64,000 bases of DNA, from contig NZ_JQGK01000001.1 of assembly GCF_000743525.1 (NCBI RefSeq), forward strand, positions 124,001 to 188,000. Reading direction: 5' to 3'. Under the pieces are notes generated by a model that was given only the letters and a program-made list of their open reading frames with translations, did not search any database and was not told the origin of the DNA. This stretch comes from Sulfurospirillum sp. SCADC (GTDB taxonomy: Bacteria; Campylobacterota; Campylobacteria; Campylobacterales; Sulfurospirillaceae). How positions within the stretch are numbered: the first letter of the stretch is position 1; the number at the start of each line of letters is the position of its first letter. Positions 1 through 64,000 of the stretch are shown piece by piece. A program made the translations under genes and the position numbers.

Positions 1-1263
1 CGCTGCGTTTTCGTACCCAATGTACGGATTGAGTGCGGTGACCAGCATCAACGAATTTTGAAGGTTTGACGCGATCTTCTCACTGTTCGCTTCGATGCCT
101 TCCACGCAGTGAATGCGAAACGACTCCATCACATCTGCAAGAAGTCTGACTTGTTGCAAGAAATTGAGGATGATGACGGGTTTAAAGACGTTGAGCTCAA
201 AGTTACCTTGACTTGCACCAAAGGCAATCGCCGTATCGGCACCAAACACTTGGCACGCAACCATCGTGACCGCTTCGGCTTGCGTTGGATTCACTTTGCC
301 TGGCATGATGGAGCTTCCTGGTTCATTTTCAGGAATGTTCAGCTCGCCAATACCACACCTTGGACCCGAAGCGAGCCACCTGATGTCATTGGCGATTTTC
401 ATCAAATTTGCGGCTAATCCTTTGTTTGCCCCACTCGCAAAGACAAGCGCGTCGTGCGAGGTTAAAGCGTGAAATTTATTGGGAGAAGAGACAAAGGTTT
501 TGCCTGTGAGTTTGCTCAGCTCAACGCTTACAAATTCGCTGAGTTTGGGATGCGCGTTGATGCCCGTTCCCACAGCCGTTCCACCGATGGCAAGCTCACG
601 CAAGGATTGAAGCGCTAAGAGAATGTGTGAAGAAGAGTGCTCCAACATACTGCGATACCCGCTAAACTCTTGCCCAAGCGTAAGGGGCGTTGCGTCTTGA
701 AGGTGGGTACGACCGATTTTAATGATGCCACCAAACTCTTTTTCTTTGATTTCAAGTGTCTCTTTGAGCTTTTCTAATGAGGGAAGCAGTTGCTCTTCGA
801 TCTCAATGACGCTAGCGATGTGCATCGCTGTTGGAAACGTGTCGTTCGAGCTTTGAGACATATTGACATGATCATTAGGGTGAATCAGTTTCTCTTTTCT
901 AAAATCGCCTCCGAGTATTTCTGTAGCGCGGTTGGCGATGACTTCGTTCAGATTCATATTGGTCTGAGTGCCACTACCCGTTTGCCAGATGGCGAGGGGA
1001 AATTCGCCATCAAACTTACCCGCAAGGATTTCATCGCACGCTTGAATGATCGCTCCTGCTTTGGTAGCATCGAGTTTGTTTAACTTTTGGTTGACCGTGG
1101 CTAAAGAGCGTTTTAAAAGTGCAAAAGCACGAATAAGCTCTTTGGGCATCTTCTCAGTACCGATCTTAAAATTCTCCAAACTACGCTCAGTCTGTGCTCC
1201 CCAATAACGCTCATTGGGAACGTTGATCTCACCCATCGTGTCTTTTTCGATTCTATAATCCAT
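1..1263 (-). CDS. fumC: Class II fumarate hydratase, C-terminus cut by window edge
   Basis: Interconverts fumarate and malate in the cytoplasmic TCA cycle without an Fe-S cluster. The frame is open for 421 codons from an ATG at 1261-1263 to the window edge. The start [13 protein letters not shown] is typical of FumC. The family signature [12 protein letters not shown] is present, as are the SQSSND and [16 protein letters not shown] substrate-site segments. About 40-45 residues are missing compared with the usual length of about 465. Aspartate ammonia-lyase is related, but the N-terminus and the TAVGTG/NPYIGY segments fit fumarase better. It is read away from the restriction-modification genes. 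The other TCA genes start 3 kb away on the same strand. Confidence 0.95.
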
Positions 1264-1699
1264 AATGACTCCTTGATTTCATTTCATTCATTATGGCACA
1301 GCAGAGTTTGAAAAAAATAGCACTTTAAAAACTATTTTTAAAAGCTAAAGTTTGTTTTTACATGTAAAGATTTTACACGACTTCACCAGCCGAGTGTGCT
1401 ATAATGCCTCCTTATAAAAGGTAGGTGTAATTCTATAGAATAGAGAAATATTCTTATGAAATAAGCATTTATAAAGCTTCTAAAAATTAAGAATTTATTA
1501 TGTTAAAATCATACTATACCCATGTAAATCTATATAAAATGACGGAAAAGCAATAATAGCTATGAAAATATTATTGTTAAAATTTTAAGTTAGAGATCAA
1601 TAAATAAATTGGTCTTTAGGTAAATTTTACTTAGACCTATACTTTTTTAGATAAAATCAAAAAAATTAATCGACTGAAAATAATAAGGCTCTCGAAGAA
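1264..1699. other. AT-rich intergenic region, no gene seen
   Basis: 436 bases between divergent fumC and the methyltransferase gene. It holds one copy of the iterated palindrome (TTACATGTAA at 1358) and a good -10 hexamer TATAAT at 1400-1405 on the plus strand, but no convincing -35 at normal spacing. After about 1430 the composition becomes strongly AT-rich, as in the methyltransferase itself, so the left boundary of the acquired segment may lie near here. I see no RNA gene or sizeable ORF. Confidence 0.6.
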
Positions 1700-2968
1700 A
1701 TGAATGATAAACGACCAATTGGAATTGACTTATTTGCTGGAGCGGGAGGGATGTCACTTGGATTCGAAAAAGCTGGATTTAATATACTTGGCGCAGTAGA
1801 AATTGACCCCGTCCATTGTGCAGTGCACGAATATAATTTTCCTAAAACAAAAATGATTTGTTCAGATATTTGCAAAATTACAGGTCAAGATATTAGAGAG
1901 TACTGTGGATTGAAAAACGACGAAGCGATTCATGTTGTTTTTGGGGGGGCTCCTTGTCAAGGGTTTTCAATGATTGGGAAAAGAACATTTGATGATCCGA
2001 GAAATACTTTGGTTAAAGAATATCTTCGTATTGTATCGGAATTAGAACCAAAATATTTTGTATTTGAAAATGTTAAAGGATTAACACTTGGAAAACATCG
2101 TCAATTTTTAGAAGATTTTTTTGAAGAAACTGAAAAAATGGGATATCAAATTGAAAGACAATACCAAGTATTAAATGCTTTAAATTATGGAGTTCCTCAA
2201 AGCAGAGAACGGTTGTTTCTACTTGGATGGAGAAAAGGACTTAAACCTGTTAAATATCCTTTGCCTACCCACAATGCTAAAAATAAAATGGATTTAAAAC
2301 CTACACCAACAGTTTTTGATGCAATAGGTGATTTACCAGACATAGAACATCTTGACGAATTGTTCGAAAATGATTATTCAGAAAATGTTATATTCGGAGA
2401 ACCAAGCGAATATGTTCGTAATTTAAATAGTCCAGATGATTACTCTTATATACGCGTTTACAACGAAAAAGTTCTGACTTCTAGCACTAGAACTAAGCAT
2501 TTGGAAATTTCGATTGAAAGATTTAAAAATACTGAGCAAGGAAAAGCTGAAACTATTAGCCGTTTTTTTAAATTGTCTCCAACAGGTCATTGCAATACCT
2601 TAAGAGCTGGAACTGCTAGCGACCATGGAGCACATACTTCACCGAGACCTATTCATCCGTATAAACCAAGATGTATTACAAATCGAGAAGCATTAAGATT
2701 GCATTCTTATCCTGATTGGTTTAGAGTTCATGTAACAAAATGGCATGGATTTAGGCAAATTGGTAATTCAGTACCTCCTCTGCTAGCAAAAGCTGTTGCT
2801 TCTGAAGTCATAAAAGCACTTCAATATCAACCTACAAAGCCTAAAAAGAAAATTGAATTGTACAAAGATGAATTATTAAGCTTTAATATGAGCAAAGCTT
2901 CGCTAAAATTTAATGTTTCTAAAAATGTTATTCCTCAACGAAATCGTAAAAAGGCTAAAAATGGCTAA
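1700..2968 (+). CDS. DNA (cytosine-5-)-methyltransferase of a type II restriction-modification system
   Basis: Methylates cytosine C5 at a specific DNA site, protecting host DNA from the partner endonuclease. The 422 residues carry the ordered motifs of the family: SAM-binding DLFAGAGG (residues 10-17), catalytic PCQGFS (Cys86), ENVKG (about 122), QSRERLF (about 168) and GNSVPPLLA near the C-terminus. The stretch between about 200 and 330 is the likely target-recognition domain; its specificity cannot be read from sequence. The gene is clearly more AT-rich than the flanking chromosome and lacks the local TTACATGTAA repeat, which suggests horizontal acquisition. Its end overlaps the next ORF by 8 bp, the usual coupling of methylase and nuclease. 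Confidence 0.95.
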   Translation: MNDKRPIGIDLFAGAGGMSLGFEKAGFNILGAVEIDPVHCAVHEYNFPKTKMICSDICKITGQDIREYCGLKNDEAIHVVFGGAPCQGFSMIGKRTFDDPRNTLVKEYLRIVSELEPKYFVFENVKGLTLGKHRQFLEDFFEETEKMGYQIERQYQVLNALNYGVPQSRERLFLLGWRKGLKPVKYPLPTHNAKNKMDLKPTPTVFDAIGDLPDIEHLDELFENDYSENVIFGEPSEYVRNLNSPDDYSYIRVYNEKVLTSSTRTKHLEISIERFKNTEQGKAETISRFFKLSPTGHCNTLRAGTASDHGAHTSPRPIHPYKPRCITNREALRLHSYPDWFRVHVTKWHGFRQIGNSVPPLLAKAVASEVIKALQYQPTKPKKKIELYKDELLSFNMSKASLKFNVSKNVIPQRNRKKAKNG

Positions 2969-3782
2969 AGAAAAATCACAAAATCGTTATGTTGCTATCA
3001 TAGAGAAAATTTTTTTATCTCATTTTGATAATAAAATAAATTATTTACAACCTAATACTGCTGTTATTTTTGAGCGTCAAGAGATTGAAGTCGTTGCTAC
3101 GCAATTAGGTATTAGTTTACCTAAAAATATTGGGGATATTTTATACTCATTTCGTCATAGGGTAGAACTTCCTTTATCCATTAGTGCAACTGCACCAGAA
3201 GGATATGAATGGATTATAGAAAGTTCTGGAAGAGCATCGTATAAATTTAGTTTGAGTAAAGCAAGTAGAATTGTTCCAAATCCGAATTTAGCAACAATTA
3301 AAATTCCTGATTCAACACCACAAATCATTGTAAAATATTCCTTATCAGATGAACAAGCACTATTAGCAAAGTTGAGATACAACAGGTTAATAGATATTTT
3401 TATAGGAGTGACTGCATTTTCCTTACAAAATCATCTTAGAACAACGGTTACTGGAGTAGGACAAATAGAAATAGACGAGTTATATATCGGTCTAAATAAA
3501 CAAGGAGCACATTTTATTATTCCTGTTCAAGCAAAAGGTGGTAGTGATTCATTAGGTATCGTTCAAACGATCCAAGATTATGAATTTTGTAAAAACAAAC
3601 ACCCAAATCTGATTCCACGACTTATTTCTGCTCAATTTATTGATTCGGAAAAAGTAGCTATGTTTGAATTGAAAGTTAATATTGATGAAAGATCCATCGA
3701 GATTGTTGATGAAAAGCATTATGCTTTGACTAAAGCAACTGCAATTACGGTGGAAGATTTGCAAGAATATAGTTTTCGTTGA
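2961..3782 (+). CDS. Probable type II restriction endonuclease
   Basis: 273 residues with the ATG inside the last codons of the methyltransferase; a longer frame from 2913 would overlap it needlessly. No named family is recognised with certainty. The role is inferred from position directly after a solitary C5 methylase plus a PD-(D/E)xK-like core. That core is IEIDELYIGL (acidic residues after a strand), then IIPVQAKGG about 15 residues later, which would give a D...QxK active site of the Mrr-like variant. The downstream helix GIVQTIQDYEFCK also fits that fold. It shares the AT-rich composition of the methylase. It could instead be an unrelated R-M accessory protein. Confidence 0.7.
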   Translation: MAKEKSQNRYVAIIEKIFLSHFDNKINYLQPNTAVIFERQEIEVVATQLGISLPKNIGDILYSFRHRVELPLSISATAPEGYEWIIESSGRASYKFSLSKASRIVPNPNLATIKIPDSTPQIIVKYSLSDEQALLAKLRYNRLIDIFIGVTAFSLQNHLRTTVTGVGQIEIDELYIGLNKQGAHFIIPVQAKGGSDSLGIVQTIQDYEFCKNKHPNLIPRLISAQFIDSEKVAMFELKVNIDERSIEIVDEKHYALTKATAITVEDLQEYSFR

Positions 3783-3912
3783 TCTTGATTAAATATTAAT
3801 TAAATCAAGATCAAAGGGAAAAACTAATAAACTTATACTTTAGATATACAACGTATAAAATGGAAAGACGTATATGTTATTGTTGGTAAATAAAATCATC
3901 TAAAATGAAAAT

Positions 3913-3987
3913 GCGGGTGTAACTCATTGGTAGAGTGTTAGCTTCCCAAGCTGAAAGTAGCGAGTCCGATTCTCGTCACCCGCTCCA
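3913..3987 (+). tRNA. tRNA-Gly (anticodon CCC), CCA encoded
   Basis: A full cloverleaf can be drawn. Acceptor GCGGGTG/CACCCGC, D-arm ACTC/GAGT with loop ATTGGTA, anticodon arm TTAGC/GCTGA with loop TTCCCAA (anticodon CCC, reads GGG), T-arm GCGAG/CTCGT, discriminator T and encoded CCA at 3985-3987. A possible promoter lies just upstream (TTGTTG at 3880, TAAAAT at 3901-3906, 15-bp spacer). The T-loop is TCCGATT, so position 55 is C instead of the nearly universal T (pseudouridine). The gene sits directly after the restriction-modification pair, a common place for mobile DNA. Confidence 0.9.
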
Positions 3988-4013
3988 CATTTCATACTTC
4001 CCAAAGGTCTTTA

Positions 4014-4313
4014 TTGAGAGAAAAACTCCACAAAATCGCACACCATCCTGCTACACAAAAAGCCCTGATGGATATGAAGCCCAAAAAAACGGTTTGGGGA
4101 ATTTTAGGCGTGGTCCTCTTTTTTATCGCTCCTGAAATCATCGCTTATTTTTATGCCAACGACATTGTTCATTTTGCGCAAAACGGCTTGGCAATGCACC
4201 CAACAACACTTGAAAGCTACAACTACGAACTGCTCATTTACCTCTTTGAAGAGGGTGTGAGTTGGGTTAATCTTGGTTTTGGAGTGGTTTTACTTGTCTG
4301 GTTGTTTTTCTAA
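4014..4313 (+). CDS. Small inner-membrane protein of unknown function
   Basis: 99 residues from a TTG start with AAAGG about 10 bases upstream; an in-frame ATG at 4068 would shorten it by 18 residues. After a basic N-terminal segment (MREKLHKIAHH...KPKK) there are two hydrophobic stretches. TVWGILGVVLFFIAP-type residues lie at about 26-45, and a C-terminal one ends in LVWLFF. This predicts two membrane helices with a short loop between. I recognise no family. It follows the tRNA by 26 bases and converges on oorC. Confidence 0.65.
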   Translation: MREKLHKIAHHPATQKALMDMKPKKTVWGILGVVLFFIAPEIIAYFYANDIVHFAQNGLAMHPTTLESYNYELLIYLFEEGVSWVNLGFGVVLLVWLFF

Positions 4314-4341
4314 AAGAGTTTTACATGTAAAGCAGTGAGCC

Positions 4342-4361
4342 CTTCGGAGTTTACCCCGAAG
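4342..4361. terminator. Hairpin between convergent genes
   Basis: CTTCGG (4342-4347) pairs with CCGAAG (4356-4361) around an 8-base loop. It lies between the 3' ends of the small membrane protein and oorC, just after a TTACATGTAA copy at 4321. There is no long T-run, so it is only a probable terminator. Confidence 0.45.
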
Positions 4362-4372
4362 AGCTTAATATT

Positions 4373-4930
4373 TTAAAGTGTAGCCAGAGCCTCTTTGGCG
4401 TATTTGACGCCAAGCTCATACGCTTTATTATTGGCAGCATGAACCTTTTCAGGTACTTTGGAGAGCATAACTTCACGGACTAAGTCATGTGGCAGTACTT
4501 GTGTCATCTCAACGGTAATAGAAAGTGCCACAACCGATTGGGTGATCACATTGCCTACCTCTTCTTTGGCAATCGTAATAATAGGAATTTCAATGATATT
4601 CCATTTTTTACGATCTTCCTCGTTTACGGTAACCAAGTTTGGCTCAACAACAATGATTCCACCGGGTTTGACACCATTTTTGAATTGATTGAAACTGACT
4701 TGCGCCGTAGCGATCATAAACTCAATTTCACCCTCGTTCGCATAAGGAAAAAGGATTTCGCTCTCATCGAGCAAAATATCAACTTTTGTTGGACCCCCAC
4801 GCACTTGAGAGGTATAGGTGGAAGCTTTAACGCCGTATCCACCCTCTTTGATCTTCGCAACCGCTAAAATTTCACCCGCCAAGATAACACCCTGACCACC
4901 CACACCTACGAAACGTAATTGTCTTCTCAT
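4373..4930 (-). CDS. oorC: 2-oxoglutarate:acceptor oxidoreductase, gamma subunit
   Basis: Gamma subunit of the four-part OorDABC enzyme, which decarboxylates 2-oxoglutarate to succinyl-CoA and passes electrons to ferredoxin or flavodoxin. The start MRRQLRFVGVGGQGVILAGEIL has the GVGGQGV motif of the family. I start it at the ATG at 4928-4930, giving 186 residues; the frame is open further upstream but would run into oorB. It is the last gene of the operon oorD-oorA-oorB-oorC, 10 bases behind oorB. Confidence 0.93.
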   Translation of the reverse strand: MRRQLRFVGVGGQGVILAGEILAVAKIKEGGYGVKASTYTSQVRGGPTKVDILLDESEILFPYANEGEIEFMIATAQVSFNQFKNGVKPGGIIVVEPNLVTVNEEDRKKWNIIEIPIITIAKEEVGNVITQSVVALSITVEMTQVLPHDLVREVMLSKVPEKVHAANNKAYELGVKYAKEALATL

Positions 4931-4940
4931 CAGGGGCTCC

Positions 4941-5774
4941 TTATAGCACAACGGTTGTTTTGTTTTGTGCGGCGTAAATGACTTTGTCGTACGCTTCACA
5001 GTATTCGAGTTTGCCCTCTTCTTGCTTTAAGATGCCTGTTGGAAATTTATCCACACGCTCTTCCGCACTTAAAAGTTCAAACTTATTTTTACCTACGATA
5101 CGATTTTCAATCCACGCAAGATTTTGTACCGCTTCGCCCATTTTGTTTTTACGTCCAAGGTTGATGTGACAGTTGGAGAACACATCAAAGAAAGAGTAGC
5201 CTTTATGCGTAAAACCGGCAACAAACATCTTCTCCAATTTTTGTGGATCAAGCACAGACTCACGCGCAACAAAAGTTGCTCCTGCAGCATCCGCCAGTTT
5301 TGCAGCATCAAAGGTTGGATCGACGTTACCGTAGTTTGCTGTTGCTGTCCAAAACCCTTGAGGTGTTGTTGGGCTGGTTTGTGAGTTGGTCAAACCATAG
5401 ATGAAGTTATTGATCAAAACATGATTCAGATCGATGTTTCTTCGACAGCCATGAATCGTATGATTACCACCGATGGCAAGACCATCGCCATCACCCGTGA
5501 CAACAACAACGTGTTTTTCAGGATTTGCAAGCTTGATGCCTGTCGCGTATGCAATCGCACGACCATGCGTTGTATGAACCGTGTTACAGTCGATGTAAGA
5601 ACTAAAACGTCCACTACACCCAATACCTGAAACGATGCACACATCGTTCATATCCCAACCCATTTTATCGATAGCACGAATAACGGATTTTAAGATAACA
5701 CCATCACCACAACCCCAACACCATAAGGTTGGCATTTTATCTACACGTAGATATTTATCGTAATTAAATGCCAT
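4941..5774 (-). CDS. oorB: 2-oxoglutarate:acceptor oxidoreductase, beta subunit
   Basis: Thiamine-diphosphate-binding beta subunit of OorDABC. At 277 residues it has the family's usual length. Near residue 18 is WCWGCGDG, carrying cysteines for an Fe-S cluster. The TPP/Mg motif is GDGDGLAIGGNH, followed about 20 residues later by the NN of VLINN. The start codon overlaps the last base of oorA, so the two are probably translationally coupled. Confidence 0.95.
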   Translation of the reverse strand: MAFNYDKYLRVDKMPTLWCWGCGDGVILKSVIRAIDKMGWDMNDVCIVSGIGCSGRFSSYIDCNTVHTTHGRAIAYATGIKLANPEKHVVVVTGDGDGLAIGGNHTIHGCRRNIDLNHVLINNFIYGLTNSQTSPTTPQGFWTATANYGNVDPTFDAAKLADAAGATFVARESVLDPQKLEKMFVAGFTHKGYSFFDVFSNCHINLGRKNKMGEAVQNLAWIENRIVGKNKFELLSAEERVDKFPTGILKQEEGKLEYCEAYDKVIYAAQNKTTVVL

Positions 5775-6907
5775 TACATCATCTCCTTAACTTTAGCAAC
5801 CATTTCAAGTGGAGCGATTGGACGACCGTTTGCTTTGTGCAGTGTCGCAAAATCATCTCGTTTCATAACGCGTTGAATTTCTTCTAAGTACTGTCCCATA
5901 TTGAGCTCTGTTACCATGATCTTCTTAAATTTCTTACCAATCTCTTGAAGCTTAGCAACCGGACTTGGCCAAAGGGTAATCGGTCTAAACAGACCTGCTT
6001 TGATGCCATCATTGCGAAGTTTCATCACCGCTTCTTTCGCGCCACGGCTGATACTGCCATAGGCAATAATACAGACATCGGCATCTTCTAACATAAACTC
6101 TTCGTAATGGACAAGATCTTCGGATTTGGTATTGATTTTATTGACCAAACGCTCGATGTTGTACTCACAAATCGTACCATCTTCCGTTGGAAAACCCATT
6201 TCGCCATGGTGCAAACCTGTGACGTGGTAGTGATAGCCTTTAAAGAAAGGGTTCAGTACGGCTGGCTCTGTTGGACCTGCAGCATACGGTTTGTAGTCTT
6301 TTGGATCACCCGTAAACTCAGCACGTTTGACCACGCTCTTCTCAACGTCTGCAAGATCAGGAAGCATCGCTTTGCCGTGCATATGTCCTAGGGTTTCATC
6401 TAAAAGAACAAAGACAGGTGTCATATATTTTTCAGCGATATTAAACGCTCTTACGGTTTCCGTGTACGCCTCTTCAAGACTGCCTGGGCAGAGTGAAATG
6501 GAGGCAAAATCGCCATGTGTTGGGTATTTTGCTTGACCAATATCCGCTTGAGAAACACGGGTTGGAAGACCTGTTGAAGGACCACCACGCATAACGTTAA
6601 CGATGACCAAAGGAACTTCGGTGATAAAGCTGTAACCAATTTGTTCCGATTTGAGTGAAATGCCAGGACCAGATGATGCGGTCATCGACTTTGTTCCACT
6701 CATGGAAGCGCCAAGAGCGACACAGATACCAGCGATCTCATCTTCCATTTGAATAAACTTTCCACCCACACGTGGAAGAAGTTTGCTTAAATCCTCTGCA
6801 ATTTCACTCGAAGGCGTAATAGGATAGCCTCCAAAAAATTTACATCCACATTCCACTGCCGCTTTTGCTACTAAGGCATTGCCGCTTGATATTACTTCTC
6901 TTGCCAT
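5774..6907 (-). CDS. oorA: 2-oxoglutarate:acceptor oxidoreductase, alpha subunit
   Basis: Alpha subunit of OorDABC, covering the pyrimidine-binding half of the TPP site and the CoA-proximal domain. Start MAREVISSGNALVAKAA; GGYPITPSSEIAE near residue 30 is characteristic of this subunit, and SGPGISLKSE follows. A TTG lies directly upstream of the ATG (6905-6907); AAGGATC about 7 bases before favours the ATG. At 377 residues it matches the family. It lies between oorD and oorB without gaps. Confidence 0.95.
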   Translation of the reverse strand: MAREVISSGNALVAKAAVECGCKFFGGYPITPSSEIAEDLSKLLPRVGGKFIQMEDEIAGICVALGASMSGTKSMTASSGPGISLKSEQIGYSFITEVPLVIVNVMRGGPSTGLPTRVSQADIGQAKYPTHGDFASISLCPGSLEEAYTETVRAFNIAEKYMTPVFVLLDETLGHMHGKAMLPDLADVEKSVVKRAEFTGDPKDYKPYAAGPTEPAVLNPFFKGYHYHVTGLHHGEMGFPTEDGTICEYNIERLVNKINTKSEDLVHYEEFMLEDADVCIIAYGSISRGAKEAVMKLRNDGIKAGLFRPITLWPSPVAKLQEIGKKFKKIMVTELNMGQYLEEIQRVMKRDDFATLHKANGRPIAPLEMVAKVKEMM

Positions 6908-6916
6908 CAATGATCC

Positions 6917-7234
6917 TTATGCGCTCAGTTTTCTAAATTTATTTTGTTTGACTTTCTCGGCTCTCTCTTTTGAGGTTTCAGAAAGTTTTGCAAACTTAAA
7001 TTCGCTTTTATCCGCTACGTAAATAGCAAAATCAGGACAATGCAATTCACAATCCCGACACCCAATACAGGCGTCTGGTACAACAACCTCTATCATCGAA
7101 CCCAGTGTCGAGTTGGGTGCTTGAACCATGCCTAAAACACCTGCTGGACACATACTCACACAAATATCGCACGCTTTACACCTAGAAACATTAACCCATA
7201 CAGGTGTATTACTTGGAGCGGTAATTAAACCCAT
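6917..7234 (-). CDS. oorD: 2-oxoglutarate:acceptor oxidoreductase, delta (ferredoxin-like) subunit
   Basis: 105-residue protein with two [4Fe-4S] motifs, CKACDICVSMCP (from about residue 19) and CIGCRDCELHCP (from about residue 57). These are the electron-transfer clusters of the Oor complex. It is the first gene of oorDABC, as in Campylobacter and Helicobacter relatives. It follows sucD by about 100 bases, so it may have its own promoter or be read through from sucCD. Confidence 0.93.
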   Translation of the reverse strand: MGLITAPSNTPVWVNVSRCKACDICVSMCPAGVLGMVQAPNSTLGSMIEVVVPDACIGCRDCELHCPDFAIYVADKSEFKFAKLSETSKERAEKVKQNKFRKLSA

Positions 7235-7332
7235 TCTTCTCTCTCCTTATCCTAAATCTTTTCGTTGCAATGATCATCTTAAGAGTGGCTAGATTGTACA
7301 CTAGAAGACCATCTAGCTCTCTTAAATAGTCT

Positions 7333-8205
7333 TTATTTTTTCAAAACTTCCGCTATCTTTGTTCCAATTTCAGCAGGGGATTTGACAACATGTACGCCTG
7401 CATTGCTTAGCGCTTCCATCTTCTCTGCTGCGGTTCCTGCACTACCACTTACAATCGCACCGGCATGTCCCATACGTTTACCCTTCGGTGCGCTTTGCCC
7501 TGCGATAAACGCAACAACAGGTTTTTTAATATGCTCTTTAATGTATTTGGCAGCTTGGATTTCAAGATCACCTCCAATTTCACCAATCATTACGATCGCT
7601 TCCGTCTCAGGGTCTGCTTCAAACATGCCAAGGAGTTGAATATAGGAGAGTCCAATAATAGGATCGCCACCAATACCAACGGCTGTCGTAATGCCAAAAC
7701 CTTCATTGCACACTTGGTTCGCACCTTCATAGGTCAATGTACCTGATTTACTAATCAGTCCAATATTGCCTTTTTTGAAAATGGAACCTGGCATAATGCC
7801 GATTTTGCACTCTTCCGCGGTGATAATGCCTGGGCAGTTTGGTCCAATGGTTTTCATCCCTTTTTTAACCGCGTACGCTTTGGCTCTTTGCATATCACGA
7901 ACGGGTGAGCCCTCGGTGATAATCACTGCCAGTTCAATACCAGCGTCTGCTGCTTCTAAAACCGCATCGCCCACAAAGGCAGGTGGAACAAATACCATAC
8001 TTACGGTTGCTCCCGTTGCAACAACGGCTTCACGAACCGTATCAAACACGGGTTGTCCCAAATGTTCTGTGCCGCCTTTGCCCGGAGTCACGCCTCCTAC
8101 AATTTTTGTACCGTATGCCAAACACTGTTCCGCATGAAAACTACCCTCTTTACCCGTAAACCCTTGAACAATTACTTTTGTATTTTTGTCAATCAATATG
8201 CTCAT
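7333..8205 (-). CDS. sucD: Succinyl-CoA synthetase, alpha subunit
   Basis: Together with SucC it interconverts succinyl-CoA and succinate with nucleotide triphosphate formation. 290 residues: N-terminal CoA-binding Rossmann domain ([14 protein letters not shown]), GPNCPGI near the middle, and GHAGAIVSG with the phosphohistidine near residue 246. The sucC stop lies 2 bases upstream, so both belong to one transcript. It stands directly before oorD, whose enzyme makes its substrate. Confidence 0.96.
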
Positions 8206-8207
8206 AA

Positions 8208-9377
8208 TTAGTTTCCTTTAGCAGCAGCGACCGCTTTAATCGCACCATCGTTAAGATCACTGGCTGTAATAATATTTTTGATATTGGCATTTTTCAAAAT
8301 TTCAGCGGCTTCTTTCGCGTTCGTTCCATCCAATCTAACGATGACAGGAACATGAACATCGACCAGTTTGGTAGCCTCTAAGATACCATTGGCGATGCGG
8401 TCACATCGTACGATGCCTCCAAAAATATTGACAAAGATTGATTTGACGTTGGGGTCTTTAAGGATAATCTCAAAGCCTTTTGCAACGGTCTGAGCATTCG
8501 CTCCGCCGCCCACGTCTAAGAAGTTTGCAGGAGTGCCTCCCACATGGTTAATCGTATCCATCGTACCCATCGCAAGACCAGCACCATTGACCATACAGCC
8601 AACGTTACCATCCAGTTTAACGTAGCTCAGACCAAAACCTGACGCTTCACGCTCAATAGGGTTTTCTTCACTCTCATCGCGCATCGCTTCAATGTCAGGG
8701 TGACGAAACAGGGCGTTATCATCAAAACCCATTTTGCCATCAAGCGCTATAAATGCTCCACTTTTGGTTTTAACCAGTGGATTGATTTCGATCATCTCAG
8801 CATCATTTTCCATGTAAACTTTATACAGTGCTGCTGCAAATTTAATAAAACTGCTGATCTCTTCTTTTGCAAGACCTAATCCGTAAGCAAGTTCTCTACC
8901 ATGAAACGCTTGAAATCCGATAAAAGGATCAACCGCCACTTTGATGATCTTTTCAGGTGCTTCTGCGGCTACTTTTTCGATCTCCATACCGCCTTCGCGT
9001 GATGCCATAATCACAGGCATTTCACGAGCGCGATCAAGAACAATACCCAAGTAAAGTTCATCCGCGATGTCAGCACCCTCTTCGATGTAGACTTTCTGAA
9101 CCAGTTTGCCCGCAGGTCCAGTTTGGTGCGTGACCAAGGTCATACCAAGAATTTCGTTTGCAAGTGTTTTGACTTCATCTAAGCTTCGGGCAAGTTTTAC
9201 GCCACCACCAAGACCGCGTCCACCTGCATGAATTTGTGCTTTAACCACCCAGATAGAACCACCCAGTTTCTTTGCATTTTCGACAGCCTCTTCCACAGTA
9301 AAAGCAACATATCCATTTGGAGTAGGAACATTGTACTTTTTAAAGATCTCTTTGGCTTGATATTCGTGAATATTCAT
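8208..9377 (-). CDS. sucC: Succinyl-CoA synthetase, beta subunit
   Basis: Nucleotide-binding subunit of succinyl-CoA synthetase. 389 residues: ATP-grasp domain beginning [12 protein letters not shown] and [11 protein letters not shown], and a C-terminal ligase domain with NFLDVGGGA and NIFGGI(V/M)RCD. GGAGG-like bases precede the ATG. It is the first gene of a probable sucCD-oorDABC operon. The 244 bases upstream are AT-rich and should carry the promoter. Confidence 0.96.
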
Positions 9378-9621
9378 AAAACCTCCATTTCCGAATTTTT
9401 ATTTAATTTGTATGACTGTATTGAGAAACAAACACTTTAGTCAATTAAAATATCAACTATATCTTTTTTTTGTTACGTTTTTAAGGTTCATCGTTTATCA
9501 TGCAATCTACTAAAAATCTTATATTCTAGTCTAAATTCAATAAATCAAAAATCTTTTAGTCATTCTGATATCTTTTATAATAATAAAAAATAAATATCAA
9601 AACATTCCTTAATAGTTTGTG

Positions 9622-11001
9622 TCAGAGTCCCATTTTGGCAGGATTTAAAATATTATTTGGATCAAATGCTTTCTTGATGGAGCGGAACAGCTCCATCTCA
9701 CCTTCGCTAAAGGCAAGGTGCATAAACGGTGCTTTACTGAGCCCAATACCATGTTCACCACTGAGTGTTCCACCTAAAGCAACAGTCGCTTTAAAGATCT
9801 CTTCAATCGCAACATGACCGATTTCAAGCTGTTTAGGATCACTGCCATCGACCATAACATTGGTGTGAACATTGCCATCGCCCGTATGTCCAAAGCAAGG
9901 CACGGTAACGTTGTATTTTTTTGAAACTTCACCAATGGCTTTAAGAAGTGCTGGCAGTTTGCTACGAGGAACGGTAATGTCTTCGTTTAGTTTTTTGCTA
10001 CCATAAATCGTGATCGACTGACTGGCATTTCGTCTGGCAAACCAAAGGTTTTTAGACTCTTCAACACTTCCTGCTCGTTTAAATCCGCTGCAACCATTTT
10101 CCAAAAAAGCGTGTTCAATGATGTCAAGTTGTTGGGTCAGTTCATCCTGTGTATTGCCATCAACATCGGTGATTAAAATAGCCCCTGCATCTTTAGGCAA
10201 GCCTTTGTTAAACTTTTGCTCAACCGCGTTAATGGAGAGATTATCCAAAAACTCCATTGCCACAGGCGTAACACCTGCTGCCATTGTTTTATAGACCGCA
10301 TTCATTGCCTCTTCAACACTGGGGAAAATACCCATTGCGGTTTGAGACATTTTAGGTTTGGCAATCAGTTTGAGTGTGATTTCAGTGATACACGCGAGTG
10401 TGCCTTCACTGGCAATAATAATACCTGCAATGTTATAACCTGCGACATCTTTAATGGTGCGTTTGCCCGCACGAATAATCTCGCCATTCGGTAACACAGC
10501 ACGGAGTGCCATCACGTAATCTTTGGTAATACCATACTTTGCAGCACGCATACCGCCTGCATTTTCACTGACATTACCACCAAGGGTTGAGTACTCTTCG
10601 CTGGCAGGATCAGGCGGATAGAAAAGGCCTTGTGCTTCAACGGTTCTTTGCAAGTGCATATTAATGACACCTGGTTGCACCACTGCGACTAGGTTTTCCA
10701 TATCAATTTCTAAAATTTTGTTCATATGCTTTTCAAACGCTAAGATAATGCCCCCATTTGCAGGTAAGGCACCACCTGTAAAGCCACTTCCAGCTCCACG
10801 AGGGGTGATGATAATACGGTGTTCGTTGCAATACTTGAGTATTTCGCTGACATCGCTTTCATCGCGTGGAAACAGAACCGCATCAGGCTCATAACGGGTA
10901 CGTGTGGCGTCGTAACAATAAGCAATCAGATGAGCTTTATCGTCGTAAACGTTCTCGCTTCCCAAAAGATTTTTAAAATAGTTAATATATTTTATTTCCA
11001 T
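9622..11001 (-). CDS. glcD: FAD-linked 2-hydroxy-acid oxidase, GlcD/D-lactate dehydrogenase type
   Basis: Oxidises a 2-hydroxy acid (glycolate, D-lactate or similar) and passes electrons to the Fe-S partner encoded next door. 459 residues: FAD_binding_4 domain with RGAGSGFTGGALP near 90 and DPASEEYSTLGGNVSENAGG near 140, then an FAD-oxidase C-terminal domain with CFGHTGDGNVHTN and LSGEHGIG. There is no GlcE-like gene, unlike the Escherichia glcDEF set. The substrate cannot be fixed from sequence; a dicarboxylate-type carrier nearby leaves larger hydroxy acids possible. Confidence 0.88.
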   Translation of the reverse strand: MEIKYINYFKNLLGSENVYDDKAHLIAYCYDATRTRYEPDAVLFPRDESDVSEILKYCNEHRIIITPRGAGSGFTGGALPANGGIILAFEKHMNKILEIDMENLVAVVQPGVINMHLQRTVEAQGLFYPPDPASEEYSTLGGNVSENAGGMRAAKYGITKDYVMALRAVLPNGEIIRAGKRTIKDVAGYNIAGIIIASEGTLACITEITLKLIAKPKMSQTAMGIFPSVEEAMNAVYKTMAAGVTPVAMEFLDNLSINAVEQKFNKGLPKDAGAILITDVDGNTQDELTQQLDIIEHAFLENGCSGFKRAGSVEESKNLWFARRNASQSITIYGSKKLNEDITVPRSKLPALLKAIGEVSKKYNVTVPCFGHTGDGNVHTNVMVDGSDPKQLEIGHVAIEEIFKATVALGGTLSGEHGIGLSKAPFMHLAFSEGEMELFRSIKKAFDPNNILNPAKMGL

Positions 11002-11161
11002 AATGTATCCTTTTTATTTTAAAGCATTGAATTGAGTCCTTCAATAGTTATATATGTCATATTATTGAGCAATCTATCAAATATTCCAACTCACTTAATG
11101 CTCTTCTTAATTTTAACGCTTATTGCAGTGAGAGTGAATTCTCATAATATAAGCTTTCAAC

Positions 11162-12424
11162 TTACCCCTCTCTCAATGCTTTAGCAATCAACTCAATCGG
11201 GTTTTTAAACACAACATCGACCTTTTGTCCGTGCATGGCATCACTCAGCTGCATACGACAGGCGCTACACTCAGCACTGACATACTCAGCACCTGTTTCT
11301 TTAATCATCGCGGCTTTTGGGAGTCCTGCGGCTTTAGCAAAACGGTAATTTCCAGTTTGCATGGTAACGCCACCAAAACCACAACAGCGATTTGGGTCGC
11401 TCATCTCAATCATGGCGTAATTTTTAGAGAGTAAGTTGCGTGGTTCTTTCCAAACGCCTTGCATTTTACGAGCGTGGCATGGGTCGTGGTAGGTGATCGT
11501 CTCGGATCTGCGAGATTTACTGGCTAAAATCTCGGCTAAATTGGTCTTTTTCTCTAGGTATTCCGTTGCCATAAAGATGTGTGGAGCGATGGCTTTGGCT
11601 CTTGCTTGCCATTCGGGTTGGTCATGAAAAAAGTGTACATAGTCTGCTTTGATCATCGCGCTACAGGTCGCTTCGGGAATGATGATGGCGTCTAGTTCGT
11701 TTACAAAACCCTCGATATACTCGATGTTAAATTTTGCGAGATAATCCACGCTGTCAAAATCGCCCGTGAAGTACTGTGGAGCGCCACAGCATTTTTGTTG
11801 TTTGATAAGGTACGCGTCGATCTCAAGCACTTTGAGAATTTCCAAAAGTGACTTGCCGATGTCGGTGTACATGTAATTGGCTAAACAACCGATGAAGATG
11901 CCCACTTTGCCTTTGCCACCATTGTAAATGACATCAGGATGGGAATTTAAAAAGGTCTTTTTGGCAAGGCTTGGAAAGAGTCTGTCCATCTTAATGATAG
12001 GGAAATTTCTAAGATACATAGAGCTTTGTTTCTCTACCATCTTAAAACCACAGGTTTGAAACATGTAACCAAAGCGTGCAAGCACATCCATAATGTTACG
12101 GTTGCGCAGTAAAAAGAAGGCGAGTTTTTTGTACCACGCAAGTCCAAATTTTTTACGAATATCATTACGTGCTTGTTCGATGAGCATATCCACAGGCAGA
12201 TCGTTTGGACAGACATCCACACAGTTAGTACATAAAAAACAGCTCTCAAAGATGTTTTTAGCGTTTTTATCGAGCTCTAATTCGCCTCGTTGGTACGCGC
12301 CTAAAAGATCTAAAAAGCCTCTAGGACTGGTAACTTCATCGCGATTGACCTTGTGAATCGTACACACAGGTATACACTTACCGCACTTAACACATGCATC
12401 GCTCGTTACATTAAATTTAAACAT
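11162..12424 (-). CDS. glcF: Fe-S oxidoreductase with two CCG domains, GlcF-like
   Basis: Probable electron-transfer partner of the GlcD-like flavoprotein. 420 residues: two N-terminal [4Fe-4S] motifs, CVKCGKCIPVC (from residue 11) and CFLCTNCVDVCP (about 62-73), then two heterodisulfide-reductase-type cysteine-rich domains. The first runs from CLAN to QQKCCGAP, the second from DPCHARKMQG to NRCCGFGG. It likely passes electrons to the membrane quinone pool. The gene is 31 bases behind the DASS carrier and 160 bases before glcD, all on one strand. Confidence 0.85.
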   Translation of the reverse strand: MFKFNVTSDACVKCGKCIPVCTIHKVNRDEVTSPRGFLDLLGAYQRGELELDKNAKNIFESCFLCTNCVDVCPNDLPVDMLIEQARNDIRKKFGLAWYKKLAFFLLRNRNIMDVLARFGYMFQTCGFKMVEKQSSMYLRNFPIIKMDRLFPSLAKKTFLNSHPDVIYNGGKGKVGIFIGCLANYMYTDIGKSLLEILKVLEIDAYLIKQQKCCGAPQYFTGDFDSVDYLAKFNIEYIEGFVNELDAIIIPEATCSAMIKADYVHFFHDQPEWQARAKAIAPHIFMATEYLEKKTNLAEILASKSRRSETITYHDPCHARKMQGVWKEPRNLLSKNYAMIEMSDPNRCCGFGGVTMQTGNYRFAKAAGLPKAAMIKETGAEYVSAECSACRMQLSDAMHGQKVDVVFKNPIELIAKALREG

Positions 12425-12455
12425 CTCTTACACCTTCTGCTCTTTTCTTAATAGC

Positions 12456-13883
12456 CTAAAATAAACCTATCCAACTCCAATACGTGTAAACCATAATCGT
12501 ACTAAAGACAGCACCAAATAGACTCATAATAGCACCGACTTTAATCAATTCGCTTGATGTGATCTCTTCGGTTGCAAGACTAATGATGTTTGGAAGATTT
12601 GAAACAGGGAGTAAATATTGGTGGAGCATATTCATCGCAACCAATAGAACAAATGCCGTGACTTGCATGCTTGCATTGGCAGGAAGTGCTGCTACGGCTA
12701 CGGCATGCGCGATAACTACAGGTGTTAAAGCCGTTGTTTTAGGGCCAGCTCCGGTGAATAAAACTTGAAGAGCAAGCATCAACCAGATGAAAATGACCAC
12801 TTGTAATCTTACATCCAACGTCAGCAATGGATGAAAAAATGTACTTGCGAGCCACTTTGCCGCACCGGTTTTCACTAAGAGTGAACCCATAGACAACCCT
12901 GCACCATACACGATAAAAACATTCCAAGGAACTTTTTTTTCAGCCTCTTTCCATGTCATAACTTGCGTAGGAACAGGGGCAATCATTGCGGCAACGGCAA
13001 GCATGGCAACCAATGTGGTATTAAGTCCATGAAGCTTGTCCGTAGCCCACAAAAGAAGAGTTGCTATGAAAATAACAAACGCATATATCTCTTTTGAACT
13101 CATTTTTCCCATATCTGTCAATTGTTGATTCATCACAACACGACCTGCAGATATATCTTCAATATCAGGCGGAAACATTTTAATAATAATATACGTCGCA
13201 ATTAAACCCATGAGTATAGCAGGTGGCATACCTATTTTAAACCATTCCATCCAACTTACTTCAACACCTGTTGCATTTTTTAGAAGACTAACAGAGATTG
13301 GGTTTGCAGCATGTGATGTCATAATGCCCATACAATACATGGTTCCAGCAACAGTGACAATATAAATCAAACCTTTTACGAGGGTACTTTTCCCTTTTTC
13401 TGCACCAAATGCTAACCCCATAGAGGTTATGATAGGTAAAACTAAAAGAGTTTTTGCCGCGAGTGAAGGGATAAAAAACGTCATAATGAGTGTGACGAGG
13501 GAGATTGCCCAGTATAAGTTGATGGCGGATTTACCAATTTTGCTGACAATAATTAAGGCAAGCCGTTTTGAAAGCCCACTGTCTCCCATACAGGCAGCCA
13601 TAACCATACCTAACATAACAATCCACACGCCCGTTGAAGAGTATCCAACCAGTGCTTCGCCAATTTTTCCTGCCCCAAAAAGAACCAAAAAAGCGATGAT
13701 TAAAAACCCGCTTTGCGCATCATCAAGAGCTTGTGTAATCCAAGAAATAATAGCAAAGATACCAACTCCAAGTGCCACTTTTCCTTTAGCACTCAATCCC
13801 TCAATCTCTGGAGTAAGATAAATCATCGAAAGCATAGCGACTAAAGCAATACCTAACCAAAACATTTGCTTGACATTGAACAT
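12456..13883 (-). CDS. DASS-family (SLC13) anion/dicarboxylate transporter
   Basis: 475-residue inner-membrane carrier with about 12 hydrophobic segments. It has the long hairpin-type motifs of the divalent-anion:sodium symporter family, for example TSHAANPISVSLL near residue 188 and GAGPKTTALTPVV near 385. Members move succinate, malate, tartrate, citrate or sulfate by sodium symport or exchange. The gene leads the DASS-glcF-glcD run, so the natural cargo is probably the hydroxy acid that GlcD/GlcF oxidise. An AGGAGG-like site (fwd cctcct) precedes the ATG. Confidence 0.85.
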   Translation of the reverse strand: MFNVKQMFWLGIALVAMLSMIYLTPEIEGLSAKGKVALGVGIFAIISWITQALDDAQSGFLIIAFLVLFGAGKIGEALVGYSSTGVWIVMLGMVMAACMGDSGLSKRLALIIVSKIGKSAINLYWAISLVTLIMTFFIPSLAAKTLLVLPIITSMGLAFGAEKGKSTLVKGLIYIVTVAGTMYCMGIMTSHAANPISVSLLKNATGVEVSWMEWFKIGMPPAILMGLIATYIIIKMFPPDIEDISAGRVVMNQQLTDMGKMSSKEIYAFVIFIATLLLWATDKLHGLNTTLVAMLAVAAMIAPVPTQVMTWKEAEKKVPWNVFIVYGAGLSMGSLLVKTGAAKWLASTFFHPLLTLDVRLQVVIFIWLMLALQVLFTGAGPKTTALTPVVIAHAVAVAALPANASMQVTAFVLLVAMNMLHQYLLPVSNLPNIISLATEEITSSELIKVGAIMSLFGAVFSTIMVYTYWSWIGLF

Positions 13884-14101
13884 ACGAACCTCCTCAAGAA
13901 TTTCTTTGTAAACTCAACTTCACATATCACATACCAGCACTTAAAAATGTTTTCATATTTGAAACAATGATGCACTCACAGTTACATTGATTAATAACTT
14001 TTTCTTTTATAAGTCATTAGAGATAATTGTACAAGCTTACTCTACCATGTATCTCTTACGTTAAAAAAGAAAAACTATAGTTTGAGAGAATTTAGAGAGG
14101 A

Positions 14102-15100
14102 TTAAGGATTGGTATAGATAAGATGTTGGGGAATAGATACACCCCTTTCTTTGTAATATCGAAGTGCACCCTTATGCAAAGGAATGACAAGCTCATCAAG
14201 TGCATGTTGCAGTGAAAGTGACATAGTCCCTTGATTTACCGAATTCAAAAAAGCCAGATTTTGATACATCGTTTTTGTCAAACGATAAGCCACTTCTTCT
14301 GGAGTATCAACATCGGTAACAAGATAATTAGGCTGTGCAATCGTTTGAATCTCTTTTGTTTGCCTAGGATAGGTATTGGCTTTGATAATATAACGTTTCC
14401 AAATAGGATATTGTTTTTGAATTTTTTTTAAATCTTCATCGCTAAATTCTAACAACGAAACTTTTAAGGAACCCATCGCACTAAATACGCTTCCTACGGC
14501 AACGACTGGTGCTCCTGCTGGAGTATTCATTCCTTTAATTTTACCTTGTTGTAAGGCAACGGCACTTTGATTGTAACCAAGATAATATAAATTCATTTTG
14601 GAATATTCTATCCCGAGTGTATCCATGATAATTTCAGCAGATGCTTTACTCCCTGAATCATTTTCGGCTATAGAAAAATTTTGTCCGTATAAATTTTTAA
14701 GATCTTTAATGTTACCTGTCGTAGCAATATCTTTTGTTACTAAAAAATGTTCTACATTATTCCAAAGCAAAGAAACGGAACGAAGATTTTTATGAGGTTT
14801 ATTATGATACATATGTGTACCTTCCCATGCCATCATGCCGGCAAGACCTTGGATCATAGCAAAATCAACTTTTTTAGTATCAAGCATCCGAATATTATCA
14901 AAACTTCCGTTGCTGCTAATCGCCGAAAATGGCATACCTTCCTTTAATGACAAGAGGTTGGCAATCCCCATTCCCACGGGGTAGAAAGTTCCTCCAGTAT
15001 TTGCGGTTGCTAGAATGTATTTGTGATTTGGTTCAACTGCATAAGAAGTAGATATAAAAAGAGAAAACATCCATAACAAACAGAATAAAAGACGTTGCAA
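14102..15100 (-). CDS. TAXI-family periplasmic solute-binding protein, orphan
   Basis: 332 residues with a signal peptide (MQRLLFCLLWMFSLFISTSYA) followed by YILATANTGGTFYPVGMGIA, the family's N-terminal ligand-site motif. TAXI proteins normally feed TRAP permeases, but no TRAP membrane subunits are encoded here. The neighbours are a DASS carrier on the same strand and a sensor kinase read divergently. A role in ligand capture for sensing, or delivery to a TRAP system elsewhere, is inferred. The downstream 218-base gap to the DASS gene suggests a separate transcript. Confidence 0.85.
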   Translation of the reverse strand: MQRLLFCLLWMFSLFISTSYAVEPNHKYILATANTGGTFYPVGMGIANLLSLKEGMPFSAISSNGSFDNIRMLDTKKVDFAMIQGLAGMMAWEGTHMYHNKPHKNLRSVSLLWNNVEHFLVTKDIATTGNIKDLKNLYGQNFSIAENDSGSKASAEIIMDTLGIEYSKMNLYYLGYNQSAVALQQGKIKGMNTPAGAPVVAVGSVFSAMGSLKVSLLEFSDEDLKKIQKQYPIWKRYIIKANTYPRQTKEIQTIAQPNYLVTDVDTPEEVAYRLTKTMYQNLAFLNSVNQGTMSLSLQHALDELVIPLHKGALRYYKERGVSIPQHLIYTNP

Positions 15101-15276
15101 CCTTGCTTCCTAATTATTAAAAAGATGGTTCATTATATAAATAAGCCTATGTATTTATCTTGAAGTCTTTGCAATCTATTTATCATTGTAACGATGTGTA
15201 GCATTAGTAAACACTTTTATGAAAATGCTATAATCAAATTTTGCAAATCATTTATCGTTTAAGGACTAGCGTTTAC

Positions 15277-16842
15277 ATGATAAAGCTGTTTTTTCTTTGC
15301 TTTTTTCTCCTATTGTCAGTACATGCATCTGATCAAACTTTAAATTTAACCGCAAAAGAACGTGCTTATCTAAACAGTAAAATGACCTTTAAAGTCTGTG
15401 TCGATGCGCAATCCTCTCCTTTTGAAGAAATTACACAAGAAGGTATTTATAAAGGGATTATCGCTGACTTGTTGAAGCTTGTCGCAAGGCGTTTGCATAT
15501 AGCTGTAGAAGTACAGCAAGTCCTAACATGGGATGATAGTTTAAAATTAGCCAAATCAGGACAATGTGATATTGTTACATTTATGAAACCTTCCGTGGAT
15601 AATAACAAATGGCTATTATTCTCAGAGCCTCTGTTTGAAGACCCTTATGTGCTGATTACCCGAGAAGAGCATCCTTATATTGAAGATTTAGCTTCTTTAG
15701 CGCATGAAAGCATCTCTATTCCGATTGTTTCAGACTTATTTACACGTATCAGTAAAGAGTATGCCAATCTTATTGTCATTCCAGTTTCCACGAATGAAGA
15801 AGCCTTTGGCATGGTTTCCACACAAAAAGCAGATATGACGCTTCGTTCTATGACAGCTGCTGCTTATATTATCAAGAAACAGGGATTTTTTAATCTCAAA
15901 ATCGCAGGTGAATTGCCCAAAAGCACCAATACCATCCGCCTAGCAGTGATGCATGATGAACCCATGTTACTCTCTTTGCTAAATAAAGCAATTGCGACAA
16001 TAACGCCACAAGAGAAAGAAGCCAGTGTCAATGAACATGTTGCGATTATTATCGAAAATAAAATGAGTAAAGAATCCATTCGGTATATCGCTTTTGGTGT
16101 TTTGCTGTTTTTATTGATTTTATTTTCTATCATTTTATGGAACAAATATTTACGTGAAAAAATTTCACAAGAAGTTGCCAAAAGCCAACTGATACAAAAC
16201 AGACTGTTTCAAGCTTCTAAAGAAGCCGAGATTGGAAGAATTATAGGCAATATATCCCATCAATGGAGAGGTACGCTTGCAAAAATTGGTGCATTAAATC
16301 TTTTGACCTTAGTACAACTTAAAAACAACCAACCCCTTGATAAAGCATTTGTGCTTAACCAATCTGAAGAAATTGGAAAGCTTCTTGATTTTATGTCCAA
16401 TACGATGCAAAGCTTTTTGGAATTTTATAAACCTTCAAAAAACATTGAGAGTTTTTTCCTACTTGAGACAATTAAACAAGCCGAAAATATTTTAGAAGTA
16501 AAAATCAAAAAGAGTCATCTTGCCATCAGCATAGAGGGCAATTGTGATCGCATTATGACTGGCATTATGAACCAGTGGGTGCACGTTTGGCTGAACCTCA
16601 TTGATAATACTATCAATGCGGCATTAAAAAATGCTATTGAAGCACCTTATTTTAAAATTGTATTTTCTGAAAATGAGATTGATATTTTCGATAATGCAGG
16701 AGGAATGCCAGCATTACCAAGTGAAACAGACATGGGACTGGGTATTTATATGTGTATAGAGCTTGTTAAAAAACATGGAGGCGAAATTACGTACAATACT
16801 ATTCCCAATGGGTTAAATGTTAAAATTCGATTTTTAACCTAA
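15277..16842 (+). CDS. Sensor histidine kinase with periplasmic SBP_bac_3 domain
   Basis: 521 residues from the ATG at 15277, chosen because it begins a clean signal peptide (MIKLFFLCFFLLLSVHA); the frame is open from a TTG at 15241. Domains in order: type-3 solute-binding domain (about 35-255, VCVDAQSSPFEEI onward), one membrane helix (FGVLLFLLILFSIIL), dimerisation domain with H-box NISHQWRG, and HATPase with N-box NLIDNTINA, DIFDNAGG and MGLGIYM. It is read divergently from the TAXI gene and its stop overlaps the response regulator's stop by 9 bases. It probably senses an organic acid and controls the adjacent transport and oxidation genes. Confidence 0.9.
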   Translation: MIKLFFLCFFLLLSVHASDQTLNLTAKERAYLNSKMTFKVCVDAQSSPFEEITQEGIYKGIIADLLKLVARRLHIAVEVQQVLTWDDSLKLAKSGQCDIVTFMKPSVDNNKWLLFSEPLFEDPYVLITREEHPYIEDLASLAHESISIPIVSDLFTRISKEYANLIVIPVSTNEEAFGMVSTQKADMTLRSMTAAAYIIKKQGFFNLKIAGELPKSTNTIRLAVMHDEPMLLSLLNKAIATITPQEKEASVNEHVAIIIENKMSKESIRYIAFGVLLFLLILFSIILWNKYLREKISQEVAKSQLIQNRLFQASKEAEIGRIIGNISHQWRGTLAKIGALNLLTLVQLKNNQPLDKAFVLNQSEEIGKLLDFMSNTMQSFLEFYKPSKNIESFFLLETIKQAENILEVKIKKSHLAISIEGNCDRIMTGIMNQWVHVWLNLIDNTINAALKNAIEAPYFKIVFSENEIDIFDNAGGMPALPSETDMGLGIYMCIELVKKHGGEITYNTIPNGLNVKIRFLT

Positions 16843-17508
16843 GCGATAGCCTAAATTTGGAATCATATGAATAAAATCTTTTCCAAAACGATTCCGAATC
16901 CGCATAATAAAATTATACAACGCGGAATCACTCATATCTTCTGATTCCCAAACGGAGACTTGAATCATCTCTTTTGTAATCAAACGATTTTTGTTCTTAC
17001 TCAAAAGTTCCATAAACAAAATCTCTCTCTTCTTGAGTTCAAAACATTGCCCTTCTTTAACGAGCATTTTTTCATCCGCATTATACGTGAACCCATTACT
17101 GAGCAAGATGGTTTGTTGAGAGGATTTTGTCATTTTATGCATGCATTTATGAAAAGCCTGCGTTAATTGAGTGTAATTAACAGGTTTAATCAGATAATCT
17201 GTTAAACCAAGCGGTATGGCTTTGAGGAGTAGCGCTTCATCTTTGTATCCACTGAGTATGACGATGGGTATTTCTTCGTTGGTGTCACGTACTCTTTTTA
17301 CAAAATCCAGTCCATTTTCATTTTGGAGATGAATATCTGTAAAAATTATATCAATCGTATGCTGGTCCATAATCTGTATCGCTTTTTGTAGTGTTGGTGC
17401 ATAAAACACCTCTTTAACAAATACTTTAAATATAGGAATCATCATACACGATAACTCTTCGTCATCTTCGACAAAGAGCATCTGTTTCGATTTTAAATCG
17501 TTTAACAC
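16834..17508 (-). CDS. OmpR-type response regulator
   Basis: 224 residues. The receiver domain (about 9-125) has acidic pair ED(15)D(16), phospho-acceptor Asp58 in IIFTDIHL, and the conserved Lys in YLIKPV. The C-terminal winged helix (about 135-224) ends NLGYRLG, close to the family's usual GYRL ending. It is the evident partner of the convergent histidine kinase. The tail-to-tail arrangement means the two are not in one operon, so their stoichiometry is set independently. Confidence 0.92.
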   Translation of the reverse strand: MLNDLKSKQMLFVEDDEELSCMMIPIFKVFVKEVFYAPTLQKAIQIMDQHTIDIIFTDIHLQNENGLDFVKRVRDTNEEIPIVILSGYKDEALLLKAIPLGLTDYLIKPVNYTQLTQAFHKCMHKMTKSSQQTILLSNGFTYNADEKMLVKEGQCFELKKREILFMELLSKNKNRLITKEMIQVSVWESEDMSDSALYNFIMRIRNRFGKDFIHMIPNLGYRLG

Positions 17509-17607
17509 AAAGAACCTTATTCAATCAATTTATTTGACTATAAACTATCTTTCTCTTAAACTTCTCTCACATGGTTACATGTAAATCTCTCGTGTTCTAA
17601 AAAAAGA

Positions 17608-17634
17608 AGATGTGTTTAAGAGAGAAACACATCT
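17608..17634 (-). terminator. Rho-independent terminator of mdh
   Basis: AGATGTGTTT and AAACACATCT form a perfect 10-bp stem with a 7-base loop directly after the mdh stop. On the minus strand the stem is followed by TCTTCTTTTTTT, the T-run of an intrinsic terminator. Confidence 0.85.
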
Positions 17635-17635
17635 G

Positions 17636-18586
17636 TTATTGTGCAAAAAAATCATTCTTTCGCAAGGTATTAAGGAGATTATCGACCGATTCGACACTCT
17701 TTGCAAACTGCTTTTTCTCATGTTCATTAAGGGGTAATTCAACAATTTGCTCCACACCGTTTGCACCCAAAACAACGGGCACACCGTTCACTGTGTCATG
17801 GTAACCATACTCTCCCTCTAACAAAACAGCACAGGGGAAAATTGAGCGTGAATCACTCAAAATGGCTTCAATCATCTTGACGGTTGAATTTGCAGGCGCA
17901 TAATACCCAGATGTTCCCATATAGCTCACAATCTCAGCACCACCATGGCGTGTTTTTTCAATAATGTCTTCAATTTCCACATCGGTGAGTAGATCGGTAA
18001 GCGCCACGCCATTAACGGAAGAGTAACGAGGCAGTGGAACCATGTCATCGCCATGTCCACCCATCACACTTGCCGTGACCTGCCCATAGCCAAAACCCAG
18101 TTTTTGAGAGATAAACGTCTCCATGCGTGAACTGTCCAAAATCCCTGCCATACCAATGACACGATTGCGCGCATACTTCCCAACTTTGAGTGCAACATAG
18201 GTCATTGCATCCAGAGGATTGGAGACAATGATAATAATAGCATTGGAAGCATACTGTGCGATTTTTTCAATAATTTCTTGGGTAATGTTCGCATTAATCA
18301 TCAAAAGATCGTCTCGGCTCATGCCAGGTTTTCTAGGGCTTCCTGCGGTAATAACGACAATGTTGCTGTTGGCAATCGAGCCATAATCCGAAGAGCTTGA
18401 AATTTGCGTGTGGCTGCCCTCGGGACTGGTCGCTTGAAGAATGTCGAGAGCCTTGCCTTGGGCAAGACCCTCATAACGGTCTATCATCACAATTTCACGA
18501 CAATGTTTGCGCATCGCAAGCCAATAGCAGACGGTTGCACCAACATTTCCTGCACCTATAATCGCAACTTTTTTCCCTTGTGACAA
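17636..18586 (-). CDS. mdh: Malate dehydrogenase, NAD-dependent
   Basis: Interconverts malate and oxaloacetate in the TCA cycle. 316 residues of the LDH-like MDH group: Rossmann motif GAGNVGATVCYWLA from residue 11, ITAGSPRKPGMSRDDLL with substrate-binding Arg, VSNPLDAMT, and the active-site segment VMGGHGDDMVPL. It could accept lactate in principle, but the R-rich substrate loop and position next to icd favour malate. It lies 32 bases behind icd with a TTACATGTAA copy (18600) between them. Confidence 0.92.
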   Translation of the reverse strand: MSQGKKVAIIGAGNVGATVCYWLAMRKHCREIVMIDRYEGLAQGKALDILQATSPEGSHTQISSSSDYGSIANSNIVVITAGSPRKPGMSRDDLLMINANITQEIIEKIAQYASNAIIIIVSNPLDAMTYVALKVGKYARNRVIGMAGILDSSRMETFISQKLGFGYGQVTASVMGGHGDDMVPLPRYSSVNGVALTDLLTDVEIEDIIEKTRHGGAEIVSYMGTSGYYAPANSTVKMIEAILSDSRSIFPCAVLLEGEYGYHDTVNGVPVVLGANGVEQIVELPLNEHEKKQFAKSVESVDNLLNTLRKNDFFAQ

Positions 18587-18618
18587 ACAGACTCCTTCTT
18601 TACATGTAAATCAAAAAA

Positions 18619-20889
<2,271 letters not shown>

Positions 20890-20932
20890 CTACCAGTTAG
20901 TTTCTTTATTTCGCTTTATTAAATAAAGGTTA

Positions 20933-21871
20933 TTAATTTTTTATATTTTCCAAATGTGTCTCATAATTTTGGGAAAACGTATGCGTACCATTTTTATTTT
21001 TAACGAAATAGAGATAATTGGTCGTTTTAGGAAAAATAGCAGCAAAGATCGCCTCTTTGCTCACACTGCATATAGGATTGGGTGGTAAACCTTTATACAT
21101 ATACGTATTGTACGGTGATGTGTCTTCGCGAATGCGCTGAGGGGTAATTTTAATATGCGAATACTGTCCGTAATTGAGCGTGCCATCCATCTGAAGCTTC
21201 ATATCTTTTTTCAAACGATTGTAGATGACTGAGGAGACAAGCGGCATCTCATCTGCATTAGCCGCCTCTTTTTGAATAATCGAAGCAATCACGATAAATT
21301 TTTGCCACTTGGTTTCATTAAATTCACCAAAGATCTTCTCAAAGACATCTTTATGGTATTTTTTCGCATGCGCGAGTAAAAAATGCACCAAATGCTTTTC
21401 GCTAATTCCCACAGGAATATAATAGGTCTCAGGCACGATAAATCCATCCATATACGGTGTCGCAAGGGCATACTCTTGCATCAGTTTTTCGTAAGAGAGA
21501 TCAAATGCCAAAGCGATCTGAACAAACAAAAGCTCTTTGGTTTCACCGGGAATATAGGTGATGACCTTAAGGGGTGCTTTGGAGTGCGACAACTTATAGA
21601 GGAAGTCTCCACGTGTGAGTGGGCTTTGGTTGATGCTCACCCAACCTGATTGTGGCTTGCCGATCATCGAGAGGAGGTATTTGTCGACCTTCTCGTGGAG
21701 GTCAAAATTTTTATCAACCATATATGATATAATTTGACTAATTGAGCCTTGTGGCACAAATGCAACTGAGCTTGAAACCATGGGTCTGCTCAAGTGAAAG
21801 AGAAGTGAATAGATGATTATTAAAGCAACATCACATACGATTAGGAAGATCTGGATATTTTTACTGTTCAT
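20933..21871 (-). CDS. mltG: Endolytic murein transglycosylase MltG
   Basis: Cleaves nascent peptidoglycan strands at the inner membrane. I start at the ATG at 21869-21871 (313 residues), which gives a short N-tail and one membrane helix (IQIFLIVCDVALIIIYSLLFHL) before the LysM-like segment FVPQGSISQI. The catalytic Glu lies in IIQKEAANADEMPLVSSVIYNRL. GLPPNPIC and the C-terminal YLYFV complete the family pattern. The first 59 bases lie opposite the first 59 bases of the AsmA-like gene on the other strand. A start at 21781 would avoid this but would delete the anchor. Confidence 0.88.
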   Translation of the reverse strand: MNSKNIQIFLIVCDVALIIIYSLLFHLSRPMVSSSVAFVPQGSISQIISYMVDKNFDLHEKVDKYLLSMIGKPQSGWVSINQSPLTRGDFLYKLSHSKAPLKVITYIPGETKELLFVQIALAFDLSYEKLMQEYALATPYMDGFIVPETYYIPVGISEKHLVHFLLAHAKKYHKDVFEKIFGEFNETKWQKFIVIASIIQKEAANADEMPLVSSVIYNRLKKDMKLQMDGTLNYGQYSHIKITPQRIREDTSPYNTYMYKGLPPNPICSVSKEAIFAAIFPKTTNYLYFVKNKNGTHTFSQNYETHLENIKN

Positions 21872-24374
21872 AGTTCTTTTTTTCGTAGCATTAATGGCAA
21901 CCCTAGTAAATGGCATTTCAATCGATAAAATAAGCTTACCGACGGTACAAATTGATCAATTATATATTAAACTAGATAAAAAATTAATTGTGAGTATCCA
22001 AACTCTGGATATTCAAAAAGAGACCCAAACGGACACCTCGATTGAAGAGATTGCGCAGCTTATTAAAAATTTTCCCTATCTCGACCAATTTTTCAGCAAA
22101 ATCAGCATTGAGCTGATTCACTATGCCAATGAAACGCTCTCCTTGCATTACGAAGAGAATACCTTTAAATTTGACAGCAAACACTTAAGTGTCAATCTGA
22201 TTATTACGCCCATTGAAAAGTGGAATATCGACGTTGAGATTCAAGAGGCATTCTTGAAAGATTATGCTTTACATGTAAACGGAAAAGCGCGTATGGATTT
22301 TAAGACAAAAAACCATACGTTTGAAGGTGATTTTGAGACATTTGGACTTAAAGGCATTGCCCTTTTAGACCTTAAAGATACCCTTTTGACCTATCATCTC
22401 CAAAGCGAAACCTTTACCAACACAGAGCTGAAAGATTTGATGGATTTTATTGTCACACAGGTTGAACTGGACCCCATAGCCAAAGACTGGATCGATAAAA
22501 ATATCGTCGGTGAATCGTATCTTTTGCACTTCATTGAAGGCAAATTTGATCTCAAAACACTGGATTATTATCCAATGCAACTCCACGCGGCAGCAACGGT
22601 GAAAAATGCAACCATCACCTTCGCTCCCAATGTAACACCAGGCTTTGTCAAAGAGATCGGCATTGAATTTAAAGAGGATAAACTCCTGTTTGACATTCAT
22701 GAGCCCACCTATGAAAAACGCCCCATTGAAAAAGCTGATGTATTTATCTACAATCTTATCGGCAAAGGCACGGGAATTGTTGTTGATCTAAACGCCACCT
22801 CCAAACTCGATGCACCCATCCATAACATTTTGCATGCGTTTAAAATCGATGTGCCCATTACACAAACTTCGGGTAAAACGAATGCACATATCAAGCTTGA
22901 CATTCGCTTTTTACCCTACGATCTTAACGCCTCAGGCACCTTTAAACTCTCCCCCAGTGACTTTACGCTCAGCGGTCTTCCAATGTCCACACACTATGGT
23001 GAGATTCGGCTTGATAATTTTAAAATAACGCTAGAAAATACAAATCTGCGTTATAAAAATCTGTTTGACATTAATGCAACGGGGCTGTTTGATGCGAAAA
23101 AAAGTCGCTTCGATGGAGCGGTTGACATCAATGCGCTACTGCTTGATTTTAGCGGTACCCAGCTTCTCAAAATCGCCAAACTTCTTGATCTTAACGCCTC
23201 TTTTGCCATTGAAAACAACATCACTAAAATGACGCTCCCCAGCCTTGATGCGATACTCTTATTTTCCAAAGAGAATAACCAATTTCTCTTTAGTGATCTT
23301 ACCAAAATCGCTGCTTTCTCACCCTTGATGCGTGATGCCAACCTGAGCGAAGGGGCGGTGAGCGTGCAAACCAAAACGTTTGAAGATTTTGATGCCAAAA
23401 TCAACCTTCAAAACGTCACCACCCCATTTTTAGAAAATCGTGAACCTGTGCGCAACTTCGACATAGCCCTCACAACCAATACCAAAACACTCGATGCAAG
23501 CACCACCAACACGAAACTTTCGCTTCATTTTGACAAAGAGATCACCTTACATGTAAAAGATATGAACATCTCAATGCCTCACAACGATGTGCCTTTGGAT
23601 GTACCCGTGAAACTAACCATTTTTGGCGAAAATTCCTCTTTTATTGACACTGAAAGCAACAAAACACTGCTGAGCGAGCGTTATACGATGAATCTGTTTA
23701 AAGACAAGCTTCATCTCACCTCCAAGCGAGGCAAATCAACCTTTGAATACGAAACGCGCACAGGAAATCTTGGCATTACAGGAACAGAGCTTAATGCTGA
23801 AATGATCAATGCGCTGTTTAACAAACAGTACTTTCACAAAGGCGATTTTTCACTCAACATTGATGGTACCGATGCAAACACGATGCAAGGTACGTTCATT
23901 ATGCACCAAACCTACATCAAAGATCTTAAATTTTTCAACAACCTGATGGCAACGATCAATACCATCCCTTCGCTGCTTGTTTTTAGCGATCCTAACTTTA
24001 ACCAAGAGGGTTATTTTGTCGACAATGGCTATGTGGAATTTAATCAAACCAAAGAGGCAATGAACATTGCAGATCTTCAACTCAGAGGAAAAAGTGCCGA
24101 CATTTTGGGCAAAGGGCATGTCGACTTAACGAAGGATACCCTCAATCTTCAACTCCAAATTAAGACGCTCAAAAGCTTTAGTAACGCGATTGATATGATT
24201 CCGATTGTGGGTGGCATTATTTTAGGGGAAGATAAACGAATCGCGACGAATGTGGATGTTACAGGTTCCGTGAGCGATCCAAAAATTGAGACGCATCTCA
24301 TTTTAGACACGCTCAAAACACCGATGAATATCATCAAACGAACCTTTGAAGCCCCTTTTGAACTGCTTAAATAA
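21813..24374 (+). CDS. AsmA/YhdP-like envelope protein
   Basis: 853 residues: a short cytoplasmic tail, one membrane helix (IWIFLLFIVLFFVALMATLV, about 13-32), then a long periplasmic part rich in beta-strand-like repeats. The last 100 residues (ADILGKGHVDLT..., IPIVGGIILGEDKRIATNVDVTGSVSDPKI) resemble the AsmA-like C-terminal region of YhdP-type proteins, which are implicated in lipid movement between membranes. It is shorter than Escherichia YhdP (about 1,270). The 5' end overlaps mltG head to head and the 3' end overlaps the HAD gene tail to tail by 8 bases. It carries two copies of TTACATGTAA (22269, 23547). Confidence 0.8.
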   Translation: MIIKATSHTIRKIWIFLLFIVLFFVALMATLVNGISIDKISLPTVQIDQLYIKLDKKLIVSIQTLDIQKETQTDTSIEEIAQLIKNFPYLDQFFSKISIELIHYANETLSLHYEENTFKFDSKHLSVNLIITPIEKWNIDVEIQEAFLKDYALHVNGKARMDFKTKNHTFEGDFETFGLKGIALLDLKDTLLTYHLQSETFTNTELKDLMDFIVTQVELDPIAKDWIDKNIVGESYLLHFIEGKFDLKTLDYYPMQLHAAATVKNATITFAPNVTPGFVKEIGIEFKEDKLLFDIHEPTYEKRPIEKADVFIYNLIGKGTGIVVDLNATSKLDAPIHNILHAFKIDVPITQTSGKTNAHIKLDIRFLPYDLNASGTFKLSPSDFTLSGLPMSTHYGEIRLDNFKITLENTNLRYKNLFDINATGLFDAKKSRFDGAVDINALLLDFSGTQLLKIAKLLDLNASFAIENNITKMTLPSLDAILLFSKENNQFLFSDLTKIAAFSPLMRDANLSEGAVSVQTKTFEDFDAKINLQNVTTPFLENREPVRNFDIALTTNTKTLDASTTNTKLSLHFDKEITLHVKDMNISMPHNDVPLDVPVKLTIFGENSSFIDTESNKTLLSERYTMNLFKDKLHLTSKRGKSTFEYETRTGNLGITGTELNAEMINALFNKQYFHKGDFSLNIDGTDANTMQGTFIMHQTYIKDLKFFNNLMATINTIPSLLVFSDPNFNQEGYFVDNGYVEFNQTKEAMNIADLQLRGKSADILGKGHVDLTKDTLNLQLQIKTLKSFSNAIDMIPIVGGIILGEDKRIATNVDVTGSVSDPKIETHLILDTLKTPMNIIKRTFEAPFELLK

Positions 24375-25002
24375 ACGTATTGAGCAGTGCTAAAAGCTCA
24401 TGGATATTTCCAGCCCTCAGCGTTGCAGTTTCACTCGTGCCATAACCCCATCCAGCAAAAATAAAGGCAATGCCTGCATTTTTTGCTGCCCCCTCATCTT
24501 TGATGCTATCGCCGACTAAAATCGTTTGAGAAGGCTCACTCTCTAAGAGCTGCATAAGATGGTGAACCATTAAAGGGCTTGGTTTGGGCTCAGCAACATT
24601 ATTGGCACCCACAATCGCAGAAAAATAGTCTAAAATGCCCATTTTCTCCAACATATGTCGCGCAAAAAAGTCACTTGCATTGGTCGCAATGGCAAGATGT
24701 GCTTTCGATGAGAGCCGTTGTAACATCGCCTCAACATCGGGATAGAGCGCTATCATAGAAGGAGAGTTTTCCATATAGTGCTCTTTGAACAACGCCCGAT
24801 GATTGGGGTCATACACTTCGGTATTGTAAAAAATCTTCGGCAGATGTTGATCGGGTTGGTTGATATGGTACTCTAAATATTTCTGCCCAATGGGCTCTAA
24901 GCCTAAAGCGTGACGCACGTAATTCACACTGTTCGTCATCGCCGCACTCGAATCAATGAGCGTTCCATCCATATCAAAAATAATCGATGCTTTTGTGCTC
25001 AC
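24367..25002 (-). CDS. HAD-family phosphatase, phosphoglycolate phosphatase-like
   Basis: 211 residues of HAD subfamily IA: motif I FDMDGTLIDSS (residues 9-19) with the nucleophile Asp and its +2 Asp, motif II AIATNAS, and motif III/IV KPSP...ILVGDSIKDEGAAKNAG. It resembles Gph, which removes 2-phosphoglycolate, but the substrate of such proteins cannot be assigned from motifs alone. Its ATG directly follows the GNAT stop codon, so the two are co-transcribed. Confidence 0.82.
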   Translation of the reverse strand: MSTKASIIFDMDGTLIDSSAAMTNSVNYVRHALGLEPIGQKYLEYHINQPDQHLPKIFYNTEVYDPNHRALFKEHYMENSPSMIALYPDVEAMLQRLSSKAHLAIATNASDFFARHMLEKMGILDYFSAIVGANNVAEPKPSPLMVHHLMQLLESEPSQTILVGDSIKDEGAAKNAGIAFIFAGWGYGTSETATLRAGNIHELLALLNTFI

Positions 25003-25503
25003 TTACGCTCCAATACGAAAACCCAAAATGAGCAGGTCTTTATCCACACCCTCAATCGTCGCAACACGGTTCAGATTGCCCCACTCTTTAAAACCTAATT
25101 TCTTAAACAGCTTTAAACTTGGCGCATTTTCTGAGAAGATCAGCGCTAAAAGCGTTTTGATCCCATAGCTTTTGGCTTGTTCAATCGCCTCACTTAAAAA
25201 CTGTTGCCCCAATTTTTTGCCTTGGAAGTTCTTATCGATGTAGATATTGATGCGCGCACTGTTGGCATACGCTAAAAGGTTGGCATAAAAAGGTTGCAAA
25301 CTGATCCACGCAATGATGCGTCCGTGATACTCTTTGACCAAAATAGGACGCGATGCGTCGTGGGCGTTAAACCACTCTAATTTATCTTCGACACTGACGA
25401 TTTTACTATCTGCCGTGGAGATGCCATCTTTAATCGCCTCGTTGTAGATCTTGATGATCTCGGGTAAATCTTCAAGGGTTGCACATCGTAACTCGTTTAA
25501 CAT
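25003..25503 (-). CDS. GNAT-family N-acetyltransferase
   Basis: About 166 residues with the phosphinothricin-acetyltransferase-like layout: RCATLEDLPEIIKIYNEAI at the N-terminus, FNAHDASRPILV, and the acetyl-CoA loop KNFQGKKLGQQFL, followed by SENAPSLKLFKKLGFKEWG. The substrate is unknown, possibly an amine or amino-acid analogue. Of two in-frame ATGs I choose 25503, which has AAGGATG upstream. Confidence 0.82.
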   Translation of the reverse strand: MLNELRCATLEDLPEIIKIYNEAIKDGISTADSKIVSVEDKLEWFNAHDASRPILVKEYHGRIIAWISLQPFYANLLAYANSARINIYIDKNFQGKKLGQQFLSEAIEQAKSYGIKTLLALIFSENAPSLKLFKKLGFKEWGNLNRVATIEGVDKDLLILGFRIGA

Positions 25504-25568
25504 TAGCATCCTTAGTCATATTTGAATAATAATCGCTGATTATACATTACAGATTTGTAAGATTCGCT

Positions 25569-25910
25569 TTACTCCATCTCAAGACGCATCAGATACATCT
25601 CTTCACCATCAATGACGCGAAGATCCGTACTCTTACATGTAGGGCAAATAAACTCATTGTGTATCAGTGTTGCTTCGGCGTGACAGCTTTCACAATGCAC
25701 CACAATCTCCTGCAGATGAATGATAAACTCACACCCAGCACAGATCCCCTCTTCTTTAAAGGTGTCAAATGCCGTTTCCAAAAGATAAGGCTCCACACCA
25801 CTGAGCTTGCCGACTTTGATCTCGACTTTGGTGATTTTAGTAGCGTTATTTTCTTGAGCATTTTTCTCGCACATCTCTAAAAGTGCCGTAACAATCGAAA
25901 ATTCGTGCAT
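25569..25910 (-). CDS. hypA: Hydrogenase nickel-insertion protein HypA
   Basis: Delivers nickel with HypB to the hydrogenase large subunit. 113 residues: the N-terminal MHEFSI with the Ni-binding His2-Glu3, and a zinc site CESC...CPTC near residues 72-92. A TTG precedes the ATG, but MHE is the conserved start. Its ATG overlaps the hypE stop (TGATG), ending the hypB-C-D-E-A operon. Confidence 0.96.
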   Translation of the reverse strand: MHEFSIVTALLEMCEKNAQENNATKITKVEIKVGKLSGVEPYLLETAFDTFKEEGICAGCEFIIHLQEIVVHCESCHAEATLIHNEFICPTCKSTDLRVIDGEEMYLMRLEME

Positions 25911-26914
25911 CAACAGATCCTTGGAAGTAGCTCACCTTTGGGCGGCTCTAAAAAGCGCTCCGAGCCCCAAGGCGTGTGTAAAACAACTTTACATGTAAAG
26001 GCAGTGGTGACTTTCCCGATGAGTGCACATTTGGCGCTCTCAGGAAAGCGTTGCAGCACATCAATGGCTTTTTGCGCTTCGCTCTCGGGTAAGCAGATGA
26101 CCATCGTTCCTTCATTGGCAAACTCATAGGGCTCAAATCCTAAAAGTTCACACACTCCTTTAACCTCTTGCGCCACAGGGATTTTCGCCTCGTCCACTTC
26201 GATGCACACTTTAGATGTCTCCGCCCATTCGTTGAGAACCGCACTCAGCCCTCCACGGGTCGCATCACGAAGCGCATGAATTTTCACCCCTGCATTTATG
26301 AGCGCTTCCACAGGTTTCCACAAGCTGGCGCAGTCCGTTTGAAGATCACTCTCAAGCTCGATCTCTTCGCGCGTTGCCAAAATACACGCACCATGATTAC
26401 CCACTTCATTGGAGACGATGATGACATCGCCCTGTGTTAAGTTATGCGCTGAAATGCCCTCATACTGAATCTCACCAATACCAGCGGTGTTGATAAAAAG
26501 ACCATCGACTCCACCGCGAGGGACGACTTTGGTATCGCCAGCAACGATCTTCACTCCACTTTTTGCCATCTCATCACGCATGCTGATGACGATCTCTTCG
26601 AGTTTTGCATACTCAAACCCCTCTTCGATCATAAACGAACAGGTCAAATATTTGGGTTTTGCCCCCATCATCGAAAGGTCATTTACCGTTCCTGCAATGG
26701 CAAGTTTACCGATATTTCCCCCTTTAAAAAAAAGCGGTGAAACGACAAACGAGTCGGTCGTAAACGCGATTTTCGTGCTACCCATCACCAGACTTGCGGC
26801 ATCTTCCATACGCAGTAAAATCTCATTCTCAAAGTGTTTAAAAAAAAGCTCTTTAATCAAACTTTGTGTTTCTTCACCGCCACCGCCATGAGAGAGAAGT
26901 ATTTTTTTGCTCAC
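25910..26914 (-). CDS. hypE: Hydrogenase maturation protein HypE
   Basis: Dehydrates the carbamoyl group placed on its C-terminal Cys by HypF, making the thiocyanate that becomes the active-site CN ligand. I take the GTG at 26912-26914 (VSKKILLSHGGGGEET), which overlaps the hypD stop as GTGA; the longer frame runs into hypD. 334 residues. The conserved C-terminus PRIC, with the acceptor Cys last, is present. ATP-binding segments ITDSFVVSPLFF and GDTKVVPRGG fit the family. Confidence 0.95.
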   Translation of the reverse strand: MSKKILLSHGGGGEETQSLIKELFFKHFENEILLRMEDAASLVMGSTKIAFTTDSFVVSPLFFKGGNIGKLAIAGTVNDLSMMGAKPKYLTCSFMIEEGFEYAKLEEIVISMRDEMAKSGVKIVAGDTKVVPRGGVDGLFINTAGIGEIQYEGISAHNLTQGDVIIVSNEVGNHGACILATREEIELESDLQTDCASLWKPVEALINAGVKIHALRDATRGGLSAVLNEWAETSKVCIEVDEAKIPVAQEVKGVCELLGFEPYEFANEGTMVICLPESEAQKAIDVLQRFPESAKCALIGKVTTAFTCKVVLHTPWGSERFLEPPKGELLPRIC

Positions 26915-28035
26915 GCTCTTGCTCCTTTGAGGTTCAATTTTCCATATTTGAAGTACGCTGAACATGCCCCTTCGCTTGAGACCATACACGATCCCATCGG
27001 ATTAGTTGGGGTACAGGCTTTACCAAACACTTTACAGTCAAACGGTTTGGCACGTCCTTTGAGGATGTCACCGCAAATACACAGTTTATGGTCGTTCAGC
27101 TCTGTTTTAGGAAGTACGTCATCAAAGACAATCTCCGCGTCAAAGGCGGCGTATTCAGCTCTCAATTTCAACGCACTATTGGGGATGTCCCCAATGCCAC
27201 GCCATCTAAAATGACTTCGTTTTTCAAAATAGGTGTTTACGAGCGCTTGCGCTTTGAGATTGCCCTCGCGCGAAACGGCTCTGGCGTACTCATTGTCCAC
27301 AACACTTTTGCCCGCATTCACTTGACGCACAATGCGCAAAACAGACTCCATCACATCGGTGGGTTCAAACCCTGCAACGACGATGGGCGTGTGGTACTTT
27401 TCAGCAATCGGCTCATAGATTTTATACCCTGTAATGACACTCACATGCGATGGTCCTAAAAAAGCATCGATGAGAGCGTCACCACTACTCATAATCGCCT
27501 CTACCGCTTCAGGCACCGTAACATGATTGATATGAAAAAAGACATTGGTCAGTTTATTTTCAATGGCGTGTTGCATCAAAACCGCACTCATGGGTGTTGT
27601 CGTTTCAAAACCAATCGCAAAAAAGACAACGTTTTTATCAGGATTTTCCTGCGCGATTTTAATGACATCCAGTGGCGAATACAACGAGCGAATATCTTTG
27701 CCTTCCGCACGGAGTTTTTGCAAGGAGGTTTTACTTCCTGGAACGCGTATCATATCGCCAAGCGTGGCTAAAATCGTATTGGGCATCGAAGCCAAGGCGA
27801 TGGCGTGATCAATGCGTTCTTTGGGCATAATACACACAGGACACCCAGGACCGTGGACAAATTCGATAAGCTCTGGCAAAATCTGCGAAAGCCCAAACTT
27901 CATAATCGTATGCGTATGTCCACCACACACTTCCATAATGTTGATTTTGGATTTGCACTCTTTTTTGATGAGTGCCGCCAAGGCTTTCATATGTACAGGG
28001 TCGCGAAATCCCTCGATGAGATCGACCTCAGACAT
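26911..28035 (-). CDS. hypD: Hydrogenase maturation protein HypD
   Basis: Fe-S scaffold protein that, with HypC, assembles the Fe(CN)2CO unit. 374 residues from the ATG at 28035 (MSEVDLIEGFRDP). Conserved cysteine motifs: VCGGHTHTIMK, GPGCPVC and the C-terminal [4Fe-4S] ligands in CICGDILKG, CKVFGKACTP and MVSSEGAC. The start lies inside the hypC 3' end (8-base overlap), and the stop overlaps hypE. Confidence 0.96.
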   Translation of the reverse strand: MSEVDLIEGFRDPVHMKALAALIKKECKSKINIMEVCGGHTHTIMKFGLSQILPELIEFVHGPGCPVCIMPKERIDHAIALASMPNTILATLGDMIRVPGSKTSLQKLRAEGKDIRSLYSPLDVIKIAQENPDKNVVFFAIGFETTTPMSAVLMQHAIENKLTNVFFHINHVTVPEAVEAIMSSGDALIDAFLGPSHVSVITGYKIYEPIAEKYHTPIVVAGFEPTDVMESVLRIVRQVNAGKSVVDNEYARAVSREGNLKAQALVNTYFEKRSHFRWRGIGDIPNSALKLRAEYAAFDAEIVFDDVLPKTELNDHKLCICGDILKGRAKPFDCKVFGKACTPTNPMGSCMVSSEGACSAYFKYGKLNLKGARA

Positions 28036-28297
28036 AGTTGTTATTTCCCTCATCCTCACTGATCTCGCCCTCGCGCATCGCTTCAGCAATCTCGTTGTAC
28101 GCCGCAATGCTGTCTTCGGCCTCTTCTTTGCTGATCTTGTTCATTGCAAATCCTACGTGAATCAACACATAATCGCCAACATTAACCTCTTCTGAGATTA
28201 AATCCAGCGTGACTTTGCGCTTAACACCCATGGTATCAACGGTTGCATAATTATTTTCGTCTATTTCAACGACTTTAGAAGGAATGGATAGGCACAT
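28028..28297 (-). CDS. hypC: Hydrogenase maturation chaperone HypC
   Basis: Small chaperone that carries the Fe(CN)2CO moiety from HypD to the large subunit. 89 residues with the obligatory N-terminal MCLSIP (Cys2) and the OB-fold core GDYVLIHVGFAM. The acidic tail (EAMREGEISEDEGNNN) is longer than in many HypC proteins. It lies 2 bases behind hypB. Confidence 0.95.
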   Translation of the reverse strand: MCLSIPSKVVEIDENNYATVDTMGVKRKVTLDLISEEVNVGDYVLIHVGFAMNKISKEEAEDSIAAYNEIAEAMREGEISEDEGNNNYV

Positions 28298-28299
28298 GG

Positions 28300-29148
28300 T
28301 TATCTCAATGCTTTTTTCATTTTTAGGTAATTAATCCACTGATCAATCCCTTTGCCAGACTTGCTGTCTATCTCGATCACATCGACTTTTGGGTTAAGTT
28401 TGCGTGCTTCACGAATCGCTTTTTCAACACTAAAATCAAAATGAGGTAACAAATCGCATTTGGTGATCAAAAAGAGGTCAGCACTGCGAAACATTACGGG
28501 GTATTTTGCCGGTTTATCATCACCCTCTGGGACGGAGAGCAACACAACATTGAGGTGACTTCCTACGTCATAACTAGCAGGACAAACCAAATTGCCCACG
28601 TTTTCGATAAAGACAACATCAAGTCCTTCGATAGGAAGATGATGAAGCCCTTCATGCACCATAAACGCATCCAAATGGCACGCTTGACCTGTGGTGATTT
28701 GATGCGCCAATGCACCTTTTGCGATGATGCGATCAGCATCTTGGTTGGTCTCAAGATCGCCCTCAATGACCGCTAGTTTGATCTGCTTGGTATCAATCGT
28801 CGCTTCCAAAAGCGTGGTTTTCCCACTTCCTGGGCTGCTCATAAGATTGATCGCAAGCACACCATGCTCTTCAAAGTGAGCGCGATTGTGTCCTGCTTGT
28901 TTGTCATTGGCATCTAAAATTTTCGTGATCACTGCGATGGTTTTTTTATCATTCAGTTGAGGATTGGCATGAATCTCGTCGTGGTGTTTGTGCTCGTGGT
29001 GATCGTGGTCATGCGCATGAGGATGATCGTTCTCGGTATGATCGTCATGATCGTGTGAATGGCTATGCGTATGACCATCGTGAGTGTGCTCATGCGCATG
29101 CGCAGACCATTGGGTAGGAGTGATTGAACAACCGCAATCTTTACACAT
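28300..29148 (-). CDS. hypB: Hydrogenase nickel GTPase HypB with histidine-rich nickel store
   Basis: GTPase that drives nickel transfer with HypA. 282 residues: N-terminal CKDCGC metal site, then about 20 histidines in residues 16-60, a nickel-storage stretch like that of rhizobial HypB. The G domain follows, with P-loop SSPGSGKTTL, ETNQDADR, and NVGNLVCPA plus ITKCDLLP. It is the first gene of hypBCDEA; nothing of the operon lies further upstream because the accessory islet begins here. Confidence 0.96.
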   Translation of the reverse strand: MCKDCGCSITPTQWSAHAHEHTHDGHTHSHSHDHDDHTENDHPHAHDHDHHEHKHHDEIHANPQLNDKKTIAVITKILDANDKQAGHNRAHFEEHGVLAINLMSSPGSGKTTLLEATIDTKQIKLAVIEGDLETNQDADRIIAKGALAHQITTGQACHLDAFMVHEGLHHLPIEGLDVVFIENVGNLVCPASYDVGSHLNVVLLSVPEGDDKPAKYPVMFRSADLFLITKCDLLPHFDFSVEKAIREARKLNPKVDVIEIDSKSGKGIDQWINYLKMKKALR

Positions 29149-29247
29149 TTTAAGTCCTTAGATATATTTTTGATCTATTATAGAGCAACTCTTTAAATAG
29201 GAGCTAAAAAAAGAAGTTTCTTAGTTATTTTCAGGAAAAATACGCTT

Positions 29248-29919
29248 ATGAGAACAGAAGATAAAACGTGCATTTTTTGCGGACAAACCAAACTCTACAA
29301 AGTCTCCTCCACACAGTATCGCTGCGTTACATGTAAACGCACCTTTAGCCATGCAAAACAGACCAAAGAGAGGCAAATACTAGACGCTTTTATCGTCAAT
29401 CAAAGTGCCCATGCGTGTGCGACCCTTTTAGGGCTCAATTATCTAACCGTAGCCAAAACCTACCAAAAACTGCGCCTTTTACTCATCGAACACTCCGAAG
29501 CTCTCTACGCGAAACACACACAGACATTTTCACAGTACGACGAGTACTATTTTCTGCCTACATGTAAACGGGGAAAACCAAAGTATCTCTTCGATGCCAT
29601 CGGTATTTTAGGCATGTTGTACGATAAACGTATTCACACGCTTTTGCTCCCCAATCAATTTGCCCATCTGAAAAATTTAGAGGAAAATTCCATCGAAAAA
29701 GAGACCTACGCGCGCTACCTTAACCAACATAAAGTGGCACATTACGAGAGTTTTGACAACGCCTTAGTCGATTTTTGGTATTTTTTAGAAAGATGGATGG
29801 ATCATTTTAAAGGGATTAAAAAAGAGAATTTTATCTATTATCTCAAAGAAGCCGAGTTTAAATTTAATTATACGCATGAAGAACAGAAGCTGATATTGGG
29901 AAAGATGATTCTAATTTAG
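29248..29919 (+). CDS. IS1595/ISXO2-like transposase homologue, probably inactive or domesticated
   Basis: 223 residues: zinc ribbon CIFC...CVTC (residues 8-29), a helix-turn-helix-like segment (SAHACATLLGLNYLTVAKTYQKL), then a DDE-like core. The first acidic residue appears in YDEYYFLP, where family members have DE(T/S)Y. The C-terminal block FDNALVDFWYFLERWMDHFKG matches the usual N-x-I-E-x-F-W motif, but Val stands where the catalytic Glu is expected. I see no terminal inverted repeats or target duplications around it. It carries a TTACATGTAA copy (29327), so it has been resident for some time. A regulatory DNA-binding role is conceivable. Confidence 0.7.
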   Translation: MRTEDKTCIFCGQTKLYKVSSTQYRCVTCKRTFSHAKQTKERQILDAFIVNQSAHACATLLGLNYLTVAKTYQKLRLLLIEHSEALYAKHTQTFSQYDEYYFLPTCKRGKPKYLFDAIGILGMLYDKRIHTLLLPNQFAHLKNLEENSIEKETYARYLNQHKVAHYESFDNALVDFWYFLERWMDHFKGIKKENFIYYLKEAEFKFNYTHEEQKLILGKMILI

Positions 29920-29920
29920 C

Positions 29921-30895
29921 TTAAATTATATCATCCTCTATATATCGTATTCGATTTTCATAAATAGTGATATTATCAACTTTTAACCTAACATGTAATC
30001 CATCAATGACAATATTTTCATCAAAATTCCAATACAATCCTAAAGCACAAAAAGTACTCTTTCTTCCTTTAAATACTTTTCCATCTGTTAATCTCGTTGC
30101 GAAAACTTTAACATCATAAGTCTTTCTTTGAGCATTTTCAAAATGAAAAATTATTCTATTTGCTTGTAATTCTACTTTTTCAAGCGATAACCATCTGTGA
30201 TTAAAAAGGCCTAATGAATCAACTTTAATTTTTCCATGAAGTTTTCTTTTTGCATGATCATTTAACCAATATAACAAGCTCTCTTTATCCGATTGAGAAC
30301 GGACAACAACAAGTTTTAGACAATCATAAACATCCAACTCATTTTTAACGAGCACCTCCGCATGACGGCAGTATTTAATGTGGTCTCGATAAGTCTCTTG
30401 AGGAAGTGCAGAGCTGTGGAAGATATTATCAAATTCCAATTTTTCTAAATCTGCTAAATTGTTATAAATTTCTGCACCTCTATTTGCAATATTTCCATTG
30501 CTAAATAAAATGTTATCAAGTGAAAGTATCTTAATAAAATCAAATAATAAAAAGACAGGAACAGGGCAATGTGCATTATTTTGAACTTGCGATAGTGGGA
30601 GAATTCCTTCGTTAATATACTGTGTAGGTGTTTTGGGACGAAAATAAAATCTAGCATAATCTTTATAGTAATTTTGTGTATGTTGGATGACATCGTCGTG
30701 CGCATTATCATTCACCATTAGTCCTAACTCGATTGCTTTATTTCGACTGTACAATTTTCCACAATTAAGTATTTTTACAACATTCTCTATGTGTGAGAAG
30801 TGGTAAATATAATTAGACCACCATTCTTGTTGGCTTCCTCTAAACTTTTCTTGAAGGTTTTGTTGAAATGTTTTTAAAAATATTTCTTTTTTCAT
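29921..30895 (-). CDS. darT: DarT-type DNA ADP-ribosyltransferase toxin (DUF4433)
   Basis: DarT enzymes attach ADP-ribose to single-stranded DNA bases, blocking replication, and act in phage defence. 324 residues: IYHFSHIENVVKIL and KLYSRN with Arg51 (NAD-site Arg), the ADP-ribosylating loop region including FYFRPKTPTQY, and RHAEVLV with the predicted catalytic Glu. All match the DUF4433 pattern. The ATG overlaps the last 4 bases of darG, so the antitoxin is translated first. The C-terminus (about 240-324) is longer than the catalytic core and unassigned. Low GC compared with the hyp genes. Confidence 0.9.
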   Translation of the reverse strand: MKKEIFLKTFQQNLQEKFRGSQQEWWSNYIYHFSHIENVVKILNCGKLYSRNKAIELGLMVNDNAHDDVIQHTQNYYKDYARFYFRPKTPTQYINEGILPLSQVQNNAHCPVPVFLLFDFIKILSLDNILFSNGNIANRGAEIYNNLADLEKLEFDNIFHSSALPQETYRDHIKYCRHAEVLVKNELDVYDCLKLVVVRSQSDKESLLYWLNDHAKRKLHGKIKVDSLGLFNHRWLSLEKVELQANRIIFHFENAQRKTYDVKVFATRLTDGKVFKGRKSTFCALGLYWNFDENIVIDGLHVRLKVDNITIYENRIRYIEDDII

Positions 30896-31797
30896 GCAAC
30901 AAATTCATTTGTGGTGATTGTTTTTTGTGGTTGTTTGTGAGGAAGTATTCTTAGCCCTATCTCCTCTTCATTATTTTTTCCATCTATCCGAGTCAAGGAT
31001 AAATAATCTAATTGACTTAAAAACAAGAAAACAATTAAATAATTTTTTGCTAATTCTTGAGGAAGCATCTGTTTTAAAAGAAGTCCACCTCTTCTTAGTA
31101 CCATCCAAATTGAAGATAATTCACTTTCAGATAAATAAAATTTGTTATTTTCTGTTTTTAACACAAAATAACTATCATTTTGATCTTTTTCATATTTAAT
31201 TTCAAAAGACATCTCCATTCCATTTATGACTTCAGGAATAAGTTTTCCAAATCTTTCTTTTAAGTGAATTAAAAATTCCTTACTTGATAAATAGGACGGT
31301 TCAGATTTTAACCAAGTCTCAATTTCTTTAGAAGATTCATGTTCAGGTTTTAAATCATCTTTTTTTGATGTATGAATATAAATATCTATAGGAAGTTTTT
31401 TTAAGTATCGTTCCATAACTTCTTTGACTATATCCCAATCTAAGCCACCGTTTCCACATCCTATCATTGGGAATGAGATAGACTGAATACCAAGTCTTTC
31501 ATAGTTATCTACGAACTTTTGTAACCCTTGTTCAATATACTCTATTTTTGAAGGGTTGCGCCAATTCAGTTTGGTTGGAAAATTCAAAATCCATTTATTG
31601 GATGTTTTAAAAAGTTGCAATTTACCAATGGATAAATGTCCACTTTCACAATATTTTTGATAAGCATGAAACATTTCAGGATACAATCGTTTGAAATCGG
31701 AAGCTAATCCTTTTCCCATAACACCTACAATGTTAACAGGGTTTACAAGAACTTGTGCATTTGATTCAAACAAATTTGTTCTGACATATGTAATCAT
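30892..31797 (-). CDS. darG: DarG-type macrodomain antitoxin
   Basis: Removes ADP-ribose from DNA and blocks DarT. 301 residues: macrodomain (1-155) with VLVNPVNIVGVMGKGLA, the NFPTKLNWRNPS loop whose Lys matches the catalytic Lys of DarG, and FPMIGCGNGGLDW. The C-terminal 140 residues correspond to the DarT-binding, DNA-mimic part of DarG and are less conserved. The AT-rich gap before it (31798-32051) should hold the promoter of the pair. Confidence 0.9.
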   Translation of the reverse strand: MITYVRTNLFESNAQVLVNPVNIVGVMGKGLASDFKRLYPEMFHAYQKYCESGHLSIGKLQLFKTSNKWILNFPTKLNWRNPSKIEYIEQGLQKFVDNYERLGIQSISFPMIGCGNGGLDWDIVKEVMERYLKKLPIDIYIHTSKKDDLKPEHESSKEIETWLKSEPSYLSSKEFLIHLKERFGKLIPEVINGMEMSFEIKYEKDQNDSYFVLKTENNKFYLSESELSSIWMVLRRGGLLLKQMLPQELAKNYLIVFLFLSQLDYLSLTRIDGKNNEEEIGLRILPHKQPQKTITTNEFVA

Positions 31798-32051
31798 TTT
31801 ATCCTCTAAAATTAACTATGAACTCAATAGTAACGAAATACTACTTATTGACAACTTGATTATAGACAAAATTGATTATTCTTTTATAAATTCTAGCATA
31901 TTTTAATTTCTAAAGATGGAGGGCATGAGGTTTGTTTTTTTAGAACTATTTCCTTTTACATGTAACCATTAAAGCCCTTCCATCGCCTAAAAAGCTAGCC
32001 TAAAGCTCTAGTATACTACACTCTTTTTTTACTATTTTCAAAGCAAATCCC

Positions 32052-34115
32052 ATGAAAAAACAGCTCACCACCTTGACACTCACTGGTTTAATGATAGGGC
32101 CCATTTTAGGCTCTGGTATCATTCTTTTGCCACCTATTGTTTATGATCTTATGGGCAATCTTTCCATTCTTGTGTGGTTCATCATTTTAGCGCTTGGATT
32201 TGCTTTTGCGCTTGTTCTTGGGAATTTAAGCATCAAATTTTCAGGCGATGAAGGGGTGACAAATGCGGTACAAGAAGCCTTTAGCACCAAGCTCAAATTC
32301 CTGACATCGTACTATCTGATCAGCGCTGTTTTTTTTGGGCCTGTTGCCGTTTATCTCATCGGTGCTCATTTTCTGCAACCTCTTCTTGGCATCAACGTTA
32401 ACGCGCTTGCGTTTTCAATGTTACTGTTTACATTTTTTGCTCTTTTGCGCCCTGTTCATTTTTTAGGAACGCTCTCTTTGATCGTCACGACCATCATTGG
32501 TATTATTTTGAGTCTTGGAAGCATCGCTATTTTGGTTGGACATGAAACCACCTTTTCGATAGACTCACCGTTTGATATGACACTAATTTCACGGGCGTTA
32601 CTGCTTGCTTTTTGGGCGATTGTGGGCTGGGAAGTGGTGGGTAATTACTCCAAAGAGGTGCATGATCCTAAACGAACGATTCCCAAAGCGGTGAAGATCA
32701 GCGCTGTCATTATCTCACTCATCTACCTTTTAGTCGTCTGCGCCATCCAATGTGCTTCACTCGATCGCACAAACACCATCACGGCACTGATTTATCCTCT
32801 GTTTGGAACAACCAGTGCGTTTGTGATGGGCATCTTAGCGATGTTGCTGTGTTTGAGCACGGTTTTACTCTTTGTGGGAGGTGTTTCAAGGCTCATCAGT
32901 GTGTTTTTGAGCTTAATGGCAGCCAATGCACTTGCAGAGTCTGCAAAAAATGTAGATGATACAACAGAAAAAAATGAGGCGTCAGTCCTCTTAGGCATTA
33001 CAGTCGAAGATATACGTGCCGATGGGCTTAGACCTGAAACGGTAGAAGCAGGAACGTTTCGTGGAACGAACATTATGGATGTGCCCTCAACCGTGAATGT
33101 CATCACCAAAGAGGCTTTGGAGTTACAAGCAGCAACAGGAACGTATGATGCGCTGCGCAATACCGCAGGTGTCACCAAACAGCAAAACGGTGGTGAGACG
33201 TGGGATCAGTTGGTCATTCGGGGTATTGAAGTGCAAAACCGTACCAATTATCGACTCAATGGCTCTTTGCCACTGATGAACTTTAGCCAAGTTCCCCTTG
33301 AAGATAAAGAGCGCGTTGAAGTGCTTAAGGGCGCATCGGCACTCTATTATGGGTTTACGTCTCCTGCTGGGATTATTAATTACGTCACCAAACGCCCGAC
33401 AAACGAACCTATGGCTACCGTTGGTTTAATGATGGATCAGTATGGCTCAGCCGTTGGATCTGCAGATGTAAGTGAACGTTTTGGCGAAGAAAAACAGGTG
33501 GGAGTAAGGGTAAATGCCGCAGGAGGCACACTGGGTTCGTATCTGGATGATGTGGACAATGGCAATCGAAGCTTTGTCGCCATGGCGCTGGATTGGCAAG
33601 TGAATGATCGCTTAAGCATTAAAGCCGATGTCGAGCATGAACATCGCCAAGTGACAGAACAAGTAGGCATTGCTCTTCCCAAAGCGGTTAACGGCGTTAT
33701 CACCTTACCTAAAACGGTTGATCCAACAACATTGGTAGGACCAGATTCGAGTAAGTTTGAAACCGAAACGACCAATGTTTTGCTCAGGTCTGATTATGCG
33801 CTTAGCGACACATGGAGTCTTGGGCTAGAAGCAGGACGAGCAAAAACACAGCGTGAGCGAAACCTTGCTACCTTTACCTTTTCGAACCCTCAAGCGACCA
33901 CGCTCAACACAGGTGCTGGAACAGTAAAAGTGAACCACCAAGAGTACGAGTACACCTCTGATCTGTTGCGTGCTGAACTTTACGGCGTTGTGAATATAGG
34001 AGATATTCAACATGATTTAACCTTTGGAACCAGTTACACCGAAAAAATCAAGAGCCTATTTCAAGCAGAACCTCTTCGACGCTTGCTCAAAATCTCTATA
34101 CACCACACTCCATAA
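32052..34115 (+). pseudogene. Chimera: truncated amino-acid permease fused in frame to TonB-dependent siderophore receptor
   Basis: One 687-codon frame joins two unrelated proteins. Residues 1 to about 283 are an APC-superfamily permease (GLMIGPILGSGIILLPP near the start, GWEVVGNYSKEVHDP, about nine membrane segments) that lacks its C-terminal third. From about 32,900 it continues as the end of a signal peptide (LSLMAANALAES) and a TonB receptor: plug domain with DVPSTVNVITKEAL, DQLVIRGIEV and ERVEVLKGASALYYG, then the first part of the barrel. It ends early through a frameshift near 34,050-34,080. A deletion between two genes best explains the join. A permease-linked barrel could not be sorted to the outer membrane, so I call it non-functional as a receptor. 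Confidence 0.85.
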
Positions 34116-35005
34116 CCCCAACGGTTTTCACACAGACGACAGGTGTTTCGTATACCACAAAAGATACGGGTTTTTATACGATGGATCGTGTTACACTGGA
34201 TCCGCAGTGGCAGGTTATCGCAGGATTGCGTCATTCCAAATATGAGAGTGATCAAGATGTAACGCGCTATAAGGCGAGTGAAACCACGCCGATGATCGCC
34301 CTTGTTTACAAACCTTTGAAGAGTGTATCGTTGTATGCTTCGTATTCAGAAGGATTAGAAGAAGGCAAAGCGGCACCCACAGGAACGCAAAATGAATCTG
34401 AACGCCTGAATCCTGGTGTTAGTAAGCAGTACGAGCTAGGCGCTCATTGACTGATACCAACGACAGGTACACTTGTCTCAGCAGCGGTGTTTGATATAGA
34501 AAGCCCTGGGTATTACACCGACGCGGCGAACTATTATGTCGCAGGTGGGCATAAACGCTACAGTGGCGTTGAACTCTCCGCGCAGGGAAAAATCACCGAA
34601 CAACTCAGTTGGCTTGCATCCACACAATGGCTAGACCCTCGTTTTGAAGATATGGAAGGTGATGCAACCGCACTCAATGGCAAATTGCCTGAAAATGCGG
34701 CACGTCGTACAGGAAGTCTGTTTCTAAGCTATGATCTCAGCAGCATTCCAGGGCTTTCCATCAATGGCGGTGCTTACTATACCGGTCGTCGTCCAGTGAA
34801 TGACCTAAACCAAGCGTGGTTGGATGATGTGACGCTCTTTAGTCTCGGCAGTCGCTATGTCACCAAACTCTATGGCAAGAAAAATATCTGGCAAATTAAT
34901 GTCGATAATGTCGCCGACAAAGAGTATTGGGCAGCAGGAGGCACGCGCCTTGCGGCTGGATCTCCTCGCACGATTCGCTTGAATTATAAAGTGGAATTGT
35001 ATTAG
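34073..35005 (+). pseudogene. 3' remainder of the TonB-dependent receptor, frameshifted and with a nonsense codon
   Basis: In the +2 frame relative to the upstream part the barrel resumes at about 34,073 (SSTLAQNLY..., YTTKDTGFYTMDRV, WQVIAGLRHSKYESD). It is interrupted by TGA at 34448-34450, where the usual receptor text is YELGAxW, so TGG to TGA is likely. After the stop the same frame continues through FDIESPGYYTDAANYY to the typical barrel end (NVDNVADKEYWAAGG..., final aromatic-containing VELY*). Together with the chimera it accounts for one whole receptor of about 700 residues. Confidence 0.85.
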
Positions 35006-35040
35006 TATTGGGTAGGTCAATCGTTTACATGTAAAGATAG

Positions 35041-35065
35041 GTGAGTCAACAAAACGTTGACTCAC
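35041..35065. terminator. Bidirectional hairpin between the receptor remnant and nikR
   Basis: GTGAGTCAAC (35041-35050) and GTTGACTCAC (35056-35065) form a perfect 10-bp stem with a 5-base loop between two converging genes. A TTACATGTAA copy lies just upstream at 35025. No long T-run follows on the plus strand. Confidence 0.65.
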
Positions 35066-35080
35066 TCTCGTTAAAAAAGC

Positions 35081-35494
35081 TTAAGAAGCGGGGATGGATG
35101 CCTCTACAAGTTTGGAGAATTTAACCCCTTTAAGCCCTGCGATTTTTTGTGCAAAGTCTTTGACTTCAGAGACTTTTCCCGTCACCATCACCGTTTCTAA
35201 ACAGTTTTCATGACTGACATGTACGTGTGTGTTACACATAATGTGCACTTTGGCATCGTGTTGAATCTCTAAAATCTTTTGAACAAGCTCATTTTGATGA
35301 TGCGTATAGATCATCGTCAAAACGCCGATGACATCGCTGTTATCGTCTTGCCAATCGTCTTTAACGATTTTTTCACGAATGAGGTCTCTGGTAAATTCAC
35401 TGCGTGAGGCATACCCTTGTGCATCGACTTTTTTATCAAGCTCTTCTAGGAGTTTTTCGGGTAATGAAACACTAAAACGAATAATTTTATCCAT
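35081..35494 (-). CDS. nikR: Nickel-responsive transcriptional regulator NikR
   Basis: 137 residues from the ATG at 35492-35494 ([20 protein letters not shown]). N-terminal ribbon-helix-helix DNA-binding domain (about 1-45), then an ACT-like nickel-sensing domain with the ligand set [13 protein letters not shown] (His-x-His and Cys) as in known NikR proteins. It lies at the 3' end of the hyd-hypF run, 79 bases behind hypF. It probably represses nickel uptake or hydrogenase genes when nickel is plentiful. The frame extends upstream to 35527, but that stretch lacks conserved residues. Confidence 0.93.
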
Positions 35495-35573
35495 GGTATA
35501 TCCTTTCTTAATAGACTTCATCTGCATTCTAATCTTACTAATCTTTAAATATTAAAGGGTAAAAATATTAATA

Positions 35574-37793
35574 TTATTTTACAAGGGATTTAGAGAGCTG
35601 TCCAACACAAATTCCGCCATCGTTGATTGCTAATTGTAGCGGAAAATAGAGATTTTGTGTGACATTTTGAAGAATTTGCTCCATAAGTGTGCGATTTTGA
35701 AACACTCCACCACCGAGTACCGCAGGGTATGGGTAGCGCGAATGTACCTCACAGAGAATTTTGACCAGTGTATTTAAAAACTTAGACGCGATCACGCGAG
35801 GCTCACTCTCTTTAAGCATTTGGGCAAACATGGGTTTGTAACGGACCAATTTAGCGTCAATTTCAACCTCATAAAATTCTGTAATCAAAGGATCGTAGAG
35901 TGCTTCAAGAAGCAATCCACTCTCGCCATCGTAACTCACATTGCCCTCCATGCCGCACAAAACCGCTACCGCATCAAAGAGTCTTCCCACAGAGGAACAG
36001 CGTGGTGCATTGATCTTTTTGGTATACACCTGTTTAAGGCGTTGGAGCGATTTTTCATCGAAATACTTTAACAGATGCGCATCCGCATCGTCGCCTAAAA
36101 CATCCCACAACAGCGAGGCTAAAATACGTCTGATCTCTTTGATGCTTGCATCCCCTCCCAAGAGTAAAAAAGGCTCAAACGAGACGACACGCTCATAACT
36201 CTTTTGATCACACACCAAAAACTCGCCACCCCAAATCGTGCCATCGTCTCCATACCCCGTACCATCCCACGCAATTCCAAGGACGGGTTCACTAAGATGA
36301 TGCTCAAACATCGTCGAAAGAATATGTGCATAATGGTGTTGGACTTGCATAAAAGGAATTTTTTGCTTTTTTGCCCATTGGGTTGAGGCGTAATGGGGGT
36401 GCAGATCACCCACAATCAGATCCGGTTTAAAGTCGTAAAAACGGGTGAAATTCTCTATCATTCTTTCAAAAAGTTCAAGAGACGCGATGTTATCCAAATC
36501 CCCAATGTAAGGGCTGATGATCATTTGATGATGAAGGTAAATCGCAATCGCATTTTTTTGATGCGCGCCTACGGCTAAAATCATACGCTCATCGTTTGAA
36601 TCCACGCGAAAACTCTGCGGTGCCATGCCCCTCGATGCACGCATAATGAGGGTTTGATCGCCCAAGTATTGCAAAACGCTATCATCACTGGAATTGACGA
36701 TCTCACGGTTGTAATCAAGATAATACTCCACCACGTCGCTTAATTTTTCCACCAAAAAGGACGCGTCGCTGATAATAGGCTCACCCGAACGATTGGCACT
36801 GGTCGCGACGATGGGGTTTTTGAGGTACTCAAACAAGATTACATGTAAAGGGGTGTAGGGCAAGAAAACACCGAGGCGATCAATGCGTGGTGCGATCAGT
36901 GGACTTATTTTAGCGGCGCTAACTTGGCACTTCACAAGCACAATCGGACGAAGCAGTGATGTAATGCCCTCCTCTTCGTGTGGGCTTAACGTACACACGT
37001 CTTTGATCGCATCAAGGTTTTTAAACATCACCGCAAAGGGTTTGGAAGGTCTGCGTTTTCGTTCCCTTAAACGCGCAACAACGGCGTCATTGGTCGCATC
37101 ACACATCAGATGAAAACCACCCATCCCTTTCATCGCGACGATATGCCCAGCATTTATCAGCTCGGCTAATGTTTGAATCGCCGCTTCGTTAATGCCCAGT
37201 AATTCACCCTCTATCGAACGTAATGTGAGGGTTGGTCCACAGTTGGAACAACTGATGGGTTGGGCGTGGTAACGACGGTTTAAGGGATTGGTATATTCCT
37301 CTTGGCACGCGTCACACATTTCAAAAGGGTGCATCGACGTATACGGACGATCATAAGGTACGGTTTGAATGATGGAGTAACGAGGGCCGCAATTCGTGCA
37401 ATTGGTAAAAAAGTAGTGGTAACGGCGATTGGTTGGGTCGTGCAACTCTTTGAGGCACTCATCGCAAATTGACATATCGGGCAGAACCAGTGAGGATTTT
37501 GTGCTCGCTTCATCGCTATGGTGGATTTCAAACGTGGTATCGTCTTTACATGTAAGGATTTCTTTTGTGTAAACATCGATGCGCGCAAGCGGAGGAAGTT
37601 CTTTAAACAAAGCCAGCTCAAATGCTTCAAGACTCTCTTTAAACCCTTCGATCTCAATCGTAACACCGTTGGAACTGTTAAATACAAAACCTGTAAGGTT
37701 GTAGCGAAGAGCAATCGTATAGACAAAGGGGCGAAATCCAACCCCTTGGACGATACCTTCGATACGATAAATCAGACGCGATTTACTGATCAA
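35574..37793 (-). CDS. hypF: Carbamoyltransferase HypF
   Basis: Uses carbamoyl phosphate and ATP to supply the carbamoyl group for the CN ligands. 739 residues: acylphosphatase-like domain (RIEGIVQGVGFRPFVYTIA), two zinc-finger repeats (CDECLKEL...CTNCGPRY and CDACQEEY...CSNCGP), YrdC-like domain (GMGGFHLMCDATND), and Kae1-like domain with HHYAHI and the GGVFQN loop. It starts with TTG inside the last codons of hydE (11-base overlap); no better ATG exists nearby. It is separated from hypBCDEA by the accessory islet. Confidence 0.95.
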   Translation of the reverse strand: MISKSRLIYRIEGIVQGVGFRPFVYTIALRYNLTGFVFNSSNGVTIEIEGFKESLEAFELALFKELPPLARIDVYTKEILTCKDDTTFEIHHSDEASTKSSLVLPDMSICDECLKELHDPTNRRYHYFFTNCTNCGPRYSIIQTVPYDRPYTSMHPFEMCDACQEEYTNPLNRRYHAQPISCSNCGPTLTLRSIEGELLGINEAAIQTLAELINAGHIVAMKGMGGFHLMCDATNDAVVARLRERKRRPSKPFAVMFKNLDAIKDVCTLSPHEEEGITSLLRPIVLVKCQVSAAKISPLIAPRIDRLGVFLPYTPLHVILFEYLKNPIVATSANRSGEPIISDASFLVEKLSDVVEYYLDYNREIVNSSDDSVLQYLGDQTLIMRASRGMAPQSFRVDSNDERMILAVGAHQKNAIAIYLHHQMIISPYIGDLDNIASLELFERMIENFTRFYDFKPDLIVGDLHPHYASTQWAKKQKIPFMQVQHHYAHILSTMFEHHLSEPVLGIAWDGTGYGDDGTIWGGEFLVCDQKSYERVVSFEPFLLLGGDASIKEIRRILASLLWDVLGDDADAHLLKYFDEKSLQRLKQVYTKKINAPRCSSVGRLFDAVAVLCGMEGNVSYDGESGLLLEALYDPLITEFYEVEIDAKLVRYKPMFAQMLKESEPRVIASKFLNTLVKILCEVHSRYPYPAVLGGGVFQNRTLMEQILQNVTQNLYFPLQLAINDGGICVGQLSKSLVK

Positions 37794-39438
37794 TCGGCAA
37801 CTCTTTATTAAAACAGATCGTATGATTGGGTTTAAGATTTTTGATGATCATCTCAGAAAAACGTTTATAGCCAAAAAGAGAACCACACAACGCCATCTTC
37901 ATACTCATCAAGTTTTCTTTATGCGCATCGGCAAGATCAGAGATAAAATACGAAAGGCTCTCCATATACCCAAAACTTAAGGTCGTGTTATCGGTACCTG
38001 CGAGTTTAAAGCTCATACCACTGCGAAGCAGTCTGACGTAATCAAGATTGGAGCTCAGCGCGTCCTCTTTTTGCAAAAAGTAGTCAATGCGTGGCCCTTT
38101 AAGTCCACCAAAATCTTCTGCATTTTCTAAAAGTTGCTCACCTGCGCGCTCAAAATCATCGCTTAACCCTAAAGCGATTGCCATCATTTTCCACAGTGAA
38201 TAGACACTTTTGGGTGTATCGCTTGGAATGTTGGTTGCAATGGCTTTGGCGTAAATCTCAGGAAATTGCTCTTTATAATGTGATACCAAACGCTCTGCAC
38301 TTTCGCTACTTCGCTCGACTTCGGCAAAAAGTTCTTCAAAAGAAGAAGGCAGTGAAATCTCGACAAGATTAAGCATGCCATGCTCTTTGGAGTAGTGCAT
38401 CATGCGATCATTGTGAAGGGTACTAAAGTAAAAACAGCTTGATACCGCATCAAACAGTTGATGCTCTTGCATGATAGACGCAAACGCGGCATGCGAAGGT
38501 TCTTCAAATTTTTTCAAACTACCTTTCAGTGCCATGGAAGCATAGTCACTTCCCTTAAGAATAAGAATCGCACCATTTTCAAGCACGCTGATGGTGAGTG
38601 GTTCTAAGGCATTTTGTGTGGCACTCATTGTCACACGGTATGTTGCTTGGCACGATGAGGCTTTGAAAAGAAACTGAATACCTTTTGCAAACAGATGTTT
38701 CGAAAGCTGATAGAGAAAAAGATTATCGGCAAGACGTAAGGTGACACGCGCTTGTGTAATAATTTCTTTTTGTGCAAACAGCGCATTGACTTTAAAACGA
38801 ATCGCAGGACGCTCCAACGAAGCCAACGCTTTGATCTCATTTTCCCTGCACACAACCATGCGCTCAACAACCGACAAATCGGTCGCGATCACTTCAAAGG
38901 CTTTACACTCAGTGCAATTTTCAATTTTACCAAAGACAAACGAGCCATTTTTGGTTTGAATCGACACATTTTCACCATTTGAAATCAGTTCAGCAACGTT
39001 GCTATAAAGCGTTTCATAGCCTGCCGATGTGTTTACATGTAAAAGCTCTTTCTCGTCATGAAAAAGGCTTACATGTAACGCTTCTTCACCCAAAATCGGT
39101 GAGAGATAGTGTGGCGAACTTGGTGCATCAACGGAAGCCAAGATTTTAGGCGTAAACTCCACGTTGTAGGATAAAGGAGGCAAAACTTCTGCCTCATCTG
39201 GCATGGTATCCACCACTTCAACACTCGAAGATTTGAAGAAAATGGACAGAGGAAGTGAGGCGGAGAGTGTATCGGCGAATGAGCCTAACGTGGCTTCATC
39301 GGCATCCACAAAAAGCGTTACAATCGATTCTTTACGGTTAATTTTATGTAAAACTCCACAATCAAACGCAATCTCTTTCAGTAAATGTTCTAAAATGCCA
39401 TTATGCGAGACATAATTAAATTCAAAGGCTAAGATCAT
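37783..39438 (-). CDS. hydE: HydE, hydrogenase accessory protein of epsilonproteobacteria
   Basis: 551 residues from the ATG at 39438, preceded by a perfect GGAGG. The position hydA-B-C-D-E-hypF and the size match the HydE found in hydrogenase operons of this group, whose biochemical role is not established to my knowledge. The first half seems distantly related to HypF. It has a small N-terminal domain of acylphosphatase size, a single CTEC pair, and a stretch MVVCRENEIKALASLERPAIRF that parallels the YrdC-part text of HypF. The catalytic zinc fingers and the Kae1 metal site are not seen. A scaffold or hydrogenase-specific chaperone role is inferred. Confidence 0.75.
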   Translation of the reverse strand: MILAFEFNYVSHNGILEHLLKEIAFDCGVLHKINRKESIVTLFVDADEATLGSFADTLSASLPLSIFFKSSSVEVVDTMPDEAEVLPPLSYNVEFTPKILASVDAPSSPHYLSPILGEEALHVSLFHDEKELLHVNTSAGYETLYSNVAELISNGENVSIQTKNGSFVFGKIENCTECKAFEVIATDLSVVERMVVCRENEIKALASLERPAIRFKVNALFAQKEIITQARVTLRLADNLFLYQLSKHLFAKGIQFLFKASSCQATYRVTMSATQNALEPLTISVLENGAILILKGSDYASMALKGSLKKFEEPSHAAFASIMQEHQLFDAVSSCFYFSTLHNDRMMHYSKEHGMLNLVEISLPSSFEELFAEVERSSESAERLVSHYKEQFPEIYAKAIATNIPSDTPKSVYSLWKMMAIALGLSDDFERAGEQLLENAEDFGGLKGPRIDYFLQKEDALSSNLDYVRLLRSGMSFKLAGTDNTTLSFGYMESLSYFISDLADAHKENLMSMKMALCGSLFGYKRFSEMIIKNLKPNHTICFNKELPIDQ

Positions 39439-39974
39439 CGATCCTCCAGACACGACAGATTGGCTACACTTTGGATGTCAATATCGCTGATTTGCTCATA
39501 CGTAAAGCCTAATTCTACAAGATGTTTCAGTAAAACACTCTCCATCACGACACTTCCTTTTAAAACAGCAGGCGTGAGCTCAAGCGTTGTGTCATCCACG
39601 ACTTCAGGAATGATACCAACGATTTTTGTGGGAGGGCGATCTCCTACAAGATCCATCATCGTGAGTGTTTGAAGCATCTCAACTTCATGTGCACTGCCTT
39701 GCCACGTGATCGTGTTGGGGACATTTTCAAAATCGAAAAAGTAGACATCACCGATCTTCCCATCTTGTGCATCCACACAATCAAGAACGACAAGGTATTC
39801 ATACTCAGCAATAACGGGGATTAATCTTTCTGCGAGGGTGCCACCATCAACGAACGTGATCGTGTGCTCAGGCGAAGAAAACTGATACTTTTGTTCAACA
39901 AGGCGGCACAGATGAACTCCGACGCCTTCGTCGGAGAACATCACATTGCCAATACCTAAAATCAACACTTTCAA
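39435..39974 (-). CDS. hydD: Hydrogenase maturation endopeptidase, HyaD type
   Basis: Removes the C-terminal tail of the large subunit HydB after nickel insertion. 179 residues: LILGIGNVMFSDEGVGVHL (Ni-sensing Glu and family start), VDGGTLAERL and VLDCVDAQ (Asp ligand), plus a His near the middle (SAHEVEM). Its stop overlaps the hydE start. HydB carries a matching cleavage tail, whereas HupL does not. Confidence 0.93.
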   Translation of the reverse strand: MKVLILGIGNVMFSDEGVGVHLCRLVEQKYQFSSPEHTITFVDGGTLAERLIPVIAEYEYLVVLDCVDAQDGKIGDVYFFDFENVPNTITWQGSAHEVEMLQTLTMMDLVGDRPPTKIVGIIPEVVDDTTLELTPAVLKGSVVMESVLLKHLVELGFTYEQISDIDIQSVANLSCLEDR

Positions 39975-39986
39975 GCCAAGACTCGC

Positions 39987-40664
39987 TTAGTGTTTCGGGT
40001 GTTGTTTATGAAATTTGTAACCACTAATAATCGCATCCATTGAACCCTCTTTTCCCATGATAGAGTTAAAGATCGCCATATAGATGTGAATCGGTAAGAA
40101 GATCAAGATACCCCACATAACGATGTGGTGGATTTCTCTTACCATAGCAAGTCCGCCAAGCATGGCTTCAATGGGGCGCATATAGTCATATAAAAAGCCC
40201 CCAATACCGCCTGCTTGATACGCATGCACATACAAAATAAGACCTGTAATGCTAATGATAAAAATCATGGTATACAGACCCACGTATGCGATAAACTGCA
40301 ACGGATTATACACACCTCTTAATTGAGGATGTTCCCCCATAAAAAGGTAATATTTAAGCTGCCCAATCCATACTTTTGGACTGACAAAATCTAAAAACGA
40401 TATTCTCTCTTTTGAACTGATACGATCAGCAAAAAAGAGGTATGTTTTAAATAACGTAATGGCAATGAGTAAAAATCCTGCGATTTCATGCCACATTCTG
40501 AATTTTGCATTTAAGAAGAGGATAGGTTCATCTGATGCTTCAGGGGCAATGAACACATAGGTTAAATAAAACCCTGTCACCGTTAATACAAAAATAGCAA
40601 TTGCTCTAAGCCAGTGCGTCCAACGAAGCCCTGCTGAGAACTCAAATTCTATATCTCTTTTCAT
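39987..40664 (-). CDS. hydC: Ni/Fe-hydrogenase b-type cytochrome subunit
   Basis: Membrane anchor that takes electrons from HydA and reduces menaquinone. 225 residues with four or five membrane helices and histidines suited to two b hemes: RWTHWLRA at the N-terminus, MWHEIAGFLL, YVHAY and MVREIHHIVMWGI. It lies 18 bases behind hydB and 12 bases before hydD. Confidence 0.93.
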   Translation of the reverse strand: MKRDIEFEFSAGLRWTHWLRAIAIFVLTVTGFYLTYVFIAPEASDEPILFLNAKFRMWHEIAGFLLIAITLFKTYLFFADRISSKERISFLDFVSPKVWIGQLKYYLFMGEHPQLRGVYNPLQFIAYVGLYTMIFIISITGLILYVHAYQAGGIGGFLYDYMRPIEAMLGGLAMVREIHHIVMWGILIFLPIHIYMAIFNSIMGKEGSMDAIISGYKFHKQHPKH

Positions 40665-40682
40665 GTTAGACTCCCTTTCGCT

Positions 40683-42431
40683 TTAGCAAGACGCACCGTT
40701 AACATTGACCTTATAACTGCTCATCTCATTCCCTTTGGTATCCATGACATGTACTGCACATGCAAGACATGGATCATAAGAATGGATAATCCTTACGATT
40801 TCAAGCGGTTGAGAAAGGTCGGTGATCTTTAAGCCAATCAAAGACTCTTCGTATGAACCTCTAACGCCTTTTGCATCTTTTGGACTTGCATTCCATGTGG
40901 TTGGAACAACCGCTTGGTAGTTTTCAATCACGCCATTTTTAATTTTTACCCAGTGACTCAAAACGCCTCGTGGCACGTTGCCAATATAACGACCTTTGTA
41001 CTCTTTGTTTTTATCAATCTTATAGCTCGTACATGTAGAATCATCGACTTTAAGATTTTGAATCAATGCGGTAAAGGCTTCCAATCCATGATCTGCAATC
41101 ACTTTAGATTCAAGCATACGACATGCAGTACGTCCCAAGGTTGAAGCAACGGCGGTGATAGGAAGACCTGTATCTTTCAAGAATTGATCCACAACCGCTT
41201 TAACACGCTTGTTACCAAGTGCATAGTTCACAACAATGTTTGCCAATGGTCCTACTTGGAGTGGTTTTCCATCGTATCGAGGTGCTTTAATCCATGTGTA
41301 TTTACCGTTTTCATCAATGACTTTTGTAGGCGCCAAAACACCTTTGTCATTAATCGTTTGAGCGTCTTTAAAGCCTGTATAGTTAGGCTCTTGACGACCT
41401 TCGTATGGATGGTACGCTGCATTGTCTTTGTACCATGAATGGGTCGCTTCTTCGGTAATTTTGCTCTCATCAAGGGCGTGAACTTTGAAAGGTTTACCTG
41501 TGATTAAATTGACTACATCTTCGCCCATCATCACACCACTGTCAAACAAGAACTCTTTGGCATTAATTTGGAACTCTTTATAGGTAAAGAGGTTAGCAAC
41601 ACCTAAACCAGCCGTCACGCTTGGTTCGCTTGCATACGCAAGTCCCGCCATCACAAGATCAGGATAATATGCACGGTTAACAAAATCTGCCAACTCCTTG
41701 AACTTTGTCATAAATTCACCTAAGCGCGCTGGAGATTGAAGATCCATAATACATGTCACACCACCCACCGTTAAGCTTTGTGGATGCGGCTGTTTTGCAC
41801 CAAATACGGCCATCATTTGAGCTGCAATACGTTGCATTTCGAGTGCCTTTAAGTAGTGAGAAACAGCGATAAGATTTTGTTCCGGTGTTAATTTATACGT
41901 TGCATGTCCCCAATACGCATTTGCGAATGGTCCAAGATTTCCTTTTTTAACAAACTCTGCCACTCTTTTTTGCGTTGCCACAAGATCATCTGCACCACAC
42001 GCAATAGGAGCATCGGTGTATTTAAATGCCTCAGCAGCCGCCTTGTGCGGATCGGCTTTAAGCGCAGAAACAACATCTACCCAGTCAAGTCCATGAAGAT
42101 GATAAAAATGAACAGGGTGATCATGCAAGAAAAGTGCACAGTTCATTAAGGTACGTGTCAATTTTGCGTTAAGAGGTGGTTCGATACCCAGAGCATCTTC
42201 AACTGCCATAATGCCTGCTTTGTAGTGTGAGTAGGTACAAACACCACAAATTCTTTGGGTCATAAAGCCAGCATCTCTTGGATCTCTACCTTTTAAGATG
42301 GTTTCAATACCTCTCCAAAGTGTTGAAGAAGAGTATGCTTCTGTTACAACATTGTTATCATCAACGATAACTTCAACCCTTAAATGCCCTTCGATTCTGG
42401 TTATTGGATCGACTACGATTCTTTTACTCAT
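40683..42431 (-). CDS. hydB: [NiFe] uptake hydrogenase large subunit
   Basis: Catalytic subunit carrying the Ni-Fe site. 582 residues: RITRIEGHLRVEV at the start, RICGVCTYSHYKAG (first Ni ligand pair) and the C-terminal DPCLACAVH, with cleavage expected after the His. The remaining 21 residues (VMDTKG...) would be removed by HydD. It is exported with HydA by the Tat route and faces the periplasm. Gene order hydA-hydB-hydC is that of group 1 enzymes. Confidence 0.97.
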   Translation of the reverse strand: MSKRIVVDPITRIEGHLRVEVIVDDNNVVTEAYSSSTLWRGIETILKGRDPRDAGFMTQRICGVCTYSHYKAGIMAVEDALGIEPPLNAKLTRTLMNCALFLHDHPVHFYHLHGLDWVDVVSALKADPHKAAAEAFKYTDAPIACGADDLVATQKRVAEFVKKGNLGPFANAYWGHATYKLTPEQNLIAVSHYLKALEMQRIAAQMMAVFGAKQPHPQSLTVGGVTCIMDLQSPARLGEFMTKFKELADFVNRAYYPDLVMAGLAYASEPSVTAGLGVANLFTYKEFQINAKEFLFDSGVMMGEDVVNLITGKPFKVHALDESKITEEATHSWYKDNAAYHPYEGRQEPNYTGFKDAQTINDKGVLAPTKVIDENGKYTWIKAPRYDGKPLQVGPLANIVVNYALGNKRVKAVVDQFLKDTGLPITAVASTLGRTACRMLESKVIADHGLEAFTALIQNLKVDDSTCTSYKIDKNKEYKGRYIGNVPRGVLSHWVKIKNGVIENYQAVVPTTWNASPKDAKGVRGSYEESLIGLKITDLSQPLEIVRIIHSYDPCLACAVHVMDTKGNEMSSYKVNVNGASC

Positions 42432-42446
42432 TTACTTATCCTTCTC

Positions 42447-43604
42447 TTATTCTTCAGTTTTTCCACTGCCCTTAACCGCAGCAATCGCCGCATGAGCCGC
42501 AATACCTACCGCAGTCACAGTCAGAAGCGCCACACCTACTTTATCGGCAGTTTTATCCGCACCTTCGCCATAAACGGTATGGTAGAGTCTATCACCAAGA
42601 GGTTCTTCAAATGGTCCCATATTGTCCCAAAAACCAGGTTCTGAACAACCGATACAGCCGTGTCCTGCTTGAACAGGCCACGAAGTGTGTTGGTTAAATC
42701 GCTCACGTGAACAGTTGTTAAAGGTATAAGGACCTTTACAACCCACTTTATAAAGGCAGAAGCCTTTTTTAGCACCGGCATCGCCGAACTCTTGAACGAA
42801 TTCACCCGCATCGAAATGTCCGCGTCTTTCGCAAAGATCATGGATTCTAAGACCATAAGCCCATTTTGGACGGTTATACGCATCGAGTGCGGGAAGGGTT
42901 CCAAAAAGAATATAATGAAGGACGTTACCGACGATGTTTTTCTCGCTTGGAGGACAGCCTGGCACGTTAATAACGGGTTTATTCGTTACTTTGCTAAGCG
43001 GTTGAGCATTGGTTGGGTTTGGATGTGCTGCTTGGATACCGCCAAAGCTTGAACACGAACCAATGGCAAAAATCGCCGCTGCAGAATCTGCTGCTTTTTT
43101 AGCACTTGCTTGGCCTGTTTGACCATGAGGTCCAACGGTTAAGAAGAATTCACTACTGCCTGCAGGAATACCACCTTCAACCATTAAAATGTATTTACCC
43201 TTGTATTTTTCAATCGCACTCTCTAAATTATGCTCAGCTTGCCAGCCACAGGCGACCATTAATGTCTCGTGGTACTCAAGTGAAATGTGATCAAAAATCA
43301 AACTATCGATGGTTGGAGCATCAGTTCTGAGTAAACTCTCACTACAGCCCGTACACTCAGCCATATGCAACCAAATAACGGGCAAACGATCTGTCAGCTC
43401 CGCTGCTTGTGCCATCAGTGGTGTAAATGTTGAAGGTAATGACAACATAGCAGTAACGCCTGCTGCCCACTTCATAAAATCTCTACGGCTGATACCATGT
43501 TCTTCCATCAGTGCCGCAATAGATTTTTCCTCCTTAATACGGGGGAACTTCTCAAGATTGCTCAGTCTCTCAGCAAGCCTTTCGTACAGTTTAGCGTGTT
43601 CCAT
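42447..43604 (-). CDS. hydA: [NiFe] uptake hydrogenase small subunit, Tat-exported
   Basis: Three-cluster electron-transfer subunit. 385 residues: Tat signal with SRRDFMKWAAG near residue 35, proximal-cluster cysteines in ECTGCSES, then NVPGCPPSE, and the C-terminal CNNCSRE / HGCIGCSEPGFWD cluster ligands. A C-terminal hydrophobic helix (VGVALLTVTAVGIAAHAAIA) anchors the enzyme. It leads the hydABCDE-hypF operon. A TetR-type palindrome lies 75 bases before the start. Confidence 0.97.
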   Translation of the reverse strand: MEHAKLYERLAERLSNLEKFPRIKEEKSIAALMEEHGISRRDFMKWAAGVTAMLSLPSTFTPLMAQAAELTDRLPVIWLHMAECTGCSESLLRTDAPTIDSLIFDHISLEYHETLMVACGWQAEHNLESAIEKYKGKYILMVEGGIPAGSSEFFLTVGPHGQTGQASAKKAADSAAAIFAIGSCSSFGGIQAAHPNPTNAQPLSKVTNKPVINVPGCPPSEKNIVGNVLHYILFGTLPALDAYNRPKWAYGLRIHDLCERRGHFDAGEFVQEFGDAGAKKGFCLYKVGCKGPYTFNNCSRERFNQHTSWPVQAGHGCIGCSEPGFWDNMGPFEEPLGDRLYHTVYGEGADKTADKVGVALLTVTAVGIAAHAAIAAVKGSGKTEE

Positions 43605-43678
43605 AAATTTCTCCTGTGTAAATTTTCCAAGATCAAAAGATTAAGGCATTATTCAGGAATAGACAAATTTTGTTTACC

Positions 43679-43719
43679 TGAATGAGTATTCATTTAGTAT
43701 TAAATCAAAAACTCATTCA
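43679..43719. promoter_or_regulatory. Palindromic TetR-type operator upstream of hydA
   Basis: Minus-strand text TGAATGAGT (fwd 43679-43687) continues into TATTCATTT, giving AATGA-GTAT-TCATT around 43681-43694. A further ACTCATTCA at 43711-43719 is the exact reverse complement of the first 9 bases. On the reverse strand the left box reads AATGAATACTCATTCA, close to the TGAATGA..TCATTCA boxes of some TetR regulators such as Bacillus FadR. A TetR gene heads the adjacent hupSL operon. Binding is inferred. Confidence 0.55.
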
Positions 43720-43844
43720 CAAGATGGCAGGAGAGCATACTTTTAAGATTAATTTAAATCGATAGTGCATAAATGTAACAAATAAAGAAGATAAAAAGTG
43801 TATAGTATTAAAAATATTTAAATTGTCATACTAAAATCAGCTGT

Positions 43845-45188
43845 TTATTGGGTCGTACAGACAGAGCAAACATCAAAACTTTTGAGGATAAAGTCGGCTT
43901 TGGTAAACGAATGTAGACCAATAAGTGCTTTTTGTGCTGTGGAGGGATTTTGCTTATCACCGTTGCCTAAATTCCAAACCGTTGGCGTGATAATATCAAA
44001 CGATTGAATCATCCCTTGCTGCACTTTTACATGATGGATGAGTGAGCCACGAGGTGCTTCAACCACGCCCATTCCCTCGCCACTTAAACTGTGAATATCT
44101 TTTCTGGGCGGAATAAACGAGGGCTCTTTGAGGTTTAAATGCTCTAAAAGCTCTTTGGTGCGCCAAAGCAAATGGGAACACTCCACCGCGCGTGCCACCA
44201 CACGCGTGAGCGCTGCGTCTTTAAATCTTCGGTGAAAATCACGCATCAATGGCTCTTTTGCCACCATGAGGCGTGAGAGAGGACCGACTTCATAATAATT
44301 TTTTTTGTACATGGCACTTTTTGAGTACGTATACCCTTTATGCTTGTCTTCAAAAAAAGTGTGTTCCAAACTCTCATGCACGTATTTGACATCGGCACCC
44401 AACACTGCTGTTTTGGAAGCTTTAAGGCTTCCTTCGTACATGTAAGATGTACCCAAGGCTAAAAAACGATCAAAACTACGTCCCAAACGATCAAAACCGT
44501 GCTTGAGCATCTCATCGATCCCGTAAGAGAGTGCTGAAGGTGCTGACATCACCTGCAAGGCAGAATCAAACTCCAACAACTCTTCTAAACGCATCCCGTA
44601 AAAATGCTCTTCGCAAAAGGCAATCACAGCATCTAAACAGCCAAGCGCGCTGAGCACATCGCTTTTAAGCGGATCGCATGTCACGCCTCCTGCCATCACA
44701 AACGAGCCATGCGGCCACTGTCCTGTAAAATGCGCGCTCATTTTAAGCGTCTCCATAATCGCATTTTGTGCGTGGAACCACTGCTTTTCTTTAAAAGCAT
44801 TGCCGTGATAGGTTGGATCGGAAATTCTTTTTAGCTCTGGTAAGATGGTGAAAAAATACCACTTGATGTGGTTGTGAATCTTCTCAGCATTGAGCGCAAT
44901 TTCACGAATATCTTTGGCTTTTTGGCTTACATGTAAAAGCTCACCTTCGTTTTTATAACACGCTTCGATGGCGTGTACAGAGGCAATGGCATGCGAATGC
45001 GAACAGATGCCACACACACGAGGTGTTAAAGCCAACGCATCCAAAAGCGGACGCTTTTGCAAAATCTCTTCAATGCCACGGTAATTGAAAAATTTGATGC
45101 GCGCGAAGCTGACCTTCTGCTCTTCCCATTCGAGCTCCAAAGTCGCTTCACCCTCGATGCGTTCTATAATCTCTTTAGTGATTTTCAT
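43845..45188 (-). CDS. hupL: Second [NiFe] hydrogenase large subunit, group 2-like, no cleavable tail
   Basis: 447 residues with PRVCGICSHSHAIA (first Ni ligand pair) and a second pair in FDVCSVCTTQ, which are the last residues. The usual His and the extension removed by a maturation peptidase are absent, as in sensor (HupV-like) hydrogenases. It is shorter than HydB and shares little with it outside the ligand regions. It overlaps hupS by 14 bases. The cytoplasmic location is inferred from the unexported small subunit. It could be an uptake enzyme for reductant supply or an H2 sensor. Confidence 0.85.
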   Translation of the reverse strand: MKITKEIIERIEGEATLELEWEEQKVSFARIKFFNYRGIEEILQKRPLLDALALTPRVCGICSHSHAIASVHAIEACYKNEGELLHVSQKAKDIREIALNAEKIHNHIKWYFFTILPELKRISDPTYHGNAFKEKQWFHAQNAIMETLKMSAHFTGQWPHGSFVMAGGVTCDPLKSDVLSALGCLDAVIAFCEEHFYGMRLEELLEFDSALQVMSAPSALSYGIDEMLKHGFDRLGRSFDRFLALGTSYMYEGSLKASKTAVLGADVKYVHESLEHTFFEDKHKGYTYSKSAMYKKNYYEVGPLSRLMVAKEPLMRDFHRRFKDAALTRVVARAVECSHLLWRTKELLEHLNLKEPSFIPPRKDIHSLSGEGMGVVEAPRGSLIHHVKVQQGMIQSFDIITPTVWNLGNGDKQNPSTAQKALIGLHSFTKADFILKSFDVCSVCTTQ

Positions 45189-46065
45189 CGATTAGCTTCT
45201 TTTCAAGTCTTTCGATTTTAAAACTCTTTGCCACACCTGCAAGGCTATAATACGCGCGCTTTGAGATGCCAAAAGGGGTTTGAGGCAAAGACATATTTTT
45301 TTGAGTTTCATACAAAGCAACTCTTGGAAAGTCAAACTCCGTGCATCCTAAACAGGGAGAACCAGCTCTTGTTTTAGAACTCACCCCATTCCACAAAATT
45401 TTATTGCAATTGGCATGACTCATAGGTCCCACACAGCCGTGCTCGTAAAACAAACACCCTTCCCTTTCACCCAGTTGCTGGCTATCGACCTTCCATTCAA
45501 AATATTCATTGCGCAGACAGCCATGATGGACCAAATATGAAAAGACCTCTTTAGGGCGCAAGAAGTCATCTAAAAGCACTTTCTCGCCCACATGCAACGC
45601 TAAGAGTGTCTCCACCAGCCAGCGCGGATGCACGGGACAGCCAGAGATGTTAATGACATTAGCTTTTTCCAACCAATATCCGCCTTTTTCTTTACCACAA
45701 AAGAGTGCGCCTGTAATCTTTTGCGGATCACGTAATCTAAAAACACCGCCAAAACTTGCACAACTGCCTGCGCAGATGATATGCTTCGCACGCGCGGCAA
45801 GAACATCAAGGATTTCATAAAACGCAATTCCAAAACGTTCAATAAGTCTCTCATCATGGCTTAAAGCACCTTCAAGGATTAGAAAATCAAACTTCGTATC
45901 GCTCTTAAGCAGACTGAGGAAATCCTCTGCACCGCATAAAAGCGGATGATACAGCATCTCAAAAGAAGCGGCAAAACTGGGCATCTGTGGGTAGTTAAAA
46001 AAGGAGTGGCTGTTGCCATTACATGTAAGCCCTTGAAGCCAGATGATGGTGGATTTTTGAGACAT
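45175..46065 (-). CDS. hupS: Second [NiFe] hydrogenase small subunit, cytoplasmic
   Basis: 296 residues with neither a Tat signal nor a C-terminal anchor, so cytoplasmic. It begins WLQGLTCNGNSHSF, where most small subunits have CxGC; the second cysteine is replaced by Asn, as I recall for cyanobacterial-type group 2 small subunits. Other cluster ligands are seen in AGSCASFGG, NISGCPVHP, HHGCLRNEYF, HGCVGPMSHANC and GSPCLGCTE. It lies directly behind the TetR gene (shared base) and overlaps hupL. Confidence 0.87.
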   Translation of the reverse strand: MSQKSTIIWLQGLTCNGNSHSFFNYPQMPSFAASFEMLYHPLLCGAEDFLSLLKSDTKFDFLILEGALSHDERLIERFGIAFYEILDVLAARAKHIICAGSCASFGGVFRLRDPQKITGALFCGKEKGGYWLEKANVINISGCPVHPRWLVETLLALHVGEKVLLDDFLRPKEVFSYLVHHGCLRNEYFEWKVDSQQLGEREGCLFYEHGCVGPMSHANCNKILWNGVSSKTRAGSPCLGCTEFDFPRVALYETQKNMSLPQTPFGISKRAYYSLAGVAKSFKIERLEKKLIDENH

Positions 46066-46649
46066 TAGTGTTTGAGCGCATTGTAGATATTGAGCGCAAT
46101 CTCATCAACGTAATGGTTAAGATCTTTTTCCAAAACACCTTCGCCACTTAAAAAAACAAATCCACCCAAATAGCCCATAAACAGCCCAAAAGCAGAGAAA
46201 AAGTCTTGATTGCGAAGTTCCCCACACGCAACACCCTCTTCAAAAAAGATCATCAGCTCTGTCACAAACGATGAGACGCACAGCATGCCCTCACACCCAT
46301 CTTTAAAAACCTCTTTGTTCGCAAGATAAACACGTAAAAAGTAGTTGATGTGCTGTGGTTTGGAAGATGCCATCTCAAAATAGACCGCCACAATTTTGCG
46401 AATCTTCTCTTTGGTGTTTCCCTCTTCTTCGTTCACGCGCCGAATCTCAGCGCCTAAAATATCGGAAGAGTATTTGATGATCTCTTTGGCAAGCATCTCT
46501 TTGGAAGAGAAGTAGTTATACATATTGCCAACACTCATCCCCATCGCTTTGGCAATGTCGGGAATCGTCGTGGCATAAAAACCTCGTGTTGAAAAGAGCA
46601 TTAACGCTGCATCTAAAATTTTTTCGCTTTTACGTAATTTTTTATCCAC
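46065..46649 (-). CDS. TetR-family transcriptional regulator
   Basis: About 194 residues from a GTG at 46647-46649, chosen because AGGAAGG lies 9 bases upstream; an ATG at 46691 lacks a good site. The N-terminal helix-turn-helix is ATTIPDIAKAMGMSVGNMYNYFSSKEML, standard for the family. The ligand-binding C-terminus gives no clue to the inducer. It is co-transcribed with hupSL and may act on the palindrome in front of hydA. Confidence 0.88.
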   Translation of the reverse strand: MDKKLRKSEKILDAALMLFSTRGFYATTIPDIAKAMGMSVGNMYNYFSSKEMLAKEIIKYSSDILGAEIRRVNEEEGNTKEKIRKIVAVYFEMASSKPQHINYFLRVYLANKEVFKDGCEGMLCVSSFVTELMIFFEEGVACGELRNQDFFSAFGLFMGYLGGFVFLSGEGVLEKDLNHYVDEIALNIYNALKH

Positions 46650-46757
46650 AGGCGTAATCCTTCCTACGTACAATTTTGCCCATTTTACCATCTTTATTAA
46701 TATTTGTTTAAAATGTTTGACTATAATTTCTCTGATTTAATCTCAAAGGAGTACGAA

Positions 46758-47156
46758 TTGTTACTTATGAAACTGAAAACTGAAGAGAAATTTGCTTTTT
46801 TACAACTCGCACAATACGTTGCGAAACTCGATGGAGAATATGGCTTAAAAGAGCGCGAATTGGTCAATGAATATTGTACCGAAATGGGTATTGAAAATAT
46901 GGAAATAAATTTAGAACAGTTCAATTTAGAAGAGACTCTACAGATCTTTAGATCGACACAAAGCCGAAAAATTACCGTTCTTTCGTTAATGGTTTTAGTG
47001 CATATCGATGATAAATTTGGCATTTATGAGCACAAAACGATGGATCAAATCGCGCAGAGATTTACGATTACAGAAAAAGAGATGCACCTTTTTTCAATGT
47101 GGGGGAAAATGGGTTCCGCGTTGTTTGAACAAGCGATGGTATTTACGGCAGATTAA
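46758..47156 (+). CDS. TerB-like small protein
   Basis: About 132 residues, helical throughout, with a TerB-like pattern: FAFLQLAQYVAKLDGEYGLKERELV near the N-terminus and VLVHIDDKFGIYEHKTMDQIA later, two acidic loop motifs (DGEYG, DDKFG) that fit metal binding. The start is uncertain: TTG at 46758 has AAAGGAG six bases before it, while an ATG at 46713 lies in the same frame without a good site. Function unknown. Confidence 0.7.
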   Translation: MLLMKLKTEEKFAFLQLAQYVAKLDGEYGLKERELVNEYCTEMGIENMEINLEQFNLEETLQIFRSTQSRKITVLSLMVLVHIDDKFGIYEHKTMDQIAQRFTITEKEMHLFSMWGKMGSALFEQAMVFTAD

Positions 47157-47182
47157 GTGTAAACGCCTTTGGGCGTTTACAC
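47157..47182. terminator. Bidirectional terminator hairpin between terB-like gene and pgi
   Basis: GTGTAAACGCC (47157-47167) and GGCGTTTACAC (47172-47182) form a perfect 11-bp stem with loop TTTG, starting directly after the stop codon and ending 10 bases before the pgi stop. Confidence 0.8.
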
Positions 47183-47192
47183 AAGACACATA

Positions 47193-48458
47193 CTATTTTC
47201 CTTTTTTAGAAAAGCTCTTCTTCTCTTCGATCAATTTACCCTCAAGAATTTTTTTACCACTCTCGACGCCTGGTTGGTCGTAGGTATTGACATTCATCAT
47301 TTGACCAACAAGCGAAGTTAAAAGCTCGTAGTAAAAAATCAATTTACCAATGTTTTCCTCATCAATGTGCTGAATGGTAATGGTATCGATTGGAATATCT
47401 TTTTTATCCAAAAGCGCTTCAATGGTCGAATCAGCTTGCATGTTAATCAGATCACAAAAGGCAATGCCATTCATCAAATCCAAGTTCTCAAGCTCTTTAA
47501 GCGTAATGGCAGGAATCTTAATTTTATCATCAAAATTTTCGATTTTGAGCACGGTCACGCTTTTATCGCGAAGCCCTTCCACGATGAGTTGTAAAAACGA
47601 GTGTTGATCTTTTGGACCAATAAGCCCCACAGGCGTAAGACCCACGTTAAAGCTACTGTGTTTCTGTTTTTTACCCAAACTCTCACCCCAAAGTTGAACA
47701 TACCAATCGGTAAAGCAGTCCAAACTCTCCGAGTATGCAAACAGAGTATTGATATTGTAGTGCATCGAATTTTTGGCATAGTAGGTTGCCTTTTTAAGCA
47801 GTGTCTCTTTGATGTAACCATCTTCAAAGAAGCTTTTTTTAATCGCTTTAGCACCATCGAGTAAGCGTTGAATATCCACACCCACTAAAAACAGTGGTGC
47901 AAGTCCAGCGGCACTTAAAACGGAAAAACGTCCGCCAACATTGATAGGAATGTGCAAGATAAACGAGTTAAACGTTTTAGCATGAGCTTCGAGTTTTGAG
48001 CCATTGTCGGTCACAAAGGTGAAGCGATAATCGAGTGAAATCTCTTTGGCTTTTAAAAGCGAAAGAATGTATTTGTAAACCGAAATGGTCTCAATCGTGG
48101 TACCTGATTTACTGATAACAAAAAAGTGGGTGTTTTTGATGTCGAGTTTATTGAGCGTGGAGCGAATGGACGCAGGATCGGTACTTTCAAAAAGATGCAA
48201 GCGTTTGTCAAAATCACGAATCCCCTGAAGCGCTCTAAAAATGGCTTTTGGTCCCAAAGAGCTTCCACCAATACCGATAATAGCGATGTCTTTGATCGCA
48301 TCGTAATCATTTTTAGATTTAAACTCTTCTAGGTAATTGACAAGATCGCTTATCTCTTGATCGGGCAAGGCGTAGTAGCCAATGGTCTTTTGTTCTTCTA
48401 TGATTTTTTCAAAGATGCCCTCTTCTACTTTAATGTTAAAATAGAGTGAATTTTTCAA
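47193..48458 (-). CDS. pgi: Glucose-6-phosphate isomerase, short type
   Basis: Interconverts glucose 6-phosphate and fructose 6-phosphate. 421 residues, the short form of about 410 residues seen in Campylobacter relatives rather than the 550-residue form. GIGGSSLGPKAIF (near 73), SKSGTTIETI, GGRFSVLSAAGL, and the C-terminal QPGVESGKK with the catalytic Lys are all present. Confidence 0.95.
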   Translation of the reverse strand: MKNSLYFNIKVEEGIFEKIIEEQKTIGYYALPDQEISDLVNYLEEFKSKNDYDAIKDIAIIGIGGSSLGPKAIFRALQGIRDFDKRLHLFESTDPASIRSTLNKLDIKNTHFFVISKSGTTIETISVYKYILSLLKAKEISLDYRFTFVTDNGSKLEAHAKTFNSFILHIPINVGGRFSVLSAAGLAPLFLVGVDIQRLLDGAKAIKKSFFEDGYIKETLLKKATYYAKNSMHYNINTLFAYSESLDCFTDWYVQLWGESLGKKQKHSSFNVGLTPVGLIGPKDQHSFLQLIVEGLRDKSVTVLKIENFDDKIKIPAITLKELENLDLMNGIAFCDLINMQADSTIEALLDKKDIPIDTITIQHIDEENIGKLIFYYELLTSLVGQMMNVNTYDQPGVESGKKILEGKLIEEKKSFSKKGK

Positions 48459-48564
48459 ACGTATCCTCCAAATGATAATTGTTGAGATATTACTACGAAC
48501 AATCTTAAAAAAGCCAAAACATAGAGGTGTTGTGCTATATTAATACCTATATTAACACCAGAGG

Positions 48565-50286
48565 ATGAGCATGTTTTTACCCACCACACACGAAGAGATG
48601 AGACAAAGAGGATGGACGCAACTTGACATCATTTTGATCACCTCCGATGCCTATATCGACAGTCCGTATATGGGCGTTGCGGTTGTGGGTCGTGTGCTCG
48701 AACGTGCTGGGTATAAAGTCGGCATCATCGGGCAACCTGATGTTACATGTAAAGAGGATATTACGCGATTGGGAGAGCCTAAACTTTTTTGGGGTGTGAG
48801 TGGTGGAAGTGTCGACTCAATGGTGTCCAACTACACCGCGACCAAACGATTTCGCAACAGCGATGACTACACCCCCGGTGGTGTGAACAATAAACGCCCT
48901 GACCGCGCCAGTTTGGTCTACACCAACCTCATCCGCCAGCACTTTAAAGAGACCGTGCCGATTATGCTTGGCGGCATTGAAGCGAGTCTCAGGCGTGTGA
49001 CGCACTATGATTTTTGGAGCAATAAACTTCGCAAACCCATTTTATTTGATGCCAAAGCCGATTACCTGCTGTATGGCATGTCCGATCACAGCATTGTCGA
49101 GTTTGCCGATGCACTCAAAGAGGGGACCCAACCTTTACATGTAAAAGGGTTGTGCTACATTTCTAAAGAGCCAAACGAAGCGTTTTTAGCGCTTCCAAGT
49201 CATCAAGAGTGCTTGAATGACAAACTTAAATTTATGGATATGTTCGACATTTTCTACCACAACAACGACCCGATTTCTGCCAAAGGACTCTGTCAAAAAG
49301 TGGATGCGCGTTACCTCATCCAAAATCCGCCCGCACTTTACCTCACCACCGAAGAGATGGATGCCGTAAGCGCCCTTCCTTTTATGCGCGATGTGCATCC
49401 CTGCCACAAAAAAGAGGGAGCGGTGAAAGCGCTTGAGACGATTAAATTTTCGATCTCAACCCACCAAGGCTGTTATGGCGAATGCAGTTTTTGTGCGATC
49501 AGCGTGCATCAAGGAAGAACGATTCGCTCTCGCTCAGAGACGTCCATCCTCAAAGAAGCGAAACACTTTACGACCTATAAAGATTTTAAAGGCATCATCT
49601 CCGATCTTGGAGGACCGACGGCGAATATGTACGGGTATGAGTGTCACAAGAAAGTGACCAAAGGCACCTGCGAAGACAAAAGCTGTATGTTTCCCAAACT
49701 CTGCAAAGCACTGAAGCCAACGCATAAAAAACAGATCGATCTGCTACGTAAAGTACGCGCCCTTCTAGGCATTAAAAAAGCGTTTGTCGCTTCAGGCATT
49801 CGCTATGACCTTATCAGCGAAGATAAAGCCTATGGCTATGAATATCTTAAAGAGATCGTCGGACATCACCTCAGCGGTCAGATGAAAATCGCTCCTGAGC
49901 ATATCGACGATGAAATCTTAGCGCTCATGGGCAAACCCGGAAAAGAGTCGTTGGTGGAGTTTAAAGCACTTTTTGACAGACTCAGCCGCGAATCGGGCAA
50001 AAAGCAGTTTCTCACCTATTATCTGATCGCCGCACATCCGGGCTGTGAGGAGAAGCATATGCACTCCCTCAAACAGTTTGCAAGCAATGTCTTAAAGATC
50101 AATCCCGAACAAGCGCAAATCTTTACGCCAACCCCTTCAACCTATGCAACGTTGATGTACTACACAGGGCTTCACCCCGTAACGCGTAAACCGCTTTTTG
50201 TGGAAAAAGATATGCAGAAAAAAGAGCGTCAAAAAGAGATCGTTGTCTCCAAAGAGCGCAAGTTTTACAGTGGATTAGACAGCTGA
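48565..50286 (+). CDS. YgiQ-family radical SAM protein
   Basis: 573 residues. N-terminal B12-binding-like region (DIILITSDAYIDSPYMGVAVVGRVLERAGYKVGII), then the radical-SAM cluster motif CYGECSFCAIS near residue 309, and YLIAAHPGC in the C-terminal part. Family length is 600-700, so this is a compact member. The reaction of YgiQ proteins is not known to me. It carries TTACATGTAA copies at 48743 and 49135 within the coding region. Confidence 0.9.
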   Translation: MSMFLPTTHEEMRQRGWTQLDIILITSDAYIDSPYMGVAVVGRVLERAGYKVGIIGQPDVTCKEDITRLGEPKLFWGVSGGSVDSMVSNYTATKRFRNSDDYTPGGVNNKRPDRASLVYTNLIRQHFKETVPIMLGGIEASLRRVTHYDFWSNKLRKPILFDAKADYLLYGMSDHSIVEFADALKEGTQPLHVKGLCYISKEPNEAFLALPSHQECLNDKLKFMDMFDIFYHNNDPISAKGLCQKVDARYLIQNPPALYLTTEEMDAVSALPFMRDVHPCHKKEGAVKALETIKFSISTHQGCYGECSFCAISVHQGRTIRSRSETSILKEAKHFTTYKDFKGIISDLGGPTANMYGYECHKKVTKGTCEDKSCMFPKLCKALKPTHKKQIDLLRKVRALLGIKKAFVASGIRYDLISEDKAYGYEYLKEIVGHHLSGQMKIAPEHIDDEILALMGKPGKESLVEFKALFDRLSRESGKKQFLTYYLIAAHPGCEEKHMHSLKQFASNVLKINPEQAQIFTPTPSTYATLMYYTGLHPVTRKPLFVEKDMQKKERQKEIVVSKERKFYSGLDS

Positions 50287-50327
50287 TCTAGCCAAATTTC
50301 GGTACAATAATTCCAAAGAGGTCGACA

Positions 50328-51575
50328 ATGGATACGCTTGTTTTTCAAAACATCATTATCGCTATTGTTCTGGGGCTGCTCATTGGCTTGCAGCGTGAAA
50401 TGAACCTTTTGTATGCCAACCGCCAGAAAGATTTTGCAGGAGCACGCACCTTTGCGCTTATCTCACTGATAGGCTATCTCTCTGCGTGGCTCAATGGGTC
50501 TGTTCCCTATCTGCTGATTGCCTCTACCTCTGTTTTAGGCGCTTTGCTAATGGGTGCGTATATGCTCAATCGGACACCTACGGAAAATGGGATGACCACA
50601 GAGTTTTCAGCGCTGGTGGTTTTTTTCATAGGTGCCTTGCTCGCGTATGAAAAGATAGCACTGGCTATTTTTGTCGCTATGAGTGTCCTGTTTATCCTCA
50701 ATCTTAAAGAGAAAATCCAGACCTATGAAAAAGTGATTGAGAAGCAAGATCTAAGCGCTATGATTCTCTTTTTGATGATGAGTTTTGTGATTTTGCCGCT
50801 TTTCCCCGACGAACCACTTGATCCTTGGGGTTATTTCAATCTGTATCATATCTGGCTTATGGTTGTTTTAGTCGCAGGCATCTCTTTTTTAGGCTATATC
50901 GCGGTGCGCCTCGTGGGAGCCAAGCATGGCATCGGGTTGGCAGGTTTGCTAGGAGGAATTGTCTCTTCAACTGCCGTAGCCCTGAGCCTTGCAAGACGCT
51001 CTAAAGAGACTCCTTTACTTTCTAAAAATCTGGCTATTGGTGTAGGGCTTGCCTGCTCGATTATGCTTTTTCGCATTTATATCGAGCTTCTTATCATCAA
51101 TGTGGTGCTAGCTCAAGAAATTTTATACCCTGTTTTGATCGCTTCGGGGGTTGGGTATCTCTATCTTGGGTTTCTCTACGTCACCACGGAAAAAGAGAAA
51201 ATCATCCAAGAGACTGTCTTTAAAAACCCTTTTCAACTCTCCGAAGCGCTTATTTTAGGAATTTTATTTGGCGCTGTTATCGCTTTGGTTAAATTTGCAG
51301 ATACCTCTTTTGGCAATTTAGGTGTTTATGTGATCTCGTTCATTTCAGGCTTAACCGACACCGATGCGATAGCGCTTTCCCTTGCTTCTTTGTCTAAGAA
51401 TGGGCTGGATGTGACAACGGCATTAAACGCCATCACCCTTGCGATCATCGCTAATTCTTTGCTGAAAAGTATAATTGTTTTTCTACTGGGGACGCGTAGC
51501 ATCGCCTTTTATGTTGGGATCTATCTGATGCTGACGATTGGAACATTTTGTGGTGTGTATTATGCACTCTCCTAG
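50328..51575 (+). CDS. MgtC/SapB-DUF4010 membrane protein
   Basis: 415 residues with about 12 hydrophobic segments. The N-terminal third (AIVLGLLIGLQREMN, ARTFALISLIGYL) is MgtC/SapB-like. The rest is DUF4010, with LLGGIVSSTAVALSLARRS and FISGLTDTDAIALSLASLS. Function not established. It ends just before a TTACATGTAA copy (51577). Confidence 0.85.
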   Translation: MDTLVFQNIIIAIVLGLLIGLQREMNLLYANRQKDFAGARTFALISLIGYLSAWLNGSVPYLLIASTSVLGALLMGAYMLNRTPTENGMTTEFSALVVFFIGALLAYEKIALAIFVAMSVLFILNLKEKIQTYEKVIEKQDLSAMILFLMMSFVILPLFPDEPLDPWGYFNLYHIWLMVVLVAGISFLGYIAVRLVGAKHGIGLAGLLGGIVSSTAVALSLARRSKETPLLSKNLAIGVGLACSIMLFRIYIELLIINVVLAQEILYPVLIASGVGYLYLGFLYVTTEKEKIIQETVFKNPFQLSEALILGILFGAVIALVKFADTSFGNLGVYVISFISGLTDTDAIALSLASLSKNGLDVTTALNAITLAIIANSLLKSIIVFLLGTRSIAFYVGIYLMLTIGTFCGVYYALS

Positions 51576-51595
51576 TTTACATGTAAAGGAAAAAA

Positions 51596-51907
51596 ATGAG
51601 CGTTTTAATGGAATTGAGTATGTTTCCCCTAGAGACACAAGAGAGCAAAAGTGCGGATGTGGCGCGCATTGTCAAGATGATCCACGAGAGCGGTTACAGC
51701 TATAAACTGACCCCCATGAGTACGGTGGTTGAAACACCCACGATGCGTGAAGCGCTGAAACTGGTCGAAGAGGCTTACGCGCTTTTAGAAGCATCTGGGC
51801 GTGTGTATGCGTGTTTGAAATTTGACATACGACCCAACCGCGAAGATGGCATGCACCAAAAAATTGAATCGGTGCAAAACAGACTGGATTGTTTGATTAC
51901 GATTTAA
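51596..51907 (+). CDS. MTH1187/YkoF-type thiamine-binding-like protein
   Basis: 103 residues of the PF01910-type ferredoxin-like fold: MSVLMELSMFPLE at the start, ARIVKMIHESGYSYKLTPMSTVVETP and KFDIRPNREDGMHQKIESVQNRL. Members bind thiamine or a related pyrimidine. The ribosome site AAAGGA lies in the TTTACATGTAAAGGA copy of the iterated palindrome, so here the repeat contributes to the Shine-Dalgarno region. Confidence 0.85.
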   Translation: MSVLMELSMFPLETQESKSADVARIVKMIHESGYSYKLTPMSTVVETPTMREALKLVEEAYALLEASGRVYACLKFDIRPNREDGMHQKIESVQNRLDCLITI

Positions 51908-51960
51908 AAAAATTTTCATTGTGCCGATCTTGCTCGTATGTTTAAATAAGGGGGCAACTT

Positions 51961-52482
51961 ATGGAAACCATCGGAGCCAATAATTACAATTATAATAGCT
52001 TTGGTTTTTCACTGCAAACCAGTAGTGGCGATGTGATCGATCTGAGCATGTATGACGCGCGCTATGCAGAGATTTCACAAGAGAGTGATGGCAACACACA
52101 AAGTACGACACTGACACTCGCACACGCGTATGGCTATAGCTTTCATTACGAAGGTAATGGCATCGACGCCAATGATCAAAAAGAGATTGACGCGGCAATG
52201 GAAGCCGTTCAGCCAATGATGGACAAATACCTCAAAAGTGTTCAAGAGAGTGCGAATAACACCAACCTTGCAAGCTTAACCAACACAGCGTATGAAATCA
52301 ACGCAGCACTTCCTCAAACCAGTGATGCAAACACGCAAAATTTGATTAACGATTCTCTGCTCAAAAGTCTTGATAATCTCTTAGCCAAAGTCGAAAACCA
52401 AAATACAACAATGCTCCAAGAGACGCAAAAACTCTTTGAAAGTATCTTGAAACAACAAAAAGGGTTTGAGCTTTACATGTAA
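51961..52482 (+). CDS. Hypothetical protein, 173 residues
   Basis: Preceded by GGGGGC about 7 bases before the ATG. The protein is soluble and polar, with no signal peptide. The first half is Tyr/Asn/Ser-rich (METIGANNYNYNSFGFSL) with beta-like text, and the second half is helical (DAAMEAVQPMMDKYLKSVQ, LINDSLLKSLDNLLAKVENQN) with coiled-coil character. I recognise no family. The last codons (LYM stop) are formed by a TTACATGTAA copy at 52473. Confidence 0.7.
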   Translation: METIGANNYNYNSFGFSLQTSSGDVIDLSMYDARYAEISQESDGNTQSTTLTLAHAYGYSFHYEGNGIDANDQKEIDAAMEAVQPMMDKYLKSVQESANNTNLASLTNTAYEINAALPQTSDANTQNLINDSLLKSLDNLLAKVENQNTTMLQETQKLFESILKQQKGFELYM

Positions 52483-52489
52483 AGAAGGT

Positions 52490-52511
52490 GGTGGTATGGT
52501 TTCATACCACC
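52490..52511. terminator. Bidirectional hairpin between hypothetical gene and mdaB
   Basis: GGTGGTATG (52490-52498) and CATACCACC (52503-52511) form a perfect 9-bp stem with a 4-base loop between convergent stops. Confidence 0.7.
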
Positions 52512-52518
52512 GTGAGGG

Positions 52519-53109
52519 TTATTTAAACGTTTTTTCCAAATGTGCGATAAAACGCACTTTCTCTTTTTCCAAATCCAAATCGCCTTTGAAAATGTCATGC
52601 ACGGAGAAAGTCTCTAACGGTGTTGCGCCACAAAATTGGAAGGTTTTATGCGTGGCGACATTGGCTTCATCGAGGCTAAGTCCGCTGAAAAAGCCCTCTT
52701 TGTCGTTAAATTCTGACGTTGGGCAGTTGTAGGTGATGGAGAGCATGTACGATTTGCCCTGCATCAAGCCGCCACTTCCATAACGTTTGGTTGCGTCACT
52801 CCTCGTTCTGCCATCATTCTCATAGGTAACGGTTCCTTGACCTGTGGAAAAAATCTCATCGATGTATTTTTTAGCCAGCCAAGGCACGCCCATCCAGTAG
52901 GTGGGAAATTGGAAAATAATACTATCGGCCCATGCAAATTTCTCAACCTCTTCTTTGTCGTTGTAGTCGCTTTCTACGGCACTGTGTTTGATGGCATAGC
53001 CTGCTTTGTGAAAAAACTCTGTGGCAGTGTCGATGTAAAACTGTGTGAGTTTGCCCTCGGCGACGACGGGGTATTTTTGATGTCCGTTGATGATCAGTAC
53101 ATTTTTCAT
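52519..53109 (-). CDS. mdaB: MdaB-type NAD(P)H quinone oxidoreductase
   Basis: 196-residue flavodoxin-fold enzyme that reduces quinones by two electrons, protecting against electrophile and oxidative stress. NVLIINGHQKYPVVAEGKLT at the start, FQFPTYWMGVPWLAKKYIDE near residue 85 and YGSGGLMQGKSYMLS follow the MdaB pattern. It is divergent from an HxlR regulator with a shared 132-base region, the common arrangement for redox-controlled quinone reductases. Confidence 0.9.
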   Translation of the reverse strand: MKNVLIINGHQKYPVVAEGKLTQFYIDTATEFFHKAGYAIKHSAVESDYNDKEEVEKFAWADSIIFQFPTYWMGVPWLAKKYIDEIFSTGQGTVTYENDGRTRSDATKRYGSGGLMQGKSYMLSITYNCPTSEFNDKEGFFSGLSLDEANVATHKTFQFCGATPLETFSVHDIFKGDLDLEKEKVRFIAHLEKTFK

Positions 53110-53158
53110 TCGTTTCCTTTTGTGTTAATTGTTGGAAAATTATAATGTCAGCATGCTT

Positions 53159-53198
53159 AATATATCCTTACGATACTTTTAGAATGTAATGATATATT
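53159..53198. promoter_or_regulatory. 40-bp imperfect palindrome, probable HxlR operator
   Basis: AATATATCCTTAC (53159-53171) and GTAATGATATATT (53186-53198) match as an inverted repeat in 12 of 13 positions around a 14-base spacer. It lies between mdaB and hxlR, and overlaps the expected -35 of hxlR, whose -10 TATAAT is at 53212-53217. Confidence 0.6.
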
Positions 53199-53241
53199 TT
53201 TATATTTATGCTATAATTGACTTCAAAAAAGGTCATACGCC

Positions 53242-53619
53242 ATGTATTTAGTCAACGGAAAAGAGTACACCTGCGCCATTGCCATCGCACAAGATATTTT
53301 TAACGACAAATGGAAATTGGGCATTATTTGGCATCTGCTCTCAGGAGAAAAACGCTACAAAGAACTTTTTGAAGAGGTGTGTGAGATTACTCAAAAAACC
53401 TTAACGGTCAAACTGCGAGAGCTTGAAGAAAAAGGGATTATTGCGCGCGAAGCGTTTCCTGAGATTCCACCCAAAGTGGTCTATTCACTCACACCCATTG
53501 GTGAAAAATTGCGCCCCGTGCTCAATGAGATGTTTGACTGGGGCATTGATTATGTGACAGAACGTGGAAATTTTAGCGAAGGAAGTGTGTGCGAGCCAAA
53601 GCTCTCTAAAAAAGCGTGA
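53242..53619 (+). CDS. HxlR-family transcriptional regulator
   Basis: 125-residue winged-helix protein with the family pattern: CAIAIAQDIFNDKWKLGIIWHL (a single N-terminal Cys that could sense electrophiles, as in YodB-like members), RYKELFEEV, ITQKTLTVKLRELEEKGII (recognition helix) and VVYSLTPIGEKLRPVL. It probably represses mdaB and itself through the palindrome between them. Confidence 0.88.
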   Translation: MYLVNGKEYTCAIAIAQDIFNDKWKLGIIWHLLSGEKRYKELFEEVCEITQKTLTVKLRELEEKGIIAREAFPEIPPKVVYSLTPIGEKLRPVLNEMFDWGIDYVTERGNFSEGSVCEPKLSKKA

Positions 53620-53642
53620 AAAGTGTTTTACATGTAAAGCGT

Positions 53643-54488
53643 TTAAAGCGGCGCAATCGTTACATGTAAACGGTCTTCACACGCCAAAGGCTTGGAAATA
53701 CGCGCACTCTCGATGCAGAGCATGTGCGTATAGTCATTCTCTTTCATATCAGCAAAACTCACTTCTCCCTCACGCCAAGGAGTCCACACCACCACATCAC
53801 TGTGATTTTCATGCGTAATGCTGAGCGTTCGATCCCCCTCACACAGAAGCGTTGTCGCTTCAGGCGATGTGTAGATTCTATCAATCGCATCGTTTACATG
53901 TAAAACAGGCGCTTCATTGTTACAGACCATTCCAGCATGCAAAGCGTCGTTGTACACATCGCCCAAACCCATCACTGTGACGTTATGAATATCTTTACAT
54001 GTAAGGTAAGTGTGAAGTGCCGCCGTACTCTCTTTTTCAGCGTTGATATGTAAATCAAGTTCAACAGTGCGCCCTAAGTTCATCTCAAGTCGTGCGCTAA
54101 ACGCAAAATCCCATAATAACCTCGTAAATGCGCTATCGTGCAGTTCAAAAACCAGTTGCACGCCCTCTTCGCTTTCACGATACTGCGCCATTTCCCACTC
54201 GACGATGCGCGCAAATCCATGTGAGGGTGTACCCATTTTGCCAAACCACGGCCAGCACAGCGGAATGCCGCCTCGAAATGCCTTGCCTTTTTGAAAAGTT
54301 GAATGCATGGCACTCCAGAAAAATGGTTTACCGCCTTTGGGCTGAAAGTGGATGAGTTGCGCGCCTTGTTTGAGGAGGATCGCATCAAAAAGCGGATGGC
54401 AAATCTCACAAAAAAGATCGTTTTGGGTAAGGTATTGCGCGTTAATGGAAACTCTCCACCAGTCGTTGTACCAGTAAATTCCACCCAT
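53643..54488 (-). CDS. D-hexose-6-phosphate mutarotase (aldose 1-epimerase fold)
   Basis: About 281 residues of the YeaD type: LLKQGAQLIHFQPKG, FRGGIPLCWPWFG, THGFAR-like SHGFARIVEW, LHTYLTCKDI and VVWTPWREG. It interconverts hexose-phosphate anomers, fitting with pgi in the same region. The start is unclear: frames open from ATGs at 54500 and 54488 lie within fliP, overlapping it by about 47 bases, and no start codon with a ribosome site exists downstream. It holds four copies of TTACATGTAA within about 370 bases (53628 just outside, 53660, 53894, 53995). Confidence 0.85.
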   Translation of the reverse strand: MGGIYWYNDWWRVSINAQYLTQNDLFCEICHPLFDAILLKQGAQLIHFQPKGGKPFFWSAMHSTFQKGKAFRGGIPLCWPWFGKMGTPSHGFARIVEWEMAQYRESEEGVQLVFELHDSAFTRLLWDFAFSARLEMNLGRTVELDLHINAEKESTAALHTYLTCKDIHNVTVMGLGDVYNDALHAGMVCNNEAPVLHVNDAIDRIYTSPEATTLLCEGDRTLSITHENHSDVVVWTPWREGEVSFADMKENDYTHMLCIESARISKPLACEDRLHVTIAPL

Positions 54489-55185
54489 CAACCAATACAA
54501 AGATGAGCAGTTTAAACGGTAGCGAGATCATAACCGGTGGCAACATCATCATACCCATTGCCATCAAAACAGAACTCACGACCATGTCGATAACCAAAAA
54601 TGGTAAATAGAGCAAAAAGCCGATCTCAAAAGCAGTTTTAAGCTCACTGATCATAAACGCAGACATTGCCACCGTCATAGGCACATCTTCGATATTTTTA
54701 GGATTTTCAAGGTTACGAATCCGAAAGAAAAGCGCTAAATCTTTCTCACGGGTATTACGAATCATAAACGCTTTAAACGGCGCAGCGCCTTTCTCAAATG
54801 CCTCTTGATAGCCCATCTTCTCTTCCAAATACGGTTTGACTGCTACATCGTACGACTCTTTCATCACGGGTTCCATAATGAAAAAGGTCAAGATCATCGC
54901 TAAAGAGACCATGACTTGGGACGGCGGCATTTGTTGCGTTCCAAGGGCTTGGCGAAGAAATGAGAAGACGATGAGAAGGCGTAAAAAACTGGTCATCATA
55001 AACACCAAAGAAGGTGCGAGGGTCAAAATCGTTAAAACAATAACAAGGTTTAAACTGGTCACCAACTGCTGGGGTGTATCGGGGGCACTTAAAGAGAGGT
55101 TCACCGTAGGGATCGTGTCAGCACCAAACGCAAGCGGTGACATAAACACCATCAACAAAAAGAGTACCTTTGTTATTTTTCTCAA
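54442..55185 (-). CDS. fliP: Flagellar export apparatus protein FliP
   Basis: Core membrane component of the type III flagellar export gate. About 248 residues from a TTG at 55183-55185, chosen because AAAGGA lies 6 bases before it and because it opens a signal-peptide-like segment (KVLFLLMVFMSPLAFGA). Family motifs: TLAPSLVFMMTSFLRLLIVFSFLRQALGT-type text, PPSQVMVSLAMILTFFIM, and the C-terminal MMMLPPVMISLPFKLL...LVDGWNLL. It stands apart from other flagellar genes here, with the mutarotase overlapping its 3' end. Confidence 0.93.
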   Translation of the reverse strand: MRKITKVLFLLMVFMSPLAFGADTIPTVNLSLSAPDTPQQLVTSLNLVIVLTILTLAPSLVFMMTSFLRLLIVFSFLRQALGTQQMPPSQVMVSLAMILTFFIMEPVMKESYDVAVKPYLEEKMGYQEAFEKGAAPFKAFMIRNTREKDLALFFRIRNLENPKNIEDVPMTVAMSAFMISELKTAFEIGFLLYLPFLVIDMVVSSVLMAMGMMMLPPVMISLPFKLLIFVLVDGWNLLVQRLVESFH

Positions 55186-55300
55186 CCCGATTCCTTTGAA
55201 TGTATTGTAGGATTTTAGTTGCTTTTGCGTTAAAAACCATTTAATCTTTAAACAACTTTTCGTTAAAATAGATTTTATCTGATTGTTAGGAACACACTTT

Positions 55301-56605
55301 ATGACTATTTCGATTGCAATTATGGCGGCGGGCTTAGGCACGCGCATGAAATCTACCCTTCCCAAAGTCCTTCACGAGATCAGCGGTTTTGAAATGCTTT
55401 ACCACATCATCAAAGAATCCCAAAAGATCAGCGATGATATTCACGTCATTTTATACCACCAAGCAGAACTGGTGCAAGAGCGGATGAACCGCTATTTTTC
55501 CAACATCACATACATCATTCAAGACCATCAAAACTTCCCAGGCACGGGCGGTGCGATTCGCGGTGTGAAGCCAAAATACGAACACCTTTTAGTGCTTAAT
55601 GGCGATATGCCGCTTTTGGAAGCTGAGAATATGCAAAATTTTACACATTTGGACGCTGACATCGTGATGAGTGTGTTTACATGTAAAGAGCCTTTTGGGT
55701 ATGGTCGTGTCATCATGGACGAGCATTTAAACGTGCAGAAAATCGTCGAAGAGAAAGATGCGAGCGAGGATGAGAAAAAAGTAACGGCGGTCAATGCAGG
55801 CGTTTACCTTTTTAAAACCGCATTTTTAAACGAAAATCTTCCAAAACTTTCCAATAATAACAGTCAAAAAGAGTATTACATCACCGATTTAATCGCTTTA
55901 GCCAATGCAGAGAAAAAGAGTGTCAAAGCGCTTTTCGTCGATGAAGCGACGTTTATGGGTGTCAACTCCAAGTACCATCTCTCACAAGCCGAAGAGCTCA
56001 TGCAAGAGCGCATCAAACGACGTTTTATGGAACAAGGGGTGAGTATGCGCCTGCCTCAGACGATCTACATTGAAGCAGATGTTGAGATCAAGGGCGAATG
56101 CAGACTTGAAAACGGCGTGAGCTTACTTAAAGGCACCGTTTTAGAAAATGCTCATATTAAAGCGCATTCGGTCATTGAAAAAAGTGTCATTAAAAACTCT
56201 GACATTGGTCCCATGGCGCGTGTACGACCTGATTCAAACATCGAAGATACGCACATCGGTAATTTTGTGGAGATCAAAAAATCAACACTTAAAGGCGTTA
56301 AAGCAGGTCATCTCAGTTACCTAGGGGACGCGACCATTGATGAGGGAACCAACATCGGGTGTGGAACGATTACATGTAATTATGACGGCAAAGGCAAATA
56401 CCAGACGATCATCGGTAAAAATGTCTTTGTGGGCAGTGATTCGCAATTGATTGCCCCTGTGACGATTGAGGATGATGTCTTAATTGCTTCGGGTACAACG
56501 GTCACCAAAAACATCCCCAAAGGCGCGCTAGCGATCAACCGAGAACCCCTAAAAATCATAGAGGGTTTCTTCTACACATTTTTCGGGAAAAAAGATGCGA
56601 AATAA
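55301..56605 (+). CDS. glmU: Bifunctional UDP-GlcNAc pyrophosphorylase / GlcN-1-P acetyltransferase
   Basis: Makes UDP-GlcNAc for peptidoglycan and LPS. 434 residues from the ATG at 55301 with AGGA upstream. N-terminal uridyltransferase: MAAGLGTRMKSTLPKVLHE and LLVLNGDMPLL. C-terminal left-handed beta-helix acetyltransferase: NFVEIKKSTLKGVKAGHLSYLGDA and GTITCNYDGKGKY. The TCNYDG segment is encoded over a TTACATGTAA copy (56370), so the repeat coincides with a conserved catalytic region. It overlaps coaBC by 11 bases. Confidence 0.96.
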   Translation: MTISIAIMAAGLGTRMKSTLPKVLHEISGFEMLYHIIKESQKISDDIHVILYHQAELVQERMNRYFSNITYIIQDHQNFPGTGGAIRGVKPKYEHLLVLNGDMPLLEAENMQNFTHLDADIVMSVFTCKEPFGYGRVIMDEHLNVQKIVEEKDASEDEKKVTAVNAGVYLFKTAFLNENLPKLSNNNSQKEYYITDLIALANAEKKSVKALFVDEATFMGVNSKYHLSQAEELMQERIKRRFMEQGVSMRLPQTIYIEADVEIKGECRLENGVSLLKGTVLENAHIKAHSVIEKSVIKNSDIGPMARVRPDSNIEDTHIGNFVEIKKSTLKGVKAGHLSYLGDATIDEGTNIGCGTITCNYDGKGKYQTIIGKNVFVGSDSQLIAPVTIEDDVLIASGTTVTKNIPKGALAINREPLKIIEGFFYTFFGKKDAK

Positions 56606-57806
56606 TCAACTTGCAGGGAAAAAAATCCTTTTAGGCGTTACGGGAAGCATCGCGATTTACAAAGCCTTAGAGCTCATTCGTCTTTTCATCAAAGCAGGCG
56701 CTGAAGTCAAAGTGCTGATGAGCGAAGATGCGAAACGTTTTATCACACCGCTCACCTTTGAGGCGATCAGCCAAAATAAGGTTTTACATGCTGACACGGA
56801 GAGTTGGAGTGAGGGGCTCAGCCACATTCACACGGGCAAATGGGCAGATCTGTTTGTCATCGCTCCAGCTTCCGTGAACACGATCAATAAACTCAGCCAT
56901 GGCATCGCGGACAATCTCTTAACGCAAACCGCGATTGCTTTTACCAAAACCATCGTTTTAGCCCCCTCCGCCAATACCAACATGATGCTAAATCCCATCA
57001 CCCAAGAGAGCCTTTTAAAGCTTGAAACGCTCGGCTACGAGATCATCGCACCGCAATCCAAACTGCTGGCATGCAATGACGAAGGTGTGGGCGCTCTTGC
57101 AGATGTTGAGCAGATTTTCTACCACTGCGCACGGTTGCTGCTTAAAGAAGCCTTTTGGAGTGAACGTGAAGTCGTTATCACCGGTGGCGGTACGATGGAA
57201 AAGATCGATGATGTCAGATGCTTGACCAACTTTTCCAGTGGAAAACAAGCCTCCGCGCTTGCGCTTGCGTTTTACCTCAGGGGTGCCAATGTAACGCTGA
57301 TTAGCAGTGGCGAAACCCCTCAGATCAACGCGATCAATACCTTACATGTAAAGAGTACGGCAGAGCTTCACGCTGCCCTTCTTTCGCAGATGCAGTATGT
57401 CACCAAAAACGAGAAAACGCCCTATCTTTTGATGGCAGCGGCGGTGAGCGATTATGTGCCCATCAAAACCCATGAGGGTAAACTCAAAAAAGAGGAGCTT
57501 GGGGAGTCGTACACTTTGGAGCTCAAACGCAACGTCGATGTACTCACATCACTTCCCAAACGAGGCTTTAAAATGGTGGGATTTAAAGCGGAGATCGATG
57601 AGAGTAAAGCGCTTGCCAATGCAAGCGTGATGCTTGAGAAAAAAGGGTTGGACGCCGTGTGTCTCAATGTGCTTAAAGAGCAAAACAGCTTTGGAAGCAG
57701 TAAAAATGAGGTTCATTTTATCACCGCTTCGCATGTTCAAAAATTTGCGCTTGCCGGTAAATTTGAGATCGCAGAACAGATCGTGAAGCAATGTTCACAC
57801 CTATGA
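56595..57806 (+). CDS. coaBC: Bifunctional CoaBC (phosphopantothenoylcysteine synthetase/decarboxylase)
   Basis: Two steps of coenzyme A synthesis. 403 residues: CoaC flavoprotein domain (LLGVTGSIAIYKALELIRLF, active-site His in HIHTGKWAD, SANTNMMLNPI) and CoaB domain from about residue 185 (VVITGGGTMEKIDDVRCLTNFSSGKQ, AAAVSDYVP). Start and end overlap the neighbouring genes, so the run glmU-coaBC-unknown-prepilin peptidase-lptF/G-truA reads as one operon. Confidence 0.95.
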   Translation: MRNNQLAGKKILLGVTGSIAIYKALELIRLFIKAGAEVKVLMSEDAKRFITPLTFEAISQNKVLHADTESWSEGLSHIHTGKWADLFVIAPASVNTINKLSHGIADNLLTQTAIAFTKTIVLAPSANTNMMLNPITQESLLKLETLGYEIIAPQSKLLACNDEGVGALADVEQIFYHCARLLLKEAFWSEREVVITGGGTMEKIDDVRCLTNFSSGKQASALALAFYLRGANVTLISSGETPQINAINTLHVKSTAELHAALLSQMQYVTKNEKTPYLLMAAAVSDYVPIKTHEGKLKKEELGESYTLELKRNVDVLTSLPKRGFKMVGFKAEIDESKALANASVMLEKKGLDAVCLNVLKEQNSFGSSKNEVHFITASHVQKFALAGKFEIAEQIVKQCSHL

Positions 57807-58522
57807 TCTCAACCCTCCAAAAATTAGCAGGCATTGGCTCAGACATTGGACATACAAGCAGTTCGAGCATCAATTTTAATGCCAATTTACCGGTGAGCAT
57901 TGAAGTCATACGCCAAATTGATGGAGGACGCTACTGCCTTAAAGTAGGACGCAAAGAGCTCACCACCAAAAGCAGTAAAAATCTCAAAGAGGGTGAAAAA
58001 TACTGGGCAAATTTTGCTGAGGGCAGAGGCGGTATTTTAACCATCTCAAACCTCTACCGACAACCCAAACTCTTTGAAAATGATGCCTATTTTTTGCCCA
58101 TGGGATTGGAACAAGTACTGGACTCTAACGACTTTAGCTACACTGAATTCAGGGCTTTTTTACTCAAACAGCTAGAGAGTGAGATCCATAAAGAGCTCTT
58201 TACCCTCTATGCGTACATGCTCCTAGCCCTCTCCAAAGCTATCATTCATCTTCCCTTTATCCATGAAGGTAAAAAAGTGATGGTGCAGTTTCAAAAAAAA
58301 GAGGATGCATCGCTCCTGTTTTACATCGCTTATGAGCATTTAGGACCAATGTATGGCATCATCCAAGCATCCAATGTTGAAATTGCGGCGATGTATGAGA
58401 AAAGTGTGTACTATTTACAAAAAGAGTGTTCTAAATTGGGTATGATTACACATCTTAGCCTAGACAAAGAGTTCACTCCTCTTTTTGATCTTGGCGATGT
58501 GGCATTAGACGTAAAGGGTTAG
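57791..58522 (+). CDS. Unknown protein, possibly related to FliK hook-length control
   Basis: 243 residues, soluble. No family is recognised with certainty. The first part (LPVSIEVIRQIDGGRYCLKVGRKEL...LKEGEKYWANF) has the small beta-domain text often seen at the N-terminal end of hook-length proteins. The C-terminal part (ASLLFYIAYEHLGPMYGIIQASNVEIAAMYEKSVYYLQKECSKLGM) follows the pattern of the FliK C-terminal domain: strand, LG, strand, then a helix and LxxxG. It starts inside coaBC (ATG at 57791; a second Met 4 codons later) and is 3 bases before the prepilin peptidase. Confidence 0.65.
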   Translation: MFTPMISTLQKLAGIGSDIGHTSSSSINFNANLPVSIEVIRQIDGGRYCLKVGRKELTTKSSKNLKEGEKYWANFAEGRGGILTISNLYRQPKLFENDAYFLPMGLEQVLDSNDFSYTEFRAFLLKQLESEIHKELFTLYAYMLLALSKAIIHLPFIHEGKKVMVQFQKKEDASLLFYIAYEHLGPMYGIIQASNVEIAAMYEKSVYYLQKECSKLGMITHLSLDKEFTPLFDLGDVALDVKG

Positions 58523-58525
58523 TCG

Positions 58526-59257
58526 ATGGGGTTTGAAGCTGTTTTTATCATGATTGTTGGTCTGTGCATAGGATCGTTTTTAAACGTTGCGATTGTGCGC
58601 CTACCTCGTCATCAAAGCATCAATCTGCCTGCATCTCACTGTCCAACATGCTTGCATCCGCTTAAGTGGTACCACAATATTCCGCTTTTTTCATGGCTCT
58701 TGTTAAGAGGGAAATGCGCCTTTTGCAACGTGGGCATTTCGGTGCAGTATCCACTCGTTGAGCTTGGCACTGCTTTGCTTTATGCTCTGTGTTTTTTGCG
58801 TTTACAGAGTCTCACCCAAGCGCTTTTGATGGGCACAATCTTTGCGCTTTTACTCGCACTCAGTATCATTGATTTGCGGTATAAAGCTGTTCCGGATGCA
58901 CTTAGTCTGCCAGCACTCATCCTCGCTTTTTGCACACAAGCGCCTCTGCAATCGCTTCAAAACGGGCTTTTACTGATGGGAGCGTTTACGTTTTTGCGCT
59001 TTGGTATCTCAGCGCTGGCTAAAAAAGAGGTGATGGGCGAAGCGGATATTATTATTGCGGGTATTATCGGTGCGGTACTTGGTATCAAACTGGGGCTTGT
59101 GGCGATTTATATCAGCGCGCTAATTGCCTTGGTTGCATTTATGATCGTATGCAAAAAGGGGTATGAACTTCCCTTTATCCCGTTTCTCGCCTTAGGGCTT
59201 TTGCTCACGTGGTTTTTTGATCTACCAATTTTACATGTAATGGAATTTATCTTATGA
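58526..59257 (+). CDS. Type IV prepilin peptidase (A24 family)
   Basis: 243-residue bifunctional leader peptidase/methylase of the inner membrane. N-terminal GSFLNVAIVRLPR and the paired cysteine motifs CPTC...CAFC (zinc-binding loop), then the two catalytic aspartates in SIIDLRYKAVPD and GEADIIIAG. About eight membrane helices. It needs pseudopilin or pilin substrates encoded elsewhere. The end overlaps the next gene by 4 bases. Confidence 0.93.
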   Translation: MGFEAVFIMIVGLCIGSFLNVAIVRLPRHQSINLPASHCPTCLHPLKWYHNIPLFSWLLLRGKCAFCNVGISVQYPLVELGTALLYALCFLRLQSLTQALLMGTIFALLLALSIIDLRYKAVPDALSLPALILAFCTQAPLQSLQNGLLLMGAFTFLRFGISALAKKEVMGEADIIIAGIIGAVLGIKLGLVAIYISALIALVAFMIVCKKGYELPFIPFLALGLLLTWFFDLPILHVMEFIL

Positions 59258-60279
59258 ATAGAGTCAGTCGTTATCTTTTAAAACATTTCAGTGAGCTCTT
59301 TAGTTCGCTCTTTTTTATTCTCTTTTTTATCACATCCGTGGTATTTTTTATTAAAATAACGGCACTGACCGCTATTATTAAGATGAACTTTTGGGAGTTG
59401 GGAACGCTCTACATCTATCTTCTGCCCAAAACGCTTGTGTATACACTGCCCATTACTTTTTTTATTGCCTTGTGTATTACCCTCTTTAACCTCTCCAAAG
59501 AGAACGAAACCATCGTACTTTTCACGCTCGGATACGATCCCAAGAAAATTGCACAGCTCTTTTTAGGACTCTCCACCCTGCTCTCTTTTATCTTGATTTT
59601 AGATGTTTTATTGCTGATTCCGGTCTCCAAACAACTCAATGCAAACTTTGTAGAGTACAAAAAAGCCGAAGCCAAATTTAACATCAAGGCCAACGAGTTT
59701 GGTCAAAAATTCTCCGATTGGCTCGTCTACATCGAACACAGCGATAATGACAGACACTATAATGGTGTCACACTCTACCAAGCCGCGACGCAAAAAGAGG
59801 ATGAAAAACTCATTGTAGCCACCAATGCCATCATCGACAATGAAAAAGGTGTTCTAAGACTCAATCTTAACCAAGGTAAAATTTTTGAATTTACCAAAGA
59901 GGGCATTCAGCAAGTTGACTTTGAACGCATGCACATCAACTCGCAGCCTAAGACGATTGTGGGGAAACTACAGAGTATTGTTGAGTACTGGAACGGTGTG
60001 TTTACCGATCAGAAACGCGCTTACGACCTCTCCTTTTTACTGCTTATCTCCCTTTTTCCACTTGCCTCAACGTTGGCAGCACTGAGTATTGGGATTGTTA
60101 CGTACCGCTATAACAAAGGTGGTATCTATTTTGAGATGTTTGCAACGATCTCATTTTACCTTGTCCTTGCAACGCTTTTATCCACATGGCATCCGCAAAG
60201 CGCGCCCCTTGTTGTGTTTCTGATTATGTTTTTGAGTGCCTATAAAATTTACCAAAAGCGCATTCGCGCTATGTTCTAG
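59254..60279 (+). CDS. LPS-export permease of the LptF/LptG (YjgP/YjgQ) family
   Basis: 341 residues: N-terminal helices (RYLLKHFSELFSSLFFILFFITSV), a central periplasmic jellyroll part (about 130-255) and C-terminal helices (AYDLSFLLLISLFPLASTLAALSIGI). This topology and the opening motif are those of the membrane subunits that pull lipopolysaccharide out of the inner membrane with LptB. Whether it is F or G cannot be decided; only one such gene lies in the window. Confidence 0.9.
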   Translation: MNRVSRYLLKHFSELFSSLFFILFFITSVVFFIKITALTAIIKMNFWELGTLYIYLLPKTLVYTLPITFFIALCITLFNLSKENETIVLFTLGYDPKKIAQLFLGLSTLLSFILILDVLLLIPVSKQLNANFVEYKKAEAKFNIKANEFGQKFSDWLVYIEHSDNDRHYNGVTLYQAATQKEDEKLIVATNAIIDNEKGVLRLNLNQGKIFEFTKEGIQQVDFERMHINSQPKTIVGKLQSIVEYWNGVFTDQKRAYDLSFLLLISLFPLASTLAALSIGIVTYRYNKGGIYFEMFATISFYLVLATLLSTWHPQSAPLVVFLIMFLSAYKIYQKRIRAMF

Positions 60280-60285
60280 ATACGC

Positions 60286-61020
60286 ATGCGTGTTAAAATC
60301 ATTCTGAGTTACGACGGAAGCGCTTTCATTGGCTTTCAGATTCAAAAAGATGAGACCAAAACCTGCCAAAGTGTTGCAGGTGCGCTAACAAGGGCTTTGC
60401 AGCATATCAACATCGAAACCACCGTTGTGGGCAGTGGACGTACCGATACAGGAGTGCATGCAACCCATCAAGTCTTACATGTAGACCTTCCTCCTTATTG
60501 GAGTAATCTTGCAAAACTTCAAACCCATCTCAATGCGTTGTTAGCACCACATAGTTTTATTCAGCGCATTACACCTGTGGATGCCTCGTTTCACGCACGT
60601 TTTGATGCCAAAAAAAGGCTCTACCGTTACGTACTTTACGATGGGGCGTATCAGCCTTTTTTAGCCCAGTATGCTTTACATGTAAAGAGGCTGGATGTTC
60701 AAAAATTAAACGAATATGCACAGGTTTTTGTCGGATTTCATAACTTCGAGTATTTTAAAAAATTAGGTGGTGGTACAACCAAAGATGAGCGTACGATCTT
60801 TAAAGCAGGAGCGTACCGCTATAAGCATCTGATTGTTATCTACTTTTTAGGCGATGCTTTTTTGCGCTCACAAGTACGGATGATGTGCGGAAGTTTACTT
60901 AAAGCGTGCGATGGAATGCTTGATTACCATGATCTTATCGCACAACGCGATCGTAAAATGAAAGTGTCCACAACACTGATTCCAGCGTGTGGACTTTATC
61001 TCTCACGCGTCTTTTATTAA
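60286..61020 (+). CDS. truA: tRNA pseudouridine(38-40) synthase TruA
   Basis: Isomerises uridines in the anticodon stem-loop. 244 residues: ILSYDGSAFIGFQIQ at the start, GSGRTDTGVHATHQV with the catalytic Asp near residue 52, and RFDAKKRLYRYVLYDG. It ends in TTATTAA at a putative insertion junction with the hairpin-rich element. Confidence 0.95.
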   Translation: MRVKIILSYDGSAFIGFQIQKDETKTCQSVAGALTRALQHINIETTVVGSGRTDTGVHATHQVLHVDLPPYWSNLAKLQTHLNALLAPHSFIQRITPVDASFHARFDAKKRLYRYVLYDGAYQPFLAQYALHVKRLDVQKLNEYAQVFVGFHNFEYFKKLGGGTTKDERTIFKAGAYRYKHLIVIYFLGDAFLRSQVRMMCGSLLKACDGMLDYHDLIAQRDRKMKVSTTLIPACGLYLSRVFY

Positions 61021-61183
61021 CTAATGTTACGCAGTTTGCGTAACGGTATCTTAAACAATGAGTAAAACCCATTGTTTAAGGTCAGGGATTCATCCCCGAC
61101 ACCTCCTAAAGCTTCATAAAACAAGTTTTATGAGAAATAAAAGGTAAGATGTTACGCTCTTTTGAAGAAGTGCGTAACATCCG
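61021..61183. repeat. Hairpin-rich MITE-like element
   Basis: 163 bases between convergent truA and the dihydroorotase homologue hold five hairpins in a row: 61026-61044 (8-bp stem), 61050-61080 (11-bp), 61081-61100 (7 positions, one mismatch), 61114-61133 (8-bp) and 61148-61181 (10-bp). The outer ends are inverted: ATGTTACGCA at 61024-61033 and TGCGTAACAT at 61171-61180. The 7-mer TTATTAA occurs directly on both sides (61014-61020 and 61184-61190), like a target duplication. It holds no ORF. Alternatives are a structured RNA or a relic of an IS200/IS605-type element. Confidence 0.6.
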
Positions 61184-61186
61184 TTA

Positions 61187-62416
61187 TTAATTCAATAGCA
61201 GCTTTCCAGCGACAATCACTTTTTTGACTTTGCCATGCAAGGTTTCCCCGTAATAGAGCGAATGTGTATTGCTCACTTCATAGCTCTCTTTGGGGTCAAA
61301 CAAGACTAAGTCAGCATCGTAGCCCACTTCGATAGCCCCTTTAGACGAAAGCCCTAAAATATGCGCAGGATTGACACAACAGATGCGAATCAGGTCGTTA
61401 AAATCAATCACGCCATTTTTGATTAAAAACGTATGGGCGAGCGTTAAGAACTCTTCAATCGAGCCTATACCAAAGGCAGCATCTTCAAATGCAACATCTT
61501 TGTATAAAATGGATTTAGGCGAATGCGAGGAAGTGAGAATATCGACTAAGCCCTCTTTAAGTGCGCTAATGAGCGCTTTGCGCTCCTCTTCTTCGCGAAG
61601 CGGTGGCATCAATTTTGCATAGGTATTAAAGCCATCGCAACTGGTGTCATTTTTGGCAAGATGATGAATCGACACTTCTGTGTAAAGGTCAGATTTAAGG
61701 GCTTTATGCGATTTGGCGATTTCAAAAGCGCGTTTGGTTGAGAGCGATTTTAACACCACTGTTGCACCGTAAAAATGCGTCATTTCTGCCACTTTAGCAA
61801 CTTCGGCTGTTTCGGAGATTTTAGAGATGCCAGAGAGTCCCAATTTCGAAGCAATCACACCATCGTTCATCAGTCCGTTATCGTCCAAGTTTGGTTCATA
61901 GCACTGCACAAACAGTGGTCTTTTTTTCATCGTTGCGTACTGCATGCCACGCCTTAAAAGATTGGCATTACGGTGTGAATCGGCTAAAATAGCTGCGGCA
62001 CCATTGTTGAGCAACGTCGCAATATTGTGGAGTTGGTCCTCTTTTTCATCGGCTAAAGGAGCGCTCATATGCAGATTGACTTTGGCTTGATCGATCTTAA
62101 ATTTTACCAACTCCAAAAGAGTCGCACTCTCAAGACGTGGGCTAAAATCAGACATCACCACCGCTGTGGTAACACCCCCTTTAAGACAACTGTTGGAGAG
62201 TTTATCGATGTATTCTTGATTGAGACAACTGTTGGAAAAGCGCACGTTAAGATCAATGAGACCTGGAAGCACATAAAGTCCATCAGCATCGATCACTTCA
62301 TCATTTGCTGCTGCATCAAGCGCTTTGCCAACGGCAACAATTTTACCCTCTTGGATCAATACATCGTGGCGAACCACTCCCTCTTGGGTTGACACCAAAG
62401 CATTTTTAATTAACAT
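61187..62416 (-). CDS. Dihydroorotase-like protein lacking catalytic residues
   Basis: 409 residues from the ATG at 62416 (MLIKNALVST), with the amidohydrolase layout of class I dihydroorotases: DGLYVLPGLIDL, GGVTTAVVMSDFSP, IHHLAKND, and the C-terminal ILGLSSKGAIEVGYDADLVLFDP. The metal-binding D-x-H-x-(H/R) motif reads DLNVRF, and the later SDHAPH-type motif reads TSSHSPKS, so both key sites are altered. It is probably a non-catalytic partner, for instance a structural PyrC-like subunit for aspartate carbamoyltransferase. An active PyrC would have to be elsewhere. Its start overlaps the GH3 stop. Confidence 0.82.
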   Translation of the reverse strand: MLIKNALVSTQEGVVRHDVLIQEGKIVAVGKALDAAANDEVIDADGLYVLPGLIDLNVRFSNSCLNQEYIDKLSNSCLKGGVTTAVVMSDFSPRLESATLLELVKFKIDQAKVNLHMSAPLADEKEDQLHNIATLLNNGAAAILADSHRNANLLRRGMQYATMKKRPLFVQCYEPNLDDNGLMNDGVIASKLGLSGISKISETAEVAKVAEMTHFYGATVVLKSLSTKRAFEIAKSHKALKSDLYTEVSIHHLAKNDTSCDGFNTYAKLMPPLREEEERKALISALKEGLVDILTSSHSPKSILYKDVAFEDAAFGIGSIEEFLTLAHTFLIKNGVIDFNDLIRICCVNPAHILGLSSKGAIEVGYDADLVLFDPKESYEVSNTHSLYYGETLHGKVKKVIVAGKLLLN

Positions 62417-63500
62417 GGCTTCCTCTTTTGGATAATTTTTGTTTGAAACGCACAATGCGCTCATAAGAGAGTGCAATTCGCTCAGAGCTCAACTCCCCAT
62501 TGTGAATTGCTTCTTTAATAATTTTATTCACCGTAAAGGTCATACTTGTACTCTCTGCAAAATAGTTGGTAAAGACCAAAATATCAGCCCCTGCATCGAT
62601 ACTGCGAATCACGCGTTGCTTAAAATCAAGACTACTGGCAATCGAGTGGGTGCGTAAATTATCGGCAAACACAACCCCTTCAAAGTGCATTTTATCTCTG
62701 AGCAAGCCTTGGATGATGCGCTTTGAAAAGAGTGTTGGATTTTGGGGATCAAGCTCTTGGTGCATCGCATGAGAGATCAAAACTGCGTCCATTTTACCAA
62801 ACGCGATCAGATCATAATAGGGTTTTAACTGCTCAAAACGCCATGTTTTGGTGACGTCTTCTTCGCTAGAGAAGTTATTCCAAAGATTGGCACCTGCTGT
62901 GGGAAAATACTTGACAACCGGCATCACACCTTCGGCTTTCAGGGCATTGATAAACAGCATCGCATAGGTCGTCACCATCTCTTCGTATGCAGCATAACTG
63001 CGCTGTAATTTTGAGCTATCAAGTACATCGTATTTGGGTTGAAGATCAAGAACCGGTGCAAAATTGACATTAATGCCACTTTTAGCAAGATCTAAACTGA
63101 GTGCTTGATAAAGCGCTTCACTTTCTGCAATATTTTTACTTTGAAACAGTTCATGCGCAGAAGGAGCTTCACTAAAGCCATTTTTAGCATTGAACAGACT
63201 GTTTCCACCCTCTTGTTCAACCGCCACGATCAAGGGAAGCGCTTTGGGGACTTGTGCCTTTAAATACTCATTCAGTTTTTTAAGCTGTACTGGGTTTTGA
63301 ACATTTTTTTCGGTGATAAACACCCCACCAATTTTTTCACGTTTAATATCTTTTGCGATCTGTTCAACCCATTTGTCACCCTCTTTTACGCCATCAAAGC
63401 CGATGATGATCATCTGAGCAATCATATCTTCTAAGGGTGGTGTTTTGGCGTGCACAAGAGAAGTGAAGAGTAAGCAAGAGAAAAAGAACTTAAGCATCAT
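62406..63500 (-). CDS. Secreted glycoside hydrolase family 3 (NagZ-like), divergent active site
   Basis: About 364 residues with a signal peptide ([18 protein letters not shown]), followed by a GH3 barrel: MIAQMIIIGFDG, IGGVFITEKN, LIVAVEQEGG, VNFAPVLDL and VVFADNLRTHSI, where the Asp is in the nucleophile position. The usual KHFPGHG motif reads KYFPTAG, and the following Asp-x-His of NagZ reads WNNF, so the acid/base His dyad is lost. Substrate may differ from anhydro-muropeptides or catalysis may be weak. Two ATGs (63500, 63497); the start overlaps the gpsA stop. Confidence 0.82.
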   Translation of the reverse strand: MMLKFFFSCLLFTSLVHAKTPPLEDMIAQMIIIGFDGVKEGDKWVEQIAKDIKREKIGGVFITEKNVQNPVQLKKLNEYLKAQVPKALPLIVAVEQEGGNSLFNAKNGFSEAPSAHELFQSKNIAESEALYQALSLDLAKSGINVNFAPVLDLQPKYDVLDSSKLQRSYAAYEEMVTTYAMLFINALKAEGVMPVVKYFPTAGANLWNNFSSEEDVTKTWRFEQLKPYYDLIAFGKMDAVLISHAMHQELDPQNPTLFSKRIIQGLLRDKMHFEGVVFADNLRTHSIASSLDFKQRVIRSIDAGADILVFTNYFAESTSMTFTVNKIIKEAIHNGELSSERIALSYERIVRFKQKLSKRGSHVN

Positions 63501-64000
63501 CAATCCGACAACAGGTCTTTCACGCTGATGCGTGGCTCTTTACCCTTTAAAATCAGTGCTATTTCGTGAGCAATGGGTGTATAAATCGCATGTTTTTTAG
63601 AAAGCTCAAAAATGGCTTCAGAGGTAAAAACACCCTCTGCCACTTCGCCAAGAGCGACTAAGATGTCTTCTAGTTTTTTGCCTTCTGCTAAAAAAAGTCC
63701 CACACGATAGTTGCGCGAAAGGGTACTAGACGCCGTTAAAAAGAGATCGCCTGCACCACTGAGCCCCAAAAAGGTCTCATCGTGCGCACCAAAATATTTT
63801 CCAAAACGGCGCATCTCCACTAGCCCTCTAGCTATCAAACTCGCACGTGCGTTATTGCCAAGTTTCAGTCCATCACAAATGCCACTGGCAATCGCCAACA
63901 CGTTTTTATACGCCCCACATACCTCTGCACCCATCACATCTTTTGAGGTATAGGTTTTGATAAACGAAGGGAAAAAGGCGGCGAACTCTTTGGAGAGTCC
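63500..64000 (-). CDS. gpsA: Glycerol-3-phosphate dehydrogenase GpsA, N-terminus beyond window
   Basis: Makes sn-glycerol 3-phosphate for phospholipids. The frame is open across the window edge (167 codons visible). [25 protein letters not shown] carries the catalytic Lys, and [17 protein letters not shown] and [14 protein letters not shown] follow, all of the C-terminal domain. It is first of a run gpsA-GH3-dihydroorotase-like, with one-base overlap at the next start. Confidence 0.93.

Follow-up and report, generated by a model that had tools for sequence, protein, structure and literature searches.

An in-frame permease–TonB receptor fusion in Sulfurospirillum sp. SCADC is probably a pair of recently inactivated genes

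Introduction

The stretch analysed here, called the window, comprises 64,000 nucleotides of the genome of Sulfurospirillum sp. SCADC. One open reading frame of 687 aa starts with ATG at position 32052 and runs on the forward strand to 34115 without a stop across 2 kb. In this single frame a YjeH-like amino-acid permease (residues 1–283) is followed by the signal-peptide core and the plug of a TonB-dependent siderophore receptor. The question is whether such a frame encodes a hybrid protein or is what remains of two separate genes. With a probability of about 0.92 we regard the locus as a double pseudogene: a deletion of about 580 bp, not long ago, left remnants that are in frame by chance, and the receptor part carries a frameshift and a nonsense codon in addition.

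Results

The permease part

Pfam matches AA_permease_2 at residues 5–282 (E 1.9e-17) and, in the same frame, the TonB Plug at residues 341–441 (E 5e-19). The sequence-only reading had described about 283 permease residues running into the signal-peptide end and plug of a receptor, and both this description and its coordinates agree with the open reading frame and the Pfam matches. The coordinates of the features are compiled in Table 1.

Table 1. Features of the fused locus in the window
Feature	Coordinates	Strand	Basis
Permease 5' part, codons 1–283	32052..32901	+	Pfam, NCBIfam, full-length 396-aa homologue in L122
Deletion junction between 32901 and 32902, with imperfect 11-bp direct repeat	32891..32902	+	Comparison with L001
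Receptor part in the permease frame: signal-peptide core, plug, first barrel strands, then ~20 out-of-frame residues	32902..34115	+	Plug domain; TIGR01783 positions 1–325 of 649; alignment to the 714-aa receptor of L001
Frameshift: one-base contraction in an A-run	34037..34047	+	Alignment with six relatives
Rest of the receptor barrel, off-frame relative to the fused ORF, with TGA at 34448–34450	34116..35005	+	ORFs 34181–34450 and 34487–35005; W>stop on the window branch

The best NCBIfam model for the permease part is the L-methionine/branched-chain amino acid transporter (YjeH type, NF008245), which scores below its cut-off. Like these exporters of the APC superfamily, the window product matches the profile over a long stretch (residues 2–294 on profile positions 5–307), but unlike them it has no C-terminal helices. 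A full-length relative (L007) likewise stays under the NF008245 cut-off. By hydropathy the helix set is incomplete: 9 peaks are seen in the fused protein, the ninth overlapping the join, and 12 in L122, the relative with 396 aa. About eight helices precede the cut in the permease, and in the full-length relative the profile shows three further clear helices beyond it. A second copy of the permease was not found in the window's genome, where its Pfam family has one further member.

Separate genes in the relatives

The closest relative is L001 (identical to G005:C113), from the MAG of Sulfurospirillum sp. UBA1314. Here the permease, whose end is at 5124 and part of whose sequence is masked by N, is the neighbour of an intact 714-aa receptor at 5324–7468 on the same strand. 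In G019 (L122) an uninterrupted 396-aa permease precedes a 705-aa receptor, and this gene order recurs in G007 (L123). In all three relatives the two genes are thus adjacent in the same order and on the same strand, and the receptors comprise 705–714 aa. An "open frame" of 1190 aa over both genes of G019 was considered as a second full-length fusion and rejected, as translation runs into seven stops after the permease and before the receptor begins. High-identity matches in G002 and G014 were confined to the permease.

Three further genomes, G013, G012, and G020 (L125, L126, and L127), carry the receptor upstream of the permease, the reverse of the order in the window, G005, G007, and G019. 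At 92% DNA identity, compared with 72% in the permease, the G013 receptor resembles the window's receptor unusually closely, which suggests recombination of the receptor gene between lineages. The UBA1314 MAG contains two versions of the locus on separate contigs (L001 and L002), probably from two strains that were binned together.

Mapping of the junction

The match of the permease to its relatives stops at 32901 and the match of the receptor begins at 32902, with an ambiguous overlap of 11 bp (32891–32901); the join had been placed near 32,900 from the sequence alone. The comparison proposed then, with relatives having separate genes, was made with L001, L122, and L123. On L001 the permease extends up to position 4783, and the receptor from window position 32891/32902 corresponds to 5353/5364. 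The stretch absent from the window is therefore L001 4784–5363, that is 580 bp, made up of 341 nt of the permease end including the stop codon, 199 nt of intergenic sequence, and 40 nt of the receptor. In terms of protein, about 113 C-terminal codons of the permease and residues 1–13 of the receptor (13 codons and one base) are missing. The same reckoning against G007 and G019 gives a gap of 596–597 bp.

Identity between the window and L001 is 93–95% as far as 32901; after the join it is 96%, and this match extends to 35546. Both flanks of the join are collinear with the relatives and synteny is retained. Since the window and L001 are collinear on either side, one deletion of 580 bp accounts for everything in between. 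A clean deletion between two neighbouring genes, as suspected from the sequence alone, fits these data.

At the breakpoint both parent genes code for Leu-Ile-Ser, in the frame that was eventually joined. The 11-base repeat agrees at 8 of 11 positions in L001, and agreement this good is found for 0.17% of the position pairs in the same region. A search for exact microhomology at the breakpoint yielded a single exact base in L001, inside this imperfect repeat. As only this one base is shared exactly in L001 and 6 of 11 positions agree in G007, slippage between imperfect short repeats is put forward tentatively, as a plausible mechanism of the deletion. The same double pseudogene could also have been produced by recombination over a longer homology or by a mobile element. 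We consider this unlikely: a different insertion is indeed situated just upstream (DarTG, see below), but the join is precise to the base and has no remnant of an element.

The deletion also concerns the region between the genes. All three relatives retain an intergenic block that contains a core resembling a Fur box, AATGATTCTCAATTA, and, ahead of the receptor ATG, a purine-rich stretch. The core is a putative Fur box, and the purine-rich stretch could be a ribosome-binding site. In the window both elements are gone, together with the receptor promoter region and the receptor start.

The insertion site upstream of the permease

Directly upstream of the permease the window carries a DarT/DarG toxin–antitoxin pair (29921–31797, reverse strand) in an insertion of about 2.0 kb. 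DarT is a DNA ADP-ribosyltransferase (Pfam DarT, E 3e-26), and DarG is a macro-domain antitoxin (NCBIfam and PADLOC). At the same site G007 and G019 have only about 22 bp, whereas the insertion in L001 is another one, about 500 bp long and with a 106-aa ORF. The site looks like an insertion hotspot.

Further lesions in the receptor part

The best NCBIfam model for the receptor part is the TonB-dependent siderophore receptor (TIGR01783), of which only the first half is matched. The window scores 160.7 bits (profile positions 1–325 of 649) against a cut-off of 223.5 bits, whereas the intact receptor of L001 reaches 317.5 bits; a complete plug and barrel in one frame is thus not found. The window shares the plug with these receptors, but differs from them in having no signal-peptide n-region, a frameshifted barrel, and a nonsense codon.

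Alignment with six relatives revealed that one A has been lost from an A-run near 34042. Because of this frameshift the fused frame ends at 34115, after about 20 out-of-frame residues. Receptor sequence remains recognisable in another frame to 35005 and contains a change from a Trp codon to TGA at 34448–34450, which occurred on the window branch. Both lesions downstream of the join had been missed in the sequence-only reading. The other TonB receptors of the genome are only distantly related (about 30% identity or less).

The frameshift sits in a homopolymer, and homopolymers are also places where sequencing errors occur. We therefore considered whether the join and the two other lesions could all be assembly or sequencing errors in an organism with two intact genes. 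Apart from the position of one lesion in an A-run, the data speak against it and make it improbable: the flanks are collinear with the relatives on both sides, three different kinds of lesion lie in one locus, on a 290-kb contig of a genome with a completeness rating of 99.99%, the absent 580 bp match no repeat seen here that would collapse, and neither gene has a second, intact copy in the assembly.

In the complete genome G007 (L123, 1892–4033 and 4249–5441) the receptor carries the same A-run contraction as the window, and a one-base insertion about 70 nt further on restores the frame. The permease of G007 is also interrupted near its N-terminus (a TGA is reported). The permease–receptor locus decays repeatedly in the genus.

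Distribution and age of the fusion

A 29-base sequence spanning the junction has a single occurrence in the genome of the window; the 23 other genomes of the genus that were searched lack it. With the junction in 1 of 24 genomes, the conservation in several lineages that would mark a functional fusion is not seen. A literature search on the permease–receptor locus found nothing.

Changes were assigned to the branches of the window and its sister L001 with the other relatives as outgroups. In the receptor the window branch has 33 synonymous changes and 7 nonsynonymous ones, the latter including the nonsense change; on the L001 branch the counts are 28 and 6. For the permease the respective numbers are 15 and 5 on the window branch and 22 and 9 on the L001 branch. 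In a gene that has long been unconstrained, mostly nonsynonymous change is expected. The strongly synonymous change on the window branch implies that nearly all of this branch was passed under selection; judged from these substitutions, the inactivation of the locus is recent. The sequence-only reading had left open whether the event was recent or the product tolerated. Its first alternative is supported, as there is no nonsynonymous excess; the second, a tolerated working product, is not supported, given two receptor lesions, the loss of most of the barrel, the cut permease, and the missing promoter region and start of the receptor.

Discussion

Comparison with the relatives shows that the locus carries a deletion, a frameshift, and a premature stop. 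The deletion of about 580 bp, perhaps caused by slippage between two imperfect short repeats, removed the end of the gene for a YjeH-like amino-acid exporter, the promoter region between the genes, and receptor codons 1–13. The remnants landed in one frame by chance, for which the odds are about one in three, and the receptor was additionally hit by a frameshift and a nonsense mutation, making the locus a double pseudogene. If the frame is still transcribed from the permease promoter, a 687-aa membrane protein would result, for which no transport function is expected. Both halves are presumably without function, since the final transmembrane helices of the permease and most of the receptor barrel are missing.

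A working hybrid, with the permease helices in the inner membrane and RLISVFLSLMAANALA as an internal cleavable signal at which signal peptidase frees a plug-containing fragment, is very improbable: the frame is open to 34115 and the signal-peptide hydrophobic core is retained with an A-x-A type cleavage motif behind an arginine at the helix end, but the frameshift has cost the barrel so that no receptor can form, the last predicted permease helices are missing, and the fusion is confined to one genome. Equally slight is the chance that the fused 5' part is expressed and that a plug fragment freed at the internal signal-peptide core has a residual effect, for example on TonB.

The double pseudogene matters mainly for annotation: the open reading frame is to be labelled as two pseudogenes rather than a hybrid transporter. 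In one Sulfurospirillum genome a siderophore receptor and an amino-acid exporter have recently been lost, and the case cautions that an open frame of 2 kb with two good domain matches can be a dead gene.

Rather than a new hybrid protein, this Campylobacterota genome carries a fusion pseudogene of an ordinary kind, the genes being separate neighbours in the relatives, a single collinear deletion joining them, and further inactivating lesions being present. As in other fusion pseudogenes that arise by a small deletion between adjacent co-directional genes, a truncated upstream gene is joined to a 5'-truncated downstream gene, the promoter region of the second gene is lost, more inactivating mutations are found, and the fusion occurs in one strain only. 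The locus differs from them in that the join here happens to be in frame.

Follow-up and report, generated by a model that had tools for sequence, protein, structure and literature searches.

The hyd-hup locus and the palindrome in front of hydA

The window, that is the whole stretch of 64,000 nucleotides that was analysed (contig C1:124001-188000 of a genome of 2.66 Mb in 38 contigs), carries two sets of NiFe hydrogenase genes. On the minus strand the order is tetR, hupS, hupL, a 240-bp intergenic region that holds a palindromic box, hydA, hydB, hydC and a HycI-type protease gene, with the following features:

39435..39974, minus strand: hydrogenase maturation protease, HycI family
39987..40664, minus strand: hydC, cytochrome b subunit (Ni_hydr_CYTB)
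40683..42431, minus strand: hydB, NiFe large subunit with a 21-residue extension after DPCLACAVH
42447..43604, minus strand: hydA, TAT-bearing NiFe hydrogenase small subunit (TAT_signal model match), the predicted target gene
43679..43696, minus strand: predicted TetR operator, an 18-bp palindrome, hydA-strand letters TAAATGAATACTCATTCA
43697..43709, minus strand: TTTGATTTAATAC, adjoining the operator on its upstream side, possibly the -10 region of a promoter
43711..43719, no strand: second half-site ACTCATTCA, not conserved, probably not functional
43845..45188, minus strand: hupL, candidate H2 sensor, a NiFe large subunit that ends in SFDVCSVCTTQ and has no C-terminal extension
45175..46065, minus strand: hupS, NiFe small subunit, no TAT signal detected
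46065..46649, minus strand: tetR, regulator with an invariant CxxxxC (listed ORF start 46691)

The names hydA, hupS and hupL given in the earlier note are right in kind, all three being NiFe hydrogenase subunits and hydA a TAT-bearing small subunit. It had also correctly placed the TetR gene at the head of hupSL, directly upstream of hydA, and called it the only one in the window: PF00440 has four matches in the genome, of which only C1:170479 lies inside. The GTG at 46649 (VDKK) is a likelier start for tetR than 46691, since in some relatives a stop codon precedes 46649. The hyd cluster further encodes a 556-aa protein (37783-39453, minus strand) with no Pfam or NCBIfam match at E 0.001. An Rfam scan of the window returned one tRNA and nothing near the box, and a plasmid search with the hydA region gave no match.

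The palindrome reported in front of hydA is indeed there: the 16-mer TGAATGAGTATTCATT (AATGAATACTCATTCA on the minus strand) occupies 43679-43694, and 74 bases separate it from the hydA ATG (43604-43602), where 75 had been claimed. The 18-mer TGAATGAGTATTCATTTA (43679-43696), which spans -92 to -75 relative to the ATG, has one mismatch to the perfect palindrome TGAATGA-N4-TCATTCA. A search of the whole genome, as the earlier note had proposed, found this site before hydA to be the only one with at most one mismatch, the next entries in the list having two. Looser matches are another matter: four 16-mer matches with at most three mismatches lie within the window for 1.32 expected, and 3 of 100 shuffles reached four or more. 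Such three-mismatch matches are not in themselves rare in one window, and this is the argument for taking the box as a chance palindrome in AT-rich DNA, a reading to which the comparison with relatives described below leaves a negligible probability. The second half-site that had been attached to the palindrome does exist (ACTCATTCA), but at its position aligned relatives have other bases, the nearest ones GTGAAACATT-like; it is specific to this genome and probably of chance origin.

Of 22 aligned sequences, 15 have TTTGATTTAAT directly before the box, and 10 have TTTGATTTAATAC in full. When 53 loci with a box are scanned by position for TATAAT-like hexamers, the highest count (16 of 53) is for a start 7-14 bp ahead of the box, and a second peak lies near -62 (13/53). 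The assignment of TTTGATTTAATAC as a -10 region is weak, and the position of the box gives some support to repression; activation is possible as well, because a simple consensus scan of the window proposes a promoter with its -10 downstream of the box.

Conservation of the box and its association with tetR

The box was scored by its mismatches to TGAATGA-N4-TCATTCA in the regions upstream of hydA, tetR and hupS. Two locus sets (A and B) share six loci and set A holds one near-identical pair; with these seven removed there are 82 distinct tetR loci, 65 of them with a usable hydA region. A box with at most one, two or three mismatches is found in 27, 53 and 63 of the 65 tetR-linked hydA regions, and in 1, 6 and 121 of 2840 dinucleotide-shuffled hydA regions; the contrast of 53/65 with 6/2840 is what speaks against a chance palindrome. 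Base counts over the 53 boxes give TRAATGAWTAWTCATTYA or near it, and three Aquificota loci (L154, L155 and L156) belong to the 53. The 12 misses at the two-mismatch mark include an Aquificaceae locus (L152) that has a one-mismatch box just outside the scored region. Elsewhere in the same loci boxes are rare (1 in 244 kb of set A, 8 in 520 kb of set B). The box is thus kept in relatives that have both genes, so the claim of the earlier note is not refuted by the comparison of hydA upstream regions that it had suggested.

In hydA regions without a neighbouring tetR, the same three marks are reached by 0, 1 and 4 of 15; these come from 16 loci, L091 being left out as its contig ends there, and in three of the 15 the hydA is a second copy, TetR lying elsewhere in the genome. 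Set D, another four hydA regions from TetR genomes that were retrieved on their own (L105, L107, L108 and L109), gives 0, 1 and 3 of 4. Upstream of tetR the box is found in 0 of 80 distinct regions at two mismatches and in 9 at three, and upstream of hupS in 1 and 8 of 71. Apparently hupSL itself is not under the box, because none of the 80 tetR upstream regions has one with at most two mismatches, and control seems to be one-way. Of the cross-regulation of the two hydrogenases envisaged in the earlier note, the part that stands is therefore the probable control of hyd by TetR, on which the 53/65 count and the genome counts given below agree; the part concerning hupSL apparently does not (0/80).

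Of 60 genomes searched, 37 (its own included) have an orthologue of this TetR with at least 58% identity; 36 of these 37 also have a HupL relative (E 1e-30), which turned up in no other genome of the 60. The gene order tetR-hupS-hupL-hydAB recurs across families. In named genomes, the best 80 of 455 TetR matches yielded at least 52 orthologous loci with 51-92% identity, six of which were already in the other locus set; within these best 80 of 455, some loci belong to Aquificota, judging from the titles (Persephonella, Aquifex, Aquificaceae, Hydrogenothermaceae), and the nearest TetR-bearing genome is that of Sulfurospirillum diekertiae JPD-1 (L110). A wider sample comprised 200 order-level genomes (completeness filter 95%, threshold E 1e-35 for TetR and HupL), 97 with TetR and 91 with HupL. 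All 91 HupL-bearing genomes have TetR, within 3.5 kb in 88 and split over contigs in the other three, and at E 1e-35 HupL was not found in any of the 103 genomes without TetR. The exact core AATGANYANTCATTYA, searched in 300 genomes that include the 200, is present in 68 of the 97 TetR-bearing genomes and absent from 29, versus presence in 6 of the 103 others; the genomes being related by descent, these counts are not independent, and Fisher values overstate their independence.

Could the box be bound by another regulator, the link to tetR being one of gene neighbourhood alone? One genome (G027) does have a two-mismatch box and neither an orthologous TetR nor HupL. Against this, the box core tracks TetR across the 200 genomes; L109 has tetR divergent from hydA with a two-mismatch box in between; in L154-L156 tetR has other neighbours, a GGDEF or a ferredoxin gene, and the box stays near hydA; and the other three TetRs of the genome have different recognition helices. 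We judge binding by another regulator to be highly unlikely. On these comparisons it is near certain that the neighbouring TetR has its operator in the box, and this TetR very probably controls the hyd operon.

Genomes that lack one of the partners add to this picture. Six TetR-bearing genomes are without HupL at E 1e-35; three fall just short of the threshold (G112, G130, G147), and three (G033, G126, G155) have only weak matches to other hydrogenases and no HupL, tetR lying at a contig edge in G126. TetR can persist without HupL, as the last three show. G033, from another genus of the family, keeps TetR and the box before hydA; in the same genus, G027 has the box as stated above, and G035 has neither tetR nor hupL and a best box of four mismatches, a pattern that looks like stepwise loss. 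Where orthologous tetR and hupL are both missing (G004, G015), the box position reads TAAATGAATAATCATGTA, with three mismatches, and the best match in the hydA region of G013 has five. In five Aquificota (G313-G316, G319) the fetched tetR locus is without hupL, which lies elsewhere in the genome.

In L154 (Aquificaceae/Aquifex) a GGDEF-domain gene follows tetR and precedes hydA, and L155 has a GGDEF-domain gene that is near-identical to it by eye; in L156 (Aquifex) a [2Fe-2S] ferredoxin gene lies between tetR and hydA. In all three cases hupL is elsewhere in the genome.

The TetR regulator and the genes behind boxes

The HTH of the regulator matches PF00440 with 61.9 bits (gathering cut-off 24). 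Its structure model is all-helical (pLDDT 91.4) and its best folds are TetR structures, Bacillus FadR (3whb) being among the closest with a TM of 0.77. The recognition helix reads SVG(N/S)xYNYF in 52 of 52 named-genome loci, the second position being A or S in four rows of another alignment, and of the four TetRs of the genome only this one has the YNYF helix. Two cysteines, C133 and C138 (208-aa numbering), are invariant in alignments A1 (33 rows) and A2 (53 rows), and the loop between them reads C-E-G-M/F-x-C in most rows. Residues 112-189, a stretch chosen after the alignment was seen, show about 80% mean per-column identity versus 74% for the HTH and 72% for residues 69-207 as a whole. Conservation this strong in the effector core suggests that the signal or partner is a single, fixed one.

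The CxxxxC motif was rejected as a clean mark of orthologues, since the cysteines vary among five paralogues: L086 has the pair, spaced one residue wider; L087 has neither; and in L088, L089 and L192 cysteines occur at shifted places. A scan of viral contigs for a relative of this TetR found none. In L192 (G045:C21) a box at 1988 has a TetR paralogue (43% identity) on one side and a divergent gene, ModE-like by eye, on the other, so one type of operator may serve paralogues that share the recognition helix. Unrelated TetR genes with a YNYF helix (L171, L179 and L181) have TGAnTGA-N4-TCAnTCA-like sites upstream, within 25 bp of their own start in L179 and L181 and about 260 bp away in L171. Matches from Bacillales were considered as FadR and rejected, since by length and sequence (by eye) they looked like other TetRs.

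The earlier note had raised a link to the lipid or acyl-CoA state, and the TetR might, as a FadR-like regulator, bind acyl-CoA and tie hydrogenase expression to it. The fold of Bacillus FadR would fit, as would its operator, which we take to be a TGAATGA-type palindrome that the box resembles (FadR consensus strings were not found in the literature searched), and one site (L245) lies just past the 3' end of an acetyl-CoA synthetase-like gene (by eye). However, the FadR model NF053878 scores 43.1 bits against a curated cut-off of 200, below the BetI and ScbR models; no fatty-acid degradation gene was recognised directly downstream of the inspected boxes, a sample read mostly by eye; and the like sites of the unrelated YNYF TetRs imply that this operator type is not specific to FadR. 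The regulator also differs from Bacillus FadR in having hydrogenase genes as predicted main targets and an invariant CxxxxC loop. Beyond a TetR fold that resembles FadR among others, the lipid link finds no support and is very improbable.

Genes behind boxes in other genomes include further hydrogenase functions. The three exact sites of G057 stand before hydA, before a CbiM gene and before a gene of the CobW/HypB family that reads as hypB. L152 has a second box, with two mismatches, just before hypC (Pfam) and after a gene that reads as hypA, and in L155 one box precedes the small subunit of another NiFe hydrogenase. We fetched 20 sites of other genomes, hand-picked from the core-match list for multi-site genomes; across all the boxes inspected, genes were named by eye except for 10 proteins run against Pfam. 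Some of these sites precede hydA or second hydA copies, one a cytochrome b561 with a dihaem cytochrome c domain (L237) and two antiporter-type membrane subunits (L247, L248; by eye unless Pfam); others lie before NrfH-like cytochromes, a chemotaxis-like gene, small ORFs and genes of no recognised kind. In another group of sites, those of L193, L194 and L196 and one in L198 are inside reading frames and probably due to chance, and those of L192, L195 and L197 precede other genes. Boxes also stand before non-hydrogenase genes in family f9, which we take for Arcobacteraceae.

In L235 and L249 the box is about 60-90 bp before NrfH-like cytochrome genes (by eye). In four f9 loci, L236, L239, L241 and L243 (locus positions 1517, 1478, 1516 and 1457), it immediately precedes a short ORF that is not annotated, has about 30 residues and stands beside a UDG-like gene; by eye the ORF seems to have one membrane span, and it looks like a box-controlled small membrane protein.

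HupSL and a possible H2 switch

HupL has retained both Cys pairs, and its chain stops three residues past the final Cys in 33 of 34 aligned rows, the exception (L069) being cut short where its contig stops. The same holds for 11 of 12 further loci, L278 being in pieces; the HydB of the window runs 21 residues past its motif. The TAT_signal model matches HydA and gives no match in HupS. Lack of a C-terminal extension in the large subunit and of a TAT signal are features of regulatory hydrogenases, one of which is said to have been studied in a mussel symbiont, and HupL and HupS have both features. The best PDB match of HupL is 7utd, 'Hydrogenase-2, large subunit', presumably the Huc enzyme. In one contig that carries two labels (L064/L112), hydB is without residues 360-448, and in a MAG contig (L150) hupL, hydA and hydB are fragmented; faulty assembly or decay of the genes would account for either.

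We consider it probable that the box is a TetR operator through which hydABCD is repressed, with HupSL as the H2-sensing partner. A TetR dimer would bind TGAATGAWTAWTCATTCA at or beside the hydA transcription start and so repress hydABCD, the operon of the membrane-bound uptake hydrogenase, and in some genomes would also control the maturation genes hypB and hypC and a CbiM-type nickel/cobalt transporter gene. The genes tetR-hupS-hupL would form a separate low-level operon outside box control. When H2 is present, the state of HupSL would be passed to the TetR effector domain with its invariant CxxxxC loop, the signalled TetR would leave the operator, and no histidine kinase would take part in this switch. 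The operator and its target have the support of comparative computation, and so has the pairing of TetR with HupSL; that TetR represses and does not activate, that H2 is the signal and that it is transferred directly is what we infer. That HupSL senses H2 at all could go either way. That it does so by signalling directly to TetR, by contact or by electrons to the CxxxxC loop, we propose tentatively, with doubt slightly prevailing; the ferredoxin gene between tetR and hydA in L156 is cited for the electron route.

In the parts of the literature covered here, HupSL is linked to carbon fixation, possibly to H2 sensing, or left unexplained. Group 2d has been assigned to an enzyme of a Sulfurospirillum strain, and this group to the supply of reductant for the rTCA cycle and carbon fixation (PMC11406935, in part). 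An alternative is that TetR controls hydABCD via the box but senses nickel, cellular redox, an Fe-S or a small-molecule signal, while HupSL is a catalytic cytoplasmic group 2d enzyme, merely co-inherited, that might for example deliver low-potential electrons to carbon fixation. Besides the group 2d assignment, it agrees with G033, where TetR and the box before hydA occur without HupL, and with G155, which has TetR, one exact core site (its place in the genome uninspected) and no HupL; the CbiM-type transporter gene behind a box in G057 would fit a nickel signal. It also agrees with S. multivorans, where hydB transcripts were present in nearly every condition and rose with H2 and PCE by a factor of only about two, which was not significant; the authors suggested a missing H2 sensor and constitutive expression (PMC5357620, in part); such near-constitutive expression argues against strong H2 induction under those conditions. 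On the other hand, HupL was not found in the 103 genomes without TetR, Aquificota retain HupL with TetR even when the two are not adjacent, HupL is without the C-terminal maturation extension, and hupL is almost untranscribed in S. multivorans (PMC5357620, in part), which suits a sensor better than a bulk catalyst. We regard this alternative, with another signal for TetR and a catalytic, co-inherited HupSL, as rather unlikely.

Turning again to HupSL as the partner of a repressor, S. multivorans has the same tetR-hupSL gene neighbourhood as here, and its authors proposed that TetR 'might repress' hupSL (PMC5357620, in part). That suggestion concerned tetR-hupSL, where a box with at most two mismatches is found in 0 of 80 tetR upstream regions, whereas the conserved operator described here lies before hydA. 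It is the only mention of TetR control of a hydrogenase, or of a redox TetR, in the parts covered of the literature searched (PMC5357620, PMC4584990, PMC2147049, PMC12029903, PMC11406935). As far as this literature goes, a hydrogenase-linked TetR operator spanning two phyla and the close pairing of TetR with HupSL are new. For Campylobacterota and Aquificota, oxidising H2 is one of the main ways of gaining energy. The S. multivorans study came to the conclusion that an H2 sensor is missing, as are regulatory proteins besides NikR (PMC5357620, in part). A conserved repressor-operator pair together with an apparently unprocessed hydrogenase would supply a gene, an exact predicted binding site and a direct test, and would give the HupSL enzymes a function. 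If the reading is true, a one-component, kinase-free H2 switch would operate across Campylobacterota and Aquificota, controlling the uptake hydrogenase and, in some genomes, also maturation and nickel/cobalt import.

NikR controls nickel uptake and hydrogenase genes in epsilonproteobacteria. The TetR described here resembles NikR (named in PMC5357620, in part) in that nickel uptake and hydrogenase genes would come under one regulator, and differs from it in protein family and in operator.

The regulatory hydrogenases HupUV/HoxBC are like HupSL in being NiFe enzymes without TAT signal or C-terminal extension whose genes stand next to those of an uptake hydrogenase, which HupSL would likewise regulate; a study by Kleihues from 2000 reportedly dealt with such a system. 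They work with the kinase HupT/HoxJ and with HupR/HoxA, whereas the conserved neighbours of hupSL in the loci compared are hydAB and tetR, a one-component regulator, and no kinase or response regulator was found among the nine hyd/hup cluster proteins scanned. A further difference lies in the last motif of the large subunit, which is DVC or DIC in HupL and DPC in the HupUV/HoxBC systems.
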